The notes below the pieces were generated by a model that saw only the letters and a program-made list of their open reading frames with translations, was not told the origin of the DNA and searched no databases. A program made the translations under genes and the position numbers. 64,000 nucleotides of DNA from Planoprotostelium fungivorum (taxonomy: Eukaryota > Evosea > Variosea > Cavosteliida > Cavosteliaceae), in assembly GCA_003024175.1 (NCBI GenBank), contig MDYQ01000076.1, positions 1-64,000 of the forward strand, given 5' to 3'. Each line of letters opens with the position of its first letter. Position 1 is the stretch's first letter. Shown here piece after piece: positions 1 to 64,000 of this stretch.

Positions 1-1091
1 CCCACCTTCCGTCTCAACGACACGATCGGAGATATCATAGCCGCCGGCAAGCAGGATAACGGAGCCAAGTGACTGACCTCTCACACGATTCGAGCTGACT
101 CGTTGTAGATGGACCGGTGCCGTGCCCGAGCCGAGGGAGATCGTTTTCAAGTTGAACGATCGAGTGAAAGATTGCATCAAGAAGGCGGAGGACAATTTCG
201 ACAAATTGGTTCAGGGTCACGACCTCGCCACTCTTTCCTTTGATGGCTACGGAAAGGAGCTCATCAAGAAATTCAAGGTGAAATTTCGCGGGTTCCCGCC
301 AAAATGTTGAGGGTGTACAGGTCAGCCCCGACTCGTACGTGCAGATGCTCATGCAGCTGGCGTACTTCAGGATGCACAATAAATTGGGCCCCTGCTATGA
401 ATCCACCCAAGTCAGAAAATTCCAACAGGGAAGAACTGAAGTCACCCGGTCCGTATCCATCGAGGCGGCCGAATTTGTCAGGTGATTTGTCCGATCTACA
501 ACGTTGTAGACGGGAGTGACCCGCCTGCAGATCGTTCGACGACGTGAGCGTATCAGACGAGCAGAAGGCATCTCTTCTGAGAAAGGCTGTTGCCAGCCAC
601 TCGGCATACATGGGAGAGGCAGCCGATGGTCAGGGTGTAGACAGACACCTTTTCGGTGAATTTTCTTCCCGCCAACCGGCCTCCCCTGACTCGTCCCCCA
701 GGTCTGAAGCGCTGCCTGAAGAGCGGTGAAGAAGTACCGGCCATTTATCAAGATCCTTCCTTCTCCCTCTCTTCTCACTGGGTACTCTCCACATCTTCTC
801 TCAACTCGTGAGATGTCCATCTACATCGTTGTAGACGAGCTAACGTTCATTAGAAAACACATTTCGGGTTGGGGCTACGGAGAGGTCGTGACTGACGGAT
901 TTGGTCTGTCGTACTCTGTTTCGGACAACAACTTGTTCTGGATGATCACCACATTGAGGGGAGGAGACAAGCAGATGGGCAACAAGAACCGATCTGAAGT
1001 CATGAAGTCACACTTGGAAGAGGCAGCGAAGGACATGAGAGAGCTGATGGAGAAGTTATTGCCCCTCGAGACACCCAAGGCCAAGTTGTAA
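1..1091 (+). CDS. Carnitine O-acyltransferase (CRAT-like), 3' part only
   Basis: This is the C-terminal half of a choline/carnitine acyltransferase, the family that moves acyl groups between CoA and carnitine in mitochondria or peroxisomes. Joining the exons gives family landmarks in order: SPDSYVQMLMQLAYFRMH, then YESTQVRKFQQGRTE, then GVDRHLFGLK, and a C-terminal GWGYGEVVTDGFGLSYS block. The catalytic His would lie upstream of the window and cannot be seen. Introns lie near 69-108, 280-320, 482-529, 652-701 and 807-855, and splicing restores one frame throughout. Two introns carry the CTACA-ACGTTGTAG palindrome described in the findings. The stop codon is TAA at 1089-1091. Subfamily (carnitine acetyl- versus octanoyl-transferase) is not settled by this piece. 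Confidence 0.88.
495..510. repeat. Intronic 16-bp perfect palindrome TCTACAACGTTGTAGA
   Basis: A perfect inverted repeat inside an intron of the carnitine acyltransferase gene. It recurs at 13654-13669 and 27771-27786, with one-mismatch copies at 820-835 and 27495-27510. Confidence 0.8.
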
Positions 1092-1278
1092 CGCATAAAC
1101 TTTCAAATATTGCAACGTGTGCATCATCATATTCCATAGTTTATATAGGAGAATGATGTATCCCATTCAAGGATGGTACACCATCCTGCTACCACCTCAT
1201 ATTCCCTCTTGTGTTCATCCACTGCTGCAGCGGACAAATGTATTCCAACAGTACGATAGATTTATTCTGGTATTGGAA

Positions 1279-3767
1279 TCACTTCATATTTGGTGTGGAT
1301 ACCAATTCTATCAAGGGTGGAAGAGCCTCTCCCTTGAGCATCATGCCGAACCCAACTGTCATCAGCCACTCTCTCAGCTCTGGTATCAAGACCAGATCCG
1401 AGTGATATGTGAATCTGCCGATGGTAGATACGACTCCATCGTCTGAACCGTGAATATATCCTCCCGTAGCCTTGAACCCTCTCGTGATCACCCAGCCGTC
1501 AACTTTGTCGTTCTTATACAAGACAAGGATCGTGGCGATCGGTTGCATCTTGTAAAAGACTTCGTGCTGCGTTCTACGGACGACGGGGTCGATCTTGCCA
1601 TCTTCCACCGTACAAGGAGTGTTGTACAAGATGTTGTGGAGCACTCCCCTGCCGTATGGTTTTCCTTCCTGAGACAATCAACAATGCAAGTTCGTACAGT
1701 TCGCCCACTCTGTGAGGTCCTATGTAGAGGTACGAGCCCATCGTTGTCTCAGCAGCTTCCGGGTGCATGAGCTTCAATGCCATATAACTCTGGTAAGAGG
1801 CCGATGTCATCAGATCGGCGGTCGTAGGTTGATCACCACTGAACTCGTACAACGCCTTCGGTACACTGTTTACATCGTCAGCATCGCACGGAGGAAGATC
1901 ACTCACCCGTTCTGCATCGCATCGTCCCCACGATCTACAGTCGTGTGATATCCCAAGGTAATTTCGCGGCAGTGTGCAATGACCTGATCATCGTGTCCCT
2001 GGGGTAGTCTCTTGGATGGATCATCATATATGAGTCTGTCGTTCTCTCTGTCGTATCCTCCTCTGATCGAATTCCCTCTGTGAGAATGATTCCAAGCGAG
2101 GATTTCATTCTACCCGACGTATTCGCAAACGAAGGACAGGGTTAAAGACTCTCCGCGTAGTGTGACGTCACATAGCCAACGCGTGGGTGCACCGTGTACG
2201 TACTCCAAGTCCGTCTTGTAATGCGTATTTGGGAAGTACATCGTTCCCTTACCGTGCGGGTGTCCGTTCTAGAACGCGTCACACGGCTGACAGTCGCAGC
2301 TTTTCACCTCGAACGTTCCGATCCAATGACCAAACGTACCTCTTCCGGAGGCTTTTCCTTGCTTGTCCACTTGACCCCTGTAATTCATCTGGTACACCAT
2401 ATCGGGCAACCCCTTCGTGTATTCGGTGAAGTCGTCCTCCGTGATGGAGTATGCATCTATGGTCGATTGATCCAGCTTTACGCAAGGCAGCTCGATGTCC
2501 TCAATGAATGGAATGTTGCCGACCATCAATGGTATTCCAATCGTTTGGAGCCACTCTCTCAGTTCGGGTATGAGAACGAGATCTGAAAGGGGGGACATCT
2601 CCATACAAGTGTGATCGTGTCGATCGGGGAAGACTCCCATCACAGCTCTGACTCCTCTGATCACTGCCCACTTGCGAGGTCTACCCTCGACGTGAAGCAC
2701 GACCATCTTGGCAATTTCTCTACCCTCGTACTTGATGGGTTTGATGTTCCATTGTATCGGTGGACTGATCTCGCCGGCTTCGTCATAGGTGCATTCTTGG
2801 CCCACGTGATGGTGATAAATGTGACCCTTACCAAACGGTTTTCCGTCCTGAAGATGTGAGGGGTGATCGATCTCTCATTCACCTTCAGTGAACCTATGAA
2901 AATAGTTCCTTGGTCGATCTCGGTGGCCTGATAATCGGCAGAAATTGGGAGCATGAGATCGAGAGATGATAAACCGAGTGTAGACTCGATCTTTTCATAG
3001 GGGGTGTAGAGATAAGCGGGAACTCTGCTTGTGTGAGCCGTGGACTCGCGCACATCTCACCCATTCTTCATCTCCGGCTCTTCCCCGCCATCTCTGCCTC
3101 TATATAATTGCTTGTGTCCCCACGAAACGAACTGGCATTGCCCCAATGTGAACTCCTCTTTATCCGACGGGAGAGCTGGATAAGGATCGTCGTAGATCAG
3201 CTGGTTCTTTTTCACATCGTAACCACCAGTGACGATAGAGTCGTCTGATCGAGTCCACCTCCAGCCCAAGATGCGGTTGTAGTCTTCATATATGTATGAG
3301 ATGAGGATGTCTTCCTCCTCAATCGAGCCAGTCCAACGATCTGCTACGCTCCGATTGAATTCGACTTCACAGCTCTGCGTGGGAGAGAACCATTCTCTAC
3401 CTAATCCGTGCCTCTTACCGTTCTAATCGATGTTCAGTGACGATTGGATCGGATCTTCTGGCACCCAAAAAGTCCCAGCCCAGAGACTTCGAATACCTCT
3501 TCCGTGGGGTTGGCCCTCAGCATTCAGCTCCCCTACATAATCCGCTGGCATCTCATGTACCTCCCCTTGGGCTTCATCGAGGTACATTTGGACACTCTGT
3601 TCGAATCTCATACCTGCTTGCCATTTTGGAGGATCGTGAGGCAACACCTTCGGATAGTGACGAGAGAGATGATTCGATTGGAAGGTACGTCTGAAGATCA
3701 CGAGTGGAATAGACGGTTTACTCCTGAAGTGAGCAGACTGAGCTCGAAAGACTCTGTTGAGGAGCAT
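1279..3767 (-). CDS. MORN-repeat-like protein built from two tandem modules, possible mitochondrial leader
   Basis: The ATG is at 3765-3767 and the stop at 1279-1281. The first 40 or so residues (MLLNRVFRAQSAHF...) are Arg-rich and lack acidic residues, like a mitochondrial leader. The body has MORN-type turns: NAEGQPHGRG, NGKRHGLG, DGKPFGKG, KQGKASGRG and EGKPYGRG. Two copies of a long module follow each other: each has a GGYD-LIYDDP stretch, a K/Q-NG segment, a MORN turn, a W-V/A-ITRG/IRG segment and an SDLVLIPELREWL segment. The matching stretches lie near 3060-3250 and 1920-2060, and the SDLVLIPELREWL copies near 2550-2590 and 1360-1400. MORN repeats usually act as lipid-binding or scaffolding elements; function here is unknown. 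Introns are short; one near 3425-3466 removes an in-frame stop. Two separate genes cannot be fully excluded, but no internal start or intergenic gap is evident. Confidence 0.65.
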
Positions 3768-4384
3768 CTCGTGAAGATGGCGGTGTGGCCGTTTGAGGTG
3801 ATGCGTTTCACCGCCAAGGCAAATGACCTCCAGATATTTTCAGATATTTACCGCGATATGGCACCAATAAGGAGACAAGGGTGTTTCAGCGAGAGTATTG
3901 ACGGTCTGAATCTGCCGTGGCATCACGAGCTCGTGGCTCTTTGAACTTCTGTGAGTCTCTTTCTTCTCCCACCATCATTTCATGATGCCAAACGTGCCAA
4001 AGACACCATATAGTACGAAAACTCTTTCAGATGTCTCTGTATGACAAATCGAGATCATCGTTCATATGCTTTGTGTTTATTATTGTATCAACCCTCGTCT
4101 TCTGCCTCAACGACGCCAGCTGTTCTTCAAAGGATGATACCTTCTGTCTCTCTCTGTGTATCTTGAACGAGGAGGAAGGTCAAACATGGAATGATAGTCG
4201 CTATAGTCGATCTCTAACCCAACGATGATGTCAAATGTGTCCGTCTCCTCTCTCCTTCTGCCACAGAGAACTGTGCCGAAGCCTTTTGGCTCTGGCGACA
4301 GATTCTCCTTCTCTTGCAACACAGTGGACCATAATCTGCATCACATTCATCAGACGATGTCTATGACAGAGAAGAAGATGTAGA
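3768..4384. other. Gap of about 600 bp between genes, one weak small ORF
   Basis: Lies upstream of the MORN-type gene and downstream of the Glu-rich gene's stop. A short + strand ORF starting at 4031 is listed separately. Otherwise I see no conserved coding or RNA gene. Confidence 0.5.
4031..4333 (+). CDS. Possible small secreted or membrane protein (weak)
   Basis: An ATG at 4031 opens a short ORF whose residues 10-30 are hydrophobic (ICFVFIIVSTLVFCL) and end before a Cys-containing stretch, as in a signal peptide. A GT donor near 4179 and an acceptor near 4265 would splice to a short Cys-containing tail ending near 4331-4333, but several acceptors fit and give different tails. There is no homology I recognise. 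It could equally be chance coding in the intergenic region. Confidence 0.22.
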
Positions 4385-5255
4385 TCACCTGTACAGCTCC
4401 TCTGCAAGATCAGCAGCTCCCACATCTTTCGCTCGTCTCAACAGAAAGATGGGACTCTTCTCTCGGCTCGAAGTCCACACTTCCTTGTAAGAGAAGAACG
4501 GACTCTCCCTCGTCAACTTGCACTTGTCGTCCACCCAGCCGTACGTCTCCCTCTCCATCTCACTGGCGGCATGCCTGATGTCCTTTGGACTCAACCTCTC
4601 CGTCTCTATCTCTCGATCGATGTCGGCGTCAAGTGTCGGATCTTCCACGAGATGCCTCCAGTACACCACGGGGAGGTACAGTTTGACGTTCAGCTTCTGT
4701 GCCTTCCTCCACTCTCCAAATGTTCGTCTCAGGAGAAAGTCGCGGCGTCCGTTGATGTGGAGTAGACTCTGCGTGTAGAGGATGAACCGTTCGCGGCTCG
4801 TGTCGTCGGCGTCCTCGAAGATGGAGTGTGGATCTACAGCAAGAACGATGGGCTTCATCTGACGATCGATGGTCAATCTGAGAGGGGTGAGAAGGAGAGG
4901 GATTTGTGTTTCACCTCAGGGTGGTAGCTGTGTTCTGTCCATCTTTCTCTTCATGTGTGTCCTTCTCCGTCCCCTCCTCCTGCTTATCATCCTCTGCTTC
5001 CTTCTCCTTCCCCTCTTGTACCTCTTCCTTCTCCTCTCTCAGCTCTTCCTCTTTCTCCTCTCTTTGCTCCTCCTCCTCCTCCTCTTCTCTCTTCTCCTCC
5101 CTCAGCTCTTCCTCTTCCCTCTCCTCCTCTTTCTCCTTCTCCTCTTCTCTCTTCTCCTCCTCTTCCTCCTCCTCTTTCTTCTCTTCCTTCTTCTCCTCTT
5201 CCTCCCTCTGCTCCTCTATCGTCTCTTCTTCCCTCTCCTCCTTTATTTCCGTCAT
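4385..5255 (-). CDS. Protein with a 110-residue poly-Glu N-terminus and an unrecognised C-terminal region
   Basis: The ATG is at 5253-5255. Exon 1 encodes almost only Glu, Lys and Arg (runs of E up to seven), then an intron near 4874-4911 joins a normal-composition exon beginning LTIDRQMKPIVLAVDPHSIF and ending ADLAEELYR. The C-terminal 160 residues look globular and are mixed-charge; I do not recognise a domain. The Glu tract is encoded by an almost pure CTT/CTC stretch on the + strand, a strong purine/pyrimidine skew. The open frame of about 340 nt plus clean splicing argues this is translated, although all other frames of the tract are also open by composition. It follows the next upstream gene (stop at 5300) by only 44 bp. 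Confidence 0.6.
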
Positions 5256-5299
5256 AAATCCATGGGGAATCTAATCGAGTCAATTCAATGCGTCAACGT

Positions 5300-6540
5300 C
5301 TACCGTATAACCTGTGGTGCACATCCTTCGTTGTTTGGCTCCGTGTGAAGAAGCCCCATGCTCACAATGGATGAACTGAAAAATGAGTTCGATTGGTCTC
5401 TGGGACGTTTCTTGTCGCTTTCCACATCGATGTCGCACGATTCGTTGTGCTCTACATCATGGATGGAAGACATCACTTGGGGTAGAGGACACACGTGGAT
5501 CTGTGGGCCGTCGATGACGGTGAACTGTTTTTTATTAGAGGTGTGACGCGAATGATGTGGTGATGTGATGATGTGGTACGATGGTTTGATGATGTGAAGG
5601 TGTGGCGATGTGATGATGCGATGATCACACCCACCCACACATTGTGTTCCACGGATGGATGATGAACATAATCGATACTCCCGTGCAAATCAGCCGAGGC
5701 CAGTTGTCTGTGTCTCTCTCCTTCCTGGACCCACACTTGGTGTGACAGTGTCAGAGGAGGATCGTGAACGGTGACTCGGTACAGACTCTTCATTCTTTCC
5801 AAAGGGTGTGAGATGAGTCGGCAGGTGATGTATTGATCTCCCGTCAATATCTTCAGACCATAGCCTCTCTGGCTCAGTGAGGACAGGCACGTTTCATAAT
5901 CAGGTGTCGCCAATGGCTGATCCCGCATGGTGTTCTGCGGCTGGGGGAATGAGCGAGATCGACTTCGTGATCATCTCACCCATTCGAAATTTGATGCACC
6001 ATCTGGTACTGTGTTGGGAGAGTCTGTGGATGGTGCCAACAATTGTTCCACGATCGGACCCACGTCCTCTGTGGGCTGCTCTGTTTTCTTGTAGCTCTTA
6101 TACCATGAGGCTTCACCAGCCTTGTGGGAAGTGATTTTCATTCTCTGCGTGCCATCGTCGGTGATGGTGATGTAAAAGTTCTTTGAGAAAGGAAGCTCTT
6201 GAAAATCACGAGGTACTACGAGGTACGACCTCTGTCGTGGATGTTCATTTGAACGGCTCGAGTAGTGGACTTGATAATCGATCTATGTGAGTGAGAGGAG
6301 ACAGCAGGCATCTCTTACCGGTCCAAATGGTGGAGACCACCAGTAATTATTTCCTTGCCTGAAATGTTGTGGGGTATTCGCCCAGGTAGGTTGAAACATC
6401 ACATCAGTCAGTGGTGGTTCTACCGCCACTGGAACTGTTTTCAATTGCTCGGGGCCCAAGTGGCGTATTTCTCTCCATAAAGAAAGAACATGGTGTGGTT
6501 CGTATGAGAGCAGTTTGAAGTCATACTGATTCAGGGCCAT
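5300..6540 (-). CDS. Unrecognised protein, about 350 residues
   Basis: Four exons join into one frame. The first starts at ATG 6538-6540 (MALNQYDFKLLSYEPHHVL) and ends WWSPPFGP. The second runs IDYQVHYSSRSN to PDGASNFEW. The third runs PQNTMRDQPLATPDYETC to PSVEHNVW. The last runs FTVIDGPQIHVC to CAPQVIR. Introns near 6282-6317, 5952-5990 and 5532-5640 have GT donors and AG acceptors. The last intron is almost entirely CATCA/CACATC repeats. Composition is that of a soluble protein rich in Trp, Tyr and His without signal peptide or membrane segment. I do not recognise a family. The start sits 118 bp downstream of the aquaporin stop. Confidence 0.6.
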
Positions 6541-6658
6541 GGTCGCTCTCGTGATGGTTCTCTCAGGAAATATGTAGACTGGCTCATCTGGATAATTCAA
6601 GGCCAGTTCCAGGCAGCTGTCCCAATCATTATACACCAATCCTATTTTATAATCCAAT

Positions 6659-7595
6659 TCATTTATTGTTGATGCTACTCGAACTTGTCTTGTTGTCATT
6701 CCCGTGGACAAACACCCGGAATAGAAGAGTTGCCACCGAAGAGCCCATGAAACCAGCCAGCCAATAGACCCAGTGGTCCTTCCAATACCCAGACCAAACT
6801 GCAGATCCAAATGATCTCGCAGGATTACTGCATGCTGTCTGATGTTAGATCATCATCATCGCAGTCATCATCGCACCTCCGGTGAGATTCAGAGCGTAGA
6901 AGGTATTGATGGACATGACGCTGCTGATGACAAAGGGTGCCGCCAGTTTCGTCACGATGATCGGTTGGACGGGGTTCAATGTGAGGGAGAAATCCACAAA
7001 GATGAAGAAGAAGGTGATGGCACTCTCGACCAGAAGACCTCTCGCCGGAGAGATGCCCTGTAGCATGGTGGCTCCCAATTTGTATTCGTCATCGTGTCGA
7101 AGATCTGGAGTGACGAGAGCCATGACTGCGGGGACGGCTAAGACGGCAGCCAGCATCTGAGTCAGTGTGAAGACGACCGCACGGAGTAGACTCTGTTTTC
7201 CCGCCAAAAAAGTTCCCCAGGAGACGGGAGGGCTGAGTTGGGCCCCAGAGATCTCTTCGAAGGTAAACACCTGATAGAGGATCATCATGTGATGCCGCTA
7301 TGACGCTGATTCGAACTCACCACACAGATGTTGATCAATCCCATCATAGCAGCTCTCGTCATTATGTCGTCGTGATGAAGCAGATTGGAGATGATACTGA
7401 CGACCACGAGCAGAAATGTGCCCATGAGTTCGGCCAGAGTGGCTCTCCACAGTCGTGCGTCCGTCAATTCTGTGCGTGAATAGATCCATCCAAATTCTTC
7501 TTCTCTCTCGACATCATTCTAACCATTCGAGATCAGCTAGCGAACCTACAAGTGGATCGCACCTTCTCTAACAGAGGAATCTCTTCCTTAGACAT
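6659..7595 (-). CDS. Aquaporin (MIP family) with SPP in place of the first NPA
   Basis: A membrane water or small-solute channel. Spliced exons give MSKEEIPLLEK, then a segment with RATLAELMGTFLLVVVS (TM1), SGAQLSPPVSWGTF (first half-helix), repeated hydrophobic TMs, a conserved LTGG then ACSNPARSFGSAVW (second NPA half-helix), the KDHWVYWLAG last-TM signature, and a short polar tail ending NNK with TGA at 6659-6661. The first pore motif reads S-P-P where most aquaporins have N-P-A; the second is intact NPAR. The start codon ATG is at 7593-7595, in an exon separated from TM1 by an intron near 7520-7560. Before the second NPA the frame requires an intron of about 36 nt beginning GC rather than GT (near 6832-6868), with a CTAAC branch site. 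Selectivity cannot be read from this. Confidence 0.88.
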
Positions 7596-7840
7596 TTGTG
7601 GTTGTGATGTTGGTTTCGTGGTTTCGTGGTGATCGGGTGTGACTGTTTCTTGGTGGAGTTTTCATATACGTCTCCCCTTGACAGGTCATCTCATTCACGT
7701 GTGTGTCCCTTATAAATCCTTCTCAACAGCTGCTCTTCAATTCTATGACGTCTATAGTAGTGAATCGCGTCCAGATATTGTGCATGATTACAGAACGGTG
7801 ATTGCATTCCGATGACGAACACAACAGCCTCTTTTATAGA

Positions 7841-10909
<3,069 letters not shown>

Positions 10910-11680
10910 CCTTTGCCCTCCTCTCAGATGATGCTGATCCTCAAATTTGAATTTTCCCGCCTTTGGTTCACTTGTCTACAAACACCAACATGATACGATT
11001 TAAACGATCACGATCGAGAAAGGGACGATCAGAGACAATACTACGATTCAGGGCAGCTGGACAATTTATTGATGCCAAATCAGTTGACTCGTACTGATGG
11101 GATCTTCTCATTGGACGATCGTCTTGCTACATTTCCCTCTTTTGATCTTATTCGCATATTCAGCTGTATAAAGACTTGAGTAGACAGTGTTCAGTGATCG
11201 ATATGATTTGAATCGTTCGATCCTAACTGCGGCGAACAAAACGACAGAAAATTCGTCACGATACGTACGAAACCATACTACGTCCACTCTGTTCCCCCCA
11301 TCTCTCCCAATCATCCAATCACATTTCAAACATCTCCGTCCATCCAACATCTTCTCACCTCCATCCATTCGCTCTTCAGAATGTGTCCATGAAGAGGACA
11401 CATTGCCCATGTGATTGGAACTTCTCTCCCGTCTTTTCTGTCTCTTCTATCCCAAATATCATTACAAACCACTCGTCTTTGTCGACAGCCCTGCGTAGGC
11501 CGCGGTTGCCTGTCGGCGTTTCTCACTGATCTGCAAATTTCCACCAGTTCCACACGTGTTATTCACAGGTTATTCGTAGCCACCTTCAACGTCACAAACA
11601 GATTCAACAAAACCGAAACCAACAGCCAACACACGCACACGCGCCTTTACCTCTAACACAGCCCACACAACACACACAAC
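10910..11680. other. Divergent promoter region between MCM7 and the HAM1-like gene
   Basis: About 770 bp between two divergently transcribed genes. Besides the E2F-type site it holds a CA-rich leader (about 11620-11680) directly before the HAM1-like ATG. Short ORFs on both strands look like chance. No RNA gene seen. Confidence 0.55.
10952..10961. promoter_or_regulatory. E2F-type site (TTTTCCCGCC) in the MCM7 promoter
   Basis: A perfect match to the E2F/DP consensus TTTSSCGC lies 43-52 bp upstream of the MCM7 start codon. MCM genes are classic E2F targets in animals and plants, so position and sequence agree. Binding itself is inferred. Confidence 0.55.
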
Positions 11681-13876
11681 ATGTCATCTCAAGAATCGAA
11701 GGTCACCGTCGAACTCGGCAAGGGATCTGGAGGTCTGGAGACCGCCCGTAACATCGCCTCAGGCACCATCCCCTCCAATGCCGTCATGCTGGACACCCTC
11801 TCCTCCGCTCAGCAGTCCGTATCCCAATCCGGATCCAACTTGGATTCCCACGGACAGACCCTCGCCAAAGACACTGAGAGAGTCCTCGAGGCCACGAAGA
11901 ACCTCTTGGTCGAGAAGAACTCCGATCAGAAGCTCCAGGAGGTCCTCCTCTCTTCAAGAAATGCCGCCAAGACCGGAGCTGACACTCAGATCCGCCCCCG
12001 CAGCCAGGCCAAGATGGTCGGCAACGATCTCGCCAACGTCGCCCGCGAGCTCGCCACGCTCCTCGCTCAGTCGAGAGAGATGAGAGGACTCCTCCTCGAT
12101 CAGATCCAGACCTTCCAGAAGCTCTTCTGGCAGCGCATGAACAACGACCAGTCTGCCCCCGTCTCCTCTGGCTACACCGGTGGACACCAGGTCAGCTCCG
12201 CCCTCGGTGGAGGACAGTACTACTCATACGACACCGGATTCACTCGTGAGCCCGTCGCCGCTTACAACGTCTACAACAACGGTGCCGTTTCCACCGCCAG
12301 ACAGGGTGAGTTCGAATCGACACGATGCATCTCATTCTAACATGGACGACAGGTGAGGGACTTCTGAACCCCACCACCATGATGTCTGCCCCCTCCACCG
12401 CCCCCTCCGTCGCCGCCGGAGCCGTCGACCCCAACTTCAAGACCATCACTCTCACTGCCGAGGAGAAGAGAGAGCTCATCAACTCGTGGAGACAGCTCAT
12501 CACCCGCTTCGGTGCCAAGCCCAACTACGGAAACGCCATGAACAACATCTTCACCATGTTCGATCACATGTCCGACCTGAAGGAGGCCGCCGTGAACGAT
12601 CCCCAACTCCAGAAGGCAGGAGACCACTCTTCCGACGCCATGTCCGGCGTCCGCGAGCTCGTCGAGAGATTCATGGGCGGCCGCACCCTGGACCGTCTCA
12701 CTCAATTGGTCCGCGAGTACTACCGCTTCGCCACCGAGCACCCCGAGGTCAGACAGTTCGGCCAGGACTGGTCCGCCTTCACCTCCGAGACCATGATCAA
12801 CCCTCAGCTCCTGAACGAGCAGAGATACGTCGACAGGATGGATCAGCTCGTAGACAGAACGGTCTACTGGATGAACGTCCCCTACTTTAGAAACCAGAGC
12901 CGCGCCATCGCTGACGAAGTCCGCGACATCTTCAACGCCGTCCGCGACGACTCCTCTCTCACCGAGGTGAGTGTCTCATGATCCTCATCTTCATCATCGT
13001 CATGACACGTTTCAGGTCCAGGACTCTTTCACTCAGCTCTTCCGTGATCTCGCCCAGGACCAGAGCGGAAACGTCTCCATCCACCAGTTGACCAACTCCC
13101 TCCCTCACCTGAAGAACCTCCTCGCACCCATTCTCATCGAGCAATTCAACTACATTCCCATCAACCGTGTCTACGGCACCACACCCAAGGTGAGTCATCC
13201 CCTCCCCCGCCCCCCCTGACTCGTTGTAGTACGACTTTGAATTGTCCAACATCGTCTTATCTGCCTCTGATCTCGTTCCCGACCGCTTCTTCCTCGACGT
13301 CCACACCAAGGCCAAGGTTGGACTCAGCTCCGAAGCCCCAGACCAGATGGTCACCCGCCTGAAGCTGAAGCTCACCAACATCACCGCCACCATGAAGAAC
13401 GTAAACTTCTACTACCTCAGAAAGAAGCTGCCCAAGATCGAAGACGAGGGCGTTGTAGACGTCGCCGTCTTGGCCCCCGGTGCCTCCATCAAGATCGTCT
13501 GGGAGCTGTCCACCTCGAACAAGCGTCCCCTCACTGTCAACTTTAGAAAGGCAACGTGCGACATTGGAAACCTCAACGTCCACGTAGTCCGCGCCAAGCA
13601 CTCCATTCTCGACAAGATCGCCACGAAGCTGTTCGCCGGCCAGATGAGGTGAGTCTACAACGTTGTAGATGGAGGCTGACCCAGGGTAGGAGCCGCATCG
13701 AGTCTGCCGTTGCCGACGGACTCTCGAACGTTGGAAACTCTCTCAGCGACAGAATGAACCGCGCCGTTCGCCACAAGCCCCAGCCCAAGACCGACGCACA
13801 CGTCGGCGTGGAGGGCAACTCTGCCACTCTGTCCAACACCAAGGACACCACCCCCGCTGCTGTCGGACGAGTCTAA
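11681..13876 (+). CDS. HAM1-like (DUF5923-type) protein
   Basis: Five exons give about 640 residues. The N-terminal part is Gln/Ser/Ala-rich and helical. The middle has NSWRQLITRFGAKPNYG and a VRELVERFMGGRTLDRL segment. The C-terminal part has APILIEQFNYIPINRVYG, LVPDRFFLDVHTKAKVG, LKLTNITATMKNVNFYYLRK and a KHSILDKIATKLFAGQM segment. This order matches fungal HAM1-like N- and C-terminal domains, related to lipid-binding BPI/LBP (TULIP) proteins; the assignment is from memory of the family. Codon use is strongly biased to C-ending codons, stronger than in neighbours, which suggests high expression. Introns lie near 12306-12353, 12967-13016, 13191-13230 and 13650-13688; the third ends CTGACTCGTTGTAG and the fourth contains the 16-bp palindrome. 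The stop is TAA at 13874-13876. Confidence 0.72.
13654..13669. repeat. Intronic 16-bp perfect palindrome TCTACAACGTTGTAGA
   Basis: Second perfect copy, five bases after the GTGAG donor region of the last HAM1-like intron and followed by a GGCTGACC branch-like site and AG acceptor. Confidence 0.8.
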
Positions 13877-14024
13877 GGATGTCTATAAATGGTATCGATG
13901 ACGGTGTTGGGTGTCCCATGTGATGTTGGATGTTTGTGTCTGATGTGGGTGATGATTCATGTTGTTTCTGCGTCTGATGACTGTCGATTGAGATGATGTG
14001 ACGAAAATGAAGACACGATCTCAT

Positions 14025-14976
14025 TCATCGTTTCAATATCTCTACAAATTCTTTCTCTCCGATGCCAAAGGAGCTCGCGAGGCCTCTCAACTCTTCCACC
14101 GTCCTCTGTATGTGTCTAATGATGGCCTCTCTCCCTCCTGTGTCCCTCTTCTCTCTCTCGTCCTGTCCTCCTTCATCTCTCGTCGTCTCATCGGATGATG
14201 TGTTGTCGATCCCCTCGTGTTGATCTCGTTCTGCATCAGAGATGGAGGCGTACCATCTCATCTGTTTTCTCTCTTCATCGCTCAACAATCGTATGTCGTG
14301 CAACTTCCAACCTCCAAAACCTGCACGACAGTTCATCATGACGATCGTGATGATACGATGGCTCACCGATTTCATCATCGCGATCGATCCACACGAACCA
14401 AAATTGCATCTTCTTTAGGTTTGGTAGCTGTGCACAGGCCATCATCATCTCCTCATCAAATTTGTTGAATCCAAGCCACTGGATATCTTTCAAAGCCACC
14501 TCGCTCGTGTCAATGTCATCAATCGATAGTGGCCACAACACCTCGAACGGAGTGGATTGCAATAGCAGTGCAATGTCATTACCACCGTCTAAAACGTCTT
14601 GCCAAGAGATAGCACCTGCCCAATTGACTCCTCTCCCCAAACTAAGTAGACCTGTTATCATGTCAATCGAACGTCTACTCCAGAGGATAATGTGATTGCA
14701 GATGGAAAGAAGAGGTGACGTCTAATCACCTACGCGATCTCGAGTCCAAGGGGACAGGTATGCGAGCAGTATGGAAGGTGGTCTCGATGGAGGAGGAAAT
14801 AATTGCAACCTCTCCACGAGATAATTCGTCGGAGCTTCTAGCTCAGCCCTTTCTGTCTTCGTTCTATCGATATGATCTTGTGTCGTCACGGAAGTATCTC
14901 TACCCTCTATATCGTTCTTCTGTCTATCGTTCTCCGTCTGAATGAAACGTGCGTCGTTTACGTTAGCGCTTGCCAT
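14025..14976 (-). CDS. Unrecognised protein, weak F-box/leucine-rich-repeat flavour
   Basis: The ATG is at 14974-14976 (MASANVNDARFIQTEN). Exon 1 is polar and then carries LVERLQLFPPPSRPPSILL. A second exon carries ITGLLSLGRGVNWAGAISW, a VALKDIQWLGFNKF segment and a MACAQLPNLKKMQFWFVW segment, the last resembling a degenerate leucine-rich repeat as in F-box proteins. A third exon, after a clean GTGAG...CAG intron near 14319-14364, is acidic and helical and ends EKEFVEILKR. The exon 1/2 junction near 14660-14730 could not be fixed without a phase mismatch, so the N-terminal exon may belong to a differently spliced form. No domain is certain. Confidence 0.45.
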
Positions 14977-15053
14977 GGTGATCGATTGTCACGATGCTGC
15001 CGTAATGATTGTAAACGAGATGAACAATGGTAATAAACAATTCTCTTCTTTAT

Positions 15054-15641
15054 CTACAGGCACGGTGTCTTGAATGCTCGATAATGAGCGTGGGACTTCT
15101 TGCATTGGAGGTTCTTAAGTCCACCCCTCCACCTCCCGTCACAACCGCCGTCAATGAAGGAGTGATCGTCTCTCTCCTCCCATGCACCGGGCATTCTTCC
15201 GCAGTAATCCGCAGTGAGACATCGGTGTCGGCTGGATCCTCCAATTCGTGTCTCCGTCTTCTCTTCTTTCGATGTGACATCGTCCTGCGTCTTCTCGATC
15301 TCGGTTGGATTGGAATCGAGTGCAATGTGATTTCCTTCATGTTCGTCTGCGAATTGTACGATTGTTTGGATGGGCTGGGGAGAGATGACGAGACGTAAGA
15401 TCTTGTTGATCTGATCCACTGCTGTCCTCCATTCTCTCTCGGTGCTGATGTCGATCCAATCTCCTTCATCGTCCATGTATCTGAAACGAAGCTCTTCTCC
15501 TTCCCCTGCGGTTCTGTGGAAGAGGGAAGAGATACGTGTGGCCAGGGCAGAAAATGGAAGATCTCTGGGTGGTCTATCTCTACGAATATCCGCACCCCAG
15601 TATGCTTTGATGTCTATGTGTGTTGCTTGACTGTCGCTCAT
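15054..15641 (-). CDS. PB1-domain protein
   Basis: The ATG is at 15639-15641. Residues 9-80 read as a PB1 domain, a protein-protein interaction module: IDIKAYWGADIRRDRPP with the basic Lys of the first strand, a helix with FSALATRISSLFHR, then the acidic OPCA-like stretch RYMDDEGDWIDISTEREW. Having both the Lys and the acidic cluster suggests a type I/II PB1 able to form chains, as in p62 or Par-complex proteins. The rest is polar, ending in a Cys-containing tail with no recognised domain; the last 60 residues may be mis-framed if an intron is hidden there. Length about 195 residues. Confidence 0.68.
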   Translation of the reverse strand: MSDSQATHIDIKAYWGADIRRDRPPRDLPFSALATRISSLFHRTAGEGEELRFRYMDDEGDWIDISTEREWRTAVDQINKILRLVISPQPIQTIVQFADEHEGNHIALDSNPTEIEKTQDDVTSKEEKTETRIGGSSRHRCLTADYCGRMPGAWEERDDHSFIDGGCDGRWRGGLKNLQCKKSHAHYRAFKTPCL

Positions 15642-15716
15642 GTTGTGTCTTCTGGTTTCTGTGCATCACACATCATTGCTGTCTGTGTTCCGGAACGTGA
15701 ATTCTCTGAAAGTGTT

Positions 15717-15976
15717 CTATCTACAACCTACTTTTATCATTTTGATGCATTTTAGAATCACCTTCATCTCGATAAGATGAAGATCATGATCCTTCTTCAT
15801 GATGATACAACCCTGTAGCTCTATACCACCAGCCTCGACTCTTTTCAAAGCTTGTTCATAATGAGAACCTACGATATGTCCGTCAAGCTCAGGCACCACG
15901 CCTGTTGCACATAAATCGCATAATGGAGACAGTGACAACTTTTTGACACAGACGTTACCTCTATCGATTTCTAACA
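15717..15976 (-). CDS. Possible small protein, 86 residues (weak)
   Basis: An ATG at 15974-15976 opens an 86-codon frame with a CDLC pair and alternating hydrophobic/charged segments (IELQGCIIMKKDHDLHLIEM). It is squeezed between the PB1 gene and the start of the secreted WSC gene. I recognise no family. Its length is not far above chance, but the composition looks protein-like. Confidence 0.3.
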
Positions 15977-16049
15977 TTGAGAAGACCCTCAGAAGACGTT
16001 CCGATCGGTCCGAAGCATTCCTCTTCACCTTCTTTATTGATCAGGCGGC

Positions 16050-19000
16050 ATGCAACTGAAGCTGATCTTCATCGCTTTCATCGCGGTGGCTTCCTCTTTG
16101 GATCCAACCGATTGGATCAACGACGGAGGCAGTGACAGAACCGGCGCGAACTATGTGGAAGGTCACAACATGGATCCATCCATCGTGGGTGGTGATACAT
16201 TTGGCAGCATCTGGCAGAAACACTTCTCTTATCTCGGTCAAGACGAACAATTCTATGCTCATCCTCTCGTGAGCTCTCCTCTCCTCCATCTCCTTCTCAC
16301 TTTTGTCGTAGGTCTACACTCCGCCGGGTCAGCGACAGATGGTCATTGTGATCTCCGAATCCAACACCATCTACCTCTTAGACGCCGTCAATGGGACACA
16401 GATCGCCTCCCGACAGGTTCACCTTCCGTTTGCAGCGAAGGACAGTGACTGTAATGATCTCTCTCCTTGGATCGGTGTCAGCGGCACCCCAGTGATCGAT
16501 CCAGACACCTCCATCATGTACTTTTATGCAAAGACATACGCGGCCGGCACCACCAGTGGAAAATCGAATGGAAGGTACTACTTCCATGCGATTCGAATCA
16601 ATCAGAGCGATCTGGCCGAGGTAACTGGATTTCCCGTGGCCATCGATGGAACAGAAGCACCCGACAGAGGAAAAGCAGAGAATTCAAAGTGAGAAGACAT
16701 CACATCGTAATGCCACCTGTCTGAATCACACATCTCATACATCATCACAGCTATTACTTCGAGTCGGGCAAACATCACCAACGACCCGGACTCCTTCGCA
16801 TGAACAACGATGTCATCTACGCCGGTTTCGCCTCTCATTGGTACCTCCATCTCTAATCATCAATCAATGTCCAATCATCTGATCTCATCGCAGCTCCGCC
16901 GATAATTACACCGGATGGCTCATCGGCATCGACATGCATTCCGGTCGCATCGCATCTCGTCTGTCGACCGATTCAGACAGAGACACTCCACCCGGTCAAT
17001 CCTCTCCCTTTGGTGCTGGTCTGTGGGGCTCAGGCAACGCCATCGTAACCGATGATGGTGTTCGCATCTTCGCCGTGACGGGTAACGGTAATAACGGAAA
17101 CCTGGGAACGGTCCCGATTCCCGGGAAAACCCCTCCATCAGCCCTGGGAGAGTCTTGTCTCAATTGGTTGACCCATCCGAACGGTACGGCAGAGCTGCAA
17201 GACTTCTTCACGGTCCACGATCAGGCGTCATTAGACGCCGGTGATCGTGATCTCGGCAGCAGTCACTTGCACCTCTTACCTCCCTCCACCTTTCACACTC
17301 CCACGGCTCGGCGGCTGGGAATTTTGGGCGGGAAAAACCCCATCGTGTACGTCGTGAACGCCGACAATTTGGGCGGGTTCCTCAACGGTCCAGGGAAGAG
17401 TGATGACGTCATCACCACCATCGTACCCTCTGGCTCCATGTTCGGCTCCATCGCTGCGTACCCCAACGAAGGAGGTTACGTCTACCTCACTCCCGTGGGA
17501 CAGAAGACGACGGCTTATTCGTTTTCCGTGGGAAATACCGGCCAGGCGGTATTTTCCCAGGCCGGTATGACGCCGGAAGCTGCGGCCGGTCGGCAGGGTA
17601 CTGGAGCTCCAGTCATCACTAGCTTGGGGGGGAAGGCGGGAACGGCCATTTTGTGGCTGACGGACGTGGAGGGCTCAGCTCTGAGAGCGTACAATGCGGT
17701 ACCGAACGGAGATGGTGTCATGACGCCGCTCTTCTTCTCGGCGATTGGAAATGGAAAGTTTCAGAGGCCGGCGTTCGGTGATGGAAGGGTGAGATCTCTC
17801 GATGATCTCTTGATGATGATGAAGATGATTGTGATGATCATGATGATGATGATGAAGATGATTGTGATGATCATGATGATGATGACGAAGATGATTGTGA
17901 TGATCATGATGATGATGATGATGATGATTGTGATGATCATGATCATCATCCTGATCGTGAAGAAGATACTGACGGTTTAAAAGGTCTACACCGCCGGTTC
18001 AGACGGCCGCATCGTAGCTTACGGCTCTCCGACTAACTTGGCGTTGAACTGTGATCCTACCTCCAACGACTTTGGTAACCAAGTCTCTTCCGAGTCTCTC
18101 TCCATCTTACAAGTCACGTGCTCCGCCGTCGTACCCGTCACCATCACCTCGGTTACGTCGGGTAATTCCGATTTCTCCGTGGACGGTACGTACGTACCCA
18201 CCGTACCCCTCACGGCTGATTCTCCATCCTTCCGCTTCAACGTGACGTGGCATCCTTCCAAGATTGGTTCTACGGCATCAGCCATCACTCTTACACTGTC
18301 CGGGCAGCCTCAGACTTTTTCTTCCACCGTCATGATCAACGTAAGGGGAAACGGAATTTCAAGGAAACCTCTCCTGCAGCTTTTGCCTGCCGGTATCAAC
18401 TTTGGAGGGTTGATCACGGGATCGGTTGATACGATGAATGGAGTGACTTCTTCTTCTACCTTTAAGAATTTGGGACTGCAGGTGAAGTGTTTCACGATCA
18501 TCATCGCGATCAGCATCATCGCGATCGGCATCATCACGACCAGAATCATCATCACTTCATCCACTTCATCTCATCACAACGATCGTTCGTCCCTCGATCA
18601 TCATCACATAAACTGATGAAGATCATCAGACGCTCAACATCACCGGCTACACCATGTCGAATGCCTCTTTCAACGGCCCATCCACTAACGATTGCTCTCC
18701 CTTCACTCTCTACCTCCCCCCAATCTACTCCACGCTTCCCGGTGGAGCTTCCCAGGGAGTCCAATTCAATTTCAACCCCCAACGAGACGGTAGTTACGCT
18801 TGTTACGTAACGATCTACACCAACGGAAACATTGCCACCTTACTCCTCACCGGTACATCAGCCCAACCGCCCAGGGAAGTATTGCAAGTGCAGATATCAG
18901 ACGGTACTTTCATCAATTCTACCTTCATGGACTTTGGTCACGTGACCTGTGGTACCTCCATCAGCCGTACTTTCTCCATACGTAATTACGGTCCCTCGAC

Positions 19001-20745
19001 TCTCATCATCTCCCGCTCGAAATCTTTTCCCACCAGCATCGTCTACCCTCAGAATATCGGGGATATCGGGGAGGGTACGCAAGTTACGTACGGGCAGGCT
19101 GTCACTAGCCTCATCTACTTCACCGCACCGATATCTCAGGTCAACGTACCATCTTACTCGTCTCAAATGACTTGGACGTTCAACGGAAACTCCGACACGT
19201 TCAGAGGAACAGTCTTCGTTGCCAACGGTACCATCGTATCTCCCACCGTGGGCCCCCTGGGAAGCGACGGCGTAACCCCCCGATACCGTTACATCGGGTG
19301 TTTTTCGGCGGGAAATTCTCCGGGCTGGAAACTGCAGAACGTCTACTCCGCCGACACGATGGACGACGGTGTCTGTCTGAACACGTGTTTTAATCAGTTT
19401 TATTCTGTGGCGGCCACACAGTACGGCAGAGAGTGCTGGTGTGGTCAAGTGTTACCTACCGGTAACATACCGGAGGCGCGCTGCAACCAAGCCTGCGCTG
19501 GGAACGGTGGGCAGATCTGTGGAGCACCCGGTGAGATTTCACTCGATTTTCTCTACCACCCTTCTCACCCCTTCAGCCGTTGGATCTGTCTTCTACAACG
19601 CCGAACGTTACGGCAAGCAGACACCCACCGTTGGTAGATGGGTTTACGATGCATGTTACAACGAGGCCAACGGAAGGAGAGCTCTGTCTTACACGGCCCC
19701 GGGAGGCAACACGAACGACGCCGCCGCTTGCACTCTGCTGTGCGAGAGGGCGGGATACGGCGTGGCCGGTATGGAATACGGTGCGGAGTGTTACTGTGGT
19801 ACGGCGCAGGACTATGCAGCGTTGGTGAAGGCGGAGGAGGCGAGCTGTAACATGAAGTGTCCGAACAACCCATGGACGACGTGTGGTGCAGGAGGCAGGC
19901 TGACTGTTTACGTCAAGGGGAACGGTACGATATCGTCTACGACGTCTTCTCCCATCAGTAGTACTACCAGTAGCACCAGCAGCACCAGCAGCAGTACCAG
20001 TAGCACCACAAGCAGTACTACGAGCAGTACTACGAGCAGCACTACCAGCAGCACTACCAGCAGCACTACCAGCAGCACTACCACCACTAGCAGCACTAGC
20101 AGCACCAGCTCTACATCCCCCCCAGCCTCCACCACCCCCAGCGTATCCTCCCTCGGATGTTACTACGACAACGGAGACCGCCCCCTCCCCTACCAAGCTT
20201 ACGCCAACTCGAGTAACACCCCCTCCCTCTGCTCCACCTCTTGCTCCCAACTCGGCTACTCTTTCTCTGGCACCGAATACGCTCAAGAGTGTTGGTGTGG
20301 CAGGAGCCAGCCTCCCAGCCAGGCCTCGCCCATCGACTGCAACATGGCCTGCAGCGGCGACCCCTCTCTAAAGTGTGGCGCGGGCAACCGATTGTCCGTC
20401 TATCAGGACACCAGCGTGCCTCCCTTCGTCGTCAGAAGCCACTACGGCCAGTGGACCTTCTACAACTGTCTCGTCGACCGAACGAACAGTCGAACTCTAC
20501 CGAACAACGTGGCCGTGAATGCACAGACGATGACGGTGGCCACTTGTCTCGACGCTTGCACTGCGGCCGGCTACAAGTTTTGTGGTGTGGAATACGCGAC
20601 GGAATGCTACGGATCGTTTGATGAGCCGGTGGCTGCGGCGGCCGGGGCGGATCCAGTTGCGGCGGGGTGCTCGATGGGATGTGCAGGAAACAAGAGCGAG
20701 CCTTGCGGTGGTCCGGACAGAGTGCAAGTCTATTCTTCGGCTTAG
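16050..20745 (+). CDS. Large secreted protein: PQQ-type beta-propeller, ASH/anchor-D-like beta domains, four WSC domains
   Basis: The ATG at 16050 starts a signal peptide (MQLKLIFIAFIAVASS). The N-terminal two fifths look like a PQQ-type propeller (VIVISESNTIYLLDAVNGTQ, GGKNPIVYVVNADNLGG, VYTAGSDGRIVAYGSP). Two beta-sandwich segments follow (about 18030-18480 and 18870-19250) with the DFG-x-V/T-x-S-F pattern of ASH or choice-of-anchor-D domains. Then come four Cys-rich WSC domains, known as carbohydrate-binding modules in fungal wall sensors: about 19285-19530, 19630-19910, 20145-20410 and 20450-20742. The first three keep the central CWCG/CYCG motif; the fourth has CYGSF instead. A Ser/Thr linker of about 60 residues (19930-20115) separates domains two and three and is probably O-glycosylated. 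There is no terminal membrane segment, so it is probably secreted. Large introns lie at about 17789-17981 and 18481-18620; both are GATGAT/GATCAT-rich. Confidence 0.78.
17810..17950. repeat. Intronic minisatellite, about 33-bp unit, roughly four copies
   Basis: Within an intron of the WSC gene a unit built from GATGAAGATGATTGTGATGA plus GATGAT filler repeats about four times with small variation in the number of GATs. The final unit degenerates to GATCATCATCCTGATC. The tract is in an open frame by chance. Confidence 0.75.
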
Positions 20746-21573
20746 ATAAAGATGCAACGACTGTTTTGTTTCATTTGATCGTGAAGGAAGATGACCCTTA
20801 AGAGGGTGTCGGATGATTGAGATCGCCGAAATCTTAAGCTCTCTTCTCGCCGGCATACCGCAAATTTCACGTTAACTATCGCGGAGGCAATTTCTGTAAT
20901 CACGTGACCCAACTCAGAGCCTCCTTTTGATGATCTCCAGCAACGCAGATCAATGGCGGCTCTTGTTGGGAGAGTCGGATCACGGTGACTTTATCTCTGA
21001 AGCAACTCCATTGAAACACGACCCGCGATGATCTTTTCATGTTGAGTTAATCACAACCAAGAGAATTCAATAGACGGGTCTGAGACTCTGTTCAATGAAA
21101 TGGTTTCTTTTGAATGGATACACAACGTTGTGATGTGAAATGCGAGCCGAAGAACAGATGCGTTCTTCTTTCTATACATGTTGACTCAGATTGTCCATCA
21201 TCCAACTTCTTCATCGTTTCTACGTGCATTCATCACCCGGATGAGACGCTTCGAATCTTCGTGTTGAAAGCTAGTTAAATTAGGTTCCCTTCAGCCACGT
21301 CACATCTGGAATTAGCTCCTGCATTTAATAAAGAAATAATAGATCTATCAAATCTAAGTGTAATAGATCTCACACGATCGTAACAATTCACAAGAAACAG
21401 TTCGTTTACATTCTCCACCTCAATTAATCGTTCACACGTGCGTAGATCTATGAGATCTTGAGAGATGCAGGATCTGTACGCAATGAAGACGTACGATTTC
21501 ACATCTCTGGTTTACGCCGGAATCGCACCACAAAAAAAACACCCAAAGGAGGACCAGCACACCTCAAGCCAGC
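20746..21573. other. Noncoding stretch of about 830 bp
   Basis: Between the WSC gene and the kinase gene. A minus-strand frame near 21275-21502 has no ATG and no partner exon. Rich in short A/T runs towards the kinase start; I see no RNA gene or repeat family. Confidence 0.5.
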
Positions 21574-22501
21574 ATGCATCACCGATTCCACATCATGCAA
21601 CCACTGAATAGGGGAGCATACGGTCAACTCTATGCAGCGAAGGATAAGGAGACGGGCAAGAGAGTGGTCGTCAAAGTCATCAAGAAGCTAGAAGAAGGCG
21701 ACAGAGGACTCATTGCGAGAGAGATCAAGGCCAACGCGACGATGAAAGGAACGAAGGGAATTTGCACGTTACACGGATACTACGACGAGGGGAGACAGAC
21801 GGTAAACGATGCGATGGAATGATTCCTCGTTTCTAAATGCATTATAGAGTTTGATCTTTGACCTCATTCACGGAGCCGATCTCTTCACAATATTGCAAAG
21901 AAGGGACTTTCAGCCATTGCCGGAGAATTTGGTGTGGAAGATCATCAGCCAGGTTGCAGCCGCTCTGTTCGCTTGTCACCAGAAGGGCATCGCTCATAGA
22001 GATGTGAAATTGGAAAACGTGAGAACACAGACAACGCCTTCAATTCGACCTCTAAATCCACACCAGATCATGGTCGAGGGCGACCGCGTCTACTTGATCG
22101 ATTTTGGACTGTGCACCTTCTTTAAAGTCACAGCTGGAAAGGAGAGCCTCTCATCCAAATACTGTGGAAGGTGCGAAATGACATCACACACAACACACTC
22201 ATCTTTCATACAGCCCCGAATACATCTCACCCGAGCACCTCGAACAGATTCCTTTAAGAGCTACACAAGTCGACGCCTGGGCGTTGGGCATCACGGCGTA
22301 TGCACTGCTCTTTGGTGTCTTTCCGTATGGCGCCTGGATGAGATGCTGACGACATTTGACAACTGCTCGACGATACCGTTACCACCTGATACGGAAGATG
22401 TCGTTGTATCTAGAGGAATGAGAGATCGACTCGCGCAGCTGCTCACCATTGATCCAACGAAGAGGTCGAGCGTCAAGATCATGATGGACTCTCCCCAGTA
22501 A
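21574..22501 (+). CDS. Small Ser/Thr protein kinase
   Basis: The catalytic set is present: a glycine loop LNRGAYGQLYAAK, Lys in VVVKVIKK, HRDVKLEN as catalytic loop, LIDFGLCTF as metal-binding DFG, and PEYISPEHL before the alpha-F region with VDAWALGITAYALLFGVFPYG. Introns near 21802-21847, 22020-22068 and 22171-22213 splice cleanly. The kinase domain fills the protein; there is no obvious regulatory tail. One oddity: after FPYG (about 22330) the expected continuation (DEMLTTFDNC...MDSPQ, stop at 22499-22501) is in a different frame. Either a one-base shift has hit this gene or sequence, or a very short intron of about 26 nt removes FPYG. Family resembles CAMK/SNF1-type kinases, but this is not decisive. 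Confidence 0.7.
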
Positions 22502-23113
22502 TATCAATCGTGTAGATAAAGACTGTATAGCATTTGTAAGCGTCTCGATTGTGTTCCCTCGCATCACATGGAGCGTCTGATCATGGACGAATTTACCAGA
22601 GAATCACCCTGAGTCTGACCGACACTGGATAGTGGTGATCTAGGTGACGACTGCGAGCTCCTCGAAAGGGTGACGCTCTTCAGCGCGGTGCATCGCTACA
22701 CACGCAGGTGACAACAAGTAAGAACAAAAAAGGGTGCAATGTTTCCACCAATCTAGCTTTAGTCTCATGATTGAAGATGTCTGGGTTGTTGTGTTGCCCA
22801 CTCCACGGCCCTTGGGGTGTCGAATTAGAGCGGACAGGGGAAACATTGCACCCCGATCACTTCAGCGAACAGTGAGGGTGTCTACCGTTTAAACCGGCTC
22901 GAGACAAATATTATGGTCGGTGGCAGTGATGACGGGTGACGATCAGTAATGACTTGACCGAACGAGTTTCTCGATCGGAATGATGTGACAGCACCGTCAT
23001 CATTGTCTGTAGAGAACAATTATAAGCGATACAAAGAGTCAGACAATGCGATCACGACTTCATCCTGAACCACGACTGGTAATGACGTGGACTCATCATC
23101 CAGCAAAAAGGTG
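22502..23113. other. Noncoding stretch of about 610 bp with a long inverted repeat
   Basis: Between the kinase gene and the tRNA. Its one clear structure is a 15-bp inverted repeat, listed separately. Nothing else recognised. Confidence 0.5.
22732..22853. repeat. 15-bp perfect inverted repeat, 122-bp span
   Basis: GGGTGCAATGTTTCC at 22732-22746 is mirrored exactly by GGAAACATTGCACCC at 22839-22853. The 92 bp between arms contain no ORF. Could be a hairpin RNA, a small non-autonomous DNA transposon end pair, or chance. Confidence 0.5.
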
Positions 23114-23184
23114 TTCCCTCACCGGGAGTCGAACCCGGGGCTCAAGAGTGAGAGTCTTGGATGTTACCGCTACACCATAAGGGA
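23114..23184 (-). tRNA. tRNA-Glu (anticodon CUC)
   Basis: On the minus strand the 71-nt sequence folds as a cloverleaf: acceptor arm TCCCTTA with TGAGGGA, discriminator A, A-box-like TGGTGTAGCGG, anticodon stem CAAGA/TCTTG enclosing the loop CTCTCAC (anticodon CUC), and a T arm with CCGGG-TTCGACT-CCCGG serving as B box. A TTTTT run just downstream (23105-23109 read on the minus strand) fits a Pol III terminator. No intron. The CCA is not encoded. Confidence 0.93.
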
Positions 23185-23242
23185 TTGGTGACTCATCAAA
23201 ATCACACTCAGAATCAAACTGAAAAAATATCAATGGTTGTAT

Positions 23243-26200
23243 TCATCCGTTGTAGATGTTCTCGTCTGTCTCATTGTAGATCTTCCCTTGCAGCCTACCA
23301 CCTCCTAATTTGACACCCACTTGCATCATTCTCCACCTCTTCTCTTTCCTCTGCATCGTACTGTCCTCCATCAACCTCCCCTCGCGATTCGATCATCTCA
23401 CCATGCACCGATGATGTCCATCCAAACGTCTGGTTCTTCTCCCGTGTCTTTCCTTCTCTTCTTCAATCGATCGAATAAGACTCCATAAGCGTATCTGTGA
23501 TCGTGTCACGATGATGATGATGAGGTTGAAGATGACGATGCACATGTCTCCCTCGATGGTGGGTTTTGGATCAGTTTTCATTTCGGGTGCCTACATCGAT
23601 TAGACAAGTGAAGACGATGACAAGTGATGATGAGGATGATAGACACACGATGATGATGAGTCGACGTGATGGCGATCGATGATGAGATGATGAGGAAACA
23701 GAACACTCACGATATATCCTTCCATGTCAGCCGTAATCCGAGCGTTTTCATCTGATCCGTAGGCCGATATCTTCCCGTGAAGAGACGAAGTGAGGTACAC
23801 TTTCCTTGGGCACAACCTGCCATGCACTATTTCATTCTCGTGCAAGTAATTGAGGCCAGCCGCGATGTCTCTCATTCTACAACGAGTCACATCTTATCAT
23901 TTCATTCGACTCTCACATATTCTGTATGGTGTCGCCGTCCAGCGTCTTCCTCATGCACTGAAATTTCAGTGAGATTTCACGGTGTAATCGGATGTGCCAC
24001 TCACATCATGTAGAATACCACCTTCCATGCGTTCTACAACGAGACACATCTTATTCTCTTCGAAATAAGCTCCCAGGTACATCAATACATTCGGATGATG
24101 TAGACCCTACCGCGATGCCATCAACGACATCTCATCGATGACGTCATCACACGTCACCTTCAATCGATTCGCTTCACTGGACAGCGACTCTGATGCCTGC
24201 GGATCGTTTGCCTTCTTCACCACGACGACAGTTGTTCCCGCCCTCTTTGCCTCGTAGACCGTGCAACGTGTTCCTCTACCGATCTCTCTCACGATTTCGA
24301 TGTCCTGCATCGATTGGATGGAATGGATGGAGGATGGACTCACCGTGGAGGAGGAGTTGAGTTCCATTGGAGTGTATGACTTCTTCTGGTGTCTCTTGAT
24401 GAAGAATACAACGATCAATACGACTGATCATCGTCATCATCATCATCATCGAGATCATGTCGTGATCATGTGAGATGATGTCCACTCACGTAAAATGACA
24501 GGGATGACACCCAATATACCCAATAGAGCCATTCGATTCAAGCCTTCTCCCTTCACCTCCCCCTCCACGTCTGCCACGTTCATCATTGTGGCCAGCGTGA
24601 AATTGGTCAGGTGAGAGCAGAGGCAAGTGACCCCGGCGTCCTCTTTCAGCGTCTCGCAGCCTCGTGGGCTCCATCCTTTCTCTCTCTCTTCCCAATACAC
24701 ACAGGTTGTGTCTACAACGGTGAGTGTCCGACATCATTATCGATAAATTATTACTCGGTTTCGCGTTGTAGAAGGTGACGGAGATAGGGTGAAGGGTGTC
24801 GGTTACGTTCGAGTACGTACCATTATTGTAGAGACTCAATCCGATGACATCATAAGTCCTACGCTCGATCAGTCGAGACGTTCGTCGCGATATCATACGT
24901 ACACGGTCCAATTGGCATCGATCGTGAATGGATTGAACGGAATCCTGCTGAATAAGAAAGTCTTTCTCGATGTGATGTTGATCGCATCGAGTTCATCGAT
25001 GATGGATCTTGGAATGGTAAACTTGGCGTCGTTCAATTTCCCTTCGGTGGCGTTTGTGTTCTGTTTGTATCAATTTTGGTGCAAGTGTGGGAGATCATGA
25101 TGAGGTGTGATCCATGATGATGTGATGACGTGACGATGAGACGGTGATGTGGACTCACGTTGGAAATGACAGCGGCGTGAAGAGATATTCCATTCTTACT
25201 AGTGTAGTCTAGCGAATCTTTCGACTTCAGCCCAAGGTCCACGACACCCTCCATCGTCCCGAATATTTGTGACACCGATGCACCCTCTCTCAGGACATCT
25301 AACCCATCCCATGGGCTTACGTACGCTACGTACGTGGTGAAAGTTACGTTCGGATATTGATTCCAGTACACTTGGACCGTGATATTGGAAGAGGCCAAGT
25401 CTGTAGGCAGCGTGAAATTTGCTGCGAAATTTGCTCCTCCGACAATCTGGCACGTGGTGTTGGTGTCACTCTGAAGACTCCAGCAGAGCGTCGAATTCCG
25501 AGATTGATCCACCGTAGGTCCGGCGTTGGTTCCTGACGGGGTGAGATGAGTGATGTCTTTCATCTCACCTTCGATGTAGAGGATGGATGAGGCAGATGGG
25601 ATGATGGCCGATGTGATGTTGGGTGATGGATATGGCAAGGACAAGTGAGTGTATGTTCCAATGGGGTCAAGTATGTAGACATCAGCGGTGCCGTATCCGG
25701 GGGAATAATAGAAGATGATGTTGGTGTCATTCAAAACTGTGATGCTGGGCCCATAGTTGCCGGGACTCGAATTCTCTATCAAAAGGTAACCACCATCTGT
25801 GGACCACGGAGGTGCCGTATTGTTGACATACGGTTTTACGGAAAAGATCATAGTGCTGTTCCAGATGGGAGAGGGACTTGAAAGAGAATACAGGTGGAGG
25901 ACACCATCGTCGGCGAGGAAGAGGAGAGCGTTCGCCGTTGGCTCAGGTTTGATAGTTGGATGCCACAGGGAGGCGGTTGAATTACGAAAGACGAAGTTGC
26001 CACCTAGTGTCGATTGAGTGAGCGCTCGAATGAGCCACGACACGTTTTACTTTTGATCGAAATGTAGTATGAGCCCTGAGGAGACGGTCGGTTCTGATAA
26101 GTTTGGTTCAGTGCCCATCTTGCATAGTTTGGGTTCAAATAGTGAACGATCCGTGGCCCTGTAGTGGTCACCTGCGGATGTCGGATGTATGTCCATTTCA

Positions 26201-26409
26201 TACATTCTAGTGATTACCTCTAATTTCCACTTTCCATTCGTGGAGACGAGAGGCAAGCTGTTTACATCCGAGGTGATGTTATAATTCGTTGAACTGTTGA
26301 GAAACTTGTAGCCCGAAAAGTACGGTGGATCTAACGAGTTCAATGGTGTATCATATCCAAAGACTGATAGAACTCCTAGAAGAAAGAATAAGAAGCCCCT
26401 GTGCATCAT
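23243..26409 (-). CDS. Single-pass receptor with GPS (GAIN) motif and cytoplasmic pseudokinase domain
   Basis: The start is ATG 26407-26409, giving signal peptide MMHRGFLFFLLGVLSVFG. The ectodomain (about 600 residues, many N-x-S/T sites) ends in a GPS motif near 24590-24706: CVYWEEREKGW, GC, TCLCSHLTNFTLA, with the four Cys, both Trp and the H-L-T self-cleavage triad known from adhesion GPCRs and polycystins. One TM follows (MALLGILGVIPVIL spliced to IVVFFIKRHQKK). The inside is kinase-like: IGRGTRCTVYEAK, Lys in VVVVKKAN, LHENEIVHGRLCPRKVYL, KISAYGSDE, APEMK, GDIYAYGVLFD, stop near 23243. The HRD Asp is replaced (HGR) and DFG reads AYG, so catalysis is unlikely. At least seven introns, several containing CTACAACG half-sites. 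Architecture is inferred by joining exons by eye. Confidence 0.72.
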
Positions 26410-26548
26410 CTCCCTGTCAGCCAACTTTTCATGTCCGAAGCTTCAGAACATTCGTTCGAACCTTCGCAAATACCACCATCTACAACACTCCAACCACAAG
26501 ACGAAATCGATATCTCGTGAACGTCTTTATCTTCCCCTCGTGACGTCA

Positions 26549-28644
26549 TCACTGTCCCACAGGCTTCCCCCTTCCCATGGGAAAGCCTCGGGTGCCGTCG
26601 GGGCCCTTTGGTTGTCTGATAGGCTGTACACCCTCCTTCGGCTCGCTACCGGTGGTTCCTGCCCTGGGTCTCAGATTCAGCCTGGGCCTCTCCGTCACAA
26701 TCGTTTGGGCCTCCTCCGGCTTGCTGGCACCCCTGGGAGGCTCAGTGGAGTACGTACGTAAGGTACGTACCTCTTCTTCCTCTCACCCCTTTTGTCTTGG
26801 TAGTAGTTGAAGGTGGGGACGGTCTCGTAGATGGAATTGGTGGCGTCGGGCTGTGCACCGTTTTGTGGTTGAGAATTGGATGCATGGGTTGGAGTGTGGG
26901 GTGGACTCATCCGAGTGGGCTCTCTTCTCGGGCTCGGCTCGTCCTGCACATGACGATCAGTCTCATCGTCTCATCATCATCTGCGAATGAGCACGATCAT
27001 CATCGAGATGATCATCTCGACCAGATCGCGATGACGATCGCCGATCGCACGATGATGTGATGATGATCACCTGATGTCCTATGATCGAGCTGAGATCTTG
27101 GATCGCAAGACCCTGCAGCGCGTTGGATGGTGTCTGGGAGCTCGTGTTCTGTTGGTACTGTTGCTGCAAGTAACGATGCTGAGGTGAAGTCGCCGCGGGG
27201 CTCGAATGGTTCGGAGTCGTCTCAGGTGAAGTCAACTGCTGGTGGTCACGTGACCCGAAATTTCATCGAAATTTACCTGACTGCCGGACTTGTTCGTGTA
27301 CTGTCTCACTCTCATTCCCAGCTTGAAGAAGTCATTGTTGCGATCACTGAAATATGCGATCGCCCTGCGAGCCTGCTTCCTGCTCTCAAACTCTACGAAT
27401 GCGATTCCCTTGATCTCTCCCGACTTTTTGTCGACAGGTATGTCGACCCTCTTGATGGTACCACATATACCAAAAATTCCCCTTTTTTCGGTCATCTACA
27501 ACGCTGTAGACGGTGGCTCACCGGACGGACTCTTGGGTAGAATGTTTGGGGAGGTAACAGATGTAGATGGTACGTCTCTCCCTCTGCTCTTCGCTGAGAG
27601 GATAGATGTAAGGGTTGATCCTCCTGACCTGGAGGAATCAGGGGCGTTGTAGATGGATGGTCTCACCTTGTCGCCGCTCTTGTTCAATTTGAGAAAAGTG
27701 GACTCGCGAATGGCAGCCCTTTTCTCGTTCAGAACGATAAAGAAATAAAACATCGTAAATGATTCGACGATCTACAACGTTGTAGATGGATGTAGCATCA
27801 CACGATGCATCATCATGGTGAATAAATATTCGAAAATAAATGGTTCATGTCATCAGATCAATAGAAGGGAGAAGCTCACTTGATATCGTCGATGGTGGCA
27901 GTGAATCTCTTCACTCGCTGGAAGGTGGCTAACAATTCTACGGGGATGTAGCCCTGCCCGTTCTCATCTTTCTCAAACTCCTTCTCTAAGAACTTGTCAC
28001 GAGCGAGGTTCTCATCTGAAAAGTAATATTCCAATTGGGCCAAGAGCTGCTGCAGATGACCATGTCAATGGAGGATCGATCCGATGTATTTGGATGGGAA
28101 TGGATGTTGTGATTGCGGCTCACCTTTCGTACGTTATTGGGCTCGGCGTTGTTGGTTTCGTTGGAGGTGGTAGTGGATGGAGTGGCCGAGTTGGGATCAG
28201 AAGGAGAAGAGGTGGAACCTGCATTGTCTTTAATGGACATCCGTTGTGTGGAGAGAAAGAGATAGAGCTCACTCTCTGCGTTCTGAACCTTTCCAGCTTC
28301 CTTCTTCTTCTCCGATGGTCTCCTCTGTCGGTTGCGTTTGGGTTTAGCAGTTCCATCTTCGTTTGAAGCAGTTGTGTTCGAAGAGGATGAAGTACTTTCT
28401 GCAATTTCGCGTGAGCGTCGATGAGTGATGGATATAAATGGGGTCATTGATTGGATTCACCTGCCGAAGGGCTCTTCACTTCGAAAGTGTTGCTAACTTC
28501 CACGGACGTTTGAGTGGAAAGAGAGGCGGTGACCGAGCTAGATTGATCTCCCTATATAGAGATGAGATCCGATAGAACATCTATCCTCACGTTATTGCCC
28601 CACAATAATCCTTTGACTCCTTGAGTCAACGAATTTAGGTCCAT
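26549..28644 (-). CDS. LARP6: La-related protein, LARP6 type
   Basis: RNA-binding protein with a La module. The ATG is at 28642-28644 (MDLNSLTQGVKG). A Ser/Thr/Asn-rich, basic N-terminus is followed by the La motif (QLLAQLEYYFSDENLARDKF, then GYIPVELLATFQRVK and ESTFLKLNKSGDKV), then an RRM whose RNP2 is IYICYLP and RNP1 is KGIAFVEF. A Gln/Ser/Pro-rich linker precedes the C-terminal PKGPDGTRGFPMGRGKP, which matches the SUZ-C motif diagnostic of LARP6. The stop is TGA at 26549-26551. In LARP6 the La module binds structured mRNA 5' regions. At least seven introns; one holds a perfect and one a near-perfect copy of the 16-bp palindrome. Confidence 0.85.
27771..27786. repeat. Intronic 16-bp perfect palindrome TCTACAACGTTGTAGA
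   Basis: Third perfect copy, inside the LARP6 intron between the two halves of the La motif. Confidence 0.8.
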
Positions 28645-29195
28645 TGAATCGTATCGCGTTATATTCGAGATGGGAGAAGATGAGATGTTCGTGTTATATA
28701 GCGAGCCCCTCTTGTCTATAGACGGACGGACAGAGGGAGAAGGGAAGGAAGGGACGAGTCCAACGAAGGGGAACCCGCTGAAAATGAGGCCTCGGGAGAG
28801 TTCCCGTATTCCTCGAATTTTCCATAGGCACGTCAGAATGAGTACAGATTGTAACAGACACGGCACGTCTTCTGCATCTTCTATCGCCATCATGGTGAGA
28901 AGAGGTCACAACACGAATGATCTTCTTTGTGTCATCATTCCAATGAGAGAGGTTGATATTGACATTACACAATCTGTGGGCACACGAATAAATCAACACA
29001 ATTTCGATATTTATTATAGGCCTCCGATGAGTTCTTGCAAAGACAAACTCACGAAGCAGCTCACACTCATCCACACCGTGCGAGGTTCAAGGTTTAGAGC
29101 TCCTCTTCCGGGTCAACCACGGAAAAACTGCCACCGGGTGCCGAGAACATCTTCACACCAACACAGATCATCACCGCGTCACGCATCGAAAAAAC
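28645..29195. other. Divergent promoter region LARP6 / HSDL2-like gene
   Basis: About 550 bp between divergent genes. Frames open on both strands but lack homology and a convincing start. No RNA gene seen. Confidence 0.5.
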
Positions 29196-30462
29196 ATGAG
29201 CACAAATCAACTGAAGGGAAAGACTGCTTTCATAACAGGTGATTTCTTTATTTTCATTTTGACTGAATCATGGTGAGGCGCTAGCCGTGGTATTGGACGT
29301 GCTATTGCCTTGAGGTTAGTTTGTATGGATTATTGCGTCTAATTAGCACAAACAGTCTTGCAAAAGAAGGAGTCAACATTGTCATCGGTGTGTTTCTATG
29401 CACTTTGTAATCTAATCTCCTCTGATTCTCACAGCGGCCAAATCAACTGAAGTGAATCCCAAATTGCCCGGTACAATCTATTCTGTCGCCGAAGAAATCA
29501 AACAGGTCCATCGAATCCCCATCTCGTCCACCATCTGACTCACACAGATCGGTGGACAATGCCTCCCCGTAGGATGTGACATTCGAAGTGAAGAACAAGT
29601 CGTCAATGCGATCAAGCTGGCCGTAGAGAGATTCGGTGGCATCGACATCCTGATCAACAATGCCTCCGCAATATGGACACAGGTCAGAGCGACAACATCA
29701 TTCGTCATTGACAACCATCTAGAGAACGGAAGACACTCCCATGAAGAGATACGATCTGATGAACGGCATCAATGCGAGAGGTGATCCGAAGATCTAAAAT
29801 TTCACCTTACGTTTCGAGGTACCTACATGTGCACGTACCACTGTCTTCCCCACTTGAGAGAGAGTGCGAAGAAAGGCAGACAACCACACGTGCTCATGAT
29901 CTCCCCACCTCTTAACATGGATCCCAAATGGTTCCAGCCCCACACCGCCTACACCATGGCCAAGGTGACAATTCTTCCGTTCTTCCGGTGATGACGTCAT
30001 GATACGTCACAGTACGGTATGTCCATGTGTGTTCTCGGTATGGCGCCAGATTTCGAGGAATACGGCATCGCAGTAAACGCTCTTTGGCCACGCACCAGTA
30101 TCTCGACATCGGCTCTGAAGATGATCGCCGATGGACTCGATGACATGTCGCGATCGGTGGACATCATGTCCGATGCGACCCTCGTCATCTTGAAGAAGGA
30201 CTCTCGTTGCACCGCCAACTTTTTCATCGATGATGAGGTGAGGTCATCTTCATGAGTGTCATGAGGTGAGAGTGTGAAAGGTATTGTTGGATGCGGGATA
30301 CACAGAGAAAGACTTGACGAAGTGAGTTTGACAATCAGACGATGATCGTCATGATGACGGACGCTGATGGGAGCGATCAGGTACTCCAAACCAGGCGCGG
30401 AATTACAGATGGACTTCTTCTTAGATGATACCGTACCGAAACAATTGAGATCGAAACTCTAA
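29196..30462 (+). CDS. HSDL2: HSDL2-like short-chain dehydrogenase with peroxisomal SKL tail
   Basis: Splicing seven or so exons gives a protein close in pattern to hydroxysteroid dehydrogenase-like 2. The start is MSTNQLKGKTAFITG at ATG 29196. Motifs: GASRGIGRAIAL (NADP-binding turn), VNIVIAAKSTEVNPKLPGT, a GGIDILINNAS segment, NARGTYMCTYHCLPHL, VLMISPPLNMDPKWF, the active-site AYTMAKYGMSM (Y-x3-K), and VNALWPRTSISTSAL. The C-terminus keeps the HSDL2 block KPGAELQMDFFLDD. It lacks the SCP2 domain found in animal HSDL2 and ends in SKL, a perfect PTS1 peroxisomal signal (stop TAA 30460-30462). Likely a peroxisomal reductase in lipid metabolism; substrate unknown. Confidence 0.9.
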
Positions 30463-30674
30463 AGATACGACATAAAAGAACATCTCATTAAACCTTGTCC
30501 GTTGATGCGATGAAAAATGTTGAGAAGGCGCAACCAACATTGTCGTACACAGAAACTCGTCACGAGGCACAAACGTACCAATGTCTATTAGGTGGCATGC
30601 GTAATTATGCATGATACCTCATCCGAGATTTCGGATGATGCCGACGTCAGACCAACACATCACAATCCCCCAAC

Positions 30675-31839
30675 ATGTCCAAAGACAACAGCTCGTGTGA
30701 AGAATGTCTGAAGACGGTCGCACCTGATGCTCCCACATATTATCAAGGTGGAAGGCTGACACACATATGATTCTCATCTTTATAGGTGGCCGACATCGAC
30801 ACCTACGTGACGAAGAATGCTTCGAACAACGCCTCTCGCATACTTTTATTCTACACGGACGTCTATGGTATCCACTTCCTCAACAACAAGATCTTGATGG
30901 ACTATTTTGCATCGAAGGGTTTCCTCGTTCTCGCACCCGATTTCTTCAGCGGTGAAAAATTGCAGGAGCTGCAGGACCAACCAGGTTAGTCTCCATGATC
31001 GTGTATGATGCGGCTGATGTGCGATATAGACTTCGATCGTACCAAGTGGATTCCACGTCATTTTGGAAACGTTCAGAAAGTTCTCGATGCTTGGGTCCCC
31101 GCCGCAAAGTGAACATCATCATCGTACCATCGTGTGGCATCGCACCTGACGATTTGCAGGAGTCAATTTGGTGGAGCTCAGAGCCAATATTGTTCCGTTG
31201 GCTATTGCTTTGGTGCGGTGCCCACTATGATCGAAGGAAACAAATCAGAGGTACATCGTGATATCATGATGCATGCTCTATCGAATCACTGAAGCTCTCA
31301 GACTTCTGCAGTGGCGCTAGCTCATCCCTCGAGAATGACTGAACAAGATTTCGAGAAGGTAAAAGCACCTCTCCTCATCTGTGCGGCCGAGCAGGACCGC
31401 ATCTTTCCACTCGAATTGAGACACAAGGCCGAAAAGATCCTCACCACAAAGTGAAAAGCGTGACGTTCATATTCACACCTTCATCGTGCACCAGATGATG
31501 GATGATGGAACTGAACCGATGAGTTAGATCGACGCCGGAAGGTGCAGAGGGAAATCTGGGCGACGATCGTGTTGGTAAGGGAGGATACAAGTGAGAGATG
31601 ATGACTTACCTGTTACGCTTCTCATGCGACTCGATAGGTTTCAAGTCATCGTATACAGTGGCGTATCTCACGGTTTCGGTCCGAAAAACCCAACTGATGA
31701 ACCCACGCTGTGAGTTCTCCTTTCATCATGTCGATGATTGCTTTGTCGATCGTCCACCTATTGAACACCCCACAGCTGGGCCAAACAAGATTCCGCCAGA
31801 CAAATTGCAGCATGGTTCAAGAGGTTCACGAGAGAGTAG
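30675..31839 (+). CDS. Dienelactone hydrolase family protein (carboxymethylenebutenolidase-like)
   Basis: Alpha/beta hydrolase. The ATG at 30675 opens MSKDNSSCEECLKTV. Later exons give VADIDTYVTKNAS, ILLFYTDVYGIHFLNNKILM, FLVLAPDFFSG, then the nucleophile elbow SVGYCFGAVPT, in which Cys is the dienelactone hydrolase nucleophile. Then come APLLICAAEQDRIFP (Asp) and FQVIVYSGVSHGFGP (His), and a tail with DSARQIAAWFKRFTRE, stop TAG 31837-31839. All three catalytic residues are present. The first intron junction (about 30748-30786) does not fit perfectly by phase, so exon 1 may be shorter. A long intron or unseen exon fills about 31455-31638. In eukaryotes such proteins have diverse esterase roles; substrate unknown. 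Kinesin starts 103 bp downstream. Confidence 0.8.
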
Positions 31840-31942
31840 CTTTCCAGCTGCCTCGACACAATTAAAAGGAAATAAAATTCCGACTTCTGTGAACCTTTTA
31901 TTGGTAACACCATTCTTGCGAAGGCGAGGATTCAGGTTGACC

Positions 31943-34900
31943 ATGGTGAGATCATGCGGGTCGAGTAGCTTCTAAATCGTAACAGTTCAACCGCCCGAAG
32001 GAATATAAACCCACCTTGGCTGCCGCCAACGATGAAGAGCCTGCCGTATCTCGCAAAGCCATCAACACGAAGAAGATGTCGGCCGATCTGGGATTGAGTG
32101 AGTGGACGCGAAGCTCGACAACAACACCTGATGTTGAAAATCAGATTCGGAAGATGATGATTGGGAGGAGGCTGACGCCGATGTGACCTTCTTATCTTCA
32201 GATGAGGACGATGGTCCACCTGTCTTTGGAAATCCTCTCTTGAATAAGCCTGTGGTCAGCAACGGCATCGTGCCTCCCAAATCAGATCCACAAGAAGCTG
32301 AGGTGACCTCGAAATGAGAAAGATCTGTAGATGATTGTCGGACAGATCGCATCTTTGAGGAAACAATTGGATCAATTGAGGAGAGAGAACAATGAGAATC
32401 TGAGAGGAAAGAATGTGGGACGCTGGATCGATGATGAGAGGAAAGACTGAACAGGAGAAACAGGAAGCCGTCAACAAATTGGACAACCTCGAACAATCGT
32501 CTCGAAGTCAACTGAACATCTTCAAGAGTAAAATGGAGAAACAATTAGAAGCGAGAAACACAGAGATCGATGTAACAGCTCATCATTGTGTCCTTTATTG
32601 ACCGATGATAGGATCTCACGACGGCACAAGAAGAGAGTGAATTCGTTATCTCACAGCTCAAAGAAGCTCTGAAGAAGGCAAAGAATGGAGAGAAGGTGGA
32701 GGGCCTTCTCATCAGTAGATGACATTGTCAGGTGGATGACGATTTCGAGCCCGCCGTCGCCGTCACTACGAAGAAGCAGGCCGAACCATCTGAATCAAAT
32801 GGTATATCTGAGAAAGAGTTGAAAGAAGCAGAAGAGAAGCACCAAAAGGAGGTGAAAGAGTTGAAGGAGAAGCAAAACGAAGCATTATCTGAGGTGGAAC
32901 ATCTCATTTCGAATATTTTGAACCAAATTTCTATCAGCTGCAGAAAAAATCTGCCGCTGAGATCCAGCAGCTCCATAGTCAGATGGAATTGTACAAGAAT
33001 CAGCCTCAATCAGATCCACAAGAAGCCATCGACCGGGCTAAATTACAAGAAGCAATTCAGCAGCAGAACATTCTCAAAGACGAACTGGCAACGAAACAGA
33101 GAGAAGCTGACGAGTTGAAGAGACAATTGAACGAGTGAGTCTAATTCTCGTCAGGATGAAGCTGATCCATAAATTTTTTAACATTTTCTCTTCAGATTGA
33201 ATGAGAGGCTGCATTCAATCTCGACCCAATCGGACAGAGGTCACGAAGAGGCAGATCGACTCAAGCATGAATCGACCGCACAGCTCCAGAAGCTGAAATC
33301 CCAACACGAGGTAGAGCTCGCTCAACTTCGTGAACGATTGAAGACCGACATCAACCAACGCGATGAACATCACCAGAAGGAGACGGAGCATTTGAACATT
33401 CAGATCTCTTCCCTGCGAGAAGAGATGGTTTCGCTCACGTCAGGTGAGTGAAATTGAAGAGAGAATCGTTCTCATGTGCGACAGGTCAGCAGAAAGACCA
33501 GGATGAAGCTGCTGCCATCGCGGCGAAAAAGATCAGAGATCAAAATGCTGAGATAGAGAGTTTGTCCGCACAGGTGAATTCATCTACCTCTTCTCTTCTT
33601 GACGATCGATCAGCTCGCGGAAGAGAAGAACAGACTCTATTTAGAGACGCAACGCATGCAGCTGGATCTCACCGAGTCAAAACAGAAGATCCTTCACGTG
33701 AGTCAACCGAAAGGCCGCATCTCAGCAAAATAACTCGATAGAATTCCAATCTGATGGATATGAAAGGCATCGCAAGAGCAAACTCGTCTGATGGATGAGC
33801 TCGTTGCTTCGAAGCAGAAGCTCACTCACATGGAGACCGAGAGGGAGAGAATCGCCGCACTTAACGAGCAATTAGAAGATGAGAGAAGTCGGTTGGAGAT
33901 CACTCTCCAGACGGAGAAAACATCCATGCAACAGATGATGAGCAGTGCGTCATCCTCATCATCGTCTCACCCTCCATCATCGTCATCATCATCTCCATCG
34001 TCATCAACCATTCCAATTCGACCGTTAACATTTCACCGTGGTCAGTGTTGATGAACTTCAGGTATGACTTCTTCGGGTCAGCAGCAGACCGTGTCGCTTC
34101 AACAAGAGATCGCAGCTCTGACAGCAAAGAACTTGAATCTAGAGAGGGAAGTCGAGAAGAGAGAGCAGAAGCATCAGGAGGATCAAGCGTCTATCGGACA
34201 GCAGAAACAATCAATCGCCAAGTTAGAAGCTCAATTGGAATCCACGAGAAGTTTCAGCACGAAGCTTCAGGAGGAGAGGGACACCTTCGAGCATGATAAG
34301 AAGATGGTCGAGCAGGTGAAACGATCTAAAATATCTCATCAATATTTTATTGTTTCGGTCATTCACATGCATTAGGAATTGATGGTAGAAAGACAACAGC
34401 TCACGCAATCGAAATTAGATGGAGCACACAAATCACAGACATTTCAGGCTAAATTAGCTGAAGAACTACAAAGGTGAATCCGCGAATATCATTCAGAGCG
34501 CCAGCTTAATATCGTGCCCAGATTTCAGGAAGCACAGAAGACGCACCACGCTGAACTCACCACCGAGAAGCAGAATCATGCCAGTACCTTATCTCAGCTA
34601 CAGACTCAGCACGAAGGAGAGATTCAGAGTATGAAGGACAACCACGAAGCAGAAGTGCGAAAGTTGAACGCTCATGCTCAGAAGACACAAGAGAGTCACG
34701 CGGCTGAATTAAGTCAACTGAAGGGAGACCACACAGCGGCAGTCCAAAAATCACAAGACGAACATTCGGTCCAGATACAACAGTTGAATGAGACTCATTC
34801 CAGCTCGAAGCAACAATTGCAGGCTCAGCACGCTGCACAAGTCCAGCAGTTGCGCGCTGAACTCGAGACATCAAAGGAGAGCCATACCACCGAAGTCACG

Positions 34901-36806
34901 CGATTGAAAGACAGCCACGCATCTGAATCGCAGAAATTGAGAGGAGATCATGCATCTCAAATCGAGAAGATGAAGACAGAACACGCGAACCTCTCATCTC
35001 AAGCCTCTCAACAGCACAGAGAGGAACTCAAGACTCATGTTCAATCCGTAGAACTATACAAGAGTCACACGCTGTCCATGCAGACTGAGATACAGGTAAT
35101 GTCATTCGAATAGAGAGTGGCTGACGTGCACAGGACATCCGGAAGCTCCATGCTTCGACGGTCGAGGCGGCTAAATTGAACCATAAATCCATCGGACCTC
35201 TATTAGCCTCCATCATCGAACAAGTGACCCAAGCCAATCAGAAGCAGAGTGAGTTGATCTTTCTTATCCTAATCTCGATCTCATTCTAACGACTTCCAGG
35301 CAAAGAATTCCAAGTCATGTTGAAGAGATACAAGAAGGAAGTCAACAAGAACCGAAAGCTGTACAACGAGATCCAGGAGCTGAAGGGAAATATTCGAGTC
35401 TATTGCAGAGTCAGACCTCTCTCTTCCGACGAGCAGGCGAACGCAGACCCCGTCGCCATTAAATTTCCAGAAGACGATCAACTCGTTCTCAGCCACAACA
35501 ACCAGAAGAAAATTTACGAATTCGAGAGAGTTTTCACACCTCAGTCTTCTCAAGGTGATCATCACACCAACCTCCATCGTCATCATGGGTCACATGACGA
35601 TCATCTAGTCGACTGACGATACAAACAGAGGACGTCTTCAGAGACACGCAGCCCCTCGTAACCTCCGTCTTAGACGGCTTCAACGTCTGCATCTTTGCCT
35701 ACGGTCAGACCGGTTCCGGTAAGACGTTCACCATGGAGGGTCCACGCGATAATCCTGGAGTCAATTCGAGAGCCCTCTCAGAGCTGTTCAAGATCGTAGA
35801 AGAGAGAGGAGAAGATTACAGAATCGACGCCACCGTTAGCATCCTGGAGATCTACAACGAGGCCATTCACGATCTGCTCATACCTGCGGCGAAGGCGAGA
35901 TCGAAGAAATTAGACATCAAGCAGGGACCGGAGGGTATGCACGTGCCCGAGCTGACGTCCGTCACCGTTCGTAATGCAGAAGAGGTGAGAGTGAAAGAGG
36001 AGCGTGGTCGATTGACGTGAGATGAGGTCATGAAGGTCGTCACACTGGGAGGTAAAAATCGTGCGACGAGCTCGACCAACATGAACGAACACTCTTCTCG
36101 TTCTCACCTGTGAGATCATCAACATCTCCCCTCCATCATCCATCTGATCGTCCGCATCAGGGTTCTCATGATCTCCGTTCGTTGTCAGAACCTCTTAACC
36201 GGAGAGAAAGCCTTTGGTAAATTGACTTTGGTCGATCTCGCTGGATCCGAGCGATTAGACAAGTCTGGTGCCGCCGCCACGGAAGAACGATTGAAAGAAG
36301 CACAAGCCATCAACAAGTCCCTGTCTGCGCTTGGAAACGTAATCGCCGCCCTGCAGAACAAAGAGAAGCACATTCCTTACCGCGACTGCAAGTTGACTTA
36401 TCTGTTGCAAGACTCTCTCGGTGAGACGGCCGTGGACGATGCACGATCTGATGTCGTCGTTAGGTGGAAACTCAAAGACGTTGATGTTTGTCAACGTTGG
36501 CCCCGCTTCGTCCAACACTGGAGAGACAACATGCTCTCTCAACTTTGCTCAGAGAGTCAGAAACGTTGAATTGGGTAAAGCTCAGGCCACGAAAGACACC
36601 GGAAGCGCGGAGATGAAGACATACATCAAGAAACTGGAGGTGATGGTGAATGTCGCATCTGATCTGACATGGTGCAGGACGCGATCACCACGGGAGGATT
36701 GCCTCTACCAATCAGCTCGCCCAGAATCACTACTAGCGGTACTGTGTCAGGAACCAGTTCACCGGCAGCACCTTCAACTCCTAAGAAAGTGAAGAAGCCA
36801 GTGTAA
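31943..36806 (+). CDS. Kinesin-14, C-terminal minus-end-directed motor
   Basis: A long protein (about 1,250 residues) with the motor at the C-terminus. The start codon ATG 31943-31945 appears to be the only codon of its exon: GTGAG follows directly, and the next exon reads [15 protein letters not shown]. An acidic tail ([13 protein letters not shown]) precedes about 900 residues of coiled coil (roughly 32280-35350) rich in Q, E, K and heptads. The neck is [15 protein letters not shown], the kinesin-14 signature directly before the motor. The motor has [11 protein letters not shown] (P-loop), [19 protein letters not shown] (switch I), LVDLAGSE (switch II), [14 protein letters not shown] and [20 protein letters not shown] short Ser/Pro/Lys tail ends in VKKPV, stop TAA 36804-36806. 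Some 25 introns. Likely role: spindle organisation and minus-end transport. Confidence 0.92.
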
Positions 36807-36862
36807 AGATGTCCATACAGGTTGAATGAACATAAGATTCAATTTATTCTCGTATTACACTC

Positions 36863-38139
36863 TCACATCATCATCGCGCACGCCAAAGACATCATGCCGA
36901 TGGTGAGCAGAAGGGAAGAAGATAAGGCGGTCGAACCGCCCGGCGTGAGAATGTTGCCCGTCTCATCCAGCAGCGTCCCGATGACATGAGACAACGTGGG
37001 CTGTTGAAGGATATTTGTGAGAGACACCGTCGTTGGATTGTTGGACTTTGGATAATAAGCGGTGCTAAATGCCACCGTTCGGTCGACTGTTCCTGTGGTG
37101 TAGGATGACATCTGATGATTACATCAGGATGATGGATGCTGTGTCCTATTCTTCACCTGAGAGGCGGAAATGGAGTTGGGCCAGTCGAAGGAAGACACCT
37201 GCGAGAGATATGAGAAGGTGATGAAGGTGAGCGATTCTCACGTGTTGCAATGTGATGGAATCAGTTGCCATGTCGAACGTGACTAACAGAGTACGAGGGT
37301 TATTGTAAGGTCTTACGAAATAGTCTCCACCAGATCCGGTTGCTCCCTTCATACTGTAGATCTCAGAGAAGGCGTGTGAGATGTTCTCCGATGTGATGAC
37401 TTCGACCACTGCACGATGGTCAGATGATGCAGGAATTGAAAAGCCTCACGATCGAGCTCGCCACAACCTCCACTGCCTCCCATTCCACGACAGTTGCATC
37501 CATATTGGGCAGAATGCAACACCTGATGCGAGTTAATCATCGGCGTCATTCGAGAGTTCACCTGTGCATTCAAGGCCCAGATGGCTGGGATGTTGTTGCT
37601 AGAGTCCGTAGATTGAGGCATGTTGTATTCGATGACAAACATCTTCGATCCTCCCCATCCATGATACGATGTCTGAACGTCCATCAGCGAAGCCGTATCA
37701 AGCTCTTCAATACTTACTCCACGAGAGAATCCGAGACAAGGTTGGCTAGTGCTGCACGGGGCAGAAGTCATGATGTTGACCTCTTTACCCGGAGGCACGA
37801 ATGTCTTGAATGGCTCCGCGTTGGGTTTAGTCGTAGTCGTAGAATAATTGCCAGAAGAGCTACTTCTTCTTCTTGAACAACATGGGAGGAGGGGCATCGA
37901 GTGAATGGTCCATCTGTCAGGGCGGCTCCCAGAAGAGCCAGTGGTCCACTGACCGTGAAGGTAGACGTTCCGCACTTTTGATCTTGAGGGATGCTACAGT
38001 CGGGCCACACGCCGGGATCGGCTCTGGTAATCATCTGATATGAACCAGATGACGTTCCTACCCCAGTGTAACGGAAGGAATTGATCGCTGCACTCTCGCA
38101 GAGAGCGAAGAGAGCGATGAAGAGGCAGACGCTCCTCAT
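36863..38139 (-). CDS. Tos1-like (DUF2401-type) secreted protein, GPI-type tail
   Basis: The ATG 38137-38139 begins a signal peptide (MRSVCLFIALFALCESAA). The N-terminal domain has GTSSGSYQMITR and a CSIPQDQKCGTSTFTVSGP segment. The second domain has CSTSQPCLGFSRGVS, GGSKMFVIEYNMPQ, NIPAIWALNAQVNS and a QYGCNCRGMGGSGGCGELDR segment, the pattern of the C-terminal domain of yeast Tos1/YJL171C, in which the CGELD acidic pair is characteristic. The C-terminus (SSSLLLTIGMMSLACAMMM) is hydrophobic after a Gly/Ser stretch, as in GPI-anchored proteins. In fungi this family is found in the cell wall. Here it may act on an extracellular or stalk/cyst wall glucan; that is inference. Confidence 0.72.
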
Positions 38140-38358
38140 GCTAATAAGACAGAAGAATGATTTACTGCAACTGAATGACATTTGTAGAACCGAATTCAAC
38201 GGAAGTTGTCAAGGTGTCAGTCGCCCTATAGGGCGATGCTTCCATGTTGCATCGTCCAGTGACTGTGTGGCGTGGTGCCTTCGAAGCATAGATAAATAGA
38301 GATGATTGAATCGACGCTATCACCTTGAAACATATATTTCAACACGGTTTCGATTTAT

Positions 38359-38820
38359 TCAACTGATGGCAAGGCCTACTGCGAGGACAAGACAGCAGTA
38401 GAAGACAACCGTCTTCCAGTGTAATCTGGACCACACTTGATCTAAGACACCAACCCACGGCTTCACGAGGGAGCTCATGAGAATCTCGGTCATACCCACA
38501 AAGAATGCGTTGAACGGCATAGCAGGAAGGAGGCAGCAGACAGTGAAGATGAGTCCGGCACGATGACACCAGAAGTAGACGTGATTGACGAATCGGATGA
38601 CTGGATCTTCTGGCTCGTAATCGAGGAGTCTCTCAGCATCCTCCCAGTTGAATTTCTTCTTCTTCGGCGCATCTTCTCGAAAGATGTAATCTTCCAAAGG
38701 GACGTGCATCGAAGCCAAGCGAGGACGACTATCCGATGGAGGAGGTGCAGATTGGCTCGGCGGCATGTTCTCCATTTGGATCTCCATGCTGACATCGGCT
38801 TGGGGGTGTTTGGGGTTCAT
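38359..38820 (-). CDS. Small two-TM protein, unrecognised
   Basis: An ATG at 38818-38820 starts MNPKHPQADVSMEIQM. The first 70 residues are Pro/Ser/Met-rich and likely disordered, then KKKKFNWEDAERLLDYEPED leads into two hydrophobic stretches: AGLIFTVCCLLPAMPFNAFF and TVVFYCCLVLAVGLAIS at the very C-terminus. About 153 residues, single exon as far as seen. The frame stays open further upstream but with poorer composition. A decayed copy of its C-terminal region lies 290 bp upstream at 39110-39270. Confidence 0.6.
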   Translation of the reverse strand: MNPKHPQADVSMEIQMENMPPSQSAPPPSDSRPRLASMHVPLEDYIFREDAPKKKKFNWEDAERLLDYEPEDPVIRFVNHVYFWCHRAGLIFTVCCLLPAMPFNAFFVGMTEILMSSLVKPWVGVLDQVWSRLHWKTVVFYCCLVLAVGLAIS

Positions 38821-39109
38821 CGGATGGTTGGAGTGGCGATCGGCCGATGACTGTGAGGTATGGATACCACTTCGGTCGCAAAGAATGTTTGCGAACAAAC
38901 CTACTCGGTTACTCTTGTCTCCGCTTGTCAGATAGCTATCTGACACAATTTTCGCTTGGACATTCTTAAAGCCTATGGGCTCGATCACCCCTTCAAACCC
39001 AGTTGTAGCATCTCTCGGCTTGAGGAGAAATAGCCTATGACAATAAATAAACAAATTATTTGGCGGCCGCTGAGGGCTTAGGCAGCGGCAGCGCTGAGGC
39101 CCACCATCA

Positions 39110-39270
39110 AGATGAGAGCCTCACAGCACATATTAGAAGATGACTGTCTTCCACTGCACCCTCGACCACAGGTGATCCAAGACACCGACGCACGGCTTGC
39201 TTCATACGAGGGGCAGGAGACAGCAGAACGTGAAGAAGACTATCGCGGGTCGTCCTATTCTGCTGATCTC
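39110..39270 (-). pseudogene. Decayed copy of the two-TM gene's C-terminal part
   Basis: On the minus strand this stretch reads FFTFCCLLPLV, a stop, SKPCVGVLDHLWSRVQWKTV and then more stops. It matches IFTVCCLLPAM...VKPWVGVLDQVWSRLHWKTVVF of the neighbouring gene at 38359-38820. The middle segment (MPFNAFFVGMTEILMSSL) is deleted, and the last membrane segment is replaced by TAA/TGA-interrupted sequence. It is a partial tandem duplicate, not a functional gene. Confidence 0.65.
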
Positions 39271-40108
39271 ATCGTCTCCTGTACATCCTGCGCTACTTCA
39301 TCGTCATCTGTGATACCATATTCCTGAGAAGGTGTGGCCTCACCTTCACGTGGGGCTGATCCATGTTTGCAAGCACCACGACGGCCAGATGAAAACAGAA
39401 GATTCGGACATTTCCCGGTGTTCAGCATCCTTGCTCTATGATGAAACCCTTGTGGTGATCTCTGAGATGAACGCAATCCCTCGCGTTGTCGATCCTACCC
39501 TTAGAACGTCCCCCACTCCACCATGCTATGTTTTTGAAAGATTCTGGGCCGTGGTATGATAGCTCCGATCCACCGTGGAGAGTTAAATTAAAACAGCAGA
39601 TCATTTCGCATCCCAGCGAGGGGGAAAACGTTCCTCGGCTGGTCCGTACAGGAACGTCTTCCAGCACCGATTGAAGAACGATCGACCCACGAGCTGGGCG
39701 TTTGGAAGTCAACGACCTATGAAATGCATATATACATAGGCTGAAACCAAACCGTCAGCTTTTGTCAAAATGCGATAAGTTACCACACATAGAGAGCCAG
39801 AGTACACGGTCAAATTGATTATCGGGGGAATATTGTGTCCTCACACGCCCATCCCCTACAGATTAAATGCAAGCTCGTGAGGTGTCGGCCCGTTTCGTTA
39901 TCCCTGGTTCATGGAACCCGCGCGTGAAAGTGAAATCTCGACGCATCCAACCTCCTATGGATAGGGTGAAGGTGTGGCCGATTCGTCATGACAACTGCGT
40001 ATTTTTGACTGTTTTCACGTCACCCGCTCGTTTTAGGCGTTTCATCCGGAGCAGCATCGGCCCGATACCTCCGAGAGGTAAGTGTGGCTCTACTCTCATT
40101 TCGAAGCC
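39271..40108. other. Noncoding stretch before the 7TM array
   Basis: About 840 bp. Open frames on both strands (for example near 39422-39712, minus) lack recognisable homology; part may be further decayed duplicate sequence. The last 250 bp hold the promoter of 7TM gene A. Confidence 0.4.
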
Positions 40109-41696
40109 ATGAACAGCAGAACGACCGCTCTACTTGTACTCTTTTCACTCTTCTGCCTGGCGGGCGCTCAGGTGCCTGTGCCTCGCTGCACGGACTGCGA
40201 CGGCCTTGGGGTCTGTCAGACAAATGGTAAATGTCGGTGTTATACTGCGTGAGCTTTTGGTTGGACGTTCGAGATGATGTTGACGGCCGATCAGGTACTT
40301 ATCGCCTACTCTGAATGGCACCTTGCAGACCAATTCGTGCCGGTGGAGTAAGTCAAAGATCCATCACGCCCCATCGATCTGACCGCATGTTCAGACGTCC
40401 TACACGAAAGTGGCACCGGAGTGAAGACACTAAGAGGCATCTCTGCGAGCATCAGTTTCATCCTCTTTCTTCTCATCTCTTGGAGGCTCTTTTTGGACTT
40501 CTATGAATCTTCCGATGAGCACGTGGGCAATGTCGGCCTGAGAAGAGTCGTCAAGTTCTCTCTCTTCATCGATGCTCTCATCTGTTTCCGTGAGACATCT
40601 CATACGGACATCAGACAGATGTTAACTTGTGCAGTCATGTTCATTCTGTCTGCCACAGATTGGTGGGGCAACTTCAATGTCATCCCGTGGAGTGCTTACG
40701 ATGCGATCTATAACTTCATCGACTGGCTTTACGTTCTGCTCTTCGTTGGAATCCTCCTTCACTGGTGAGAGCCACCTCTTCATTCCACCTTCAGCACCAC
40801 CGTCGTCACAAGCGTCTGATACAAGATAGGGCAGAGCTGTATCAGAAGACAATGAAGTCGATCCGCACGCGTGATATGATGAAGAAGGTCAACAGCAACT
40901 ACAACGGCGAGATCACAGTGGAACAAGTGATGTCCAACCTGACCTTCTTGCAACGCTTCAAGATCCCTTTCATTGCCATCGCCGGTGTGACATTTCTAAT
41001 ATGGATCGCCAGAGTGAGAGAAACAAGAGATGGCAGGTTGTAGACTGACATCTCACTCCAGATCGTCGGCAGTCGAACCATCACGGATGCAAGATCGTGG
41101 ACCGCCTTCTATCCCTTTGTCGTTCTCTTCTACGTGGTCGTATGGATAGGCTTCGGGATAGGCTTCGGTGTCTACGGCTACAAGCTCATGCGTGTCATGC
41201 CCGCAGCCATGGCCACGAAGATCAGAGCGGTGAAAAATGCTTCATCATAACATCCATGTTGATCAGATGCGATCAGATTACGATCAAGATGATCATCGTT
41301 CTCGTTTTACAGATCGTCAATTGTGTTGCCATAGTCCTCTTGACCGCCGTGAGTCATCATCGTCGCTCCATTTATCTTCCATCACGATTGACACCGACCA
41401 GCTTGTGTCTGGATTATCCAACAGTATATTCGGTCGAAATTCGGTCACCTTTCTCATCCGTCTCATCGTCTCATTCGTCATCTTGGAGATCTACATGCCG
41501 ATCAGCAAGATCCGTCTGTGGTTTTCAACCGGTGAGCCTCTCGTCATCATCATCGTGGACTGATCGAAGGCAGGCCTGCTCACGTCAACTTCTACTTCTG
41601 GCGGCAGCAGCTCACAGAGTGGCTCAGGGGAAGCAAGCGCGGCCGTGAGCATCCAAATCGGAGACCAACCACCGGGAACCGCTTGATCTCCCAAAC
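40109..41696 (+). CDS. 7TM protein with Cys-rich head, array copy A
   Basis: First of four tandem paralogues. A signal peptide (MNSRTTALLVLFSLFCLAGA) is followed by a compact EGF-like head CTDCDGLGVCQTNGKCRCY. Seven hydrophobic segments follow: SISFILFLLISWRLFLDF; VKFSLFIDALICFLMFILSA; YNFIDWLYVLLFVGILLHW; PFIAIAGVTFLIWIARIVGS; FYPFVVLFYVVVWIGFGIGF; MIIVLVLQIVNCVAIVLLTA; FLIRLIVSFVILEIYMPISK. Between TM3 and TM4 lies a conserved polar loop (RAELYQKTMKSIRTRDMMKK, then NYNGEITVEQVMSN). The tail is Ser/Gly-rich and ends QIGDQPPGTA, TGA 41694-41696. About nine exons. I do not recognise the family; topology suggests a receptor or transporter-like surface protein. The polar loop would be cytoplasmic if the head is outside. 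Confidence 0.75.
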
Positions 41697-42116
41697 CTTG
41701 TACATTATCGCGATTGTATAAATCTGAATCAATCTTCACGTCATTCATTTAAATCATTTTCATCGTATTTGGGAACACGTGAAACACCCGAGGCAGGTCA
41801 TAGACCCATTTGATATCAGATGATAGGAGGATGTATATGGATGCGAGATTTCAGTTCACAGTCCCTTTATCGCGTGTGCGGGCCTGAGTTCTGACGCGTT
41901 CACTCCCCAGCCTCGCTGCCATTCATACACCAATGACTCTCGATACTCATCTTTACTCACGGGAATTCTGATTCCACACGGAATTTCCGATTTAGCCCCA
42001 AAATGAGCGCATTGCGTAGCAACAAAGTTGATCACCCGCGGGGCAGCTGCCAATCGACCTGTTTGGCCAGTCCGCCGAGTCAGTCTGACTCCTGAGGCAT
42101 AATCCATCGTCTCAAC
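41697..42116. other. Spacer between 7TM copies A and B
   Basis: About 420 bp with no convincing ORF. It shows no obvious similarity to the sequence in front of copies A or C, so the array units do not share a simple duplicated promoter. Confidence 0.45.
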
Positions 42117-43666
42117 ATGAACAAGTCGCACACGATCACCTACCTCTTTGTGGCCCTCTGCTTCGTTTCCGTGAGTGCAGCTGCCGCCGTGAGTCCCTGC
42201 ACGGACTGTGATGGACTGGGAGTCTGTCAGACGAATGGAAAATGCCGGTGTTTCGCAGCGTGAGAGCCTGCCCAAGTGGATCTCTCTAACTTCTCGTCAG
42301 GTACATCTTTCCCGTGGTGAATGGGACCGCTCAGACAAATTCTTGTGCAGAGAGTGAGGAGACATCATGCGAACAGCACGCTGACATCCCACAGCGATCT
42401 TGGCTGTCAATCCTGGCGGCGTGAAGGCCATCCGAGCAGTGTCCGCTGGTATCAGTTTCATCCTCTTCGCTCTCATCATGTGGCGTCTGTACCTGGAATG
42501 GATCTCAGATTCTGAAAAGCGCATGAACAACATCGGCCTCAGAAGAGTAGTTCTGTTCTCTCTCGCTATGGATGGTCTCATCTGCTTTCGTGAGAACGTC
42601 ACATCGTATCATACAGACGCTGAACGTCTTTAGTCATGTTCCTCTTGTCAGCTCTGGACTGGTGGGGAAACTTCAACATCCTACCTTCATCCGTTTACAA
42701 CGCTTTATACAACTTGATCGACTGGCTCTACATCGTCCTCTTTGTCGGCATCCTTCTTCACTGGTGAGAACGCCACTTCATCTCCCTCACAACAAGCATC
42801 TGACAGTGGACAGGGCAGAGCTGTATCAGAAGACAATGAAGTCGATCCGCACGCGTGATATGATGAAGAAGGTCAACAGCAACTACAACGGCGAGATCAC
42901 AGTGGAACAAGTCATGTCCAACCTCACCTTCTTGCAACGCTTCAAGATCCCTTTCATTGCCATCGCCGGTGTGACATTTCTCATATGGATCGCCAGGGTG
43001 AGAAGCAAGAGTGGCGGGTTGTAGACTGACGTATACGTCAGATCATCGGCAGTCAGCTCATCAACGACCAAAAGTCGTGGAATGTCTTCTTCCCCTTCAT
43101 GATCCTCTTCTATGCCGTCGTGTGGATTGGCTTCGGCATAGGATTCTGTTTCTACGGCTACAAGCTCATGCGTGTCATGCCAGAAGCGATGGGCCGAAAG
43201 ATCAGATGGGTGAGACACATCTTCCGTCGACCGTCGACTGACATGCGAGACAGATCACCATCAAGCTCAACGCGGTCTTGTTCCTTCAAATCGCCAACTG
43301 TGTTCAGATCATCCTATTCCTCTCTGTAAGTTTTCTCATCGGCACCAACACCACCTCTGACGAGAGACACCAGTTCGTCCCAGGATTATCCAACAGCATC
43401 TTCGGTCGTAACTCCATCACCTTTGTCATCCGTCTCATCGTCTCCTTCATCATCTTGGAGATCTACATGCCGATCAGCAAGTTCCGTCTTTGGTTCTCAA
43501 CCGGTGAGTCTGATCTCTTTCGTTCGTCGTAGACTGACATACGGATGTAGGCCTGCTCACGTCGACGTCCAATTCAGGCGGCAGCAGCTCGAATGGAGGA
43601 GCTTCCGGTGAGGCTGCCGGGGCGGTGAACATCGAGATCGGTGAATGCCCGCCCGGCACCGCTTAA
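42117..43666 (+). CDS. 7TM protein with Cys-rich head, array copy B
   Basis: Same organisation as copy A. The ATG 42117 opens MNKSHTITYLFVALCFVSVS, then SPCTDCDGLGVCQTNGKCRC, YIFPVVNGTAQTNSCAES, seven TMs and a Gly/Ser tail ending GECPPGTA, TAA 43664-43666. The exon encoding the TM3-TM4 loop and the following intron (ending GGGTTGTAGACTGAC) are nearly base-identical to those of A, C and D, while the head and tail exons differ. Exons for TM5-TM6 are almost identical to copy C, including introns. Function unknown. Confidence 0.75.
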
Positions 43667-44115
43667 ACCTTCAGCCATTGTACAGTCGAACCGTCCAAAA
43701 ATAGTATCAAACGAAATAAATCCAAATTTTCTGGTTGGGTCGTTGCTCTCTTCAATCGTGTTGTTGAAGATTCACTCATCCCGTTTCAGCTCACAGCTCC
43801 ACTGACGATCGGGTTCATCAATATATACGCATATTGTGAGTGTGAGAACAGCACCTTTTGTGAGCGCGAGAACCTGTAGCTGACCTGATGCGACACTTTT
43901 TAGACCAATGATCGCCGTTTCGATCTGCGAACGCCCCATCGACTCACCTTTACCCTCGTATTTCTCTCGTCCAAACGAAATCTCCGTTTAATGCCCGCTT
44001 AAATAAGCGTTCACCATAACAACGTCGGCTCAATTCGTAGGGCATCTGGGGTAGTGTCATCTTTACGATCGGATCCGTCAGACTAACTCGGCAGGCATTT
44101 CTAAGAAGAGAAGAC
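43667..44115. other. Spacer between 7TM copies B and C
   Basis: About 450 bp without a supported gene; presumably the 3' end of B and promoter of C. Confidence 0.45.
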
Positions 44116-45349
44116 ATGAGAGAGACCACCACCCTGTTCATCTTTGTTCTCTGCAGCTGCATCATCTCATGTGTCGCTGCCGGCGTCAGTCCTTGCACGG
44201 ACTGCGACGGACTTGGGGTCTGTCAGACCAACGGCAAGTGCCGGTGTTTTGCAGCGTGAGCGAGCATGCGTGCGGAGACACCTGCTGACTTCTTTAGGTA
44301 TACGTTTCCCGTGGTGAATGGGACCGCTCAGACGAACTCTTGTGCAGATAGTGAGGAGACATTACGCGACGGCACGCTGACATTTTCTACAGCCATCCTA
44401 AACATCAATCCGGTAGGTGTGAAGACCATCCGAGGAGTCTCCGCCGGAGTCAGTTTCATCCTCTTCGCTCTCATCATGTGGCGTCTGTATCTGGAGTGTA
44501 TCACCGATCCGGACAAAATGAGCAACAACGTCGGCCTCAGACGAGTGGTTCTGTTCTCTCTCGCTATGGACGGTCTCATCTGCTTTCGTGAGGACATCAC
44601 ACCTCGCATATGGACGACTAAATCCAAACAGTCATGTTCTTCTTATCCCTTTTGGACTGGTGGGGAAATTTCAACGTCCTGCCGTCACCAGTCTATAATG
44701 CACTCTACAACTTGATCGACTGGCTTTACATCGTCCTCTTTGTCGGCATCCTTCTTCACTGGTGAGAACACCTCTTCATCTCCTCAGCACAAGCATCTGA
44801 CACAGTGGACAGGGCAGAGCTGTATCAGAAGACAATGAAGTCGATCCGCACGCGTGATATGATGAAGAAGGTCAACAGCAACTACAACGGCGAGATCACA
44901 GTGGAACAAGTCATGTCCAACCTCACCTTCTTGCAACGCTTCAAGATCCCTTTCATCGTCATCGCCGGTGTGACATTTCTCATATGGATCGCCAGGGTGA
45001 GAAGCAAGAGTGGCGGGTTGTAGACTGACGTATACGTCAGATCATCGGCAGTCAGCTCATCAACGACCAAAAGTCGTGGAATGTCTTCTTCCCCTTCATG
45101 ATCCTCTTCTATGCTGTCGTGTGGATTGGCTTCGGCATAGGTTTCTGTTTCTACGGCTACAAGCTCATGCGTGTCATGCCAGAAGCGATGGGCCGAAAGA
45201 TCAGATGGGTGAGACACATCTTCCGTCGACCGTCGACTGACATGCGAGACAGATCACCATCAAGCTCAACGCGGTCTTGTTCCTTCAAATCGCCAACTGT
45301 GTTCAGATCATCCTATTCCTCTCTGTAAGTTTTCTCATCGGCACCAACA
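44116..45349 (+). CDS. 7TM protein, array copy C, cut by an assembly gap
   Basis: The ATG 44116 starts MRETTTLFIFVLCSCIISCV, then VSPCTDCDGLGVCQTNGKCR and TMs 1 to 6 as in B. The first half has many differences from B, but from about 45011 to 45349 it is almost identical to B (43012-43350), including introns. The sequence stops at the ambiguous base 45350 inside the intron before TM7, so the last exons are missing from the assembly or this end was built from reads of copy B. Treat as incomplete rather than broken. Confidence 0.7.
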
Positions 45350-45350
45350 N
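45350..45350. other. Ambiguous base (N), assembly join
   Basis: The only N in the window. The 267 bp to its right (45351-45617) are an exact copy of 44763-45029, and the sequence to its left matches copy B. This is the signature of a join across near-identical tandem repeats. Confidence 0.9.
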
Positions 45351-46233
45351 TGAGAACACCTCTTCATCTCCTCAGCACAAGCATCTGACACAGTGGACAG
45401 GGCAGAGCTGTATCAGAAGACAATGAAGTCGATCCGCACGCGTGATATGATGAAGAAGGTCAACAGCAACTACAACGGCGAGATCACAGTGGAACAAGTC
45501 ATGTCCAACCTCACCTTCTTGCAACGCTTCAAGATCCCTTTCATCGTCATCGCCGGTGTGACATTTCTCATATGGATCGCCAGGGTGAGAAGCAAGAGTG
45601 GCGGGTTGTAGACTGACATCTCACTCCAGATCATCGGCAGTCAACGCATCAACGTGGCCAGATCGTGGAGCATCTTCTTTCCCTTCATGGTCACCTTCTA
45701 TGCCGTCGTGTGGGTTGGATTTGCGATAGGCTTCGGCGTCTACGGCTACAAGCTCATGCGTGTCATGCCGGAAGCCATGGGACGCAGGATCAGAGGAGTG
45801 AGAGTAGAGACATTCGAAAGGAGGCTGATGTAGACAGATGACGATCAAGCTGACGGCCGTATTGTTCTTAGAGATCGTCAACTGTGTTCAGATCATCCTG
45901 TTCACCACGGTGAGTCGGCCTCCCTCGACATCATCATCATCATCCACATCATTGTCACATGCGTCTGACACGACCGAACAGTTGGTACCCGGATTAGCCA
46001 ACAGTATCTTCGGTCGTAACGCCATCACTTTCGTCATCCGTCTCATCGTCTCCTTCATCGTCTTAGAGATCTACATGCCGATCAGCAAGTTCCGTCTTTG
46101 GTTCTCGCGCCAACTTTTGGGCACGTCGGCATCCAATGGAAACAGCAGTGGACGCAGTGGATCACAATCCGGTTATGTTGCTCCCGTGGTCATCGCGATC
46201 GACCCAAATGAGCAGCCGTCATCGACTGCTTAA
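45351..46233 (+). CDS. 7TM protein, array copy D, 5' end missing at the gap
   Basis: Begins inside the intron before the TM3-TM4 loop exon. It encodes the loop, TM4, then a distinct TM5 exon (GSQRINVARSWSIFFPFMVT), TM6 (LTAVLFLEIVNCVQIILFTT), TM7 (FVIRLIVSFIVLEIYMPISK) and a tail unlike the others, ending IDPNEQPSSTA with TAA 46231-46233. The TM5-TM7 exons are clearly different from A, B and C, so this is a real fourth gene and not a pure assembly duplicate. Its head exons are lost in the gap. Confidence 0.7.
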
Positions 46234-46454
46234 GGAAAAGAAAGATGATGTTGAATTATTTATAAAAATAGATGAGAGAGGGGCTCCTGCGATTCGATGG
46301 AGAGATGATAAGCACGTGATCCTCTGGTTTCCTCTTTCATGATGTTCAAGTTCTGTCGATATGTTGAAAGATGAAATCATTATAAAACAATTTTTGGTCT
46401 ACAACGTTCTTGGTTAACTTTGACGTCACACACGTAAAGAAAGACAGAAACATC

Positions 46455-48630
46455 ATGGCCCTCTCCAACAAGCTCAGTATCGATCAACTCGACCTCAAGG
46501 ACAAGAGAGTCCTCATCAGGTGAGATCTTGATTGATTTCAATCGTACTCATCGATCGATAGAGTGGACTTCAACGTGCCTCAAGATGATAATGGAAACAT
46601 CACCAACGATCAACGTATCGTCGCTGCCCTCCCCACCATTAAGTATGCATTAGAGAAGGGTAAATCGATCAACTACCATTTTTCTCACGTCTAAACGTTC
46701 TTCGTCTGAAAACATATCAGGAGCCAAGAGCGTGGTTCTGATGAGTCACCTCGGCAGACCCGATGGACAAAGAAACGAGAAGGCAACCATGGCACCTGTT
46801 GCCGAAGCCCTCAAGAAGTTACTGAACAGGTATCCATCGTCTGACATCACGAACCATAACATCTGATCTTCTTTACAGAGATGTCAAGTACCTCAAGGAC
46901 TGCGTCGGCTCTGAAGTCGAGCAAGCCTGCGCCAACCCCGAACACGGTGATCATCCATTTCGATCTCCATCATCCAAATCGATTTCTGATCCATTCTCAC
47001 AGGTACTCTCTTCTTATTGGAGAACCTCAGATTCCACGGTGAAGAAGAGGGACAGGCCGTCATCGACGGAAAGAAGGTCAAATCCAAGGAGGAAGATGTG
47101 AAGAAGTTCCGTGACTCCCTGACCAAACTGGGAGACGTCTTCGTCAATGATGCCTTCGGTACCGCACACAGAGCTCACAGCTCCATGGTGATCATCTCAT
47201 ATCATCTCTGTCCATAATCACATTGGATGATGGATGACAAGCGCCATCATCTCACCTCGATATCAACATGTAAAGAACGTGAACTTTCGTTAAATGCATC
47301 GCAGGTCGGAGTCAACTTGGAGAAGGCATCTGGTTTCTTGATGAAGAAGGAGCTCGAGTATTTCGCCAAGGCTTTAGAAGAGCCCGCCAAGCCTTTCCTC
47401 GCCATCCTCGGTGGTTCAAAGGTGATGAATATTTATTTTATTTTATTGTTTCACATCCGTCCAATTCGATACAAAGAAGAGACGATCACATTCGTTTTAG
47501 TACATCATCCTTTGTTCTGACACGAAAACAAATGCACGAAAATTTGAGATGAATCTCACATGTCGTGATGAATAGTCAACTTTTAAAATGGACACCGAAA
47601 CGATTCTTCTGACATCTTCACAGGTCACAGACAAGATCAAGTTGATCGAGAACATGTTAGACAAGGTCGACGAGATGATCATCGGTGGAGCCATGGCTTA
47701 CACCTTCAAGAAGGTCGTCTACAACGTCAAGGTGATTTTCCCGCTCTTTTCTCCCGCCAATTTTTCCCGCCCAATTTTCCCGCCTGAACAACTCCGCAGA
47801 TCGGAAATTCTCGCTTTGATGAGGATGGAGCCAAGATCGTTCAAGGCTTAGTCGAGAAGGCTAAGAAGAACAACGTCAAGCTGCACTTCCCCACCGATCA
47901 CGTGACCGGTGACAAGTTTGATGCCAAGGCCACCGTGAGAACTCTTCACCTTCTTCATCGTCACATCATCATCATCTCGATATCATCACGATCACATGTC
48001 TCATCCCGATGTCTAGTGATCGTGATGCATTGAGATTGAATTTGAATGCAGGTTGGATTGGCCACAGACGAGCAGGGTATTCCAGAGGGCACCATGGGTT
48101 TAGACATCGGTCCCAAATCCGTCGAGGAGTTCACAGCTGCCATCAAGAGAGCTAAGACCATCCTCTGGAACGGGTGAGAATCGATTTCGTCTCATCATCT
48201 ACATCTCATCTAATCATCTCATCATCTAATCATCACCTTCACCTCTTTCTATGCATTCGAAGACATCTCATTTATTCTAATTGATTTATGATTTATTTCG
48301 TCTCGTTTGGGACTTCGATCTGATGTCATTCTCATCCTCCATCAGCCCCGTCGGAGTCTTCGAATTCGAATCGTTTCAGAAGGGAACCGTCGCCCTCATG
48401 GACGCCCTCGTAGAGGCCACGAACAACGGCGCCATCTCCATCATCGGAGGTGGAGACACAGCCACCGCCGCCGCCAAATTCGGAGCTGAAGAGAAGGTGA
48501 AGAGGAGAAGAGGTTCTAAAGTGACTCTATGCAGGTGTCACACTGCAGCACCGGTGGTGGTGCTTCTCTCGAGCTGTTGGAAGGAAAGACTCTGCCCGGC
48601 GTCGCCGCGTTGACCGACAAGAAGAAGTGA
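46455..48630 (+). CDS. PGK: Phosphoglycerate kinase
   Basis: Glycolytic enzyme making ATP and 3-phosphoglycerate from 1,3-bisphosphoglycerate and ADP in the cytosol. The ATG 46455 starts [20 protein letters not shown]. Landmarks: RVDFNVPQD (substrate-binding Arg/Asp), [91 protein letters not shown] and [20 protein letters not shown]. No targeting leader; stop TGA 48628-48630. About eleven exons, all motifs intact. One intron (about 47731-47798) carries three TTTTCCCGC-type E2F-like sites in 50 bp. Confidence 0.96.
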
Positions 48631-48793
48631 CTATCCGGCGCCAGGTTATAAAGAAGAACGACGTGAGAGATGTTATAGAGGTTGTTCGGTGGACGTGGAT
48701 GATGAGGAGAGTGCGAAATGTTTCGAAAATTGGAATAATTTGTCCGTTTGTTTAAACAACGAGACAAAGGGTTGGGGCGTGATGCATCACAGC

Positions 48794-49916
48794 ATGAGCG
48801 ATAGACAACCTAACGCTCTATACGAAGAGTTAGACTTGACCCCAGATGCCACGCCGGAGGATATAAAGAGGAATTATCGAAAGAAGGCACTTTTATATCA
48901 TCCTGACAAGTGTGGGGATGATCCAGAGGCAACTAAGAAGGTGAGAGTGAAGAACGTCACGTTATTTATAATCACATGTGTCGATCTTTGTATCTCTCGT
49001 TACGCTCGTTATCACATGATTCGTCATCAATCCGTGTGGGGTTGAGGTTAGCTCGAACGCTAACGGATTTTTTAGTTTCAGAGAGTTTCTCATGCCGCCG
49101 AAGTCTTATTAGACCCCCAGAGCCGTTTCGCTTACGACAATAATGGAGGGAGAGAACAGAGCCAAACGGTGGACCTCACGAACCAAAACGTCGCCGTTGC
49201 CTTCATGAAAGGTGATGATACATGATAATCTCATCCCGCGTCTAAATGTAGAAAGGTTGTGCCGACGCCATCATCTTCATCGGAGGGGGTCTGGCCGTGG
49301 AATGCTTCTGTACTCCTTTCATCTTCCCCGGAATCGTCACGACATCATGTAATGATCTCTCAGCTTCGCATGCTGACTCGTCGACAGTCTACGCCTCTCT
49401 CGTGTGGATGTCCACCGAATTATACAAGGCGAACCCCACCGATGAGTCTTTTGCATACCTCCATGGTGCATCCGGTTTCTTTGCCAACGCCATCAGCATC
49501 ACTCGAAGTGAAGGTCCACTCAAAGCCAGTGAGCCTCCATCATCAATTGCATGATCATCATCATCTCTTCACATCGATGCATCATGATGTGATCGTCTTC
49601 TAATCACATGATCCAGCTCTTGTCTTCACCGCTTCTGTTCTCTTTCGAGTGTTTGAGAGAGCCGGTCGAGTCATTCAACTCACGTTGAGCAGCGCCGGCT
49701 GCAAAGACAACGACACAGATGAATACGAAAACAGGTGATGTGTTCATGTCCATCGATCACCATCACAATCGTTCGACTCATCATGTCCGCAGATTAGAGA
49801 CAGTGGAGAGGAATTCAATGTATAGAGATAAGTTCGAGAAGTCTCATGATGTTCCATCAGCCGGCGGTGTTGACAAGCGGCTGCTGAGTGAAGAAGACTT
49901 CTTCGTATTGACTTGA
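48794..49916 (+). CDS. J-domain (DnaJ/Hsp40-type) co-chaperone, possibly membrane-associated
   Basis: Exon 1 holds the J domain: NALYEELDLTPDATPEDIKR, then LLYHPDKCGDD with the HPD triad needed to stimulate Hsp70, and after an intron FQRVSHAAEVLLDPQSRFAY. A KGCADAIIFIGGGLAVECFC-IFPGIV hydrophobic stretch follows, then SLVWMSTELYKANPTDESFA, a GASGFFANAISITRS segment, and a charged tail ending SEEDFFVLT, TGA 49914-49916. No zinc-finger or C-terminal DnaJ domains, so class III. Start could be ATG 48782 or 48794, in frame with each other. The client system is unknown. Confidence 0.8.
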
Positions 49917-50032
49917 ATAAAATGTAGATAAATCGATTTTATTGTTTGTCCTCCACAGAATCTTTCCTGTGTCTGGGCGCACCTCCATGTCTTGGATTCA
50001 GCTTGGCCAGACATCATCCATAACTCAACGTC

Positions 50033-50473
50033 ATGCCTTCTTCTCACGCCCTCCTCCTCTGTTTCTGTCTACTCATCTTCACAGTCCATGCCAGATTGTG
50101 CGGAGATGTAGAGTGTCCGAGATCGAATGCATGCTGCTCCGATGCCGTTCACGGACCGGTCTGCTATTTTCCACAGTTCTACCACTGTGCTGTAGACAGA
50201 TTCACGCCGTATTCTCAATCTCTCTGTGCCAGGGGAGACGGATCATGTGCTACGGTCTGTTATGATGCAAAACGCTACGAGTGAGCCGTGGATGACGATA
50301 TGGAGAACGTGCTGAAGAAGTGCAGTTGCGTCGGAGGACAGATCAAGGAGAGGATCAAGCAGAGGTCACCTTTCCCATTCTACCCCTTCAAGAACAGCGA
50401 GAACTACTCTCCAATCATCGATGCCATGCCATCCATGATATCCGAACAGAAGGAAATGCCAAAGTATAGATAG
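50033..50473 (+). CDS. Small secreted cysteine-rich protein
   Basis: The ATG 50033 begins a clear signal peptide (MPSSHALLLCFCLLIFTVHA). The mature part holds nine Cys in about 60 residues (CGDVECPRSNACC, then CYFPQFYHC). A GTGAG donor sits at about 50281; the following frame (KKCSCVGGQIKERIKQRSPF to EMPKYR, stop about 50473) adds two Cys and is probably the second exon, although the junction phase could not be fixed. Without it the protein is 83 residues. Likely a disulfide-stabilised extracellular protein; no family recognised. Confidence 0.55.
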
Positions 50474-50691
50474 ACGATCTTGTACAACTCTTTTCACTCT
50501 CATACCTCCATCTCCTCCGTTCGTGTTGCATTGCTTGCGTGGACACGACAAAATCGGGTCCACGTGACTTTTTTGTAGTTTGTATCTGCTGACGTGCCGC
50601 TATTACATTCCCCAATTCAAACCACACAACCGAGCTACAGACGTTCCCTGTATCTCATTCGTTAGACACATCACAAACACAAGCAACAGAC

Positions 50692-51926
50692 ATGGTCAAA
50701 GTATTAGTCGCCGGAGCCGCAGGAGGCATTGGACAACCATTATCTCTCCTCTTGAAGCAGAACCTTCCTGCAGGTGAGATAAAGAACTCAAGATGGCTCA
50801 TACTCATCCTCTAAGGATCCACATTGGCATTGTTTGACGTCGTCAATGTTATCGGAGTGGGAGAGGATTTGTCTCACATCAACACACATGTGAAGCTCGA
50901 GGTCCACTTGGGAGATCTGAAGAACCCTTCCAACACGACCGAGGTGAGAAGATGCATTTTGTCCATCCTCTGAAACCATCATACAGTTAGACAAGGCCAC
51001 ACAAAACTTGGATCTGGCCGTCATCCCTGCTGGAGTTCCTCGCAAGCCCGGAATGACCAGAGACGACCTCTTCAAAGTCAATGCTGGCATCGTCAAGGGT
51101 CTCGTCGAGTCCATCGCGAAGAACTCTCCAAAAGCTCTCATTGCCATCATCACCAACCCTGTAAACAGCACCGTACCTGCCGCCGCTGAGGTGTGACGTC
51201 ATATGGACATCGATACACTTGTCCATCCTCACACGTGCGTTAGATCTTGAAGAAGGCCGGTGTCTACGATCCCAAGCGTCTGTTCGGTGTCTCGACATTA
51301 GACATTGTCAGAGCTCAGACTTTCATTGGACAACTCAAGGGACAGAACCCTGCCGAAGTCAAGGTTCATGTCATCGGAGGTCACTCCCCAGAGACGATGC
51401 TGCCCATCCTCTCATCCGTGAGACCCTCTTTGCATCTCATTCTCCATGTGAGATCTCATATGGCACGATAGGTCTCTGGCATCAGCTTCTCTGAGGAAGA
51501 GACTTCATCTCTCAGCACAAAGATTAAGGAGGCAGGAACTGCCGTCGTCAACGCCAAAGACGGAATGGGATCCGCCACACTCTCCATGGCCTACGCAGGT
51601 AACATCATCTCCATCTCGAACCATCTTCCATCTCCAATCATCTTCCATCATCACCGACGTTCGAAACAGGAGCCCGCTTCGCCCTCGGTCTCGTCAAGGC
51701 ACTCAACGGAGAGAGCGGCATCATCGAAGACTCATACGTGGACACATCATCCACCGATCTGGGTGTCTCCTTCTTAGCTGTCCCCGTCGAGTTTGGAAAG
51801 AACGGAATTGAGAAGATCCACCCTCTTCCTCAGATGAACGAGTCAGAGAAGAAGCAGCTGGCCGAGCTCATCCCAATCGTCCAGAAGAACATCGACACTG
51901 GATTAGAGTTTGCCAAATCGGCTTGA
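50692..51926 (+). CDS. MDH: Malate dehydrogenase (NAD-dependent)
   Basis: Interconverts malate and oxaloacetate with NAD. The ATG 50692 opens directly with the Rossmann motif [20 protein letters not shown], so there is no organelle leader in front of the dinucleotide fold. Others: [17 protein letters not shown] with the two substrate-binding Arg, [43 protein letters not shown] with the catalytic His, then [20 protein letters not shown]. Ends [13 protein letters not shown] 51924-51926. Sequence pattern is the mitochondrial/bacterial-type MDH group, yet without a presequence. A C-terminal KSA is not a convincing PTS1. About six introns. Confidence 0.95.
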
Positions 51927-52066
51927 AAATAAAGACGTGAAGATCGATGGAAGATGATGCAATCGTGTCGGTGATGGACATATTGTGTGATGTTCTAGAA
52001 GACCATTTCACTTGTGTATAAACATATTTATCTACTCGGAATCGTCTGTCTTTCAAACGCATGAGC

Positions 52067-52573
52067 TCATTCTCTTCGTGGCCTCTTTGCACCTCCTTCT
52101 CTACACGTGCATTCCTGATGGTTCGACATCCATTCCATGATCCTTCTACGGGGGATCAACAATTGAGAGGAGAGCCTCTGTCTGTCTTCCATGGGGATGT
52201 CTTCTCTTCCATCACGATGGTATGCGCTGGACAATGCCGCCGTCTGATCGTCCGTGAGGTTGTTGGTTGCTCTCTGTTGGCGTCTGTTGGCCCTGCGGCT
52301 CCACCATGTTCTCATGGTCTTGTGGCTGAGGCCAGTGAAGCCACCCAGCCACTTGAGGTCTTCTTCCGTCCAGGGTCTGTCTTTGTGAAATGAGACTTCC
52401 AGCATGATGCGTTGGTCTTGTGTATATACATGGCGTTTAGCGGGTGTGGCAGTGTGATGGTGAGTTGGCGGAATGGGTATGAAGGGAGAGCTGTCGATGG
52501 GTAGCAGCATGCTGTTTGATGGTGCTGTGTCCAGAGGTGTATACATAGAGTTGATAGATGAATCAGCTACCAT
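52067..52573 (-). CDS. Double-homeodomain-like protein, copy 1
   Basis: The ATG is 52571-52573. After a Pro/Ser/His-rich N-terminus, two helix-turn-helix units follow. Unit 1: KRHVYTQDQRIMLEVSFHKD, EEDLKWLGGFTGLSHKTMRT, WWSRRANRRQQR, which fits a divergent homeodomain (Trp-48, Arg-53-like positions kept; W in place of F at 49). Unit 2: LTDDQTAALSSAYHRDGRED, MEDRQRLSSQLLIPRRRIME, WMSNHQECTCR, a weaker homeodomain whose WF-N-R helix reads WMSNHQE. A basic tail KRPRRE could be a nuclear signal. The gene at 58688-59902 has the same two-unit layout and a shared C-x-C-R after unit 2. Upstream exons are possible but none were found. Confidence 0.65.
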   Translation of the reverse strand: MVADSSINSMYTPLDTAPSNSMLLPIDSSPFIPIPPTHHHTATPAKRHVYTQDQRIMLEVSFHKDRPWTEEDLKWLGGFTGLSHKTMRTWWSRRANRRQQRATNNLTDDQTAALSSAYHRDGREDIPMEDRQRLSSQLLIPRRRIMEWMSNHQECTCREGGAKRPRRE

Positions 52574-53479
52574 GAGGAAAGAGAAGGCAGAGGGGACTGA
52601 TTGTCATTAGAACAAAGCGTTATATAATGTGGTCTGCTCACGGATGATTTTCGGTTTCGTGTGTTGCGTGTCTTCGTTCATGAATGAAACTGGCGGCTGT
52701 GGTACATATCTTAGAGATCCGTCCAACTATCGCATGTCATCATACATGCGTCTGGTGTTCAGAAACTCACAGCTGAAGGCAATCTTCTCTTCCCACAGAT
52801 GTCTATATCTTCCTCCACGTTCTGTTGCACCCATCGGCCCTGCCCACATCAGCATGCGATTATAGACATGCTGACACCTACCCCCTCTGAATCGAATAGC
52901 CCTCTCGTCATGGTTAGATCCATGTTTAACATGTTTAGAGTCCTCTTCTCGTCGTTCCTGCCAGTTCGCGTTGAGAATCGTCAGGAGAATTGGCTGGCGT
53001 GAGGTGTCACAGAAATGACAAGAAAGAATTCCTACTGAACATAACCCACACCTTATGAAAGAGAGCGTTCCCTTTCTTGCAGGTTGTCTGATCTTCTCTG
53101 CAGTAGGTTTGGTCACAGACGATACGGCACCACAGGACCACAGGCGCAGAATATGACGCTAGCTCTTAAACCCTCCTCCATACGTCCGATGGCGAGTCTT
53201 CTCCCCAGGGCCCCCGCTTAAAAATGGACGTACCATGTGTCCAATCTTCGGGTCATTTGCGATGGAGCTCGGTATATCCGAGATAGGGCCGCATTCATTC
53301 AAAGTCAATTCGCGGCTTCTGACAGCGACTAAAAAGCTCTGAGCGTTTTACTCCTTTTTATGCATGAACTGACGGCCGTGTGACATAAACGATCCATGAG
53401 ATGGTGGAGCGTGATGGGCACCTCTTCCCATTTCGGAACAGGATCACAGAATTGGAGATGAGCTCGATTTTGAGAATGT
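52574..53479. other. Noncoding stretch of about 900 bp
   Basis: Lies between two minus-strand genes. A minus frame at 52727-53116 is open but has no ATG at its head and no homology. I see no RNA gene, repeat or paired exon. It may hold an upstream exon or promoter of the homeodomain gene. Confidence 0.45.
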
Positions 53480-54675
53480 TTATTCGATGGTGATGTCTGG
53501 ACCGTCCGCGGCCACTTGGTCTAATCGGTTCATCACCTTCACGCGTTCAGGTTATGAGGTGATGATCGGATGATGATGTCGCACCTTCTCTGCAATGTCG
53601 AAGTAATGTTTGGCCTGGGGACTGTCTGGTTGAGCCACCACGATGGGTTTACCTTCATCGGAGAGCTCTCTGATCTTTCCATGAAGAGGTACCTGTCCCG
53701 ATCTCAATGATACGCTGCACGTAATCATCACCTCTCCCAAAAAGTGGAGCTGCATCTTCTCGGCTGTCTTCTTCGCTCCGTCGTGTCCAAAGATATGAGA
53801 TATCTCGCCGCAGTTGCCACACACATGGTAACTCATGTTCTCAACTACACCCAATATCTAAAATCTACATCACTCTTATGTCGCGTCATTCGATGGGCTG
53901 CACATGATCTCACCGGGACATCCACTTTTCTGAACATGTTCGCACCACGCACGGCGTCTAAGAGGGCGAGGTCTTGTGGAGTGCAGACGATGACGGCACC
54001 GTCTAATGGGACCTTCTGACAGATGGACAGCTGCGCATCGCCCGTTCCTGGCGGCAGATCGATGACCATGCAGTCGATGTCGCCCCAATTGGTTCCTCTC
54101 AAGAGCTGATCGATGGCAGACATCACCTATGATGATACGTAAGCGTCACGCATGCAGATGGACGGACGTACCATCGGGCCTCTCCATATCATGGCGGAAT
54201 CTTCTTCAACGAGGAACCCCATGGAATTGCATTTGATTCCGTAATTGGACAGTGGTATCATGCGATTGTTGGCATCGACTTCTGGCCTCTCGGCTTTCAA
54301 GTTCATCAATGTTGGAACGGAAGGTCCATAGATGTCGGCGTCGAGTAATGCGACCTGATAGACTCGAATCAGCCGAGTGAATAAAAGTATGTCATTTACC
54401 CTCTTATCTTTTGATGCTATGGCAAGTGCTAGGTTCACTGCAGATGTTGAGCGATCGAATGATCATCTGTATGATATATACATACGATGGATGAATTCAC
54501 CTGCTGTTGTCGATTTACCCACTCCACCCTTCCCACTGGCCACTGCTATGATCTTACTGATTCCAGGAAGAGAGACCCGAGTAGGTGGGTGAGCTCCTCG
54601 TGTGACACGGCTGTGAAAACGTATCGGTTGGTGGCAATTAACGTGAGAGACGATGTGATGTGTTGTCCTCAACAT
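53480..54675 (-). CDS. NUBPL: NUBPL/Ind1, mitochondrial Fe-S P-loop ATPase for complex I assembly
   Basis: The ATG 54673-54675 begins an Arg/His-rich mitochondrial leader ([20 protein letters not shown]). Then [20 protein letters not shown] (deviant Walker A of the Mrp/NBP35 family), [93 protein letters not shown] with the C-x2-C that holds a bridging 4Fe-4S cluster, and a tail [14 protein letters not shown] 53480-53482. The MSMGFL/IWRGPMV pattern and leader favour NUBPL over cytosolic NUBP1/2. About seven introns. Head-to-head with CHMP6, 77 bp apart. Confidence 0.92.
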
Positions 54676-54752
54676 GGAATCGGCGCGTTTGTGATGTGAT
54701 TCACATTTACATCATATCATAGCGCAAGCCGCATCTTCTGCGTCACGGCAAC

Positions 54753-55617
54753 ATGGGAGGATTATTCTCTCGCTCGAAAGATGCTCCAAAGAAGGTCACA
54801 GCCCACGACAGGGCCGTGTTGGATCTCAAAGTCCAGCGTGATAAATTGAAGCAGTATAAGAAGAAGGTAGAGTGTTCATCATGTATAAAATTGAATGTCT
54901 GTCAGTGTGAAGGCATGGCTGAGAGAGAAACGAAAGTTGCTAAAGAATTGTTGGCTGCTGGAAAGAAGAAGGAGGCATTACTGGCTTTGAAGAAGAAGAA
55001 ATATCAGTTGTCTCTGTTGGAGAAGACAGAAGGTCAATTGTCTAATGTCGGCGAAATGGTGCGTTTGATGATTTGTCTTAGACGTGACGATTGAAAGTGC
55101 AACAGATCGACTCCATAGAATTCGCACAGATCGAAGTCAAGGTATTTGAGGGACTGAAGGAGGGAACAAAGGTGACCCATATCCACGTCCCATTTTCATT
55201 CATCTCCATCCAGGTACTCAAAGAATTGAACGACCAGATGAAGATCGAAGACGTCGAGAAGCTCATGGAAGAAGCCGCCGAGGCCAATGAGACTCGACAG
55301 GTGACGACGTCACATCATCCTCTATGATACATTATTCAACGTCTACAGAGAATCGAAGAGGCACTCAGTGGTAAATTGACCGAAGACGATGAAGAAGAAG
55401 TCTTAGCCGAACTGGCCAAATTAGAAGAGGAAGAGCTGAACCTTCCATCTGTTCCTAACACAGACATCGGGACGACAACTCCCCCACGGAAAGGTAAAGA
55501 CATGACCTTCGATCGACACATATTGTCGCACGTCCATCATCTCATACGATCTTCTCATCAGATCATCTGATCTTGACAGAGCCGGATCAAGCACAGAGGA
55601 CACAACTCGCCGTATAG
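54753..55617 (+). CDS. CHMP6: CHMP6/Vps20, ESCRT-III subunit
   Basis: ESCRT-III nucleator at endosomal membranes. The start MGGLFSRSKDAPKK has Gly2 in an N-myristoylation context, as in Vps20/CHMP6. Helices follow: VTAHDRAVLDLKVQRDKLKQ, MAERETKVAKELLAAGKKKE, ALLALKKKKYQLSLLEKTEG, VQQIDSIEFAQIEVKVFEGL, and VLKELNDQMKIEDVEKLMEE. The C-terminal LAKLEEEELNLPSVP resembles the Pro-containing MIM2 that binds the Vps4 MIT domain. Stop TAG 55615-55617. Intron positions near 54870-54912, 55058-55102, 55170-55213, 55301-55349 and 55495-55579. All expected parts are present. Confidence 0.9.
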
Positions 55618-55673
55618 AACCCATTTACATAATAAAAAGAAAAAGTCCATCATCTTTAATCACATGTCGTCCA

Positions 55674-57951
55674 TCATGCATCTCTCAAGATGAACCGCAT
55701 GGCCTTGTCTACGCTCTCTCTCGACAATCCATCGATGGTGAGCCAGCCGTCTGTCCAGTCCACCCAACAGACGTTCTTCTTTCCAACCTCTTTGAGATCG
55801 ATGGTGGGACGGTTGCATGATGACCTCTTTGTATAGAAGGAGAAGGCCACGACATCTCTCCTTGTCTTTTCTACGGCATCTGGTAGTCCTAATACAGTCC
55901 AGTGGCTGATCTGTCTCAAATTTAATCTTTAAAATTCTCCGACCGATTTAATTCTTTTTAGATTGGGACCTCCCACCTTTCCGTACTGCACCATGTGAGA
56001 GGACTTTGGTTGTGAGTAGAAGATCGCAGTGGAGTGCTTGGAGGCTAATTGGTTCATAAAGTCCTTAAGTATGGTGGCGTGAAGGTCTGTCAGCATGTTT
56101 GGAATGTGTAAGTGAGTTAACTCTGACATCGTCTTCATCAGCTTCTCCTGTGCCCTCTTTTTCTCCGATTCTGTGCCTAAAAGAAGATTAAAATATTTTT
56201 CGTACGGATTTAATCTTTCACGTGTGATGTCAGCATTCATTCTATATCGTTTCGATTCATTCTATCTCTCTGCGATGTGGAGAAATTCGGGGAAAATTCC
56301 TCACCGCTCATGACATATCCCCTGTCGTTCATCTCTGCCTTCACATTCTCTTCCGTGAATATTCTTTGAACTTTCTCGTGGTTGCTGTCCACCCACTTCC
56401 TCTCCATGATGTCTAGTCTGACTGTCGTTGACTCGATCTCTTTTCCCGCCTTTTGTACCGTAGAATCTTCCGAGAATCTTCCGGCTAGCTGGGTCGTGTA
56501 ATCTTCCGAGAATCTTCCGGCGGGTCGAGCGGGAGAATATTCTGTGAATCTTCCAGGTGCTGCCTCTAGCTCTTTGGCTTGGAAGGTGAATTTGACTCCC
56601 TTGTATCTACAACGAGTTGAACATGATGATGAGATGGACATCGTGATGATGAGATGGACATCGTGATGATGCGGTGAGAGATGAATGTGTGACGATGTGA
56701 GAGTGATGTGAGACGACGATCACAGAGAGGATGAGCGGATGAGATCGACATGTGATGATGGAGACATGATCGTCACCTGGCCGATCTGAGACGCATGACC
56801 TTTTTCAGATCTGCTCTGGAGGCCACACGAAGGGAAGAGTTGGGCGAGGTGGGGTGAGTGTGTGCGGTGGTGATGAAGTGCCGCTCGATGAGCCAGCGAC
56901 AAAATTCTTGTGGGTCACAGCTGTTACCCTCCCATTGAATCGAGACGTTGATAGGTTCTTCCACGGGGAGTTTCTGTCTCGATTGAGTGAATCTCGACGT
57001 GAGTTTATTCTATTTTATTCTTTTCCTCTCGTATGAGGTGAAGGAGGAAGAGGAGATGATGTGATGATGATGAGACACACCTCTCCATTAATCCAAATAC
57101 CTCCATCCTCTCGTAGAATGTCTCTAACATTCGAGTTGATGCACATGATGTAGGCGTACTGATCAAAGATGTCCAATCGCATGATGGAGGAGAAGTCGAC
57201 TTCGTCGAGGGTTTCCTTCAGTGCCACTTTTAATGCCTCGGAGGTTGTAGCTCCGAGGACCACCATCTCGAACACCTTAGCTTGGGAGAGCTTTATGAGA
57301 ACACCTTTGATTCGAAGAGTCTCTCTCTGTAAGAGACTATTGACCTGTTCGAGTCAATATAAGAGATGTGCATGAGCGGTGATAGAGGATGTACCATGAG
57401 TGGATCATGAATGGACACGAAAACAGTATCCTCCGTCTCAGTTTGGACTTGACAATCGGTTTCGTTGAGCTTAAGTGTTTTCATTATCTGGGCAGATAGA
57501 TCTGCGATGGCCTTCTCGGCTGTGGCTTTAATGATGACTCGAAAGCTGTCATCTTTTTTCTGCTCGAGATCAGTGTTCGAGATCGGCACGAAGAAAGATG
57601 AGATCGAGACATACATCCGTGTTGGGTCGCTCTAGGAAGGTGATGGCGGCTGGACATCCGAGGAGGTGAACTCCCGTGACTTCGTTCTGTTTGTTTACTT
57701 GTTCTTTGACTTTCTCCGCTTGCTGATCGGTGAGAGATACGTAGGTGGTGGCCCCGTCCAATTGAATTGCATCTTCTTCCAGTTGTAAATCCATCTGCTC
57801 GCTGAGTTCTTGAATCAAATCGGCCTTGACGTCTCTAGAATGAGTCACTCCCCTCGAAATGATGGAGAGGTAAAACCTCCCATCTGCATCGTCACATGAG
57901 TCTCGACTTCTTCACGTGAAGAAAGACGCTCTTCTCACCGAAGGGGATCAT
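55674..57951 (-). CDS. Unrecognised protein with internal GRFSED repeats
   Basis: Exons join from ATG 57949-57951 (MIPFGEKSVFLHVKKSRLID) through IQELSEQMDLQLEEDAIQLD, SFRVIIKATAEKAIADLSAQ, VFEMVVLGATTSEALKVALK, NVSIQWEGNSCDPQEFCRWL, YKGVKFTFQAKELEAAPGRF to the final exon SHWTVLGLPDAVEKTRRDVV and RFILRDA. The N-terminal half has repeating beta-alpha-beta-like units of about 70 residues, distantly KH-like, which I cannot confirm. In the middle a short unit recurs three to four times (GRFTEYSPARPA, GRFSEDYTTQLA, GRFSEDSTVQKA), visible at DNA level as repeated AATCTTCC near 56460-56560. Total about 600 residues. No signal peptide or membrane span. Confidence 0.6.
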
Positions 57952-58687
57952 CTGTATCTTTCTTTTGATCGTCTCTCGAACATGCGCGAAGTGTGTATGT
58001 CATTTTTCAACTTGAAAACGAGATCTTCCGTTTTTCCGGGAAGACCAAATCTCCCCCAGCCTTTCTTTTGTTCTCCTCTTACACCCATTGAACTGTGTCT
58101 AAAGCATCCATATATCGACTAAGACTCAAGGCTTCTATCGTGACAGAGTGGGTAAATTGGGTAAACGAGCGGCAGTGGAAAATATCCCTCGTGTAGAAAA
58201 CTCTCTTGCTCTTTCTTTCCGTTACTTCATCCTTGTCCAATTCGAGCAGAGAGACCTCCACTCCGCGTCGGAGACGATATAGAGGGAGGGTTCTCAAGGA
58301 GAGGCTGTCTCATTGTTCTGCTCGTTCTTATTTTTGGGCCCTTTTGATCTTCTTTATCTCGCCTGGTTCCGGGATAAAAAAGAAGGCGAACCACCTTTCC
58401 CATAGATTTCACATGTCCTGATTCTTAAGGTGGTCGTTTTCTGTTCTATCTTTTCCAGCCAGCACTCCTCCCCCTCAGCTTCTTCGTTCTCTTCGATTAG
58501 CTAACAGTAGAAGGGCACCTGCTTAAATTGACAGCGGCCTGTTTCTCTCGTGCAGCTTCAGACAGGAATCGTATTGTGCGTCTCGTCACGACGCGAATTT
58601 TTGAAGGCGTCGTCTCATCCTTAGAGACTCGTGGCCCGTAGCAGCGACCAGCAGAGGACATATTACATTGTGGAGGTCTTAAAACAA
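57952..58687. other. Divergent intergenic region of about 735 bp
   Basis: Between the GRFSED-repeat gene (-) and the homeodomain gene (+). Open frames (for example minus 58079-58297) lack an ATG and recognisable similarity. Nothing else seen. Confidence 0.45.
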
Positions 58688-59902
58688 ATGGAAAGACTGA
58701 AGACCCCGTCGATGATGCCATCAGTGAACGTCTCTATCCTCTTCCAGACGGTGAGTTGAAGAGATAGAACTCGGCTGACTCTCAACAGGTATATCAACTG
58801 TGTTCTGTATTGTCAGTGGACATATCTGGGATAGAAAGTGAAGAGCAGAGGTGCAGACTATCGAACACGGTGAGAACTTGAGAGATGTAAAACATCTTCT
58901 CACCCGATCAGACCGGACAGCTACGGTTTCACATCGAGCATCTGCAACAGACCTTAGAGGCCATGAATTCCATCACAAAAGATAAAAGGGTGGAAACTTT
59001 AGATCGGAAGCCACAAACCAACGAGAGGACAAAGATTTCTGATCTGTTAGACACTGCCCCAAGTTCATGGTCGAAAGAGACTACCTGCCCCAACACCGTG
59101 ACTGATGAGACAGAGGAGGAATGGAAAGAGGATGAAGTCCCGAAACGAGATGTGATCTGGAGGGGCGCTTCTGTCTTGTCGATGTCGTCCATGCAGAAGG
59201 ACGTGACCGGTTCGATGCATTCTCGTGAGTCATCAATCAACATTCGACACAATGTCTGACTCCTTAAAGAAGCCGAAATGAAATGTCCCGTTTTGTCCGC
59301 CGTGAAGCAGCATGGTGAGTCTCATTCTTGATCTCTATCATTAATACCTCTCAGTCGAAGGTGTCTTTTCGACACCCGACGACGACTTCAAAGTCACCGA
59401 GTTCTCTCACCATCACTTCTCCATATCAGACGCTCGGCCATACACTCATCCATCATCTCACCTTGCCTCCCGCCCCATCCTCATGCTCCCCACGAAGAGA
59501 GGAAAGAGGTTCACTAACATCCAACGCACCATGCTCGAGTCCGCCTACAATTCGGACGAGAGATGGACGCAGGAAGACATCAACGGCCTGGTCGAAGCCA
59601 CGGGCCTTACTGCAGAGCAGATCACCCAGTGGTGGTATAGGAGACCCAACAACACCACCTCCCACAGAGAGTCTGTCGAGCTGAGAAAAGCACTCTGCAA
59701 CGCCTACCACAGCCAAGGCCGCAACGACATACCCGTAGACGAGAGAGAGACACTTGCCAAACAGCTCAACATACCCAAAGACAAGATATCGTACTGGGTT
59801 TGGTACCACAGACAGTACTGTGGATGTAGAGTAGAGGGAGCAGTGAAGGGAACGAAGCGAAAGAGGGGCTTCTCAGCAGAAGATGCAAAGAAGAACATGT
59901 AA
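58688..59902 (+). CDS. Double-homeodomain-like protein, copy 2
   Basis: Five exons. The ATG 58688 opens MERLKTPSMMPSVNVSILFQ; N-terminal exons are polar with a short helical stretch (FHIEHLQQTLEAMNS). The last exon has unit 1 KRGKRFTNIQRTMLESAYNS, EEDI-like QEDINGLVEATGLTAEQITQ, WWYRRPNN, and unit 2 ESVELRKALCNAYHSQGRND, DERETLAKQLNIPKDKISYW, VWYHRQYCGCR, then a basic KGTKRKRG tail. It is a clear paralogue of the minus-strand gene at 52067-52573: spacing, the AYH-x2-GR-x-DIP motif and C-x-C-R after unit 2 are shared. Likely DNA-binding regulator; target unknown. Confidence 0.72.
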
Positions 59903-60134
59903 AGACGATTTTGAGTGAATAAATTTTGGAGATGATGATGTGAATTTCTCGATGGGAAGCGAAGGCGAGTGTAAGTCTTCCGCATCTAATCATCGACCCA
60001 TCACGCGGTGTTCAAGCGAACCAATCATGTGATCGTGAACGGACGAGTCAGCGAGTTGACTCCGACATCGATCAATCGTTTCTCATGACGTCACAACGGC
60101 CTTGGCTCGATGAAATAAAAAAGATGCGGCGACA

Positions 60135-61772
60135 ATGGATCAGCATCACCCCATAGAGATCCTCTCGAGCGATGAAGAGAGGGATGAGACAGAAGATCGA
60201 TTTGGATTATTCCTCCGCGGCTCTTTTGACGGCAGAGAGCCCACTAATGCCATATCCATTCCTGATTCTCCTCCTCGAAAGAAGGCGAGGCGGACAGAAC
60301 CTCAAAGGGTGTGGGAGTTACCATCTTCCAAGGCGTCGCATTGTCGATTCAATTCCGATGGTGGGCGTATCATTGCTTCTGTGTGTGATGTGATGTCAGG
60401 TAGTATATTATCCGTCTGTTTCTACGACCGGTTAGCGTGAGTGGTAGACAAATGGTCTCATGATTAACATCACATCAGCCTTTATCGAGTTCCAGAGAAG
60501 GAACCTTGGAGAGTGTACCGATCGAAAGATTCTTCTCATGGCTTCTTATGCTCTTCTTTCGGCACCATTTTGGAAGACAGGAAACTGATCGCGTGTGCAT
60601 TCGGATCTCTGATTAGAGTCATCCAGTTTTATTCCTCGCGAGTCCACATGGTGCGACTATTTGTTCGACACAACCATCGCTTCTCACGAACAATCAGAAC
60701 TTGCAAGGACATGGACAGAACATATCAGCCATCACCTTCCACCCGTGTAAAAAAGGGATCTTATTTACCAGCAGTAGCGATAAAAGTTGCAGGATGTGGA
60801 GTTTACAACACAAAGGAGTCGACACGAGAGGTCATGTTGTCTAATGCATCGTCCATCCCTCTCAAACGATAGAACAGGTAGGGCCAATCGGCAAGGTGTT
60901 TGCATTGCCATCTTTGCAACGTACCGACCCACGTTCGACATCATCTCAATGGACGTCGATGTAGATGGAGATCAGCTCATCCTCTGTGATCAGAGCACCA
61001 TCGTCATCTTCGCTCTCGATTCAAAAGAGGTGAATCCATCAGAATTTTTTCACAAGATATACATTTTAATCGATTTTATCACGACTGGACGACTCAGATC
61101 CGGCAGACGAGCCGTTTGGAGGAGTATGAGAATCTTCGAGGAAATTTCCAACCCCTGCTGGTAGTGCGGAGTAGAGTGTACACGAAGAGTGCCCACGGAG
61201 AGACGAAGAACATGATAGCCGTCAGGTATCATGAAACAACATCATCACGTCCATCTCGGCATCACATCACCACCGAAGACATCGTGATCACCATCCATCC
61301 GATCATCACACGAATGAAATCGTATCAGGTGCATCGGAAGACATGTCATCAGTCAATCGAACGACATGCTGCGATGCTGGTCCATCGACAAGAGGGTGAC
61401 AATCATCATCGTGATGGATGAGACTCACACGGTGATTAGAGGACCATCTTTCGGGTAGATGAAGTCATGAGCTGTCCGATAGTGATATCTAGAGACAAGA
61501 ACATGATGTCTTACGGTCAGCACCTCCATCGACACAAGCACCATCTCATGTGATCTAACAGGTAACATGAGTGGAGAATTGCACTTCTTGACGATGGAGG
61601 GACAGAAGAAGAGCCGATGCAAGGTGAGCATCATCTGAGATGGTAATGTCTGATGAAGAAGGTCACCGAGCATGCGATTGCTGCCTTAGACGTGACGGCA
61701 AATTTTTTGTGCATCATCGATGATAAGGGGGGAGTTCATCTGATGTCCTTGACAACAATAGAGGAAGAATAA
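60135..61772 (+). CDS. WD40-repeat protein, EED/ESC-like
   Basis: The ATG 60135 opens MDQHHPIEILSSDEERDETE, an acidic tail with a PPRKKARR basic patch. Blades visible by joining exons: LYRVPEKEPWRVYRS, SHGFLCSSFGTILED, GHGQNISAITFHPCKKGILF followed by TSSSDKSCRMWSLQ, and CIAIFATYRPTFDIISMDVD with DGDQLILCDQSTIVIFALDS. GHG-x-I-x4-FHP and CIAIF...D are close to the EED pattern (GHGNAINELKFHP, LVAIFGG), so this may be the WD40 subunit of a PRC2-type histone H3K27 methyltransferase. A later exon has MSGELHFLTMEGQKKS and the end HLMSLTTIEEE, TAA 61770-61772. Exons between about 61080 and 61560 were not fully resolved, so the C-terminal assignment is provisional. Confidence 0.58.
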
Positions 61773-62012
61773 ATCTTGTGAACATGTATTTATTTGTGAT
61801 AGAAAGTCTACTCTTCATACTGATTGAGGATCTAACAGCATGATGGCGCTCTGTACAAATACCAATATATCCCTTTTTTTTCACTTGGTGCATTTGGATG
61901 GCTCGAACATCAGGCTGATCTCCTCTTTACCTCTATAGAACTTGATAAGGTGCACGCCAAACTTAAGTTTGGACACAAACAACCAGCCAAATCATCCCGA
62001 CTTTACAAAACC

Positions 62013-63157
62013 ATGCTGTCCGCTCGTATCATCGGTCAACGTTTTCGACCATCTTCTGTGCAAAGTAGATCCTTTCGACGCCAACAATCTAGTCTCGTCG
62101 AGACACAAGTCTCGGATGGCATCGCAATCATTCGACTCAATCAACCTGAGACGCTCAATGCATTAACGGAGAAGATGGGAGACACCTTCTTAGGATGCAT
62201 CGCAGACTTGAATCGTAGGAGCGACGTGAGGTTTGTGTACATCGCGATGAAATCTTCGATAATGGAGATAGGTGTGCCGTCCTCACTGGTGCAGGCAAAG
62301 CTTTCTCTGCTGGAGGGGATCTTCAATTCCTTCTCGACAGAGCTGCCGATACACCCCAAAATAATGCAGAGTTGATGAGAAAGTTCTACTCTAGATTCTT
62401 ATCTGTGCGATCTCTCAAGGTACCAGGTGTGTCTTGTTTCATGATCTCTGTTCAGAACCGTATGACTGTGATCGACGTCGCCAACCTGCCTAGTTCTCAG
62501 TGCCATCAATGGACATGCAGTTGGTGCTGGTCTCTGCTTAGCTCTGGCCACAGACATCCGCCTCGCCGCCCGCAGCGCCAAGATGGGAGTCACATTCACC
62601 AACTTAGGTGCATATCATATTATCCACCCTCCCATCTCTTCAACACCTCACACGCCCCTCCATCACATCGTCTCATCTTCTGATGTAGGGATCCATCCTG
62701 GCATGGCAGCGACACATTTCCTTCCATCTCTGATTGGAAACCAAAATGCAGCTCATCTGCTTCTGAGTGGTGATCTCGTATCTGCAGAAGAAGCCCAACG
62801 ATTGGGTGTCGTTCTCAGCGTGAGTCTCACTCGTCCCATCATGTTGCATCTTGCACGTCATCTCACTTTGGACAGGTGCACGATGATGGAGATCTGATGG
62901 ACAGAGCGATGGCGATGGCTGCTTCTCTCTCTTCAAAGTCTTCGGTTGCCATACAGACAACGGTGAGAACTCTAAGAAACAAACAAGAGGTAGACATAGA
63001 AACCGCGCTGTGGAGAGAAGGTGATGTCTGCATCCATCACCTCCATCGGTCTGATGATCTCCCAGCATCAGCACAAGCAATTTGCTATAGCGCACCTGAT
63101 ATCGTAGAGGGAGTCAACGCAGTGAAGGAGAAGAGGAAGCCAACGTTCCACAAATAA
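62013..63157 (+). CDS. Enoyl-CoA hydratase/isomerase (crotonase) family, mitochondrial leader
   Basis: The ATG 62013 begins an Arg/Ser-rich leader (MLSARIIGQRFRPSSVQSRS). Then DGIAIIRLNQPETLNALTEK (first strand-helix), VVLTGAGKAFSAGGDLQFLL (oxyanion-hole AGGDL), VLSAINGHAVGAGLCLALAT with the second oxyanion Gly, AARSAKMGVTFTNLGIHPGM, SLIGNQNAAHLLLSGDLVSA and KSSVAIQTTVRTLRNKQEVD. Ends KEKRKPTFHK, TAA 63155-63157. At the two positions where classic enoyl-CoA hydratases carry catalytic Glu I see Leu and a FTN stretch instead, so it may be an isomerase-like or otherwise diverged member. Probably acts in the mitochondrial matrix on acyl-CoA. About six introns. Confidence 0.85.
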
Positions 63158-63540
63158 ACGAAGATGGTAGACTTTGTCATCATGCACACAACACTTCACA
63201 ATAGATTGAGCGATGATGCAGTAGCGAAAAAAGAATATTGAGGTGGAAGACGAATTCGAGAGACCTCTATCTTTGCATCAACAGCTAATCCATCATCAAC
63301 GATGGACCATCATGCAGAATCTCACTTTTTCACTCATAGATATAGATCCGATGATAATAGATCCGTCCACGTGAATCAGTGTCCATATCTGGGAGGCGTT
63401 CCTCAGACTCGTCCTCTACGGAAGTCGTGAGTTGTTTTTCTTCGTCTCCAGCTGTCACGCAGCGACATCTCAGTTTGTAAAACTAACTCTATCCGTACAA
63501 CAGACACACCGCATAGACCGACCCCAACAACAGCATCAAG
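63158..63540. other. Spacer of about 380 bp
   Basis: Between the crotonase gene and the last small gene. No ORF or RNA gene supported. Confidence 0.45.
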
Positions 63541-63857
63541 ATGAATACCGCCGCACAGAGACTCCTCCCTCACTTCATCACGAACCCATCGTCGCACATC
63601 CTTCAGTACTCGGCAGCAGCCATCGTTGGAGCATCGGCGACATACTACTGGTCATCCTCTATCAAAGTCGAGATGGTCGTCAACGATGAGAAGGTGTGGA
63701 GTGGAGTCGTAGGACGATTACTCACGATGCGACAGAGACAATATAAGAAGGATATGCGCTCGTGGTTGCTACACAGACAAACGAGTTCGAAGAGGGACGT
63801 GAGATTCAGTACCTCACATTGAATGTATGGGAATCGATTGCACGACGTTTGGAATGA
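63541..63857 (+). CDS. Small single-pass membrane protein, unrecognised
   Basis: The ATG 63541 opens MNTAAQRLLPHFITNPSSHI, then a hydrophobic stretch LQYSAAAIVGASATYYWSSS. An intron near 63694-63749 joins to YALVVATQTNEFEEGREIQY and LTLNVWESIARRLE, TGA 63855-63857. The N-terminus is poor in acid residues and could be a mitochondrial leader plus membrane anchor. About 85 residues after splicing; frame choice after the intron rests on the longer conserved-looking reading. No family recognised. Confidence 0.5.
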
Positions 63858-64000
63858 TGTAAGAAGGGAAGAATAAATTAAGAAGTCTATAGATGATGAG
63901 TGTCTGTGTGATACTTTGTGTGAACAGTGGATGATGGGTGGTAATCTCTTACGCTCGACCATCGATGAGAAAAGAGTGAAACGTGACAAAAAATGAAGCT

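Follow-up and report, generated by a model that had tools for sequence, protein, structure and literature searches.

Self-cleavage at the GPS motif has been studied almost wholly in seven-transmembrane (7TM) receptors, in which the pocket of the 7TM domain receives the freed strand as an agonist. Plant G-type lectin and LRR receptor kinases carry a bulb lectin or LRRs outside the cell, one transmembrane (TM) segment and a related kinase fold inside, and receptor pseudokinases such as HER3 combine a non-catalytic kinase domain with tail tyrosines. GAIN domains outside animals are not new. In the sections available to us, the Drosophila Cirl 1TM isoform is described as a GAIN receptor with a single TM segment (PMC13197933), and the GPCR-TKL/K fusions of choanoflagellates, oomycetes and amoebozoans as a receptor joined to a TKL-type kinase (PMC12716839). 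Here we describe a gene of Planoprotostelium fungivorum that places a GPS motif before one TM segment and a kinase-like domain, and the family to which it belongs. The gene lies in a stretch of 64,000 nucleotides (contig MDYQ01000076.1 of assembly GCA_003024175.1, positions 1 to 64,000), which we call the window.

Results

The receptor gene occupies 23243..26409 on the minus strand, running in the spliced model from an ATG at 26409 to a stop codon that ends at 23243. This coding region comprises 14 exons joined across 13 GT-AG introns of 39-120 nt in an intact 811-aa frame, and a spliced aligner given the 811-aa protein returned the identical 14-exon model. Exons 1-7 lie at 26218-26409, 26051-26171, 25159-26003, 24903-25060, 24755-24858, 24490-24711 and 24344-24423, and exons 8-14 at 24158-24304, 24005-24106, 23917-23957, 23711-23876, 23544-23590, 23402-23494 and 23243-23360 (all minus strand). 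An in-frame TAG at 24109-24107 and a stop near 26047 both fall inside short introns; at the site of the TAG, paralog L026 lacks the inserted stretch and paralog L009 has an intron. The intron positions of the gene are common to its clade. Its neighbours look ordinary: protein kinase exons at 21487-22501 on the plus strand, with a frame at 21848-22501 that reads HRD and DFG, a tRNA-Glu at 23113-23184, and La and RRM exons at 27232-28064 on the minus strand. Further off, a repeat at ~17800-17957 of the window is dispersed through the genome in dozens of partial copies.

The protein begins with a putative signal peptide recognised by eye (~aa 1-18, 26356..26409, minus strand) and has 24 N-glycosylation sequons, 22 of them before aa 513. 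The GPS motif (24593..24706, minus strand) was identified by Pfam at aa 476-513 (PF01825, E 3.6e-11, 43.8 bits against a cut-off of 22.5), with a predicted cleavage site at H507-L508-T509, between L508 and T509 (HL/T below); by profile, its presence is certain. Kyte-Doolittle hydropathy gives one segment over threshold, aa 536-554 (24404..24526, minus strand, split by the intron 24424-24489), and not the 7TM domain of an adhesion GPCR. On the joined protein Pfam reports the GPS and then PK_Tyr_Ser-Thr, with the one TM between them, and both domains are significant in a single model, as an HMM search proposed with the first-pass annotation was meant to establish. That annotation had read 23243..26409 as one spliced receptor gene, rightly; its glycosylation-rich ectodomain, its GPS with Cys/Trp set and H-L-T site, its single TM before a kinase-like domain, and HGR and AYG in place of HRD and DFG all agree with the spliced model. 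The E-values, together with the intron positions common to the clade, exclude a chance origin of this layout.

We then asked how far the module extends upstream of the GPS, where a GAIN domain has its beta-sandwich subdomain B. A GAIN-like region including the GPS may span ~aa 340-513 (exons 3-6, 24593..25299, minus strand), for which profile matches to the part upstream of the GPS are suggestive. Ten aligned GPS regions, that of the window gene and those of spliced paralogs, served as a profile against PDB sequences: adhesion GPCRs made up 23 of 25 matches at E up to 1, the best being ADGRG6 (7.7e-15), whose alignment covers positions 24-169 of 170, and the best matches reach ~100 positions upstream of the GPS. 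As proof of a whole GAIN domain, this profile fell when the GPS was removed. The remaining 140 positions gave no significant GAIN match in the PDB, and the five matches at E up to 10 comprised MPT70, an unrelated protein, in first place (0.022), ADGRG2 at 0.72 and 5.6, and two others. When the GPS-less profile was compared by hhalign with a profile of four adhesion-GPCR stretches, 73 columns aligned in the expected register at a probability of 21% (P 0.001); two control profile-profile comparisons gave 0.1% and 1.1%. In the region of the helical subdomain A, the upstream part could be aligned in few members only. Thus, of the GAIN/GPS domain proposed at first, the GPS stands, and the upstream GAIN part does not reach significance by itself. 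Because GPS motifs of known structure lie within GAIN domains, a full GAIN domain around this GPS is nonetheless likely. H-x-T/S occurs at the GPS in 60/60 modelled family members, a count biased by the finding of these loci through their GPS. Six members (L020, L062, L066, L074, L075 and L076) have a GPS without the Cys two before the His but with HLT kept, and L076 has further lost the Cys that follows the second Trp.

On the other side of the membrane, the kinase-like domain spans ~aa 576-795 (exons 8-14, 23294..24301, minus strand). The Pfam match itself covers aa 576-749 (PF07714, E 4.1e-26; PF00069, E 6e-24), which identifies a protein kinase fold; PF07714 and the best PDB matches point to the TKL type. 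Within exon 11 (23711..23876, minus strand), the HRD motif reads HGR (aa 689) and the DFG motif reads AYG (aa 709). The HRD-Asp is thereby replaced by Arg, the catalytic-loop Asn by Lys and the DFG-Asp by Ala, so the domain lacks both Asp of an active kinase; it retains a glycine loop, the beta-3 Lys, the alpha-C Glu and APE. The combination of HGR and an Ala in place of the DFG-Asp is shared by 11 models (10 distinct), which form one clade in a midpoint-rooted FastTree tree (local support 0.869).

Catalytic loss extends through the family. Among the 60 GPS-linked kinase-like domains, the beta-3 Lys is present in 40 and the alpha-C Glu in 43, the HRD-Asp in 5 and the DFG-Asp in 14. The Lys and both Asp are all kept in two models, L052 and L055, so a dead kinase is not an obligatory part of the layout, and in none of the 41 models (36 distinct) that were not chosen by kinase proximity. 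Both Asp positions read D in 3 of 54 distinct GPS-linked models, versus 15 of 16 kinases away from listed GPS motifs, a control drawn from high-scoring kinase matches (and so leaning canonical) and read by eye at the Asp columns only. The sole exception in the control, L083 (C27:45845-46050), reads HQR and NFG and so has neither Asp. On contigs C196, C335 and C1, GPS receptors that resemble one another occur in clusters (L010, L013-L016, L018, L021-L024), and their kinase-like domains are very degenerate.

The genome holds 150 scored GPS matches out of 176 candidates. The spliced models in which the GPS is followed by a TM segment and a kinase-like domain number 60, of which 54 are distinct (under 90% nucleotide identity). 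Every GPS locus modelled has this domain order. The first-pass annotation had suggested a distinct signalling layout; the order itself was confirmed, and the receptor proved to be one of many in its genome that share it. The gene number should be below 150, because 6 of the 60 models fall within 90% of another. Besides the window gene, the 60 comprise 21 models from the top-scoring GPS loci, a batch of 19 of which 18 were picked for a nearby kinase match (the other being L060), and 19 more from the upper half of the list of GPS matches. Of the lower half, only kinase-linked loci were sampled, and the kinase-like domains were recognised by aligning the models with one another. They were retained from 65 models after removal of L011, L013_7952, L022 and L070 (under 250 residues) and of L059 (GPS not recovered); splicing is partly wrong in L041 and in several models from the CVWWDNST cluster. 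On 17 joined models, Pfam placed the GPS over cut-off in 17 and a kinase family over cut-off in 15 (not in L015 and L023_4004). The linker from HL/T to the TM measures 10-44 residues in 59 of the 60 models and 131 in one, and four have a second hydrophobic segment after the GPS.

We compared substitution rates over the GPS-to-kinase region in 22 pairs. A dN/dS ratio was obtained for 19, of which 17 lie at 0.09-0.45 and two at 0.69-0.70, with dS saturated in the wider pairs; mostly purifying selection is the fair reading. A second copy of the window gene (window contig C5) lies on contig C120 (L019), in a region that is syntenic and in part inverted. From aa 387 on the copies differ by 2 nucleotides and no amino acid, which is uninformative on selection because the introns are nearly all identical too. 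Across aa 111-230 dN and dS are both 0.38, and in the lectin-like part (window 25600-26400) the copies differ at up to ~35 per 100 bases. The pair may be alleles or the product of a duplication.

The ectodomain contains a candidate bulb (mannose-binding) lectin-like domain at ~aa 50-160 (exons 1-3, 25837..26262, minus strand), identified by profiles against the PDB. A four-member profile gave 27 matches at E up to 10, all assigned to the bulb-lectin family, for all but a few by molecule name; pyocin L1 was best (1.4e-9), and the snowdrop-type agglutinin 1jpc matched at 2.8e-6. One row of this profile was joined by hand; with that row taken out, the three-member profile gave 17 PDB matches (best 3.5e-5), 16 from the lectin family, the remaining match being a polyhedrin fusion (E 2.2). 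By profile, then, the region appears to belong to the bulb-type lectins. In single-sequence Pfam searches B_lectin matched two of the four members under cut-off (best 0.0052) and did not match the window protein; a B_lectin search of the genome gave no match, and since no control was recovered either, this shows little. Of ten ectodomain frames taken from relatives, four gave LRR families over cut-off (L012, L020, L027 and L028), three gave no more than sub-threshold matches (TIG, B_lectin, LRR), and the other three gave no match. The ectodomain is bulb-lectin-like in the window receptor and LRR in several relatives.

The C-terminal tail reads YNETDENIYNG before the stop (23243..23278, minus strand) and carries a terminal tyrosine, Y809. 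Tail counts cover 40 of the 60 models, those read to the stop, and were set against shuffles that correct for composition only. Of these 40 tails, 35 have a tyrosine among their final 12 residues, against a mean of 15.1 and a maximum of 26 in 1000 shuffles. In 28, an acidic residue stands at most four positions ahead of a Tyr that lies among the final 16 residues (shuffle mean 8.3, maximum 18 in 1000). With near-duplicates counted once, 33 of 37 have the tail Tyr, and L055, L010, L012_46 and L080 do not. The genome also has 79 SH2 matches and kinases reading HRDLA-x-RN, which we take to be a signature. A phosphotyrosine outlet through the tail Tyr and SH2 proteins is therefore plausible from sequence. 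In some members the terminal Tyr may be an endocytic signal; Y809 in the window gene has no +3 residue.

Discussion

We tentatively favour, at somewhat less than an even chance, a reading of these proteins as lectin or LRR receptors that combine a cleavage motif with a non-catalytic kinase scaffold: single-pass, cut in GAIN fashion at HL/T, and signalling through tyrosine and SH2 domains. The window protein would be a single-pass surface receptor that uses its exposed bulb-lectin-like domain to bind a ligand, which is probably a carbohydrate. A GAIN-type module, its GPS next to the membrane, would be cut at HL/T during maturation and would hold the two fragments together, and the cytoplasmic TKL-type pseudokinase would serve, without enzymatic activity, as a scaffold or allosteric partner. 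The fragments could be parted or rearranged by a ligand or by pulling, which could alter receptor pairing and allow a partner kinase to phosphorylate the C-terminal tyrosine so that SH2 proteins can read it. For this receptor the tethered-agonist idea is a poor fit, because HL/T is followed by a linker and one TM and there is no 7TM pocket.

Instead of being cut, the GPS region could be an adhesion or folding module, with signalling through ligand-driven pairing of the ordinary kind. Many adhesion GPCRs probably act without being cleaved, the six members noted above have an altered GPS, and the GAIN fold upstream of the GPS is not significant when searched alone; the universal H-x-T/S speaks against this, though in loci chosen by GPS score, and we judge an uncut module unlikely while giving it real weight. 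It is improbable, though not negligibly so, that the pseudokinase has no role of its own and that the protein is a decoy or co-receptor, which titrates ligand or pairs with the few members in which catalytic residues survive, such as L052 and L055: those two of 60 do keep the Lys and both Asp, but the cytoplasmic part of the family is mostly constrained and carries the Tyr tail.

An active kinase in which other residues do the work of the two catalytic Asp would fit the retained beta-3 Lys, alpha-C Glu, glycine loop and APE; the simultaneous changes of HRD-Asp to Arg, catalytic-loop Asn to Lys and DFG-Asp to Ala make this very improbable. A decaying pseudogene of a kinase receptor, suggested by the lost catalytic residues and by the strong difference between the C5 and C120 ectodomains, is harder still to credit, given an intact 811-aa frame, identical changes in nine other distinct paralogs and dN/dS mostly below 0.5; we reject it because the in-frame stops are intronic and the degenerate motifs are shared among paralogs. 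Least probable is the wrong joining of two adjacent genes. The joined model does rest on sequence, but the TM is split by the intron that joins exons 6 and 7, and we reject this reading because the intron positions are shared across the clade and the order of GPS, TM and kinase-like domain recurs in 60 models, though these were made by mutual alignment.

Taken more broadly, the family might constitute a third large GAIN class, of self-cleaving single-pass lectin or LRR recognition receptors of a protist, on the order of a hundred genes with most kinases dead and a phosphotyrosine-to-SH2 output, a proposal that we regard as possible but doubtful. A large family with a GPS and one TM would reveal what cleavage does without a 7TM pocket, for example shedding or force release. 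With loss of catalysis as the rule and the fold and tail Tyr kept, it offers a natural set for testing receptor pseudokinase function, and it could test whether protists recognise prey or kin via lectin and LRR receptors.

We met no GPS-1TM-kinase receptor in the literature available to us in part, including PMC12716839, PMC13197933, PMC11697300, PMC4758236 and PMC4053784, and a prior annotation is possible; the main texts of PMC4758236 and PMC4053784 contain no word starting with GPS. Adhesion GPCRs resemble the window receptor in the H-L/T site and Cys/Trp set of their GPS, in a large and variable ectodomain and in the profile matches, but have a 7TM domain where it has one TM and a kinase-like domain; a 7tm_2 search of the genome gave no match, a weak negative in that no control was recovered. 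Polycystin-1 and PKD1-like proteins likewise have a GPS outside GPCRs, whereas the window protein has one TM and no REJ, PLAT or channel family among its six Pfam families at E up to 10. The Cirl 1TM form differs in being an isoform of a 7TM receptor, with no kinase domain mentioned in the sections available (PMC13197933), and the GPCR-TKL/K fusions in being 7TM, with no GPS-1TM-kinase layout described in those of PMC12716839. Unlike HER3, the window receptor has a GPS, another ectodomain and another lineage. Compared with plant G-type lectin and LRR receptor kinases, it lacks S-locus and PAN among the Pfam families matched and has a GPS module added; placed before a single TM and a kinase-like domain, this is an unusual layout for the GPS motif.
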